DNA from: Marinifilaceae bacterium
Lineage (GTDB): Bacteria > Bacteroidota > Bacteroidia > Bacteroidales > Marinifilaceae
Direction: 5' to 3'
Length of the DNA stretch: 34,210 bases
NCBI GenBank assembly: GCA_016936255.1
Contig: JAFGYE010000025.1
Location: 1-34,210, forward strand
The notes beneath the pieces were generated by a model. The model did no database searches and had not been told where the DNA came from. It was given only the letters and a program-made list of their open reading frames with translations. Made by a program: the position numbers and the translations under genes. Positions 1 to 34,210 of this stretch are shown piece after piece (the stretch's first letter is position 1; every line of letters begins with the position of its first letter).

Positions 1-289
1 ATTTAGGGGGATGATTAGGTTGAATTTCAAGAGGCGTCTGGTTTGTTTCCTGTTCTTGAAACAAAGAAGGTGAATCTTGAGATTTATACATATTTCCCAT
101 GCCTGAAATAAGCCAATTAGGGTCAATTGAAGGAAATGATGTTAGTATTTTTTGAACAAAGTCCAGACTTGGGTTGTTACGACCGGATAGAATATGAGAA
201 ATACTAGACCGCTGTACGCCTATTGTATCTGCAAACTTAGAAGAGGTAAGCCCTTCACTATTAATCAGCTGAACTATTCGATTTTTCAT
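1..289 (-). CDS. XRE-family helix-turn-helix regulator (C-terminus beyond window)
   Basis: Ninety-six codons are visible from an ATG at 289 on the minus strand, and the frame stays open to the left edge, so the gene is partial. The N-terminal part (about residues 1-60) reads as an HTH_3/XRE DNA-binding domain: a helix with ADTIGVQRSSISHILSGRN followed by PSLDFVQKIL and a segment ending in WLISGMG. This arrangement is common in small XRE regulators of Bacteroidota. A low-complexity Q/N/P-rich tail follows from about residue 70. Function beyond DNA binding cannot be read. A good promoter match lies just upstream at 341-371, within a region rich in TTACA/TGTAA words that could be its own operators; that link is inference. 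Confidence 0.85.
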   Translation of the reverse strand, partial: MKNRIVQLINSEGLTSSKFADTIGVQRSSISHILSGRNNPSLDFVQKILTSFPSIDPNWLISGMGNMYKSQDSPSLFQEQETNQTPLEIQPNHPPK

Positions 290-1349
290 TCTTAAGTTGT
301 TTAGATGTGAATTTTACAAATGTTAATCCAAGTAACATTACAAACCTAATATAAAAATTACAAACGTCAAAGCGAGAGCGAAAAGAATTTTTACAAAAGT
401 GGTTCACAAGTGTAATTCAAACAAAATGAAATGTACAAGTTGTAACCATTTGGCATTATTACTTTTGTAAACACCTTGTTTTCCTTATATATCAGTGTGT
501 TTATGCACAATGTATGCCTTTAAACTAAATCCATTTAATAAACCTGTAAAATTCTATTTCGTAAACAATATTGAATGAATCCCGAAAAAAATCATAAAAT
601 GTCTGTTTGTCAGGCAATTTAAGATGTTTACAGTGCTATACTTACAGTTTTTACAGATGTTCTTAGTTGAATGATATTATTTGATAATTTCACTTATTTA
701 TTTACTGTAGATAAAAGATATATAATTCTGATTTACTGATTATTATGCTGTATTAAATTACATTATTTACATGTATTGGAATAATATTTATACATATGTA
801 ATTTAGTTATTAAAGTATTACTTCATATTAACCTATTAATTAACTGGTAATCAGAACATAGACTACTGGTGATAATTTTATCCGTAAAGAGAATTGCGAC
901 TTCTTTTAATTGTAAATGAAATTAACATCTAAAATATTGGTACTTATTATCACATTACCTATGTAAATCATAACAGGAAACTAGTTTACAAATCGAATTC
1001 CCTCTATTGTATATTTGCAGTGTTTAAATGTAAACTTCATAAGTTACAACTTTAAATTTAAGTGCATTGCTTATTGTAAATTTTGAATTGGGTTTTTTGA
1101 ATTGCTAATTACAGTATTAGGCAAAATCCAAATGAAATTTGTAAATAATATACCATTGGGTTACAAAAATTAAATCCTAAGAAGGTTAAAAGGAAGGAAT
1201 TTCTCACGTAAGTGTCACAAAATTAAACAGGTGAGTTGGTTTTCTTTATATCAAATCATGTTACTATCCGGAAAAAAAAGAAGTTTTCTCTATTTTTTCG
1301 AATATCCGGAAATCTATTTAATACTCTGAGTTCTTCTTGAGTCTGGAGA
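290..1349. other. AT-rich non-coding region with many TTACA/TGTAA words
   Basis: About 1.06 kb with no credible ORF on either strand. By eye it holds about 12 TTACA and 10 TGTAA words between 310 and 1165, against about four expected from an approximate composition of 75% A+T. Many extend to TTTACAAA-like sequences. The first ones (314, 338, 358, 391, 411, 440, 467) are spaced roughly 20-33 bases apart. Near the right end TATCCGGAAA occurs twice as a direct repeat (1265-1274 and 1303-1312). No RNA gene was recognised. It may be a regulatory region for the XRE gene or the remains of decayed sequence. Confidence 0.5.
341..371 (-). promoter_or_regulatory. Bacteroidota-type promoter for the XRE gene
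   Basis: On the minus strand a TTTG (368-371) is followed, after exactly 19 bases, by TAGGTTTG (341-348). This matches the Bacteroidota housekeeping pattern TTTG-N19-TAnnTTTG. It sits about 50 bases ahead of the ATG at 289. TTACA words at 314, 338 and 358 overlap or flank it, which would suit autoregulation. Confidence 0.55.
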
Positions 1350-1721
1350 TTATTTTTTCCGGGGTTTTCTAAGTTGTAAAAAGCCAATAAATAAAATGTA
1401 AGCTGCGAACGCGGCAATTAATATTCGAAGTATTAAATTTTGGTTGTTAACTTGATTGTTTGCGAGGATATCGCGTGATAAGGCCGGAATCATAAATATT
1501 AACAAACCAAATACTAGAATCAGCTGTATATACAAAAAGATAACTTTTAATTTTTCTTTTCTGCGGGAATAAGGGGCTGGAGTAACGACGTTATTTTTTG
1601 TTTTCTTACCTCTTTTTGTAAGCTTCTTTGGTTCCGGCATTCTTAATTTTTGTTTTAATTTGTGCCCAATTAAGAATGTCAATACACAGATGCCAACTAA
1701 AATATAAATTTCCTTATTCAT
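1350..1721 (-). CDS. Small membrane protein, function unknown
   Basis: This 123-residue protein is not recognised. Three hydrophobic segments are visible: residues about 4-20, about 59-82 and about 95-113. A basic stretch lies between the first and second (KLKQKLRMPEPKKLTKRGKK) and the tail is basic (LRKPRKK), so it is likely an inner-membrane protein. It starts two bases after the stop of the YgjP-like gene and is probably co-transcribed with it. No enzyme motif is visible. Confidence 0.6.
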   Translation of the reverse strand: MNKEIYILVGICVLTFLIGHKLKQKLRMPEPKKLTKRGKKTKNNVVTPAPYSRRKEKLKVIFLYIQLILVFGLLIFMIPALSRDILANNQVNNQNLILRILIAAFAAYILFIGFLQLRKPRKK

Positions 1722-1722
1722 G

Positions 1723-2445
1723 TTAATATATTGTTGTTGAGTATTTTTTAATTTCTTTTCTTTTTCTGGTCAATTCCGGGCAATGAACTTCCAATAATTG
1801 ATAAAATTCCCTGGAATGATTCTTAACTTTAGTATGGCATAATTCATGCAATATAACCATATCGCATAGTTCATCAGGTAATCTCATTAAATGAAGATTG
1901 AGGTTAATATTATTATCATGTGAACATGATCCCCAACGACTTTTTGTATTTTTAATTTTAAGGGATTTATAGGAAAACCCACCAAGTTTTGCTAATTCCT
2001 TGATTCTAATTGGAAGATGATGGTTTGCTTCTCTGCGCAAGGTTTCTATGATAGAATTTTGAATGAATATTTGTAAGTCTGAATTTTGAATCTCGGTATT
2101 GGCAGGATACTTTACTTCCAATACTCCATTAGAGAGTTTTGCGGAATAATAACTCACCTCTCCTGGACTTAGCTTTAATTGATGGAAACGTGTTTTAAAT
2201 TGGATCTCAGGAGTGAAAATTGTTTGTCTATTCTCTTTTAATTTTCTTTTTGCATTATTATCAATAATCCACTCTTTATTTTTCTTGGCAAAATTGATGG
2301 CATCCTGATAACTTATACCATAAGGCACATTAACCCAAATTCCTTTTTTAGGCGCAATTCTTACTGATAGACGTTTGAATCTTCGACTCTTTTTAAAGAG
2401 AATATCCCCAATATCCTCTAATAGTATAATTTTTTCTTCGGGCAT
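1723..2445 (-). CDS. YgjP/DUF45-family zinc metallopeptidase
   Basis: A 240-residue protein of the SprT-like YgjP (DUF45, M48-related) family. The zinc site HELCH is at residues 200-204, with a likely third ligand at His210 in NHSREFY. The family signature SRWGSCS is at 169-175 and the N-terminal segment RRFKRLSVRIAPKKGIWVNV is typical. Length is usual for the family and no signal peptide is seen, so it is probably cytoplasmic. Family members are often encoded near restriction or housekeeping genes and their substrates are mostly unknown. The ATG at 2445 directly follows the T-run of an intrinsic terminator (2446-2472), so the gene must be reached by read-through or by a promoter not seen here. 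The next in-frame Met is near residue 187, so a later start is unlikely. Confidence 0.88.
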   Translation of the reverse strand: MPEEKIILLEDIGDILFKKSRRFKRLSVRIAPKKGIWVNVPYGISYQDAINFAKKNKEWIIDNNAKRKLKENRQTIFTPEIQFKTRFHQLKLSPGEVSYYSAKLSNGVLEVKYPANTEIQNSDLQIFIQNSIIETLRREANHHLPIRIKELAKLGGFSYKSLKIKNTKSRWGSCSHDNNINLNLHLMRLPDELCDMVILHELCHTKVKNHSREFYQLLEVHCPELTRKRKEIKKYSTTIY

Positions 2446-2472
2446 AAAAAAAGCTTTGCACTATGCAAAGCT
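2446..2472 (-). terminator. Intrinsic terminator abutting the YgjP start codon
   Basis: Read on the minus strand, the arms AGCTTTGCA and TGCAAAGCT form a perfect 9-bp stem with a 3-base loop, followed by seven T residues that run straight into the ATG of the YgjP-like gene. It lies 25 bases after the stop of the gene at 2497-2784, which it would terminate. Its position could also attenuate the downstream pair. Confidence 0.75.
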
Positions 2473-2496
2473 ATCAGAAATATCTTTTGAAAGAAA

Positions 2497-2784
2497 TTAT
2501 TTCTCTTTAATTAAATTGCTCAATTCGGTGAAAGATTCGTCAACATTTTTGAACAAATCAGTATAAACAGCCTTGTAGTAAGCTTTAACAATTTTAGGAT
2601 TGTCCTTACCATCCGGATGATTTACACGCGCAATTAACTGATTACGGGAAACAATAATATTCTTTACAATTTCCATTACTTTATCCTTGTTTTCAGGATG
2701 CAAATAATTGTAATTGTAGCAATCTGAAATTACCTCAAAGCTAAGGTAATCGATATCCTTTTTTAAGCGTTTTCTACTTGCCAT
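2497..2784 (-). CDS. Conserved-looking small protein, function unknown
   Basis: A 95-residue acidic/basic mixed protein beginning MASRKRLKKDIDYLSFEV. The frame is open further upstream to 2838, but the extra 18 residues look non-coding and the Met at 2784 gives a clean basic N-terminus, so that start was chosen. The sequence appears largely helical, with no membrane segment, cysteine cluster or catalytic motif. I recognise the overall look as that of a small hypothetical protein recurrent in Bacteroidota, but cannot name a function. A possible -7 element (TATCTTTG on the minus strand, 2836-2843) lies about 50 bases upstream, without a clear -33 box. An intrinsic terminator follows at 2446-2472. 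Confidence 0.65.
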   Translation of the reverse strand: MASRKRLKKDIDYLSFEVISDCYNYNYLHPENKDKVMEIVKNIIVSRNQLIARVNHPDGKDNPKIVKAYYKAVYTDLFKNVDESFTELSNLIKEK

Positions 2785-2900
2785 ATCTATGATTTTTGAA
2801 TAAGTTGTATAACAGAAGATACTGTTATTCGACTGCAAAGATAATAAACACTTATTGAATTTCCTTGTTCCGTTGAAAAGTTATGGAGTGATAATATTAC

Positions 2901-4199
2901 CTAGATATTTTTGACTTGAATTTTCGGTACAGGATTTAATTGACCTTCACTTGCAGCAACTATTGTTGCAACAGTAGCATCCCCTGTAACATTAACAACT
3001 GTACGAAGCATATCAAGTGGCCGGTCAATTCCTAATATTAATGCCAATCCCTCAATAGGTATTCCAACCGATGTTAAAACAATGATTAACATCACAATGC
3101 TCCCACCCGGAACTCCGGGTGTTCCGATCGATGCCAGAGTTGCTGTGACTACAATTATTAATTGGTCGTAAATATCTAAGTCTACACCAAATACCTGGGC
3201 GATAAAGACTGCGGCAATTGCCTGATAACAACTGGTTCCATCCATATTAATGGTAACACCAACCGGAAGAACAAAACTCGCAACTTCATTTGCAACACCT
3301 ATCTCATTTTCTACACACTCCATGGTAACTGGAAGAGTTGCCGCGCTGGAACTTGTTGAAAATGCTAACAGTTGGGCGGGTGAGATGGCCTTGTAAAAAT
3401 CTGTGTATCTAACTGAAGTAAAAAATTTAAGGAACAAAGGATAGATCACAAATATCATTATTAAAAGACCCAAAATTACGGTTATTGCATACAAACCTAA
3501 AGCCGAAAATAAATCAAGATCGCCGGAGAAATCGACTATTAAACCTGAAATAAGAGCAAATACGCCATAAGGAGCAAACAGCATAATAATGTCAATTATT
3601 TTGAGGATAATTGCATCTATCCCATCAAAAAAATCTCTGACTACCTTAACTTTCTTTTCTTCCAAAATAACCATTGCAATGCCAAATAGAATTGCAAAGA
3701 ATATGATTTGAAGCATTTTAGAATTATCCGTAGCTGCCTGAAAGAAGTTGGAAGGAACAATATCTACAAGAAATTTGAGTGGAGACTCATTTTTTAAATC
3801 TGAAGCCTGATTTTTCTTTAAATCAATTGTTGTATGGTATTTTTCCTGTAACTCTACCTTTTTATGGTCGGGAAAAGTGTTCCCCGGTTCTATTGTATTC
3901 ACTAATATTAAACCAAAACTTACAGCAATTACTGTAGAAAGGACGTAAAGAGAAATAGTTTTAATACCAATTCTTGATAATTTTGAAATATTGGAAAGAC
4001 TTGATATTCCTTTTACCAAAGAAACAAAGATCAAAGGAACAGCAATCAATTTTAATAAGTTTAAGAAAATATCACCCCAAGGTTTGATCCAATCATTGGT
4101 CAATTCAGATAATTCAAAATAAACGGCAGTTAATCCCGCTATAATTCCAAATCCCATTCCAACTAAAATTTTCACGTAAAGAGGCAATCGTTTCCACAT
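2901..4199 (-). CDS. Dicarboxylate/amino acid:cation symporter (DAACS family)
   Basis: This 432-residue protein has multiple hydrophobic segments and belongs to the sodium/proton:dicarboxylate or glutamate symporters (GltP/GltT/DctA type, SDF family). Visible family signatures are the serine-rich re-entrant loop AFSTSSSAATLP (about 279-290), the cation-site motif NMDGT (about 318-322), the second hairpin GTPGVPGGS (about 359-367) and the TM8 motif DMLRTVVNVTGD (about 396-407). The serine-rich loop and NMDGT are both intact, so the protein should be functional. Whether it carries glutamate, aspartate or C4-dicarboxylates cannot be decided. The frame can be extended two codons to a TTG at 4205, but the ATG at 4199 is preferred. 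A promoter with exact 19-base spacing is at 4226-4256. Confidence 0.92.
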   Translation of the reverse strand: MWKRLPLYVKILVGMGFGIIAGLTAVYFELSELTNDWIKPWGDIFLNLLKLIAVPLIFVSLVKGISSLSNISKLSRIGIKTISLYVLSTVIAVSFGLILVNTIEPGNTFPDHKKVELQEKYHTTIDLKKNQASDLKNESPLKFLVDIVPSNFFQAATDNSKMLQIIFFAILFGIAMVILEEKKVKVVRDFFDGIDAIILKIIDIIMLFAPYGVFALISGLIVDFSGDLDLFSALGLYAITVILGLLIMIFVIYPLFLKFFTSVRYTDFYKAISPAQLLAFSTSSSAATLPVTMECVENEIGVANEVASFVLPVGVTINMDGTSCYQAIAAVFIAQVFGVDLDIYDQLIIVVTATLASIGTPGVPGGSIVMLIIVLTSVGIPIEGLALILGIDRPLDMLRTVVNVTGDATVATIVAASEGQLNPVPKIQVKNI

Positions 4200-4225
4200 A
4201 ATCAAAATATTTTTTTATTGTGCTT

Positions 4226-4256
4226 TAAAGATACTTGATAAGACTAGAAAAACAAA
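4226..4256 (-). promoter_or_regulatory. Promoter for the dicarboxylate symporter
   Basis: On the minus strand TTTG (4253-4256) and TATCTTTA (4226-4233) are separated by 19 bases. The -7 element has one mismatch to TAnnTTTG. It lies about 27 bases before the ATG. The -33 box lies in the tail of the upstream slyD terminator, so termination and initiation signals are interleaved. Confidence 0.5.
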
Positions 4257-4282
4257 GCCCGAAAACCAAAGGCTTTCGGGCT
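4251..4282 (-). terminator. Intrinsic terminator of the SlyD-like gene
   Basis: The arms AGCCCGAAA (4256-4264) and TTTCGGGCT (4274-4282) form a perfect 9-bp stem with a 9-base loop. On the minus strand it is followed by a T-rich tail (TTGTTTTT). It lies 22 bases after the slyD stop. On the plus strand it is also followed by a T tract, so it may work both ways. Confidence 0.75.
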
Positions 4283-4304
4283 GAAATATTTTTTTCGAAA
4301 AGAA

Positions 4305-4847
4305 TTAGCATCCACATCCGCTGCCGCATCCGCCGCTCTCACAACTTCCGCTCTCACAACCACCCTGAGGTGCATAAGCTTCTTTCATTTCTTCTTCTGA
4401 AGCATCTCTAACTTCAATAACTTCACCTTTGAAGAAAAGAGTATCTCCTGCAAGTGGATGATTGAAATCCATTTTGATAGTAGCATCCGTTACTTCAAGA
4501 ACAATTCCATTCATTCTGCGGCCAGAGTTGTCTTGCATTGGAACTACATTTCCTTCTGCAATAACTTCCGAATCAAATTCACCGTTAACTTCAAATATAT
4601 TTTTAGGAAGATCGATTACAGCTTCTTCTGATGCCTCACCGTATGCTTCTTCAGTTTCCAATTTGAAATCAAAAGAATCACCTACTTTAAGTCCCATCAA
4701 TTTTTCTTCAAATTTTTCTAACATCTGCCCTGCACCACATAAATAAGTAAGTGGAGTTTCTGCTACCGCTTTTTCAATAATCTCTCCCGAAAGATCAGTT
4801 TTTAATTCATAAATAACTGAAACAACCTTATCTTTTGAAATTGTCAT
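4305..4847 (-). CDS. slyD: SlyD-like FKBP-type peptidyl-prolyl cis-trans isomerase
   Basis: A 180-residue cytoplasmic FKBP-type isomerase and chaperone. The N-terminal FKBP half (about 1-75) includes the GAGQMLEKFEEKLMGLKVGD segment; an insert-in-flap region follows (about 76-125, with a NPLAGDTL-like FNHPLAGDTLFFKGEVIEV return strand). The C-terminus is a short metal-binding tail rich in Gly, Ser and Cys with six cysteines (residues about 162-180), typical of SlyD proteins that handle nickel or zinc. Here the tail is Cys-based rather than the long His-rich tail of E. coli. It is a single-gene unit with its own promoter (4908-4938) and terminator (4251-4282). No hydrogenase or urease genes are in the window, so the metal client is unknown. 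Confidence 0.92.
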   Translation of the reverse strand: MTISKDKVVSVIYELKTDLSGEIIEKAVAETPLTYLCGAGQMLEKFEEKLMGLKVGDSFDFKLETEEAYGEASEEAVIDLPKNIFEVNGEFDSEVIAEGNVVPMQDNSGRRMNGIVLEVTDATIKMDFNHPLAGDTLFFKGEVIEVRDASEEEMKEAYAPQGGCESGSCESGGCGSGCGC

Positions 4848-4907
4848 AATATTTTTTTTTTATTTATTATATCCTTAATCTGAATCCCAAAACATGAAAA
4901 TTCTGTA

Positions 4908-4938
4908 CAAAGAAAGTACAATTATTTCTTTATTCAAA
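4908..4938 (-). promoter_or_regulatory. Promoter for slyD
   Basis: On the minus strand TTTG (4935-4938) is followed after 19 bases by TTTCTTTG (4908-4915), one mismatch from TAnnTTTG. The -7 element sits within an inverted repeat TGTAC (4904-4908) / GTACA (4916-4920), which could be an operator. It is about 60 bases ahead of the slyD ATG. Confidence 0.4.
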
Positions 4939-4940
4939 TA

Positions 4941-4974
4941 AAAAAGGAGTTGATAGTCCAAATTTATTCCTTTT
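4941..4974 (-). terminator. Weak terminator-like hairpin after the thioredoxin-like gene
   Basis: On the minus strand AAAAGGA and TCCTTTTT form a short A/T-rich stem with a loop of about 18 bases and T residues in the 3' arm. It begins five bases after the stop of the thioredoxin-like gene. The stem is weak, so this is a tentative call. Confidence 0.35.
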
Positions 4975-4978
4975 AATA

Positions 4979-5464
4979 TTATTTGTAATGTTCCGGATTT
5001 AAAGCATCAGGCCTCCAATTGTATAGAAATGATTTTACTTTTTCGAAATCGTAAGCTTTGTCTTGTTCTAAATTACCTGTGTTTTGCGTATGAAGTCGTT
5101 CACCTTTACTATTTAATACGACCATGACAGGAAATCCAAAACGCTGAGGATAACCAAGTTCAGCCAATGCATCTAAGTTTTTATTTTCTTTGCTGTAGTT
5201 TACCTCAAGAAAAATATAATTGTCTTCAACAAGTTTATTTAATGTGGTGTCAGTACTTAGATAGTTATGCATTTTTATGCACCAGGGACACCAATTTCCT
5301 CCAATCTGAAGTAGGACATGTTTTCCTTCTTTTTTTGCTTTCTCAACTGCTTTGGCAATTTCCTCTTTCCCGTTAAGAGATGGATCATAAGGCTTTTGGC
5401 CTATTGAAGTCAGGCTAAATAGAAGAAATAAACTTACTAAAACGGTAATTTTTTTAGTTTTCAT
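4979..5464 (-). CDS. Periplasmic thioredoxin-like protein
   Basis: A 161-residue exported protein. Residues 1-22 are a signal peptide (lysines, a hydrophobic core VLVSLFLLFSLTS, then IGQ). The thioredoxin fold follows, with the redox motif WCPWC (Cys59 and Cys62), close to the DUF255/thioredoxin_7 style (KEGKHVLLQIGGNWCPWC). The cis-proline region is GFPVMVVL. It probably catalyses dithiol-disulfide exchange in the periplasm; its partner is unknown. It is divergent from bioA with about 170 bases between them and is not obviously in an operon with slyD. Confidence 0.85.
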   Translation of the reverse strand: MKTKKITVLVSLFLLFSLTSIGQKPYDPSLNGKEEIAKAVEKAKKEGKHVLLQIGGNWCPWCIKMHNYLSTDTTLNKLVEDNYIFLEVNYSKENKNLDALAELGYPQRFGFPVMVVLNSKGERLHTQNTGNLEQDKAYDFEKVKSFLYNWRPDALNPEHYK

Positions 5465-5563
5465 GTTTGTAATTTAAATTTGAAGCAATTTAAATTAAAT
5501 TGAAGGTAAATCAAGGAGATTTCAGATTTTTAACGAACAAATAACATTTTAAGACCAACCTAA

Positions 5564-5629
5564 ACAACATATGTTGTAAAAATACTTTAGAATTGGTACG
5601 GTTTAGAAGGATTAACCCTAGTTTTACAA
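5564..5629. promoter_or_regulatory. Inverted repeats in the biotin operon leader
   Basis: A perfect 14-bp palindrome ACAACATATGTTGT lies at 5564-5577. Overlapping it, TTGTAAAA (5574-5581) is repeated inverted as TTTTACAA (5622-5629), 40 bases apart and just before bioA. The half-sites resemble the outer part of BirA operators (TTGTAAAC...GTTTACAA), but the spacing is much wider than the usual 14-16 bases, so assignment to BirA is only a suggestion. No convincing -7/-33 pair was found. Confidence 0.35.
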
Positions 5630-5638
5630 AGAATTTAC

Positions 5639-6943
5639 ATGAAAAAAACTCCTATGTCGGAACAGTTTAAGCCATCTGATCTCATTTTTGATAAAGAACA
5701 TATTTGGCATCCATATACTTCAATGCATGAGCCACTCCCCGTCTACCCGGTTATTTCGGCTGATGGTGTAAGACTTACATTGGATTCTGGTCAAGATATT
5801 ATTGATGGAATGTCTTCGTGGTGGTGCGCTGTTCACGGATATAATCATCCTGTTTTGAATAAAGCGATTCAAAAGCAATTAAAAAAGATGTCGCATGTGA
5901 TGTTCGGCGGAATAACACACAAACCTGCAATTGAGCTGGCCAAGTTATTGGTTGATATAAGTCCGGAGGGAATGGAGAAGGTCTTCTTTAGCGATTCTGG
6001 TTCTGTATCTGTTGAGGTGGCAATGAAAATGGCTCTACAATATTGGTTTACCAAAGGAAATTCAAATAAAAATAAATTTTTGAGCATCCGTTCAGGATAC
6101 CATGGCGACACTTTTAATGCCATGTCTGTTTGTGATCCTGTAACTGGAATGCATGAAATTTTTAAAGGAGTGTTGCCTGTTAATTACTTTGCCGAATCGC
6201 CAAGTTGTGGTTTTTATGATGAATGGGATTCAAACTCTTTTCAGTCTATGCAATATATGATTGAAAAACATCATGAAGAACTTGCTGCCATCATTTTAGA
6301 GCCTGTTGTTCAGGGGGCTGGAGGAATGAAATTTTACCATCCCCAATACCTAACGGAACTGCGAAGAGCCTGTGACAAATATAATATATTGCTTATTCTC
6401 GATGAAATAGCAACTGGCTTTGGTCGAACCGGAAAATTATTTGCTTGCGAACATGCAGATATATCACCGGATATTATGTGCGTTGGAAAAGCGATAACAG
6501 GTGGTTATTTAAGTTTTGCGGCGACCTTAACTTCACAAAAAGTAAGTGATGGAATTTCTGCCGGAGCTCCAGGTTGCTTTATGCATGGACCTACATTTAT
6601 GGGAAATCCTTTGGCATGTGCTGTAGGTGTGGCAAGTGTTAATTTGCTTTTGAATTCATCCTGTTTGGATCAGGTTCGTAAAATTGAAAAACAATTAATT
6701 AAGAATTTGTCGAAGGCCAAGGAATTAAAACAAGTAAAAGATGTTCGAATTTTGGGCGCTATTGGAGTAATTGAAATGAATGAATCGGTAAATATGGCTT
6801 CTATTCAAAAGCAATTTGTGGAGAACGGAGTTTGGGTTCGCCCATTTGGAAAATTAGTCTATATTATGCCGCCATTTATTATATCTGAAGAAGATTTATC
6901 TTTCCTTTGCAAAGCTTTGGTTAAAGTGGTAGCAATGCAATAA
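5639..6943 (+). CDS. bioA: Adenosylmethionine-8-amino-7-oxononanoate aminotransferase
   Basis: A 434-residue class III PLP aminotransferase that converts 7-keto-8-aminopelargonate to 7,8-diaminopelargonate using S-adenosylmethionine as amino donor. Signatures include IWHPYTSM near the N-terminus, the [13 protein letters not shown] motif, the [14 protein letters not shown] segment with the PLP aspartate, and the PLP lysine K284 in [21 protein letters not shown] is also typical of BioA. A second Met (MSEQ) at 5654 is an alternative start; the first fits the spacing from the leader equally well. It is the first gene of a tight operon, with bioF beginning 8 bases later. Confidence 0.95.
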
Positions 6944-6950
6944 ACTAAAA

Positions 6951-8072
6951 ATGGATCAAAAACTGATTAAATACAAAGAAGAATTACAGAAGCTTGAGGA
7001 ATCTGGGAACCTTCGTGCCCTAAAAATGATTTCAGAAAGTAACTATAAGGTTAACCTCTCTTCAAATGATTATTTAGGGGTTAGTAAGAAAAATATACCG
7101 CGGCCAAAGGGGAATTCTTTTGGCTCCGGATCATCTCGCCTGCTTACTGGAAATTTTAAGGAATATCAGTTACTGGAAGATGAATTGGAAAAATTGTATG
7201 GACGCCCTTCCCTATTTTTTAACTCAGGATATCATGCCAATATTGGTATTTTAGCAGCTTTAGCAGGAAAAGATGATTTGATAATATCCGACAAATTGAA
7301 CCATGCCAGTATAATTGATGGTATTCGTTTAAGTAGTGCCGAACAAGTTCGTTTTAAACATGCTGATTACGATCATTTAACACATATTCTTACTACAAAA
7401 CGGAAAGATTTCAATCGGGTTTTTATTGTAAGCGAATCGGTTTTTAGTATGGATGGTAACGAAGCCGACCTCGAAAAGCTGATTGAAATAAAAAAACAAT
7501 TTGATTGCTTTTTATATATTGATGAAGCTCATGCTCTTGGTGTTAGAGGTATCAAAGGGCTTGGTTTATCGGAAGAGAAATCATGCCTTGATGAAATTGA
7601 TTTACTAATTGGAACTTTTGGTAAAGCAATGAACTCAATTGGTGCATATGTTATTTGTGATGCTATTCTTAAAGAGTATTTAATTAACAAAATGCGTTCT
7701 TTGATTTTCACCACTGCTCTACCTCCAATTGTAATCAGTTGGAACTATATTATGTTACGAACCATTGTAAAAATGAAAATGGAACGGGAGCATCTACAAT
7801 CCATATCAGAACAATTAAGAGAAGGCCTGAAGAATGCCGGAATAGAAACAATGGGAAGTTCAAATATTATTCCGGTTCTGGTTGGAGACAGTCAAAAATG
7901 CGTTAATTTAGCTGAGTATTTGCAAAAAAAAGGATTTTTGGTATTCCCTATCCGACCACCTGCAGTACCTAAAGATTCTGCCAGACTTCGTATTTCTGTT
8001 TGTGCAGATATGGATTGGGAAGATCTTAAAGATTTGCCGGAACTGATAAAGAATTATTGCGATGAAAAGTGA
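6951..8072 (+). CDS. bioF: 8-amino-7-oxononanoate synthase
   Basis: A 373-residue alpha-oxoamine synthase that condenses pimeloyl-ACP with L-alanine to give 7-keto-8-aminopelargonate. Visible signatures are SNDYLG near the N-terminus, GSGSSRLLTG, the glycine-rich NSGYHANIG, the cofactor aspartate in YIDEAHALG, and the PLP lysine K225 in GTFGKAMNS. The N-terminus is slightly shorter than in E. coli BioF. The related KBL/HemA enzymes share these motifs, but the operon context settles the function. The gene overlaps bioG by 11 bases. Confidence 0.94.
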   Translation: MDQKLIKYKEELQKLEESGNLRALKMISESNYKVNLSSNDYLGVSKKNIPRPKGNSFGSGSSRLLTGNFKEYQLLEDELEKLYGRPSLFFNSGYHANIGILAALAGKDDLIISDKLNHASIIDGIRLSSAEQVRFKHADYDHLTHILTTKRKDFNRVFIVSESVFSMDGNEADLEKLIEIKKQFDCFLYIDEAHALGVRGIKGLGLSEEKSCLDEIDLLIGTFGKAMNSIGAYVICDAILKEYLINKMRSLIFTTALPPIVISWNYIMLRTIVKMKMEREHLQSISEQLREGLKNAGIETMGSSNIIPVLVGDSQKCVNLAEYLQKKGFLVFPIRPPAVPKDSARLRISVCADMDWEDLKDLPELIKNYCDEK

Positions 8073-8754
8073 ATGGTTACACAAATCAGCTAACGAGAAG
8101 TGCATTTTGTTTATGAATGGCTGGGGATGCGATGCAAATCCTTTTCAAGCAATAAATTCAAAAGAGTACGATGTTCTAATGTGTTTTGACTATCGGGATA
8201 TATTAATTCCTAAACAGGTTGAAAGGCTGTTTGAAAATTATCAGGAAGTACATTTGGTTGCATGGTCGCTTGGTGTTTATGTCGCAAACATGCTCTACCA
8301 TCAATGGAAAAATCTATTTGCCGGTAAAATTGCGATAAATGGAACTTTACAAGCAATTGATAATTTGAAAGGTATTCCTCCTGCCGTTTTTCAGGGCACC
8401 ATAGATGGATTAAATTCTCGAACTATTGAGAAGTTTTGGCTTCGTATGTGTGGTGGTAAAAATGGGTTTGATCGTTTCAAAATGCAAATACCACAACGGA
8501 ATATTGAGGATCAAAAGGAAGAATTAATTGTACTTCAAGAGCTTGTACAAAATCATTTTATTGATTGGAATGTATATGATTCGGTATTATTGGGGCAAAA
8601 CGATTTAATTTTTCCATTTGAAAATTTAGAAAATGCATGGCGTGAGCAAAATAATATAATTAAAATGGAAAATACTCCTCACTTTTGTTTTTACAGTTGG
8701 AATTCGTGGGATGATTTAATGGAGGAATGTAAAAGTGCAGCATCAAAATATTAA
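8062..8754 (+). CDS. bioG: Pimeloyl-[ACP] methyl ester esterase BioG
   Basis: A 230-residue alpha/beta-hydrolase of the DUF452/BioG family. It would hydrolyse pimeloyl-ACP methyl ester to end the BioC-dependent elongation cycle, replacing BioH. The N-terminal FMNGWGCDANPF matches the family. The nucleophile is Ser69 in VAWSLGVY, the likely catalytic Asp is in LGQNDLIFP, and the likely catalytic His is H207 in NTPHFCFYSW. It overlaps bioF by 11 bases and bioC by 20 bases, showing tight translational coupling. In some Bacteroides the BioG and BioC functions are reported as one fused protein; here they are two overlapping frames. Confidence 0.92.
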   Translation: MKSEWLHKSANEKCILFMNGWGCDANPFQAINSKEYDVLMCFDYRDILIPKQVERLFENYQEVHLVAWSLGVYVANMLYHQWKNLFAGKIAINGTLQAIDNLKGIPPAVFQGTIDGLNSRTIEKFWLRMCGGKNGFDRFKMQIPQRNIEDQKEELIVLQELVQNHFIDWNVYDSVLLGQNDLIFPFENLENAWREQNNIIKMENTPHFCFYSWNSWDDLMEECKSAASKY

Positions 8755-9496
8755 TAAAGATAAAGTACAAAAAGGATTCGTAAAAAGTATCGAAACCTAT
8801 CGTAAACATGCTATTGTTCAGGAAGCTATCGCCTCCAGATTGATTAATGAATTGTTGCGTCAACCCGTAAGCCATTTTTCGAAAGTTCTGGAGATTGGGT
8901 GCGGTCCGGCTGTACTTACTGATAAATTTTTCCAAAAATTCAATACCGATTTGTATTATGCAAATGATATTGTAGAAGAATATTCAGACATTCTTAGCTC
9001 TATTCATTCGGATATACAATTTTTGGGTGGAGATATTGAGTCTATGGACTTACCAGATTCGTTGGATTTGATTATTTCGAGTTCAACATTCCAATGGTTC
9101 AATAATTTAGATGGGTTTTTGACAAAAATACACAAAGCTTTACAGCCTGACGGGTTACTTGTATTTAGCACTTTTGGCCCCGATAATTACAGAGAAATAC
9201 GCGAAGTGAATGGCAAAGGATTAAATTATTTGTCGTTTGGAAAGCATGAACGGCTTCTGTCTGATAAGTTTGAAATTCTTTGGAGTGACAAAGAAACAAT
9301 TACCCGTTTCTTCTCAGATCCTCTTGGTGTTTTATCTCATATGAAGCAAACTGGTGTAAACGGAATTCCAGGAAAGGCTTGGACAAAAAGCGATCTGAAG
9401 AATTTTAAAGAGGATTATCAGGATTTGTTTGGTACCGACTTGGGTGTACCCCTTACCTATCAACCCTTATATTTTATTGCGAAACCTAAAAAATAA
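8735..9496 (+). CDS. bioC: Malonyl-[ACP] O-methyltransferase BioC
   Basis: A 253-residue class I SAM-dependent methyltransferase that methylates the free carboxyl of malonyl-ACP to prime pimelate synthesis on the fatty acid machinery. The SAM-binding glycine motif VLEIGCGPAVLT is at about 51-62; GGDIESMDLPDSLDLIISSSTFQWFNN covers motifs II-IV and includes the FQWF segment typical of BioC. The start is a GTG at 8735, preceded by GGAGG at 8721-8725 with a 9-base gap, a strong ribosome binding site inside the end of bioG. It ends 7 bases before bioD. Confidence 0.93.
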   Translation: MQHQNINKDKVQKGFVKSIETYRKHAIVQEAIASRLINELLRQPVSHFSKVLEIGCGPAVLTDKFFQKFNTDLYYANDIVEEYSDILSSIHSDIQFLGGDIESMDLPDSLDLIISSSTFQWFNNLDGFLTKIHKALQPDGLLVFSTFGPDNYREIREVNGKGLNYLSFGKHERLLSDKFEILWSDKETITRFFSDPLGVLSHMKQTGVNGIPGKAWTKSDLKNFKEDYQDLFGTDLGVPLTYQPLYFIAKPKK

Positions 9497-9503
9497 ATTA
9501 ATA

Positions 9504-10187
9504 ATGCCAACCTATTTTATTGCAGGAATTGATACTGATACCGGTAAAACATTTGCAACAGGCTTAATGGCCAAGTATTTATCGGATCAGAAAAAATCAG
9601 TGATAACTCAAAAATTTGCACAAACCGGTTGCAAAGGAATCTCTGAAGATATTTTAATGCATCGGGAAATAATGGGAATGGAAATTCAAGAGGTTGATAA
9701 AGACGGAACCACCTGTCCGTATGTTTTTGACTACCCGGCATCACCGCATCTTGCTGCTCAAATGCAAAATCAGGAAATTGATATTAAAAGAATAGAAAAA
9801 TCAACCGCAATTCTTGAAGATCAATTTGATTATCTTCTTTTGGAAGGTGTAGGTGGTATGTATGTTCCCATAACTTTGGATTATTCACTTCTTGATTTTA
9901 TGGAGGAGAAAAAATATCCGGTGATTTTAGTTACATCATCAAAATTGGGTAGTATTAATCACACTCTTCTCAGTCTTGAAATTGCACAACGAAGACAAAT
10001 TCCAATTAAAGGATTAATCTACAATCAACATCCTGCAAACAGTGAATTTATTTTAAAAGATTCTATTAAAGTTTTTAAAACCTATTTGGAAAAATATGGA
10101 TTTAATTGTCCGATCATTGAAATTCCAGAAATAAAGAAAGGTGAAATATCAAATGTTGATTTCGGCCAACTGTTTTTTACAGAATAG
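9504..10187 (+). CDS. bioD: Dethiobiotin synthetase
   Basis: A 227-residue ATP-dependent carboxylase that forms the ureido ring of dethiobiotin from 7,8-diaminopelargonate and CO2. The P-loop is GIDTDTGKT at 8-16. KFAQTG holds the substrate lysine and LLLEGVGGMYVP is the family's second signature. The frame is open to 9429, but the ATG at 9504 directly precedes the conserved MPTYFIAGIDTDTGKT start and lies 7 bases after bioC, so it was chosen. It is the last gene of the operon. bioB, needed for the final step, is not in the window. Confidence 0.94.
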   Translation: MPTYFIAGIDTDTGKTFATGLMAKYLSDQKKSVITQKFAQTGCKGISEDILMHREIMGMEIQEVDKDGTTCPYVFDYPASPHLAAQMQNQEIDIKRIEKSTAILEDQFDYLLLEGVGGMYVPITLDYSLLDFMEEKKYPVILVTSSKLGSINHTLLSLEIAQRRQIPIKGLIYNQHPANSEFILKDSIKVFKTYLEKYGFNCPIIEIPEIKKGEISNVDFGQLFFTE

Positions 10188-10587
10188 AACTATGTGAATA
10201 ATTTTATAAAATTTAATTTTTTAAGCCTTTCAGAAAGAAATATGCTTACCTCATTGCAACACACATGTAATTTATTCAATTCTCAGAGACTTAAGAAATT
10301 AAAATTTCGGATTAAACATCACATAATCAACAAATAAAAATGAATGCATTCATATCTGATTTATGAGCATTCTGGAGTAAATTGTGGTTTTTTTCAGAAT
10401 TTCAGACAATTATTATTGATTTTTGTTAAAACAGATCTAAAGATCCTATTATACTTGTTTATTAGATGGATTTTATCTTTTTTTGCACTCGCTTATTTGT
10501 AATGATTCCATATAGATAATTCGATGTATTATTGAGTTAGGCACGAATAAATTTATGGATGAATAAAATTGAATACATAAATCAGGA
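10188..10587. other. Intergenic region after bioD
   Basis: About 400 AT-rich bases separate bioD from the next operon. No ORF of note, no RNA gene and no strong hairpin with a T-run were found on the plus strand. The promoter of the following operon should be here, but no sequence matched both the -33 and -7 consensus with proper spacing. Confidence 0.4.
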
Positions 10588-11232
10588 ATGAGATCACACA
10601 AAGTTATTGAAATAAGAAATTTGACTTCTTCCACCTATATTATTAGGATGGAAAAAAATGATTTTACATTTAAAACAGGACAATACATAACCCTTGGGTT
10701 TTCTGGAAGTATTGATCGAAGAGAATATTCTATATATAGTTCTGAAAATGATGATTTTTTAGAAGTATTAATTAAAGAAGTTGAAAACGGTTTGGTTTCA
10801 AAAAAACTGAAACGATGTAAATCCGGTGATTATTTAGATGTTGATGGGCCTTTTGGTCATTTTTCATTAGAGGAATCAGAAATTAGTAAGAAAAAGTTTC
10901 TATTTATTGCTACAGGTACCGGTATATCTCCAATTCATAGTTTTGTTGAAACTCATCCTGAAATGGATTATCGGGTACTTCATGGCGTACGAATTGAAGA
11001 AGAAGCATATGAGAAAGATAGTTATCCGAATGGAAAGTACATTTTATGTACCTCCCGCGAAAAATCAGGTGATTTTTATGGTAGAGTAACGGATTATTTA
11101 TTGAAAAATCCAATTCCCTCAGATACAGTTTGTTATTTGTGTGGTAATTGTCATATGATTTATGAAGCTTACGACATTCTTGAAAAACAAGGAATTGTAT
11201 TGGGCCCTATTCATACAGAAGTTTACTTTTAA
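10588..11232 (+). CDS. FAD/NAD(P)-binding oxidoreductase of the ferredoxin reductase superfamily
   Basis: A 214-residue flavoprotein with the two-domain FNR fold. The FAD domain has the RxYS motif REYS at 45-48. The nucleotide domain has ATGTGISPIHSF at about 108-119 and the C-terminal CGNCHMIYEAYDIL from Cys185. Such proteins move electrons between NAD(P)H and ferredoxin or flavodoxin, or act as small reductases. Its exact partner is unknown. It lies 12 bases ahead of two radical SAM methylthiotransferase genes on the same strand. A role in supplying reducing equivalents to them is plausible but is inference. Confidence 0.85.
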   Translation: MRSHKVIEIRNLTSSTYIIRMEKNDFTFKTGQYITLGFSGSIDRREYSIYSSENDDFLEVLIKEVENGLVSKKLKRCKSGDYLDVDGPFGHFSLEESEISKKKFLFIATGTGISPIHSFVETHPEMDYRVLHGVRIEEEAYEKDSYPNGKYILCTSREKSGDFYGRVTDYLLKNPIPSDTVCYLCGNCHMIYEAYDILEKQGIVLGPIHTEVYF

Positions 11233-11244
11233 GAAAAAATAAAA

Positions 11245-12588
11245 ATGAAATATCATCTTGTATCATTAGGTTGTCAAATGAACGCTTCGGATGGAGAAAG
11301 AGTTCGTTCGGTAATCGAAAACATGGGCTACCAATGGACAGATAAAGAAGAAGAAGCCAATTTAATTGGGATTTTAGCTTGTTCTGTTCGTCAAAAGGCA
11401 ATCGACAAGGTTTATTCCAAAATTCATAAATGGAATTTGTGGAAAAACAAACGGAACCTAATCACTTTTGTTTCCGGTTGTATCCTACCCTCTGATTTGG
11501 ATAAGTTTCTCAAGTTGTTTGATATTATTTTTCAAATGAAAGATTTGCCAAAATTGCCGGAAATGGTTCAGCATTATGGAATTACAACTCCTATTGGATT
11601 GCAGCAAGGGTTTGATTCTCAGAATGAAAATATTTCTGAATTCTGGCATGTAAAACCTAGTTATACTTCTGAATTTGAGGCTTTTGTTCCCATTCAAAAC
11701 GGTTGTGATAAGTTTTGTTCATTTTGTGCGGTTCCATATACCAGGGGGAGAGAAGTTTCCCGTCCATCCGATGAAATTGTAACAGAAATTCAAAATTTGG
11801 TGGAGCGTGGATTTAAATCAATTACCTTACTTGGACAAAATGTAAATTCATATGGTCTTGATAAAAAAGGTGATGAAATTGATTTTCCTGAATTGTTGCG
11901 TAGAGTTGGAGATTTGGGAAATCAACTTAAAAAGGAGTTTTGGATTTACTTTACTTCTCCGCATCCACGCGATATGACTGATGAAGTTATTGAAGTAATT
12001 GCTCAATATAAATGCCTTGCCAAACAAATTCACTTACCAATTCAATCGGGCGATGATAAAGTTCTTATTCACATGAATCGTAAGCATGGAATAGAGAAAT
12101 ACAGGCAAATTGTTCAAACAATTCAACGCTTACTTCCTGAAGCGACTCTCTTTACGGATATTATTGTTGGTTTTACAGGAGAAAATGACGAGCAATTTGA
12201 GAACACCAGAAAAGCAATGAGTGAGTTTAAATATAATATGGCTTACATTGCAATATACTCCCCTCGGCCTGGAGCATTAAGTCATCGTTGGTTTGATGAT
12301 GTAAGTCTGGATATTAAGAAAGAGCGACACCATATTTTAACTCAGGATTTGAAGATTCATTCCAAAAATTACAATTCATCAATGGTGGGTAAAACTTATC
12401 GGGTATTGGTTAAAGGACAGGCTAAACATGATGGTTACCTTGCGGGATTAACAGAGGGAAGAATTAATGTACGGTTTTTATCTCAGGATGAGAATTTGAT
12501 AGGCCAATTTGTAGATGTGAAAATTACATCGGCCGCTGATTTTTCAGTTGAAGGTGAAATGATAACGATAAAAGAAAGTGTAGCGTGA
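11245..12588 (+). CDS. MiaB-like radical SAM methylthiotransferase (divergent)
   Basis: A 447-residue methylthiotransferase with the full three-part layout. The N-terminal UPF0004 domain carries Cys10 (GCQMN), Cys46 (ACSVRQKA) and Cys79 for the second [4Fe-4S] cluster. The radical SAM core has CDKFCSFC (C154, C158, C161), followed by SRPSDEIVTEI and LLGQNVNSYG. The C-terminal TRAM domain starts about residue 380. GCQMN, CSVR and LGQNVNSYG point to the MiaB branch, which adds a 2-methylthio group to i6A37 of tRNA. However, the region around the second and third cysteines (ILACSVR, VSGCILPSD) departs from typical MiaB (NTCSVR, GCMAQ), so it may be a paralogue. It overlaps mtaB by 4 bases. Confidence 0.85.
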   Translation: MKYHLVSLGCQMNASDGERVRSVIENMGYQWTDKEEEANLIGILACSVRQKAIDKVYSKIHKWNLWKNKRNLITFVSGCILPSDLDKFLKLFDIIFQMKDLPKLPEMVQHYGITTPIGLQQGFDSQNENISEFWHVKPSYTSEFEAFVPIQNGCDKFCSFCAVPYTRGREVSRPSDEIVTEIQNLVERGFKSITLLGQNVNSYGLDKKGDEIDFPELLRRVGDLGNQLKKEFWIYFTSPHPRDMTDEVIEVIAQYKCLAKQIHLPIQSGDDKVLIHMNRKHGIEKYRQIVQTIQRLLPEATLFTDIIVGFTGENDEQFENTRKAMSEFKYNMAYIAIYSPRPGALSHRWFDDVSLDIKKERHHILTQDLKIHSKNYNSSMVGKTYRVLVKGQAKHDGYLAGLTEGRINVRFLSQDENLIGQFVDVKITSAADFSVEGEMITIKESVA

Positions 12589-13865
12589 AGAAAGTGGCGT
12601 TTAAAACCTTAGGGTGTAGATTAAACCAATATGAAACGGATGCATTGGCGTCTCAATTTCAAGATAAAGGTTATGAGCTTGTTCAATTTGATGAGTCTGC
12701 TGACGTATACGTAATTAACTCATGTACAGTAACTCATCAAAGCGATCACAAATCGAGAAATTTTATTAATCAGGCAAACAGACGAAATAAAGATTCCGTT
12801 CTTGTTGTTACGGGGTGCATGGCTAATAATGCTAAGGAAGAGTTGGAAAATAGCGCAGAAATTAATTATGTAGTTGAAAATGATCAGAAAGCTTCGGTGT
12901 TTTCTTTGGTTGAAGCTCATTTTGATGGCGAAATTATTCATCCTTCAAAATTAAATGCAGATCTGTTTTCCTATGGAGCTACTGATAAAGGTTTTCATAC
13001 CCGAAGTATGATTAAAATACAAGATGGCTGTGATAATTTTTGTACGTTTTGTATTATTCCTTCGGTTCGGGGAAGGGCTGCGAGTAGACCAATACAAGAT
13101 ATTCTGACAAATATCCGTGAAGTAATTTCTCACGGAGCGAAGGAAATTGTAATAACCGGCGTAAATATTGGAAGATATGAGTTTGAAGGATATAAGTTTG
13201 ATGATGTTGTCGAGCAAATTCTTAACCTTGAAGGTGATTTTAGACTTCGTATTTCCTCTATAGAACCTGATGGTTTTGGAGAGAAATTTATTGGACTTTT
13301 GAACCATCCTAAAATGACACCGCATTTGCACTTGTGTTTGCAGAGTGGATCGGAACCTGTCCTACTTCAAATGAGAAGAATGTACACAGCCAAAAGGTTT
13401 AAAGAAATAGTGCAAACCGTAAGAGCTAAAAACCCTGATTTTAATATTACAACCGATATCATAATTGGTTTTCCAAATGAAAGTGAAGAAGATTTTTCAG
13501 CCACTTGTGATGCAATTAAAGAATTGAATTTTGGACATGTTCATACTTTTAAATATTCCATTAGAAAAGGAACAAGAGCTGAACGAATGCCTAATCAGGT
13601 AGATGAGAGAACAAAAACCGAGAGAAGTGAAACTCTTAGAAATCTATCTGATGAAATCAAAGTTAATTATAGAAAAAGCTTTATCGGGAAAACCCAATCT
13701 GTTTTAGTTGAAAAAATTGACGGAAATATTGCGAATGGTTATGGGGAATATTACATTCCTATACAGTTCACAGGTAAAAATATTAAAAAGAATCAATTCT
13801 ACAAAGTTAAGATTACTGGCATTGAAGATGGTTCTGACCCTGTTTTAAAAGGAGAAATAATATAA
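12585..13865 (+). CDS. mtaB: tRNA t6A37 C2-methylthiotransferase MtaB
   Basis: A 426-residue radical SAM enzyme of the MtaB/YqeV branch, which converts t6A37 to ms2t6A37 in tRNA. The N-terminal cluster cysteines are Cys11 (TLGCRLNQYE), Cys47 (NSCTVT) and Cys78 (TGCMA). The radical SAM motif CDNFCTFC places cysteines at 149, 153 and 156. TGVNIGRY and the LCLQSGSEPVLLQMRRMYT segment are typical of MtaB. A TRAM domain follows about residue 365. The start is a GTG in a GTGA overlap with the upstream gene, so the two are translationally coupled. A strong terminator follows at once. Confidence 0.93.
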   Translation: MKKVAFKTLGCRLNQYETDALASQFQDKGYELVQFDESADVYVINSCTVTHQSDHKSRNFINQANRRNKDSVLVVTGCMANNAKEELENSAEINYVVENDQKASVFSLVEAHFDGEIIHPSKLNADLFSYGATDKGFHTRSMIKIQDGCDNFCTFCIIPSVRGRAASRPIQDILTNIREVISHGAKEIVITGVNIGRYEFEGYKFDDVVEQILNLEGDFRLRISSIEPDGFGEKFIGLLNHPKMTPHLHLCLQSGSEPVLLQMRRMYTAKRFKEIVQTVRAKNPDFNITTDIIIGFPNESEEDFSATCDAIKELNFGHVHTFKYSIRKGTRAERMPNQVDERTKTERSETLRNLSDEIKVNYRKSFIGKTQSVLVEKIDGNIANGYGEYYIPIQFTGKNIKKNQFYKVKITGIEDGSDPVLKGEII

Positions 13866-13867
13866 CG

Positions 13868-13906
13868 AAAAAAGAGGGTATCCACTTTTTGGACACTCTC
13901 TTTTTT
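13868..13906. terminator. Bidirectional terminator between mtaB and the UspA gene
   Basis: An imperfect 16-bp stem (one G-T pair, one mismatch) with a loop of about six bases. It has A-runs on the left and T-runs on the right, so either strand ends in a T tract. It lies just after the mtaB stop and just after the stop of the convergent UspA gene. Confidence 0.8.
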
Positions 13907-13921
13907 TGTTGGTATCATAAC

Positions 13922-15046
13922 TTAATGAAATACCAAAATCGGGATATGAGTTTTTATGAATAGTTTTCTTGACATTTGTCCAAAAAATAAACGCTCCAAC
14001 AAATTGTGTTTTCTTGCTAAAATGGCAATCATCCCAATATCATTTTTCTGAACGTACTCTTCAATTCCCTTCATTTTTTCCTCAATTTGTATTATAGAGC
14101 AATTAACATTCGATTCTCCAAGGATTCTATCTAAATATTTCCTCAATACTTTCATTTGATGTTCTTCCATTACATTTTCATCATCAACATCATTAAAATG
14201 AACACAATGAATTTTCATATCATATGGCTTGGTTATAAACTTAAGATTGGCAATGGCTCTGAAATCAGCCTTATCAAAATTTGTTGCATACATGATGTTG
14301 TTTATCTGATCAAGGCTTACATCTTCTCCCTGGTCAGACAAGATAAGAATTGGCACCTTAGACTCCTCAATAACGTTGGAAACAACACTTCCCAAAAGGT
14401 TAGTAGTTCCTGCAGATTCACCGCGGCTTCCCATAATTACTAAATCGGGTTGGTAGGTATTGCAAATATTCAATATTTCAGAAGAGGCTGTTCCTCCGCT
14501 TAAAGCATAATCGACTTCAATTCCTTCAACTTGCTCTAATTCTAATTTGTTGCGTATATCGTAATACAATTCCTTTATTCTGGCTTTGGCATTTTTCTCC
14601 ACCTCCGAAAGAACTTCTACAACAGTAGCATTGTAAGTGTAACTATCCGAAAATGGAATTGTTTCGATTGCTGAAGCAAAATAGGTATGAAATAACAAAA
14701 TATCCGCATTAAATTTCTTCGCAATATTCATTGCATATTCACATAAACGTGGCGAAAAGTCAGAAAAGTCAATGGGAACCAAAATGCGGTTTACATCTAT
14801 TTTTTTCCGTGGAAAGGTTTTTTCAAAATCCTCCTGAGCGTAGCTTAATTCCAATTCCTCAATTATTTCAAGAGCCTGAGCTAAATCCTGCTCTTTTATT
14901 CTTAATTTTACTCCACCTCCTACTGCAGATTGAATTAAGTTGAGATTTTTTAGAAAGCACTGCACACCTTCTGATTCTAAACGAGTTTTAAGCAACTGTG
15001 CTCTGGAATAGCTATAAGTTGCTAATGTTATCATCCTGTCCTTCAT
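13922..15046 (-). CDS. DUF2007 plus tandem UspA universal stress protein
   Basis: A 374-residue cytoplasmic protein with three parts. Residues about 5-70 match the DUF2007 (putative signal-transducing) style: LATYSYSRAQLLKTRLESEG and VKLRIKEQDLAQALEIIEEL. Two UspA domains follow. The first (about 88-236) begins VNRILVPIDFSDFS and keeps the nucleotide-binding segment MGSRGESAGTTNLLGSVVSNV. The second (about 250-374) begins NNIMYATNFDKAD and is degenerate, lacking the full glycine motif. Such fusions are seen in Bacteroidota and are thought to sense stress or adenylates; the ligand is not known. It is a single gene convergent with mtaB. Confidence 0.85.
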   Translation of the reverse strand: MKDRMITLATYSYSRAQLLKTRLESEGVQCFLKNLNLIQSAVGGGVKLRIKEQDLAQALEIIEELELSYAQEDFEKTFPRKKIDVNRILVPIDFSDFSPRLCEYAMNIAKKFNADILLFHTYFASAIETIPFSDSYTYNATVVEVLSEVEKNAKARIKELYYDIRNKLELEQVEGIEVDYALSGGTASSEILNICNTYQPDLVIMGSRGESAGTTNLLGSVVSNVIEESKVPILILSDQGEDVSLDQINNIMYATNFDKADFRAIANLKFITKPYDMKIHCVHFNDVDDENVMEEHQMKVLRKYLDRILGESNVNCSIIQIEEKMKGIEEYVQKNDIGMIAILARKHNLLERLFFGQMSRKLFIKTHIPILVFH

Positions 15047-15189
15047 TGTTGTGGGTTTAATTTATCCTTACGTTTAAGTTACAAAAAAAAGCAAAAGCTA
15101 ACAAGAGGATTTAAGATCCCGGAAATTTGTACTTTAAATAGATTTGAAAGATAATATGTGTTCAAAAACGTAATAAATCTATAGCATTC

Positions 15190-15220
15190 TTGAAATATCA
15201 AAAAAGAATCGTTAATTTTG
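15190..15220 (+). promoter_or_regulatory. Promoter of the rpsF-rpsR-rplI operon
   Basis: TTG (15190-15192) is followed after 20 bases by TAATTTTG (15213-15220), an exact match to TAnnTTTG. The rpsF ATG lies about 53 bases downstream, leaving room for a short leader. Confidence 0.65.
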
Positions 15221-15273
15221 CAGCTCAATAAAAAACAGTTACTTACTAAGTAATTAATTAAACAATTAAAGTT

Positions 15274-15621
15274 ATGTTGAATCATTATGAAACCGTTTTC
15301 ATTGTAACTCCCGTTTTATCTGAGGCTCAGGTAAAGGAGGCGGTAGAAAAATTTAAAGCCCTTATCACCGAGAATGGTGGTGAGATGGTTAATGAGGAGA
15401 ACTGGGGACTGCGCAAGCTGGCTTATCCAATTCAAAAGAAAAGCACTGGTTTTTACCAATTGCTTCAATTTGATGCTCCAGGCGAACTAATCGAGAAATT
15501 GGAACTTAACTACAGACGTGATGAAAGAATCATCCGTTTCTTAACTTTCAAACTTGACAAGTATGCTTTTGAGTATTCTATTAAAAGAAAAGGAAAACTT
15601 AAATCTAAAGAGGAGAAGTAA
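15274..15621 (+). CDS. rpsF: 30S ribosomal protein S6
   Basis: This 115-residue protein opens the conserved S6-S18-L9 cluster. It begins [27 protein letters not shown] and contains [20 protein letters not shown], both diagnostic of S6, which binds S18 and 16S rRNA in the platform of the small subunit. The C-terminal tail is rich in lysine and glutamate. A promoter lies at 15190-15220 and rpsR begins three bases after the stop. Confidence 0.97.
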
Positions 15622-15624
15622 GCT

Positions 15625-15894
15625 ATGGCACAGAATCAATCAGAAATCAGATATTTGACACCTCCGTCAGTTGAGATTAAAAAGAAAAAGTATTGTCGTT
15701 TCAAGAAAAACAAGATCAAATTCATCGATTATAAAGATCCTGAATTTTTGAAAAAATTCTTAAACGAACAAGGTAAAATTTTACCTCGTCGTATCACTGG
15801 TACTTCTTTGAAATACCAAAGAAAGGTAGCTACAGCTGTTAAACGTGCTCGTCACATTGCATTGCTGCCATACGTAACTGACATGATGAAATAA
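15625..15894 (+). CDS. rpsR: 30S ribosomal protein S18
   Basis: An 89-residue protein with the S18 signature [24 protein letters not shown] followed by [34 protein letters not shown]. It partners S6 in the 30S platform. The sequence contains one cysteine (in YCRF). Length is normal. It is between rpsF and rplI on the same transcript. Confidence 0.97.
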
Positions 15895-15916
15895 TTTTTA
15901 AACTGGAGGAAACGAA

Positions 15917-16360
15917 ATGGAAGTAATCTTAAAACAAGATATTCATAGTTTAGGATATATGAATGACATCGTAGTTGTAAAAAACGGTTACGGTAGAAAT
16001 TATTTAATTCCTAAAGGAATAGCTATTCTGGCAACAGAATCAGCTAAGAAAATGAATGCGGAAAATATGAGACAAAGAGCTCATAAAGAAGAAAAAATCA
16101 AAAACGAAGCTTTAGAAGTTGCTAAAAAACTTGAAGGTGTTACCTTAAGTGTAGGTGCTAAAACCAGTACTACCGGTAAAATTTTCGGTTCTGTAAACAA
16201 CATTCAGATTGCTGAAGCATTAACTGCTCAGGGATTCGAAATTGACAGAAAAATCATTGCAATTAAAGACGCAGTTAAAGAGATTGGTAAATATACCGCA
16301 ACCATCAAACTTCATAAAGAAGTTAAGGTTGATATCGAATTTGACGTTGTTTCTGAATAA
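15917..16360 (+). CDS. rplI: 50S ribosomal protein L9
   Basis: A 147-residue protein with the L9 N-terminal domain (MEVILKQDIHSLGYMNDIVVVKNGYGRNYLIPKG), the connecting charged helix and the C-terminal 23S rRNA-binding domain. It is preceded by GGAGG (15905-15909), 7 bases from the ATG, an unusually canonical ribosome binding site for this phylum. Two hairpins follow the gene, the second being an intrinsic terminator. Confidence 0.97.
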   Translation: MEVILKQDIHSLGYMNDIVVVKNGYGRNYLIPKGIAILATESAKKMNAENMRQRAHKEEKIKNEALEVAKKLEGVTLSVGAKTSTTGKIFGSVNNIQIAEALTAQGFEIDRKIIAIKDAVKEIGKYTATIKLHKEVKVDIEFDVVSE

Positions 16361-16379
16361 TCGCTTCGATAATTAATTA

Positions 16380-16408
16380 ATTTAAGTTTATAACAGACAA
16401 ACTTAAAT
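16380..16408 (+). other. A/T-rich hairpin after rplI
   Basis: ATTTAAGTTT (16380-16389) and AAACTTAAAT (16399-16408) form a perfect 10-bp stem with a 9-base loop, without a following T-run. It precedes the main terminator and may protect the 3' end of the message. Confidence 0.4.
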
Positions 16409-16430
16409 CTTTTCAAACAAACAGATTAAG

Positions 16431-16464
16431 ACCACTCCGATTAACGCTTGGAGTGGTTTTTTTA
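16431..16464 (+). terminator. Intrinsic terminator of the ribosomal operon
   Basis: ACCACTCC (16431-16438) pairs with GGAGTGGT (16450-16457) across an 11-base loop, followed by a run of T residues. It is the end of the rpsF-rpsR-rplI transcript. Confidence 0.85.
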
Positions 16465-16807
16465 TTGCGTAAGTTTTCCAAAATCCTGAATCCAGAATTT
16501 CTATTCTCCTTACTCCCATCTCTGTGAAATTAGGATTCATTACATTGGTACAATGTTCCTGACTTGTTAATCAGCCATAAATAACACTTTCTTTTGATGA
16601 ATCTTTTGAGAAAATTAATGTAGATTAAACCTGAACCCTGTTATTGGGGAAAATAAATGTTTACTACATTCATTAGCAATTGAGAGGTCAGTTTGGATTG
16701 ATTTTATATTTTATCAGAAATACGTAAACTATTATTTTCAACTTAAAGGATTATGTGTAATTTTAAGTACTGATCACACAAAGGGTCGTTATAAAATGCT
16801 ATATTGA
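16465..16807. other. Intergenic region between the ribosomal operon and the secreted protein gene
   Basis: About 340 AT-rich bases without a credible ORF. One short perfect inverted repeat, ACATTG-GTA-CAATGT, lies at 16542-16556 and could be a protein site. No clear -7/-33 pair was found ahead of the gene at 16808. Confidence 0.35.
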
Positions 16808-17512
16808 ATGAGGATATTTTACACCATATTACTGTTATTTTCGATCTCACTTTCTTCTTTCGGACAAAGGGACAACACTTACCTACCTTCGAAAAGAAAT
16901 TTCAGGATTAAGTATGTTTCATATGACTCTAAAGATCGAAGACAATACTCAGAGGTTTGGCAGTTGGTTGGTAAATCAAAATCAGAGGGATTAATTCAGT
17001 ATAATATTGAGTCAGAAATTACTACCCGAAAACAAAGCATCTTTTATCAGTATTTTCGCTTGGTTAGTAATGACTCTATTTTTTTTGTGGGTTCAGAGCG
17101 ATATCTTGATCCTGTAAAGTTGGATTCCTATCAGAAGATGGTCATAAAAATTTCATCGGATAGTGTTGCTATTCCAATTCAACCAACGGTTGGACAAATG
17201 TTGCCGGAATCAAGTTGTGAAGCTAGTATATTAAGAGGAACCGGTTCAGTTTTGATGTCGATGAATGTTCTTCTAATCAATCGAAAGGTAGATGCGATTG
17301 AAAATATAAGAACTCCGGCAGGTAGCTTCAATTGCTTTAAAATTTCGGCAGATAAAATTACTTATGGAGGGATTTCAAAAAACAAGACCAAAGTATTTGA
17401 ATGGTATGCCATTAATGTCGGATTGGTACGAATGGAGGAATATCATCCCAATGGAAAATTAATTTCATATAAGATATTGGAATTTCTTGCCGAAGATTTT
17501 TTCTTGCCCTAA
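16808..17512 (+). CDS. Secreted protein, DUF3108/TapB-like, function unknown
   Basis: A 234-residue protein with an N-terminal signal peptide (MRIFYTILLLFSISLSSFGQ, likely cleaved after residue 19 or 20). The rest is predominantly beta, with a motif order reminiscent of DUF3108/TapB-type periplasmic proteins: a strand with IKYVSYDSKDRRQYSEVWQL, a central MLINRKVDAIENIRTPAGSF-like segment (residues VLLINRKVDAIENIRTPAGS), then FEWYAINVGLVRMEEYHPNG near the end. The link is by general resemblance only and no role is known. It precedes cbiA by about 130 bases on the same strand, with no sign of coupling. Confidence 0.7.
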   Translation: MRIFYTILLLFSISLSSFGQRDNTYLPSKRNFRIKYVSYDSKDRRQYSEVWQLVGKSKSEGLIQYNIESEITTRKQSIFYQYFRLVSNDSIFFVGSERYLDPVKLDSYQKMVIKISSDSVAIPIQPTVGQMLPESSCEASILRGTGSVLMSMNVLLINRKVDAIENIRTPAGSFNCFKISADKITYGGISKNKTKVFEWYAINVGLVRMEEYHPNGKLISYKILEFLAEDFFLP

Positions 17513-17644
17513 GATATTATATTTCAGACTTTATAGATTTTTCAGACTATAAGTAATCAGCTATAAGTTGAAATGAATTCCAAAACTTGCTTTAATGCTA
17601 AGAATATTCATTTATTTTTGGTTTTTCATTTTTTAAAGTTTGAT

Positions 17645-18943
17645 ATGAATAAGAAACCTCAGTTTTTAATTGCTGCACCTTCCAGCGGATCAGGAAAAAC
17701 GACTATTACTCAAGGATTATTACGCTATTTGAAGAACAAAGGACTTCGAATTCAGCCGTTTAAATGCGGACCGGATTATCTTGACACAAAACATCATTCC
17801 TGGGCTGCTGGCAATGCCTCAATCAATTTAGACACCTTTATGAGCAGTCAGAGTCATGTTAAGAGTATTTATGGTAAATATTCTATTGAAGCTGATGTTT
17901 CTGTAGTTGAAGGCGTAATGGGCTTGTTTGACGGGGCAAAGAAAATGGAAGGAAGTTCTGCACAAATTGCTGAATTGTTAGATATTCCAATTATTCTTGT
18001 GGTTAATGCAAAGGCAACGGCTTATTCGGTTGCGCCCTTACTATTTGGATTTAAAAACTTTTATCCATGTATTAAAATTGCCGGGGTAATCTTTAATTTT
18101 GTAGGCAGCGAATCACATTATCAGTTTTTAAAAGATGCATGTGAAGATGTTGGAGTGACTCCTCTTGGTTACGTTCCTAAAAATGAAAAGCTTCATTTGC
18201 CTTCCAGACACCTTGGTTTGCAGATTTCTGATTCGTCGCAATACAACTCTACTATTGAAGATATTGCGAAACACATCTCTAAAACAGTTGATATTGAGAA
18301 ACTATTGGAAGTAACTACAATTCCATTTCATGAACCGAAAATTGATGAAACTATTCAACGAGGAAATCTTAAAATTTCAGTTGCCCGAGATGAAGCATTT
18401 AATTTTACGTATCATGAAAATTTAACAGCCTTGGAAAATTTAGGTGAAGTCACTTTCTTTTCACCCCTAAGGGATCATCATTTGCCACCTACAGACTTAC
18501 TATATTTTGCAGGCGGTTATCCTGAACTTTACCTCGAAGAATTGAGCTCAAATGAATCTATGAGAAATACCATCAAAGAATTCTGTTTAAAAGGTGGTCG
18601 TGTTTTAGCAGAATGTGGTGGTATGATGTATTTAAGTGCAAGTATTATCGATTCAGATTCTAATGAATTTCCAATGGTTGGATATTTTGATCAAAAAACC
18701 AGCATGGAGAATATGAAATTGAAATTGGGATATCGAAAGATTCATATAAATAAGAATGTCTTTTTCGGACATGAATTTCATTATTCTCATATTATCAATC
18801 CATCAATTAAATATTCTATTGGCGAAATCTATTCGGCTAGGGATCAGAAGTTAGATACATTTTTGTTTAGAAAAAACAACACAATTGCCTCTTACATTCA
18901 TTTTTACTGGGGCGAAAAAAACATTATGAATTTGTTATTTTAG
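17645..18943 (+). CDS. cbiA: Cobyrinate a,c-diamide synthase
   Basis: A 432-residue ATP- and glutamine-dependent amidase for side chains a and c of the corrin ring. The N-terminal P-loop domain has APSSGSGKTT at 11-20, then KCGPDYLDTKHH and VVEGVMGLFDG, all CbiA signatures. The C-terminal class I glutaminase domain has the nucleophile Cys324 in LAECGGMMYL and the partner His in FHYSHI. The frame is open to 17573, but the ATG at 17645 directly precedes the conserved start and was chosen. No other corrin genes are nearby, so it is an orphan here. Its 3' end overlaps the convergent fructosamine kinase-like gene by 4 bases. Confidence 0.9.
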   Translation: MNKKPQFLIAAPSSGSGKTTITQGLLRYLKNKGLRIQPFKCGPDYLDTKHHSWAAGNASINLDTFMSSQSHVKSIYGKYSIEADVSVVEGVMGLFDGAKKMEGSSAQIAELLDIPIILVVNAKATAYSVAPLLFGFKNFYPCIKIAGVIFNFVGSESHYQFLKDACEDVGVTPLGYVPKNEKLHLPSRHLGLQISDSSQYNSTIEDIAKHISKTVDIEKLLEVTTIPFHEPKIDETIQRGNLKISVARDEAFNFTYHENLTALENLGEVTFFSPLRDHHLPPTDLLYFAGGYPELYLEELSSNESMRNTIKEFCLKGGRVLAECGGMMYLSASIIDSDSNEFPMVGYFDQKTSMENMKLKLGYRKIHINKNVFFGHEFHYSHIINPSIKYSIGEIYSARDQKLDTFLFRKNNTIASYIHFYWGEKNIMNLLF

Positions 18944-19809
18944 TGAAGATATGACCACACAAGCCGAACCGCCTGTCCATAGTAGCTGTTTCCAAATAAA
19001 TTCAGATGATTAAGGACATGGTACAAAAAATAGATATTCTCTCTATAATCATATCCTTGTGGAAGAGGCTTCTTTTTTTGATATGAACTGTAAAAATCAT
19101 TACTGAAGCCTCCAAATAGCTTTGTCATGGCTAAATCTGCTTCTCGGTGACCGTAATATACTGCAGGATCAATTAAGCAAGGATTCAAATCTTTATCGCA
19201 GATAAAATTACCATTCCATAAATCTCCATGCAATAAAGTTGGTTTTTCTTCACTTCCTTCTAAAATTTCTTCAATTCGTCCTTCTAAAACCAAAAAACCA
19301 TTTTTTAATTCAGTACCAACCAATCCGTTTTTTTCGGCCAACTTGTATTGATATAATAAGCGTTTGTTATAATAAAAATCGCACCAGTTATCGTTTTCAG
19401 TATTTTCAGCTATATTTAACTGAGGTGTCGCCCCTATGTAGTTGTCTTCTTTAAATCCGAATTTACCTGCGCATATTTTATGCAAATTTGCCATTTGTGT
19501 ACCAAAACGACTAAAAAAATCTTTGTCCTTTCTCCCCTCCTCAATGAATTCAAGCAATAAAACTTCTGAATCAACCAATAAAACTTCTGGAACTCTTATG
19601 CAGGCAGTTTTACGAATTTCCTTTAAGCCATTTGCTTCCTTAAAAAACATATCATCAGAATAAGGTTCTGTTTTTAAAAAGGCGTAACGACCATTCTCAA
19701 ACCGAATTTGATTTGTTGTGGCAATACTCCCATCAGAAATAGATTTAAAACCGGTAATTTTCTGACCAACTAAATCTTCAATTCTAGAAAAAACTCCCTC
19801 AATTCTCAT
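18940..19809 (-). CDS. Fructosamine kinase family protein
   Basis: A 289-residue protein of the fructosamine-3-kinase/aminoglycoside phosphotransferase fold. The catalytic loop is HGDLWNGNF (His194-Gly195-Asp196) and the metal-binding aspartate is in LIDPAVYYGHREADLAM. Lys46 in RYAFLKTEP is the likely ATP-site lysine. Bacterial members phosphorylate sugar-amine adducts such as ribulosamines and may repair glycated proteins. Its ATG overlaps the stop of the phosphatase gene (ATGA), the same neighbour pairing often seen with low-molecular-weight phosphatases, which could act on the phosphorylated adduct; that functional link is inference. Confidence 0.88.
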   Translation of the reverse strand: MRIEGVFSRIEDLVGQKITGFKSISDGSIATTNQIRFENGRYAFLKTEPYSDDMFFKEANGLKEIRKTACIRVPEVLLVDSEVLLLEFIEEGRKDKDFFSRFGTQMANLHKICAGKFGFKEDNYIGATPQLNIAENTENDNWCDFYYNKRLLYQYKLAEKNGLVGTELKNGFLVLEGRIEEILEGSEEKPTLLHGDLWNGNFICDKDLNPCLIDPAVYYGHREADLAMTKLFGGFSNDFYSSYQKKKPLPQGYDYRENIYFLYHVLNHLNLFGNSYYGQAVRLVWSYLH

Positions 19810-20276
19810 GTTAAACCATTAAGTAAACCTTCGCAGGCATCTTCAAGAATATCAAGTACTAATTCAAATCCGTCATCACCACCATAATATGGATCAGGAA
19901 CAGAGTTGTAATTTGAAAAACGGGAACAATAAGTTGTAATTAATTTAATCTTTTTTAAATCCGCTTTATTTCTTGCTAAAACCTTAAGATCATTTACATT
20001 TTGCTGATCCATTCCAAAAATAAAATCAAACTTATCAAAATCGTTTTGCGCATTAAACTGTCTGGCAATACTTGTTAAATTATAATTCCTTCGTAAAGCG
20101 TGTCGCCGCATTCTTTCATCAGCTCTATCGCCAGTGTGCCAACCGCCTGTTCCTGCCGAATCACATTCAAATTCATCATTAAGCTGATTTTCTTTTATAT
20201 ATGCATTCATTACAGCTTCTGCACTTGGAGATCGACAAATGTTTCCCAAACAAACAAAAAGTAATCGCTTTCTCAT
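19806..20276 (-). CDS. Low-molecular-weight protein-tyrosine phosphatase
   Basis: A 156-residue phosphatase with the P-loop CLGNICRS, nucleophile Cys9 and Arg15, and the general-acid motif DPYYGG with Asp128. These positions match the LMW-PTP family exactly and the length is normal. Members dephosphorylate tyrosine or small phosphorylated adducts. It is the first gene of a two-gene unit with the fructosamine kinase-like gene, coupled by a 4-base overlap. No clear promoter match was found upstream. Confidence 0.93.
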   Translation of the reverse strand: MRKRLLFVCLGNICRSPSAEAVMNAYIKENQLNDEFECDSAGTGGWHTGDRADERMRRHALRRNYNLTSIARQFNAQNDFDKFDFIFGMDQQNVNDLKVLARNKADLKKIKLITTYCSRFSNYNSVPDPYYGGDDGFELVLDILEDACEGLLNGLT

Positions 20277-20675
20277 TCAAATCATTTAAAGTTTATTCAG
20301 CAAAGTATAAATATGAATTCTAAAATGAAAATTTACGAAATTAAATCTTGAAAATCATATATGTACTAAATGACTACTAGTTACCCTATAAATTTTAGTA
20401 TAGGCACATCATGAATAACTAAAAATGGTGAATTTATTGATTTTAAACATCAAATATTTAAAAAAAGAACTATCAGTAGCCTGAAATTTGTCAGATTCGT
20501 AATTTTAATTCCCGCATTTAAGACACTTATAGTATTCTTAATTTGTAATTTGCTGTACAACAGATCTTTGTGTTGGACTGTGCAGAATTGTGCTGTTGTT
20601 TTCATTTTTTTTAATCGATAACATTTTTTTAACAGAAAAATTAAGACCTATAACTCCTTATTAATTTTTTTTTTA
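20277..20675. other. Intergenic region upstream of the cysteine leader
   Basis: About 400 AT-rich bases between the divergent phosphatase gene and the cysteine operon. CAACAG and CTGTTG (about 20558-20598) form a distant inverted repeat followed by a T-rich stretch, too weak to call a terminator. Nothing else could be supported. Confidence 0.35.
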
Positions 20676-20683
20676 TAAGTTTG
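20676..20683 (+). promoter_or_regulatory. Probable -7 element for the cysteine operon
   Basis: TAAGTTTG matches TAnnTTTG exactly and ends 17 bases before the ATG of the Cys-rich ORF. No TTG/TTTG lies at the expected -33 distance, so an activator might be needed. If used, the 5' leader before the small ORF is about 10 bases. Confidence 0.45.
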
Positions 20684-20700
20684 TAGGACAAAACTTCTAA

Positions 20701-20880
20701 ATGAAAACAGATTTAATGTATATAGCTGACAAGAATAAAATCCGAATCCCTTCGGATAAGTTAGTTATGCCCTCTATTGAATCTCAATTTTCAACTTATT
20801 TCCAAAGATTATTTGCGATCAACTATAATAACAATCAAATATGTTGTTGCTGTTGTTACTCAAATTCTTGTTGTTGGTAA
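20701..20880 (+). CDS. Putative cysteine-rich leader peptide of the cysE-cysK operon
   Basis: A 59-codon ORF starting 17 bases after a TAnnTTTG element and ending 102 bases before cysE. The first 47 codons hold no cysteine. The end reads ...NNNQ-I-C-C-C-C-C-Y-S-N-S-C-C-W-stop, so 7 of the last 12 codons are TGT/TGC (20842-20856 and 20869-20874). A run of codons for the pathway's end product just ahead of its biosynthetic genes is the hallmark of ribosome-mediated attenuation, as in trp or his leaders and in the Cys-rich uORFs of mycobacteria. Segments in the Cys-codon run can pair alternatively with AATAACAA at 20901-20908. No T-run terminator follows, so control may be Rho-dependent or translational. 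A functional Cys-rich peptide is the alternative. Function is inferred. Confidence 0.6.
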   Translation: MKTDLMYIADKNKIRIPSDKLVMPSIESQFSTYFQRLFAINYNNNQICCCCCYSNSCCW

Positions 20881-20982
20881 TAAAAAATAAACCACTTCAT
20901 AATAACAAAATATTGCACCAAGGATACTTGTATTCCATAAGTTCCTATACGTGTTTTCATCACTTTCTAAATCAAGAAAACA

Positions 20983-21822
20983 ATGTCCTATTTGTCCAAA
21001 GTTATGGAAGAACTGCAAGCTTCCAGAAAAAATTCAGAATACGATATGCCTGGCAGGGATTTAGCCCATCGGTTTGTAGAAGAAGCAATGAATTCTTTGT
21101 TTCCAATTAATGCCCGTCGATCAAATAGCTGTTATGAACAGGAGTCTTTATTGTACCAACTGGAGTCATTATTAAAATTGTTGCTCCTACCTGTTAAGAA
21201 TGAATTGAGCGCACCATTAGAAAAAGTTACTCATGATTTTATGAAGACTTTACCAAAAGTATATCGTGATTTATTAATGGACGCTGAAGCAATTCAAAAA
21301 TTTGATCCGGCTGCGCGTAGTATAGGTGAAGTAATTATTGCCTATCCTGGTTTTTTTGCAATTATGGTCTATCGCTTAAGCAATGTTCTTTATCTTTTAA
21401 ATGTTCCGTTAATTCCTCGTTTAATGAGTGAATATGCACACACCAAAACAGGAATCGATATTCATCCGGGAGCAACTATAGGAGAATCTTTTTTTATAGA
21501 TCATGGTACTGGTGTTGTTATTGGAGAATCGGCAATTATTAAAAATAATGTGAAGATTTACCAGGGCGTTACTCTTGGTGCATTGCAGGTAAAAAAGAGT
21601 CTTGCTAAGAAAAAAAGGCATCCAACTGTTGAGGACAATGTAATAATCTACTCGAACACAACCATTTTAGGAGGTGATACAGTAATTGGAAGAAACAGTA
21701 TTATTGGAGGTAATGTTTGGTTAACCTCAAGTGTAGAATCAAATAGTATTGTATATCATAAACATGAAACTAAGGTTAGAACAAACCTTGATGAAAGTAA
21801 AATCATAAATTTTCAAATATAA
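20983..21822 (+). CDS. cysE: Serine O-acetyltransferase
   Basis: A 279-residue enzyme that acetylates L-serine with acetyl-CoA, the first step of cysteine synthesis. An N-terminal helical region (about 1-110) is followed by left-handed beta-helix hexapeptide repeats from about residue 155 ([20 protein letters not shown], then [29 protein letters not shown]). The catalytic pair Asp-His appears as DHGTG at 173-174. The length and helical N-terminus match a subset of Bacteroidota SATs. It ends 13 bases before cysK and lies downstream of the Cys-codon ORF. Confidence 0.93.
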
Positions 21823-21835
21823 AAATTGTAGTTGT

Positions 21836-22747
21836 ATGAAAATAAATAACATTTTAGAGGCGATTGGGAATACCCCGGTAGTAAAATTAAATAAAGTATT
21901 TGGTAAGAATTCCAACGTATGGATGAAATTGGAACGATCTAATCCCGGTGGAAGCATAAAGGATAGAATTGCTTTATCAATGGTTGAAGCAGCTGAAAAG
22001 GATGGATCTCTCAAAGAGGGATCTTTAATAATTGAACCTACCTCTGGTAATACTGGTGTTGGATTGGCAATGGTTGCTGCTGTTAAAGGTTATAAAATAA
22101 TATTAGTAATGCCTGAGTCTATGTCGGTTGAAAGACGGAGTTTAATGGCCGCCTATGGAGCTGAATTTGTACTTACGCCAAGAGAACTTGGGATGAAAGG
22201 TGCGATTCAAAAGGCAGAAGAATTACTTGTTAGTAATGAAAATTCATGGATGCCTTCGCAATTTGATAATGAAGCAAATGTTGAGATTCACAGAACTACA
22301 ACTGCTAAAGAAATTATTGCTGATTTTCCTGATGGTCTTGATTATCTTATTACAGGAGTTGGAACCGGTGGCCATATTAGCGGTGTCGCTGAAATATTGA
22401 AAGCGAAATTTCCGAAATTAAAAGTGTTTGCTGTAGAGCCCGAAGCTTCAGCTGTTATTGCAGGAGGTGCACCGGGTCCTCATCCATTACAAGGCATTGG
22501 TGCAGGATTTTTACCGGCAAATTTAAATACTGAAATTTTAGACGGTACTATTTCTGTTGGGAAAGAGGAAGCATTCTTAAAGGTAAACGAATTAGCCAAT
22601 ACAGAAGGTATACTGGCAGGAATTTCGACTGGAGCTTCGCTTGCTGCTGTTGCCAAAAAACTTACTGAAATTGAAAATGGCGCTACTGTACTCACTTTTA
22701 ATTATGATACCGGAGAAAGATACCTTTCAATTGAAGGATTGTTTTAG
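21836..22747 (+). CDS. cysK: Cysteine synthase (O-acetylserine sulfhydrylase)
   Basis: A 303-residue PLP enzyme that replaces the acetate of O-acetylserine with sulfide to make L-cysteine. The PLP lysine is K42 in NPGGSIKDR. The substrate loop TSGNTG is at 69-74 and the phosphate-binding loop [10 protein letters not shown] is present. [15 protein letters not shown] is typical of CysK. It forms the second half of the cysE-cysK unit, and a strong hairpin follows. CysK of this type can also bind the C-terminus of CysE; here CysE ends in NFQI, so the usual C-terminal Ile is present. Confidence 0.95.
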
Positions 22748-22767
22748 ACCGAAAGGAGGATATTAAA

Positions 22768-22807
22768 TTAAACGGCACCCTAAATTTTCATTTAGGGTGC
22801 CGTTTAA
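22768..22807. terminator. Strong 17-bp hairpin between convergent genes
   Basis: The arms 22768-22784 and 22791-22807 are perfect complements over 17 bases (core ACGGCACCCTAAA) around a 6-base loop. Neither strand has a clear T-run after the stem. It lies between cysK and the convergent TonB plug gene and probably ends both transcripts or protects their 3' ends. Confidence 0.7.
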
Positions 22808-22839
22808 AACTTCTTGCCGTATTTTTATAATTTAAAAAA

Positions 22840-23520
22840 TTACTTTCCAACCCCTTGTTTTGTTTTAACAACAACAACACCGTTACCTCCTCTTGATCCA
22901 TACATTCCAGATGAGCTTGGTGTCAGTATCTTAATACTATTTATTGTAGCAGTTGCTAAACTGGTAAGAGCATCAAAATCTACAACTATACCGTCAATCT
23001 CAATTATAGCATCGATAGGACCATTTATAGATTGTCTTCCTCTGATAATAACTCCATTATTTTCTATTCTTACACCAGGATATTTATCCATAATAATCTG
23101 AAGTGCATCTGTGTAATGTGAATAATCAGTGTTGTTTTTAAAGTGCAATATAAAAGTGGAAAATTGATCTGAATCCTTTATGTGTCCGGAATCAATGGCT
23201 AGCTGCTGAGATTTTTTAGAATTTTTTATATTAAGGTTAACTTTGCAAAATTTTGAATTCCCCGTTAATCTTTGATTTTTAATTACAAATCCTTTCGCAC
23301 TTACTTTTATTTTTTCATTTAATACTCCTTCAAAACAGAAATTTCCCTCAGAGTCACTTTTCACAATCTGTTTGGAGCTGGAAACCAGAATTTCTGCATT
23401 CATGATAGGAATACTATCAAAAACAAAAACGGTTCCTTTAAATATTTTTTTCTGACCATAGCTTGATGAAAATGTAAATAAAAATAAAATTAACAATCCG
23501 TAAACGTTTAGTCTTTTCAT
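22840..23520 (-). CDS. Stand-alone TonB-dependent receptor plug-domain protein
   Basis: A 226-residue exported protein. Residues 1-22 are a signal peptide ending SSYGQ. Next comes a carboxypeptidase-regulatory-like beta-sandwich (about 23-95, FKGTVFVFDSIPIMNAEILV then DSEGNFCF). The C-terminal part (about 125-220) is a TonB plug domain of the SusC type: DALQIIMDKYPGVRI, then INGPIDAIIEIDGIVVD and a GMYGSRGGNGVVVVKTK end. The outer-membrane beta-barrel that should follow is absent and the gene stops cleanly, so it is not a receptor. The first Met of the open frame is at 23550, but MKRLNVYG at 23520 starts the signal peptide and was chosen. Confidence 0.82.
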   Translation of the reverse strand: MKRLNVYGLLILFLFTFSSSYGQKKIFKGTVFVFDSIPIMNAEILVSSSKQIVKSDSEGNFCFEGVLNEKIKVSAKGFVIKNQRLTGNSKFCKVNLNIKNSKKSQQLAIDSGHIKDSDQFSTFILHFKNNTDYSHYTDALQIIMDKYPGVRIENNGVIIRGRQSINGPIDAIIEIDGIVVDFDALTSLATATINSIKILTPSSSGMYGSRGGNGVVVVKTKQGVGK

Positions 23521-23678
23521 TTTATGATGGATTTGATTCGTAATTGACATTTTAATATAGGCACATGAGTTTTCATAACTTTCACCAAGTTAAGACAAAA
23601 TACATATATTAGCTAATTATTATGAATCAATTACTATTTTGGAAAGCCAAAGGAGAAAATAAAAGTAAAGCTCTTCAA

Positions 23679-24941
23679 TTACTCATCGCGTATTGCTTCT
23701 ATCGGACGAATCTCCATTGCCCTTTTAGCTGGAATTATCCCGGCAAAAATTCCAGCGAGAATTAAAATTCCCAGAGCAATTATTGCCACATTAAAATCTA
23801 CCTCTGGATTTGTAAACATGGAATTGTCGCCACCACTACTTTGAATGGCTTTATTTATGAGTTCCAAAATAATCACACCAAAAACAAGTCCAAACCATCC
23901 GGCGATTGCGGTTAAAACAACCGATTCAGTTAAAATAGAGCTAATAATTACCGATGGAGAAGCTCCTAAAGCCCTTTGAATTCCTATTTCTTTGGTACGC
24001 TTTTTTACAATAAAAAGCATAATATTACTGACTCCAATAATCCCGGCAATAAGGGTTCCTATGCCAACAATCCAAATTAATCCTGCAATACCTCTAAATA
24101 GATTATTGATTTTAATAAATTCCTTTTCTATATTTTCGCTGCCTATTGCACGATCATCATCCGGGTGAACTGAGTGACGCCTTTTTAGTAAAGCCTTAAC
24201 TTTCTCTTCAACATAGGTTGCGGTATATTCACTTTTAGATGTAATGGAATAATGGCCTACTCTATTTCCGTAATTATATGTTTTTTGAAGCGTTGAAAAG
24301 GGTATAAAAATGCATTGATTCTGCCATTCTCCCCATCCTTGATTGTGCATAGATTTAAAAGTGCCAACCACCTGAAAGTAAACACCATTCAATTTAATGT
24401 ATTCGCCTATTGGGTCTTCATCTTTTTCGAATAAAACCTCAATCACCCTTTCTCCAATTATCGCAATTTTTCTGGTTTCATTAATATCAACCTGATTTAA
24501 GAACCGTCCTTTGGTTATGATCACCGGATCAATTAAGTTCACTTCCGGAACATCACCAAGAATGCTAAAAGCACCCGTTTTCAGACCTCTGATAACATTA
24601 TTATCACCATCACCACCACGAGCTTGAATTCGGGGGGCCAATAGTTTTATTTCAGGAACATTATCCAGAATTGCTTTGGTATCCTGATTTGTAAAATGAT
24701 ATCTGCGTCCCTGCTTATATCCTTTATAGGGTTTGCTTGTTGGTTGAGTCCAAATGAAAACGGAATTCGTAGCAAAATCCCCCATCCCATAGTACACACC
24801 ATTTTCAAGTCCTTTCCCGGAACCCAGCATAATAATAAGCATGAAGATTCCCCAAAAAACTCCAAATGCCGTTAAAAAGGTTCTTAATTTATTGCTTTTA
24901 AGAGCCATATATACTTCAGTCCATCTATCCTGGTCAAACAT
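23679..24941 (-). CDS. MacB/FtsX-type ABC transporter permease (second of pair)
   Basis: A 420-residue permease with one N-terminal membrane segment (about 20-45, LTAFGVFWGIFMLIIMLGSG), a large periplasmic MacB_PCD domain (about 50-260) and three C-terminal segments in the FtsX domain (about 285-410). The coupling motif is ERTKEIG-like KRTKEIGIQRALGASP. The end GIIPAKRAMEIRPIEAIRDE is typical. Such proteins carry out mechanotransmission for export of peptides, lipoproteins or small molecules. It lies 26 bases after its paralogue. No ATPase gene is present in the window. Confidence 0.92.
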   Translation of the reverse strand: MFDQDRWTEVYMALKSNKLRTFLTAFGVFWGIFMLIIMLGSGKGLENGVYYGMGDFATNSVFIWTQPTSKPYKGYKQGRRYHFTNQDTKAILDNVPEIKLLAPRIQARGGDGDNNVIRGLKTGAFSILGDVPEVNLIDPVIITKGRFLNQVDINETRKIAIIGERVIEVLFEKDEDPIGEYIKLNGVYFQVVGTFKSMHNQGWGEWQNQCIFIPFSTLQKTYNYGNRVGHYSITSKSEYTATYVEEKVKALLKRRHSVHPDDDRAIGSENIEKEFIKINNLFRGIAGLIWIVGIGTLIAGIIGVSNIMLFIVKKRTKEIGIQRALGASPSVIISSILTESVVLTAIAGWFGLVFGVIILELINKAIQSSGGDNSMFTNPEVDFNVAIIALGILILAGIFAGIIPAKRAMEIRPIEAIRDE

Positions 24942-24967
24942 CCTGTTATAATTTTCAGATTCGTATT

Positions 24968-26194
24968 TTATTCGTGAGCCAAAGCTTCTATTGGTTTAAC
25001 ATTAGCCGCTTTCCATGCTGGAAAAAAACCAGCCAGCAGTCCGGCAAAAACCAAAACCAGAGTTGCCTGAATGCCAACACTTAAATCAACCGAAGGATTC
25101 ATAAAAAACTCTATTTGAGTATGTGGCGCCAACACTTCCAGAAGTATAACCCCTAAAACCAAGCCTATATACCCGGCGGCGCTGGTAATTAAAACTGATT
25201 CCAATAAGACCAGACCAACGATTGAATTTGGAGTTGCACCCAATGCTTTTCGGATTCCTATTTCTTTGGTACGCTCACGAACAACAATTATCATGATGTT
25301 GCTGACTCCAACAATTCCAGCTATAATTGTAAATATTCCTATTATCCAAACAAAAATTCGAATTCCGGAAAACAGAGCCATCGTCCGTTGATAGTTTTCC
25401 ATATTATTATTGATCCACATAGCTCTTCTATCAGCAAGGTCAAATTTATGCCGGACAGCAAATGATTTTCTTAAATACTGCTCCATGGCTTGAAGTGATT
25501 CAATATCCGGAGTATTTGTTGTGAAAGACATATTTGATATTCGATTGGCTCCGTTGAATACTTTTTGGGCCGTAGATATGGGAACATAGACTCGTTGTAA
25601 ATCTCGCTCCGAATAATCTGTAAAAACACCTATTACCTGAAATGGAATTCCGTTTATTTTTACGTATTTACCTATAGGATCTTCTCTTTTAAACAAGGCT
25701 TCTTCAACAACAGTACTGATGGCTGTCACCTTTCTAAAGTCTTTAATATCTACATCATTTAAAAAGCGTCCTTTAATATTCGATGTACTCTCTAAAGTCT
25801 CTGTATCAGGATGAACGGCAATAATATTGTAATTAACAAATTCGGTTTTGTAAGAGATCAAATTGTTCCTGAAAATGGAATACCGGGAACTTATTTTATC
25901 AATATCCAAGCCGGAATCTTTTGTTTTTTGATAATCATCATTGGTAAATTGAATTCTTCGGCCAGCTTTCATACCGCTAAATGGAAGACTGGTTCTCCCA
26001 CTGTAAATCCAGAGGCTATTCACGGCATCTTGTTTGAATTGATCCAAAACACCATTTTGCAGACCATTACCCGATCCCAGCAAAATAATTAACATGAAAA
26101 TACCCCAGGATACACTGAAACCGGTTAGAATAGTTCGGAGTTTGTTTTTTCGAATGGTTTCAAAAATTTCCTGCCACTTATCCAGATCAAACAT
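24968..26194 (-). CDS. MacB/FtsX-type ABC transporter permease (first of pair)
   Basis: A 408-residue paralogue of the downstream permease with the same layout: one N-terminal helix (GFSVSWGIFMLIILLGSGNGL), a periplasmic MacB_PCD domain and three C-terminal helices with RERTKEIGIRKALGATP and the end AGFFPAWKAANVKPIEALAHE. The two permeases presumably form a heterodimer with an ATPase encoded elsewhere and probably a periplasmic adaptor (MacA-like). No clear promoter was found; a TAGTATTG, one mismatch from the -7 pattern, lies about 25 bases upstream. Confidence 0.92.
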   Translation of the reverse strand: MFDLDKWQEIFETIRKNKLRTILTGFSVSWGIFMLIILLGSGNGLQNGVLDQFKQDAVNSLWIYSGRTSLPFSGMKAGRRIQFTNDDYQKTKDSGLDIDKISSRYSIFRNNLISYKTEFVNYNIIAVHPDTETLESTSNIKGRFLNDVDIKDFRKVTAISTVVEEALFKREDPIGKYVKINGIPFQVIGVFTDYSERDLQRVYVPISTAQKVFNGANRISNMSFTTNTPDIESLQAMEQYLRKSFAVRHKFDLADRRAMWINNNMENYQRTMALFSGIRIFVWIIGIFTIIAGIVGVSNIMIIVVRERTKEIGIRKALGATPNSIVGLVLLESVLITSAAGYIGLVLGVILLEVLAPHTQIEFFMNPSVDLSVGIQATLVLVFAGLLAGFFPAWKAANVKPIEALAHE

Positions 26195-26545
26195 GATTTC
26201 TAATTTAGAATTTCACAATACTAATATAAACGCACGAAACATCCTTATTGTTTATTGTTGTGATGTCCTAAAAAATGGTGGTGTTTAATAACGGCAGGTT
26301 TTCTTATTTGCAAGTTAAAGAAAGATTTGAAAGAAATCAATAATTATTTAAAGAAAACAAAACTATGGGCAGTACTATGGCTGGTCGTATTTTAAGAGAT
26401 ATCAAAGGAGCCAATGCTTGTTTTAATCTTATTTAACGTTCCTTAGCAGCTGTTAACCATGCTATGCTTTATCTTTGGTGCATAGGTTTAGAAATAAGAA
26501 TAAGTAGTTTTATCATAGATTGAGATTAAGGTTAAATTTTAGTTT
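26195..26545. other. Intergenic region with possible small RNA or small ORF
   Basis: About 350 bases upstream of the ABC permease pair. On the plus strand there is a 23-codon ORF (26365-26436, MGSTMAGRILRDIKGANACF...) and an exact -7 match TATCTTTG at 26470-26477, both ahead of a strong plus-strand terminator at 26546-26578 that no plus-strand gene explains. A transcript of about 95 bases from the -7 element to the terminator is possible. Confidence 0.35.
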
Positions 26546-26578
26546 AAAAGGATCAGTTGATTGCTGATCCTTTTTTTT
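26546..26578 (+). terminator. Intrinsic terminator with T8 on the plus strand
   Basis: AAAAGGATCAG (26546-26556) pairs with CTGATCCTTTT (26564-26574) over 11 bp with a 7-base loop. The plus strand ends in eight T residues. On the minus strand it could also end the thioesterase gene (stop at 26597), but the T-run there is only four bases. Confidence 0.8.
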
Positions 26579-26596
26579 ATCAAAATTCCTTTTTAT

Positions 26597-27001
26597 CTAA
26601 GCCAGATATTCAGCAAACAGTTCGTCGAAAACTTCTCCTTTCGAGAGACGGCCCTTTACCAGACATATTGTATATACTTTCCCCTTTGCACAAAGTTTGT
26701 TGTCAGATAAACGATAGATATCTTCATTAAAAACAAGCTTAACTCCTTCCCTTTCAATGTTTAACCGCACTTCAAATTCATCGCCGCTGGTTAGTGAAGT
26801 TTTGTAGTCAATCTCAATTCTCGAAACCATAGCATCTGTTCCCTGTTCGTGCAGTGCTTTAAAATTGGTTCCTATGGATTCTAAAAACTCATGTCGTGCA
26901 TGTTCCAAGTAATTCTGATAAACAGAGTTGTTTACAACTCCCTGAATGTCGCACTCGTAATCGCGGACTTTAAACTTTAGATTGTATATGTAACTCACCA
27001 T
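26597..27001 (-). CDS. Acyl-CoA thioesterase, 4-hydroxybenzoyl-CoA thioesterase type
   Basis: A 134-residue single-hotdog protein. The N-terminal signature RDYECDIQGVVNNSVYQNYLEHARHEF has Asp18 at the catalytic position of the YbgC/FadM group, followed by the central helix. Later strands (IEIDYKTSLTSGDEFEVRLNIER) fit the fold. It would hydrolyse acyl-CoA thioesters as a tetramer in the cytoplasm; the chain specificity cannot be read. It lies between the permease intergenic region and the C25 protease gene and appears to be a single-gene unit. Confidence 0.88.
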   Translation of the reverse strand: MVSYIYNLKFKVRDYECDIQGVVNNSVYQNYLEHARHEFLESIGTNFKALHEQGTDAMVSRIEIDYKTSLTSGDEFEVRLNIEREGVKLVFNEDIYRLSDNKLCAKGKVYTICLVKGRLSKGEVFDELFAEYLA

Positions 27002-27095
27002 TAAATTGTTTTTTATTGAAAGGCTAAATCTAGTAATATTTGAAGAAACCGCAATTAAAATAACTGTTTCAACTTCTCATTACAAGTAGGAATGT

Positions 27096-27134
27096 AAAAA
27101 AAAAAGAACTGCTGAGCGGGAATCTCAGCAGTTC
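27096..27134 (-). terminator. Intrinsic terminator of the C25 protease gene
   Basis: GAACTGCTGAG (27106-27116) and CTCAGCAGTTC (27124-27134) form a perfect 11-bp stem with a 7-base loop, followed on the minus strand by ten T residues (27096-27105). It lies 25 bases after the stop of the protease gene. Confidence 0.9.
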
Positions 27135-27158
27135 AAGATTGTAAAGCATATCAATTTA

Positions 27159-30107
27159 TCACTTTACGATTAATTTTTTTGTCCAGCTTTTACCATCAGC
27201 ATCTATCTGTACCAAATATATTCCGGCACTTAAACTACTCACATCAATTTCTTTTGATCCATCGGTATTGAATGTTCGAATTACATTTCCTGTAAGGCCA
27301 ACAATCTTTACTTTCATTATGCTTGAAATGCCGTTTAATTCTATTTTGAAAGAATCAGTGGTTGGGTTTGGATAGAGGCTGATTGTTACATTGTCAGCAA
27401 TAGCCCGTTCTCTTTCACTCCTGCTATCCTGTACTTGTATTCCATAATCTTCAATTTCGCCATAACTTGCATTGCCGCAAGCCAAAGGTGTTGCATTATA
27501 AGTAACACGAACCCTCATTCTTGTTGTTCCCAAGCTTGCATCAGTTGGAACCGAAACGGCACCTACCGCCTGTCCAAGTCCACCGCTAATACTAAAACTT
27601 AATGCATATTCTTCTTCCGAATCTTCAAAATCACCATCCCGGTTCCAATCGAACCATGCCGTAACATAATTGTTTGCATCCGGACGGCCAATATTAACAG
27701 TTACGGCATAAGTCCCGCCTGGCTCAACAGATGCCAGTTGCGATGTGTAATCGGAATATTGATTGCAGACTGAACTATTATTAATTGTTTCAAATACCAC
27801 ACCCGAAATATATTCATATGAACTGCATCCGTTTGTTGTTGCTTCGCAGTAATCTTGCTGAATTGGAGCACTTACTGTAATCAGATCGGTGACTGTTTTT
27901 GTATCTGTACTACCTGTTTTAGACGCAGTTAATGAAACAGAATAGGTTCCCTCTGTATCATAGCTTACTATTGGGTTTTGAGAGCTGCTTACAGTTGGAG
28001 TTCCTCCTGTAAAAGACCAGTTCCAGGCTGTTGGATTGTTTGATGACAAATCAGTAAAACTAATGCTTTCTCCTTCGTAAATGGAGGTTTTGTTTGTCGT
28101 AAAATTGGCAATTACATCGGTATCTCCCGATCCTGAAATATTTATATTTGCCACGTAAGGTATTTTATTATAGGCGCTTACTGTAATTTTTATTGTTCCG
28201 CTTGCAGGCAAGGGACTAAAGGAAACTGTTGCTGTTCCGTTGCTGGTTTTTGCTGTACCCAAAATTTCGCCGTTTAAAGTCAACGAAACCCATGCGTCGT
28301 CGGTTGAACAGGTAACTGCTAGTTGGTTGCTGTTAGGCGCTGCTGTTCCTGCATGACTTACTTGCAATGCTACCGGAGTTTTAGTTCTTACCTGCAAGGA
28401 TGGATCCCCGAATATGGTCCATGTATCCAGCATGGCTTCTCCTCCCGATCCGTAAACATCAACCATTTTAAACATTCCATTCAAAGCCAGACCAGCAAAG
28501 GTTCTACGAATATTATTGGCGTAACTCTCTACCAAAATATCATTCATCTCGGTTTGAGCGATCATTGGCGGCACCCACGATTGATTGATGGTAGAAGCAC
28601 AAATTGCCATTGCTCCTGTTGGAATGCCATTGTTTGTTGCCCTTAACCATGCTTCGGCAAAACAGGTGATAGATTTAAAATTTCCATTCACGCAAGCCAC
28701 ATCGAAAATAAACGGAAGCTTGTTATTATTGGTCAGACTATTCACATTGGTACTTGTGTATACCATACTGGCAAAACTGGTATTGGAACCATGGCCTACA
28801 TAATTGATTAAGCTTTTACCTGCATTTAGTAAACCGGTTAATTGACTGGCACTTCCTCCATCCTGGTAACAGCGGGTGATGCCGTATCCGTAACCTTCCA
28901 ATTTGTTTTCGATGGTATTCATGTGTTCAGCATCAGAAGGATTGGAACCTTCGTTGGATGCAATTCCTACTCCTGAAGACAACCATGTATCGGCTGTTGT
29001 TAGATCTCTTTCGTAATGAATGGTTCTCTCAACCTGAGTTGTTACCTGAGCTGCATTTTCAGCAGAAAACCGCCCCACAAAGATGTCGATATAGTGATCG
29101 TTACCAGCAATAAAGCCATAATTATTATCTGAATCGCCGGCACTGGTATACGATGTTGGAACCTGCGGAGCATCGCCTACCAATAAAAGATAGGTTAATC
29201 CATGAGTGTTGTAGTAGTTGCTCACATAGGTTTTAATTGCCGAGGCGCTGCCGATTGTGCTCACAGCAATCATTTCTACAGATATCCCTTTTTGTTTCTT
29301 CCAGGCAACAAAATCAGCCATCTCGTCCATAAAATCATCATGGCAGATAATCAACATGTTTCCAGGGGCATCATTCAGTGCAGTGTATTTGGTGCTGTTA
29401 CTTGCATAATTTAGAAAATGATTTTGATATACCTTTTCGAAACCATGATCTGCAGCAACCGATTTTGTACCCGACATTACATTTTTTGTTGACATTCTTC
29501 CGCTTGGACTCACCTTCATCTCAATGTGAGTATAAATCCTGAGCTTTTTTTGAATAGGATTGTAAGCGATTGGCTGAACAACAACTGCCTGGCCACGAAC
29601 GCTTCGTAATATATACGGTTCATTCATCGAAGCTAATACTGATGGATAAAATGCATCAGTCTGATAAATTTCTCCGTATTGATATGGAATTGTTTTGGGA
29701 TCGATATCCCGGGTAAGATTCCCTTTTGAAGGGACAATTTTAATATCGGTCAGTTCTATAAACTCTGAAGAAACAATCTCGACCTGCATTTCGGCACGGG
29801 CAGGAATCATTATGGACCGAGCGAAACGAGGCAATGCCGGATTTCCTTTTTCAAGAATATCACCCATACCATTTGCTTCTACCTTGTAAGCATTTTCTTT
29901 TTCAATCCAAATTAGGTCGTAAGAGTTCAGTTTAAAATCAAGCACATAATTGTTCCGCTCGGATGATTCTAGTGTCATCTCGTTCTTGTCGGTTCGATTA
30001 TTCGGATCGATCTTGATGTGTTCGCGCTTTTGAGCTAAAGCGTTCAATGTTGAAACCAGGGTAAGGGCTATAGCACATACCCAAAAAGAGTAAAATTTTT
30101 TATTCAT
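27159..30107 (-). CDS. Gingipain-like C25 cysteine protease with PKD, GEVED and T9SS tail
   Basis: A 982-residue exported protease. Residues 1-26 are a signal peptide. A propeptide-like region follows, then the C25 peptidase domain (about 248-575), with the catalytic His439 in NYVGHGSN and Cys472 in DVACVNGNF, both as in gingipains. GDPSLQVRTK ends the catalytic domain. Next come a beta-sandwich (about 577-660), a PKD domain (about 664-748, with AWNWSFTGGTP), a Cys-containing GEVED domain (about 792-892, AWFDWNRDGDFED and GEIEDYGIQV) and a type A T9SS sorting domain (about 905-982, YPNPTTDSFKIE and SAGIYLVQI, ending KKLIVK). It should be secreted or anchored to the surface by the type IX system. 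Substrate preference cannot be predicted from sequence. Confidence 0.95.
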   Translation of the reverse strand: MNKKFYSFWVCAIALTLVSTLNALAQKREHIKIDPNNRTDKNEMTLESSERNNYVLDFKLNSYDLIWIEKENAYKVEANGMGDILEKGNPALPRFARSIMIPARAEMQVEIVSSEFIELTDIKIVPSKGNLTRDIDPKTIPYQYGEIYQTDAFYPSVLASMNEPYILRSVRGQAVVVQPIAYNPIQKKLRIYTHIEMKVSPSGRMSTKNVMSGTKSVAADHGFEKVYQNHFLNYASNSTKYTALNDAPGNMLIICHDDFMDEMADFVAWKKQKGISVEMIAVSTIGSASAIKTYVSNYYNTHGLTYLLLVGDAPQVPTSYTSAGDSDNNYGFIAGNDHYIDIFVGRFSAENAAQVTTQVERTIHYERDLTTADTWLSSGVGIASNEGSNPSDAEHMNTIENKLEGYGYGITRCYQDGGSASQLTGLLNAGKSLINYVGHGSNTSFASMVYTSTNVNSLTNNNKLPFIFDVACVNGNFKSITCFAEAWLRATNNGIPTGAMAICASTINQSWVPPMIAQTEMNDILVESYANNIRRTFAGLALNGMFKMVDVYGSGGEAMLDTWTIFGDPSLQVRTKTPVALQVSHAGTAAPNSNQLAVTCSTDDAWVSLTLNGEILGTAKTSNGTATVSFSPLPASGTIKITVSAYNKIPYVANINISGSGDTDVIANFTTNKTSIYEGESISFTDLSSNNPTAWNWSFTGGTPTVSSSQNPIVSYDTEGTYSVSLTASKTGSTDTKTVTDLITVSAPIQQDYCEATTNGCSSYEYISGVVFETINNSSVCNQYSDYTSQLASVEPGGTYAVTVNIGRPDANNYVTAWFDWNRDGDFEDSEEEYALSFSISGGLGQAVGAVSVPTDASLGTTRMRVRVTYNATPLACGNASYGEIEDYGIQVQDSRSERERAIADNVTISLYPNPTTDSFKIELNGISSIMKVKIVGLTGNVIRTFNTDGSKEIDVSSLSAGIYLVQIDADGKSWTKKLIVK

Positions 30108-30677
30108 AAGTAAATTTTTAAATTGTTATCACTTGATAATAGATGGGGTAAATTCTGAATGAATATTTAGTCTTAATACTCACTGTTTTCAAAATGTCAA
30201 ATCAATTATCACACCCCTTTATTCTCCAAAAAGTAAAAAGGTAACCCAAAAAAAATACAAATTTTATTAATTATTATTCCGCGTTGGTATCGTAAACACA
30301 TCAAAGTACTATATTCACTAGTATTGAACATTATTTATTTCATTTATTTTCATCCAAAAAATAAATTTGCTTTATTATCCAATAGTTTAAATCAATTTAT
30401 AGAGTAGTATTACTTTCTTATCTGTAACCAATCAGAGATAAATAACAGATCTATTTATGTTTGTTTCTACATTCCAAAAAATGATATTATCTATCTTTTA
30501 AAATTAAAATTGCTTCATCTCAGTTTCTGTATCTCAACCACACAAGCCAACACAAGAGTTTTTTGTAAGTCATCCAATTTAAAATTTAGCATATTAATAT
30601 TATATAGCTTGTTCATAATGTAATTATAATGTACTTTCAAGAGATATTTTAGAAATGTAAACCAAAACTTTATTAAG
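30108..30677. other. AT-rich intergenic region between divergent genes
   Basis: About 570 bases between the start of the C25 protease gene (minus) and the HU-like gene (plus). It must hold both promoters. A plausible plus-strand one is at 30609-30639. No ORF, RNA gene or repeat was supported. Confidence 0.4.
30609..30639 (+). promoter_or_regulatory. Possible promoter of the HU-like gene
   Basis: TTG (30609-30611) and TACTTTCA (30632-30639) are separated by 20 bases. The -7 element has two mismatches to TAnnTTTG, so the call is weak. The ATG follows about 38 bases downstream. Confidence 0.3.
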
Positions 30678-31370
30678 ATGATTGAATATTATTTGCATTT
30701 AAATCCATTAACCGATACTCCGGACGATTGTATAGCCAAACCATCCCCAATCGGTGTTTTAACCCGTGAAGATTTAATTAAAGCATGTTGTGCCGAAGGT
30801 ACAGGAATCACCCCATACGAGGCTGAGAGTATGTTTAAGCGTATCGAAACGGTGGTAACAGAGAATCTGGAAAAGGGCTACTCCATTAATACGCCATTAC
30901 TAAATATTTCGCCAAGTATTACCGGGGTGTTCAATAATTGGGATGACAGCTTTGATGGATCCCGTCACAAACTGCGTTTTAAATCATCACAGGGCGTATT
31001 GTTGAAGGCAGTTGCTGATTCGAGCAAACTTCACAAAATTGACCGTAAAAAGAGCATCATCGACATCTATAGTTTTACGGATCATTCCCTTGGTCAGGAA
31101 ACAGACAGTTTTCTGCCAAATGGTGTGGGTGAATTAAAGGGAAAACGATTAAAAATGGATACTTCAGACGAAAATCAAGGCATTTTCCTGATTGCTGAAG
31201 ATGGTACAGAACATCGTGTTGCGGTATATGTAACCAACACCGACAGCACTCAAATTTTTCAAATTCCTGAATTAACTGCCGGCCATTACGAATTACAGGT
31301 AAGGTGTATTGCCAAAAACAACAAAAAGCTTACCATTGGGTATTACGAGAAAACTCTAAGCGTAAAATAG
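30678..31370 (+). CDS. HU-like DNA-binding protein with DUF4469-type C-terminal domain
   Basis: A 230-residue protein. The N-terminal half (about 1-130) resembles the HU/IHF-type domain found in Bacteroidota HU-like proteins: YYLHLNPLTDTPDDCIAKP, then LTREDLIKACCAEGTGITPYEAESMFKRIETVVTENLEKGYSINTP. A linker leads to a beta-rich DUF4469-like domain (about 135-230), with LPNGVGELKGKRLKMDTSDENQGIFLI and ELTAGHYELQVR. Canonical HU is about 90 residues, so this is an extended form, probably a nucleoid or site-specific DNA-binding protein. Its target is unknown. A 23-bp-period repeat array begins about 65 bases after the stop, and a link to it is speculation. Confidence 0.8.
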   Translation: MIEYYLHLNPLTDTPDDCIAKPSPIGVLTREDLIKACCAEGTGITPYEAESMFKRIETVVTENLEKGYSINTPLLNISPSITGVFNNWDDSFDGSRHKLRFKSSQGVLLKAVADSSKLHKIDRKKSIIDIYSFTDHSLGQETDSFLPNGVGELKGKRLKMDTSDENQGIFLIAEDGTEHRVAVYVTNTDSTQIFQIPELTAGHYELQVRCIAKNNKKLTIGYYEKTLSVK

Positions 31371-31375
31371 CACAT

Positions 31376-31400
31376 AAAGCCGGTTGATCCGGCTTTTATT
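31376..31400 (+). terminator. Intrinsic terminator of the HU-like gene
   Basis: AAAGCCGG (31376-31383) pairs with CCGGCTTT (31389-31396) across a 5-base loop and is followed by TATTTTA. It lies five bases after the stop of the HU-like gene, so the repeat array beyond it is outside that transcript unless there is read-through. Confidence 0.8.
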
Positions 31401-31433
31401 TTACTTAGCAGCTTCCTGTTTGGTTCAAACATT

Positions 31434-31571
31434 TTCCCTCGAATTGCGCCAAACTTTTCCCTTGCGTTAGGCAATACTCTTCCCTTGCACTACTCCGAAG
31501 CTTTCCCTTGTACCAGACAATACCTTTCCCTTGTGCAAGGGAAAGACCTTCCCTATAGGTAGGGAAATTCT
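31434..31571. repeat. Six-unit tandem array, exact 23-bp period, TTCCCTTG core
   Basis: TTCCCT occurs at 31434, 31457, 31480, 31503, 31526 and 31549, each exactly 23 bases after the last. Four of the six continue to TTCCCTTG; the first reads TTCCCTCG and the last TTCCCTAT. The rest of each unit is variable, often with AA and a pyrimidine near its end. The last two units also carry inverted cores: CTTTCCCTTG-TG-CAAGGGAAAG (31524-31545) and TTCCCTA-TAGG-TAGGGAA (31549-31566). No direct repeat flanks or integrase gene are visible. The fixed period with variable filler suggests a phased protein-binding array or a structured RNA rather than a decaying duplication. Confidence 0.85.
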
Positions 31572-31741
31572 TATTTCATTGTAAGGGGATTCAGAGATTC
31601 GTAATGTAATAGTCAGCATTTCTATTTGATTGACTGATCTCCCTACAATCAGATTTTATCAATAGTTTATTTTTGATAATTTATTGTATTATCGGCACAT
31701 TATTTTTTAGTAAGTTTATGTGATCATAAAAACTACTATAT
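31572..31741. other. Spacer between repeat array and KAP NTPase gene
   Basis: About 170 AT-rich bases that should contain the promoter of the KAP gene. TAAGTTTA, one mismatch from the -7 pattern, lies about 25 bases before the ATG, but no -33 element has the right spacing. Confidence 0.3.
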
Positions 31742-34126
31742 ATGTCTAACAAATATCGGATTAATTCACTAAAAATTAAATCGATTGGTAAATTCTGGGT
31801 TTTATCAGTTATATCTTTCACTATACTTTTTGCATTTCAGAAAGGATTGACCAAAGCTTACGAAGAAGTATCACAGAATCTTCACTGGGAATTTTTCACT
31901 CCTTTTTTGATACTTCTTTTAAGCATGGGAATCTTAATCGTTAAAACTTTACAACTAAAGTGTGAAAAAGTAATATGGAAACCATATGATGCAATTCTTA
32001 CTGCTTCCTTACTATATATCATCCGAATATTTGTTTTAGATTTTACTGCTGTCGAAATTTCTTTTGTAGACTTTATTCGGAATGGAAATAACGCTCTGTT
32101 ATTTCTCTTTATAGTACTTACATGCCTGTATGTTTGCATTAAATTTATTTTGTGGCCGAAGAACTTCATTTTAAAAACGAAAACTGGTGATGAATCGAAT
32201 GAGGATCAATACGATCAGGATTTATCTTTAGAGCTTACGAAAGACTTTGAAGATATAGCGGACATAAATAAACTGAAAGACTTAGATAAGCTAGGTCGAT
32301 TTGACCATGCACAACAAATAAGCGAAGTAATCAACAACGTAAAGCCTAAGAAATCATTTGCAATAGGTATAAATGGCGATTGGGGATCAGGGAAAACGTC
32401 CTTTATTCATTTAGTAAAAAGGATAAATAAGATTGAACACCCAAATGCATGCAAGTTTATCACATTTAATCCTTGGTATTTCACCGGTACTGAAAAGGTG
32501 TTGTTAAAATTCCATGAGACTCTATTAGCAAATACTGGAAGCTTTTCCCTCTCCTTTCGGAATGAACTACACCGCTATTTTCAATTGATCTGCGCCACGG
32601 AAACAAGAATTTGGAAAAGCAACTTTCTACAATACTTTCAAAAACATGAAGATTTTCAATCTCAACATGAGAAACTAAAAGATTATTTCGAACAACTACC
32701 ACAGAAAATAGTCATTATTATTGACGATTTAGACCGATTACAAAAAGATGAAATATTGGTGCTGTTTAGAACCATTCGACTTATTGCTGATTTTCCTAAT
32801 GTGGTTTATATAGTGGGGTATTCTCCGGAATATATCAAAAACATTCTTGATGATACCGGGGTTGATGACCAACCTGGATTTATGGAGAAAATTTTTCAAT
32901 TAGAGTTTGATTTGCCAGAGCCAATGCCTAGTGATTTAAGAACATTTTGGAAATGTGTTATAGAAAAACATATTCCAGATGATGGATCTGACCTACAGAT
33001 GGGAATTATCGATAATATCGTTACGAATAGCATTTTACCAAACCTTAGAGATATAAAAAGGTTTTTGAATCAATTGACCATTAACTCATCTTTACCTGAA
33101 ATTAAAAACAACACCTATTTCCCTCAATTCTTTCTTCTCGAATTGATCTACTATTATGATACTGAAGCTTATGAAGATATAAGAAAGTCCAAATCTTTTG
33201 ATAATGATAAATATTTATTTAGTGGTGAAGAATTGGACAAGGGTACGAAGAAATTAATTGAACAAATTAAGAAACTTGATAAAAACACGAAGCACTCCGT
33301 ATTAAATCTGAAACATTTTAACAAATACTTTTTCAAAAGACTGAATAGAGAAAAAGATATTGATATTAAAGAGGTATTAGGCCTGTTTATTAGCCCAGAA
33401 TATGAAAAAAGATTGAGGCAACTGTACTTTATAAATGAATCTCAAATAATTGATCATGTATTAGAGATAATAGATAATCTAGATAGAAATAAAAACAAAT
33501 TAGATCAGAATAGTTGGACACAATACTTCGATAGGTTGTTCTTTTTATTTGAATTTATCTTTACATCAGAAGAGTTTGATAAAAATTACTTCAATAACGG
33601 AGCAGCTTCAAAAGGAAGAAGATTAATTAAGGGTATCTCTACAATTTGTAAACTAATTTCTAATGAGAATCCCCCTTTCACGAAGGAGGTAGAATACTTC
33701 AAAACAAAATTACATTATAAAAGTTTCTCTGAATTTATTCTAATTTTCGAATCAGAGAATAAAGAAATGAATGTAATCTTTTACAAATTGAACGAAGTAT
33801 TTCGAGATAAAATAAGATATGAAATAAAATGTTGCTTAATTGATACCACGCCTCTTCTAATTGCATTGTACAATTGCACTAAATTTATTAAATCGGTAAA
33901 TGGATTAGTTAGCGACTGTGTGTTTAATGATGAATATATACTTAAAGGGTTACGAGAGAAGTCAGAGATATTATATTCTGACATCAAAAAGTTGAATGAG
34001 AAGAATAAAGAATTATCAATCCTCAACTTCTTTGGATCGAAGGATGCTTTACTAAAACTAAATGATTACAATAACGATAGTGTATTTAGGATGTTGGATT
34101 CTCTTAAAGAATATTATCCTATGTAG
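31742..34126 (+). CDS. Membrane-anchored KAP family P-loop NTPase
   Basis: A 794-residue protein. Four hydrophobic segments near the N-terminus (about 17-33, 52-67, 84-99, 117-136) anchor it in the membrane, as in many KAP NTPases where helices are associated with the P-loop domain. Walker A is GDWGSGKTS at 212-220 and Walker B is IIIDDLDRL at about 325-333, with the double aspartates D328 and D329 and the following LDRL typical of KAP. The segment TIRLIADFPNVVYIVGYSPEYI fits the family too. The C-terminal 400 residues are charged, helical and not recognised. KAP NTPases occur in phage exclusion (PifA) and other membrane-linked defence or signalling roles; the role here is unknown. Confidence 0.88.
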   Translation: MSNKYRINSLKIKSIGKFWVLSVISFTILFAFQKGLTKAYEEVSQNLHWEFFTPFLILLLSMGILIVKTLQLKCEKVIWKPYDAILTASLLYIIRIFVLDFTAVEISFVDFIRNGNNALLFLFIVLTCLYVCIKFILWPKNFILKTKTGDESNEDQYDQDLSLELTKDFEDIADINKLKDLDKLGRFDHAQQISEVINNVKPKKSFAIGINGDWGSGKTSFIHLVKRINKIEHPNACKFITFNPWYFTGTEKVLLKFHETLLANTGSFSLSFRNELHRYFQLICATETRIWKSNFLQYFQKHEDFQSQHEKLKDYFEQLPQKIVIIIDDLDRLQKDEILVLFRTIRLIADFPNVVYIVGYSPEYIKNILDDTGVDDQPGFMEKIFQLEFDLPEPMPSDLRTFWKCVIEKHIPDDGSDLQMGIIDNIVTNSILPNLRDIKRFLNQLTINSSLPEIKNNTYFPQFFLLELIYYYDTEAYEDIRKSKSFDNDKYLFSGEELDKGTKKLIEQIKKLDKNTKHSVLNLKHFNKYFFKRLNREKDIDIKEVLGLFISPEYEKRLRQLYFINESQIIDHVLEIIDNLDRNKNKLDQNSWTQYFDRLFFLFEFIFTSEEFDKNYFNNGAASKGRRLIKGISTICKLISNENPPFTKEVEYFKTKLHYKSFSEFILIFESENKEMNVIFYKLNEVFRDKIRYEIKCCLIDTTPLLIALYNCTKFIKSVNGLVSDCVFNDEYILKGLREKSEILYSDIKKLNEKNKELSILNFFGSKDALLKLNDYNNDSVFRMLDSLKEYYPM

Positions 34127-34184
34127 TTTAGCCCCGAAAAAGACTGGAGTAAAATTTCAGATTTAAAACAGTTAAATTTAGGGT

Positions 34185-34210
34185 ATGAAAAGACGTTGGA
34201 CATTAGAAGA
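34185..34210 (+). CDS. Possible start of a further ORF, transposase-like (cut by window edge)
   Basis: An ATG at 34185 begins MKRRWTLE, open to the window edge after eight full codons. The basic start followed by WTLE resembles the first residues of IS3-family OrfA or related helix-turn-helix transposase proteins. The stretch is too short for a firm call, and no inverted repeat was identified in 34127-34184. Confidence 0.25.

Follow-up and report, generated by a model that had tools for sequence, protein, structure and literature searches.

A 34,210-nucleotide stretch of DNA from a marine bacterium of the genus Labilibaculum (the window, on contig C91 of a 4.7 Mb genome) carries a short sequence repeated at a fixed interval in a gap between two genes. 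The question raised by this locus is whether such regularity marks the binding sites of a protein, a structured RNA, or a repeat that has spread and been turned over.

Six TTCCCT cores begin at 31434, 31457, 31480, 31503, 31526 and 31549, a step of exactly 23 bases, as reported in the preliminary description. The two palindromes said to end the array were also confirmed, CTTTCCCTTG-TG-CAAGGGAAAG at 31524-31545 and TTCCCTA-TAGG-TAGGGAA at 31549-31566. Chance occurrence was assessed from the best phased run of any 6-mer at steps of 8-79 over the whole window, compared with 20 dinucleotide shuffles. The TTCCCT array (6 copies at step 23) was the top run in the window, and the longest run in the shuffles was 3 (14 shuffles) or 2 (6 shuffles) and never above 3. 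Tandem Repeats Finder, run at a minimum score of 30, returned no entry for 31434-31571, probably because adjacent units of the array are only ~65% alike. Feature coordinates are collected in Table 1.

Table 1 Coordinates of the array, its neighbours and related features. Positions are those of the window unless a label beginning with L is given.
Feature	Position	Strand	Remark
HU-DNA_bdg + DUF4469 protein (HU-like)	30678..31370	+	neighbour only
Terminator-like site of HU-like gene	31376..31396	+	just outside array
Tail unit 1 (TTCCCTCG...)	31434..31456	+	most decayed unit
Tail unit 2, type a (TTCCCTTGCGTTAGGCAATACTC)	31457..31479	+	
Tail unit 3, type b (TTCCCTTGCACTACTCCGAAGCT)	31480..31502	+	
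Tail unit 4, type c (TTCCCTTGTACCAGACAATACCT)	31503..31525	+	
10-bp-arm palindrome, TG centre	31524..31545	.	without enrichment elsewhere in genome
Head unit, 18-bp palindrome TTCCCTTGTGCAAGGGAA + linker	31526..31548	.	identical in 4/5 genomes
Last head unit, TTCCCTATAGGTAGGGAA palindrome	31549..31571	.	
GGAAATTCTTAT	31563..31574	+	head-end sequence common to loci A and B, five array genomes
KAP NTPase (PifA-like by PADLOC)	31742..34126	+	
Fold-back	L199:4143-4239		Labilibaculum sp. K2S; occupies place of array B tail in other genomes
Short-period spacer arrays	L276-L295 (G004), L236-L315 (G057), L316-L335 (G013)		

A search of the genome and its relatives for arrays of this spacing, proposed in the preliminary description, identified one sister array of the same motif at C74:11627-11782, in a convergent spacer flanked by genes for a peptidase and a UspA-like protein. 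The window array is henceforth referred to as locus A and the sister array as locus B. Weaker pattern matches elsewhere in the genome were found at about the level of a reversed control. A three-core pattern (≤3 mismatches) was detected in 5 of 56 family genomes (5 of the 9 within the genus, 0 of the 47 in other genera), and loci A and B both carry arrays in all five positive genomes. These include G057, of the same species as the window genome, L. euxinus A4 (G007), L. manganireducens 59.10-2M (G005) and Labilibaculum sp. K2S (G002). Among congener outgroups, the locus B spacer of G001, G003 and G004 is shorter and has no array, and in G003 and G004 neither the HU gene nor the array lies beside carB at locus A. 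The preliminary description had named, as signs of a merely local slippage event, unrelated sequence in relatives and the lack of any other such array; instead, relatives retain the array and a second one exists. Across the genome collection 77 stretches fit a three-unit pattern, 5 of which are Labilibaculum, and the other 72 have different units, among the matches listed. Seven viral contigs fit the pattern with other units. A few 23-bp arrays of hairpin units, alike in form, were seen in Bacteroidales and Spirochaete assemblies (L120, L136, L108, L101).

The array begins 37 bases beyond the hairpin that resembles a terminator of the HU-DNA_bdg/DUF4469 gene, and lies ahead of the KAP NTPase gene, an arrangement that agrees with the earlier account. 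The order HU - array - carB was observed in G057, G002, G005 and G007. The match between the window and G057 ends at 31593, with the KAP gene beyond, and KAP adjoins the array in only one of the five array genomes, that of the window; KAP is therefore a newcomer. The carB side of the window genome lies on another contig, where the insert end differs. A second small ORF was noted on this carB-bearing contig, alongside the PifA-like KAP insert (window 31594-34210). A close HU orthologue is present in the same five genomes that have array A, so the co-occurrence of HU gene and array that the preliminary description proposed to examine holds beside locus A, but not at locus B, where no HU gene is seen within 3 kb. 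The HU gene accompanies locus A only, and its absence from G001 and G006 is weak evidence because those assemblies are poor or incomplete. Both the HU and the KAP neighbours look incidental.

The claim that nothing but core and period is conserved was upheld for core and period but is too strong for the filler, which has conserved positions. Over 28 distinct tail units, chosen by hand from both loci, the consensus is TTCCCTTGYAYNASNCNMAASNT, and A10, A13, C16, A19 and A20 are conserved in the filler. Taken in register, each head unit comprises an 18-bp palindrome that keeps 4-8 of 9 dyad pairs, followed by 5 bases, and the last head unit (31549..31571) is a hairpin with a T-rich tail that has a terminator-like look on the + strand. 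The tail units may be decayed palindromes, since the 28 units average 3.6 of 9 dyad pairs vs 2.15 with permuted columns (2.2% of permutations reach 3.6).

The head end, comprising units -1 and 0 at locus A and -2 to 0 at locus B and ending in GGAAATTCTTAT, is the most stable part of the array across species. Tail units vary in number and are increasingly decayed with distance from the head, and the outer end is not conserved. Unit number differs between species by whole 23-mers and is equal in the two genomes of the same species. In G007 unit d abuts unit c, with two intervening units missing. In G005 the a-b pair is duplicated and c is missing, and the head unit resembles a chimera of type a and head. 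Locus B of G002 is a fold-back with 45-nt arms, 89% complementary and 7 nt apart. The whole-unit changes, the chimera-like unit of G005 and the fold-back of G002 point to exchange between units and copying across a hairpin as the likely makers of these forms.

Core and filler differ in how freely they change. In hand-matched columns, variation among tail units was found in 4/64 core and 24/120 filler positions (p = 0.017, with two sets including both G005 copies), position 9 being the most frequent change. At locus B, G000 and G057 (same species) differ at 7/60 tail filler, 0/32 core and 1/69 head positions, and in the flanks at 1/138 and 1/700 on the UspA side and 17/900 on the peptidase side. 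The corresponding values for G000 vs G007 are 11/60, 2/32 and 2/69, with 2/138 and 29/700 on the UspA side and 18/900 on the peptidase side. At locus A the same-species pair showed no filler excess (2/60 vs 14/900 upstream).

To survey similar arrays, sequence of G057, G002 and G004 (1.45 Mb) was compared with itself at fixed lags, covering 514 gaps between ORFs of at least 120 codons, which served as genes without annotation. Gaps <110 or >2500 bases or containing N were left out, and one array was called per gap. Arrays without a short period were present in 25 of the 514 gaps, compared with 0, 1, 0, 0 and 1 per 514 in five rounds of shuffled gaps under the same criterion. The periods were 21 (10 arrays), 42 (5), 41 (4), 23 (2) and 19, 36, 43 and 46 (one each), such that 24/25 fall at 19-23 or 41-46; the lag-19 (G004 330922), lag-36 and lag-46 (G004 339548) arrays are marginal. 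Both lag-23 arrays are orthologues at the window locus, and no other lag-23 array is found among the 25. Twelve of the 24 arrays lie in the 62 convergent gaps vs 12 in the 452 others (p = 3e-6), counts that are not independent because some arrays are orthologous among the three genomes (3 of the 9 similar pairs). The convergent-gap preference persists inside gap-length bins. With short-period segments excluded, noncoding autocorrelation peaks at lags 42, 21, 84 and 63, and no other lag from 11 to 100 exceeds z 1.5.

Nine pairs of similar arrays were found, of which 3 are orthologous, 4 are alike in the array alone and 2 also share scattered pieces. Some motifs recur at non-orthologous sites, similar arrays there having unrelated flanks, and two motifs searched across the genus had 0-4 copies per genome. 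The closest parallel to the window array is located at G004 122516-122746, where six forward 11-bp cores CTTCCGTAACA, exact in five cases and with 2 mismatches in the other, stand at steps of 21-22 bases with unrelated filler. Five inverted cores follow at 21-base steps. They are weaker (2-4 mismatches), and this half of the array rests on phase and two better matches because matches with ≤4 mismatches occur ~3 times per shuffle. Of 23 arrays tested, a number that includes the window locus once for each of two genomes, 15 had phase-clustered conservation, an ambiguous result because shared descent of units also yields it. The window array looks like one member of this larger, evenly spaced set favouring convergent gaps.

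Outside the genus, 400 kb of G013 yielded two heptamer arrays only by the survey criterion. A looser scan of G013 gave 17 clusters, of which two had lag 21 as a secondary signal, and autocorrelation in G013 reached z 2.3 at 21 and z 3.0 at 84; on the strength of these signals the class may not be confined to Labilibaculum. A further 296 kb of other genera, in twenty stretches with three of <2 kb skipped, contained three arrays, at lags 21, 44 and 11. Tandem arrays of 7, 8 and 10 bp (e.g. TTAGGAA, GACTTTTC) also occur in spacers, most commonly in G004. A 21-bp unit with two repeats, the period of the class, was noted in the window at 19545-19589.

The reading favoured here, with confidence that is about even, is that the array is a degenerate 23-bp low-copy minisatellite, dispersing and turned over by slippage and fold-back copying, as judged from comparison of the sequences. 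It would have entered two convergent spacers before a Labilibaculum subclade split, with the palindromic head (31526-31574) as its stable part and the run of tail units as its variable part. Slippage or unequal exchange would add and remove whole units, hairpin fold-back would copy stretches between units and strands, and exchange wiping out core mutations could account for part of the core uniformity. The array would belong to a genus-wide, sequence-diverse set whose unit spans roughly two helical turns (21 bp, or 42 bp when doubled), presumably of common origin with the 21-bp arrays, and tolerated best between convergent genes, where no promoter would be disturbed; an essential function is presumed absent. 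The same unit and head end at two loci in 5 of 9 genus genomes, and the outgroup spacers without arrays, were counted in its favour, as were the whole-unit differences, the fold-back of G002, the fast filler change at locus B, the class with its convergent preference and the similar arrays whose flanks are unrelated. Counted against it were the core varying less than the filler and the 11-bp core of G004 that is exact in 5 of 6 forward units despite unrelated filler, neither of them predicted by simple slippage, the lack of fast filler change at locus A, a class mode of 21 bp against 23 bp for the window array, and flanks of A and B that give no sign of a mobile vehicle.

How the repeat reached two loci bears on a further reading, in which the array is the remnant of a MITE, a non-autonomous transposable element carrying the repeats, as in BrickBuilt. 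The head end common to loci A and B would fit this, as would the restriction of similarity to the array itself in 4 of the 9 similar pairs, and 23-nt tandem repeats are described as a MITE in another Bacteroidales species (PMC4596501). However, comparison of 500 bp on each side of A and B in two genomes gave chance-level flank matches only (best E 0.1). Over 120 bp, exact inverted matches between the flanks reach 7-9 bases at most, and inverted ends of 10 bases or more were not found around arrays A and B, so that no mobile vehicle is seen. The empty sites are diverged, so that target duplications are unreadable there, and a MITE remnant is considered quite improbable. Of the preliminary suggestion of a mobile or replication-linked repeat, the mobile part is borne out by the second spacer and the gain and loss of whole units, making it the best of three guesses offered; no replication link was found.

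The main rival to a minisatellite is an array of protein sites between convergent genes, with one-turn cores about two turns apart kept by selection and serving as a boundary, roadblock or nucleoid anchor. The core is more conserved than the filler, the arrays prefer convergent gaps, and G004 presents six forward and then five weaker inverted cores. The best argument for protein sites is that unrelated motifs have a two-turn period in common (peaks 42, 21, 84 and 63). The phase-clustered conservation in 15/23 arrays also fits, but would likewise follow from shared descent of units. Cores differ among arrays, which would call for many different proteins; the window palindrome is not above its control elsewhere, and close congeners lack the arrays. 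Furthermore, the preliminary description had put every core on the same DNA face. With 10.5 bp to a helical turn, a 23-bp step makes 2.19 turns, so each core is rotated by ~69 degrees and no common face results; the claim is not strictly valid. The architectural site it proposed therefore suffers at the window array, where the 23-bp spacing keeps cores off a common face, but gains from the genus-wide class at 21 bp. Overall, protein sites are regarded as somewhat unlikely. A broader formulation, held to be unlikely, treats the class as a ruler of two helical turns placed between convergent genes, one turn being core and the other free filler, at times with a switch of orientation; it would reflect either a duplication machine measuring two turns or a core-reading protein family marking gene-end boundaries.

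A further possibility considered is that a small, structured RNA is transcribed across the array. The window array folds stably (z -4.1 on the + strand, z -2.6 on the - strand) and its head is terminator-like, in keeping with the structured RNA suggested earlier. However, the class folds no better than control gaps (mean z -1.1 for 25 arrays vs -1.6 for 30 control gaps), no Rfam family was found at gathering score (two sub-threshold matches), the distal end is unconserved, and promoter-like sites (sigma-70 type only) number 4 vs 3.4 expected from shuffles. A small RNA is consequently judged highly improbable.

Four further candidates were rejected. As to a replication terminus element, locus A of G057 lies ~10-50 kb from the cumulative GC-skew maximum, but G002 showed no skew flip in 60 kb to the contig end, and in 250 kb no sequence matched the E. 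coli dif arms at more than 16/22 positions. Single operators formed by the palindrome elsewhere were not enriched over control (28 forward and 30 reverse matches at ≤3 mismatches vs 29 and 27). Searches of phages and plasmids for an iteron origin gave no match at E 0.1. A CRISPR array has near-identical repeats and unique spacers, and here the 15-base filler has a consensus.

Returning to the minisatellite reading, broad unit lengths are expected of non-coding minisatellites. Unrelated motifs with one unit length (~two helical turns) and one spacer preference therefore pose a testable question, namely what fixes the length of bacterial tandem duplications, and also whether some convergent-gene spacers hold phased binding sites. 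The titles and abstracts of the literature searched contained no description of such arrays in Labilibaculum. Among known systems, plasmid iterons are directly repeated sites of ~20-22 bp; unlike these, the window array is chromosomal, lies between convergent genes and has no match in the plasmid collection. REP and BIME elements are intergenic palindromic repeats with many dispersed copies. The window array resembles them in its intergenic palindromes but differs in that its palindrome is not dispersed, being no commoner than a reversed control. TAACTGA heptamer direct repeats are intergenic in some Bacteroidetes, Cyanobacteria and Beggiatoaceae; in the Beggiatoaceae genome described, most of them lie directly ahead of start codons (PMC4679880). 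Their unit is 7 bp, whereas the Labilibaculum arrays have 21-23 bp and favour 3'-3' spacers.

By its described features, rather than its repeat letters, the nearest known kind is BrickBuilt of Porphyromonas gingivalis, a 23-nt minisatellite/MITE whose leader and tail segments have IS5-like terminal inverted repeats and which is present in 19 copies in one genome (Klein et al. 2015, PMC4596501). No counterpart of the leader, tail or IS5-like ends was found within 500 bp on either side of A and B in two genomes, and for this reason the window array is not filed as a BrickBuilt member. BrickBuilt also differs in that the window motif was found in two copies with an orientation switch inside the array, and the Labilibaculum class has many motifs at 21 or 42 bp. 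Both systems are intergenic in a Bacteroidales host and consist of imperfect, spacerless 23-nt tandem units with conserved and variable positions within the unit. Unit number changes in both, between strains in BrickBuilt and between species at fixed intergenic loci for the window array. BrickBuilt suggests a wider occurrence of the phenomenon in Bacteroidales.
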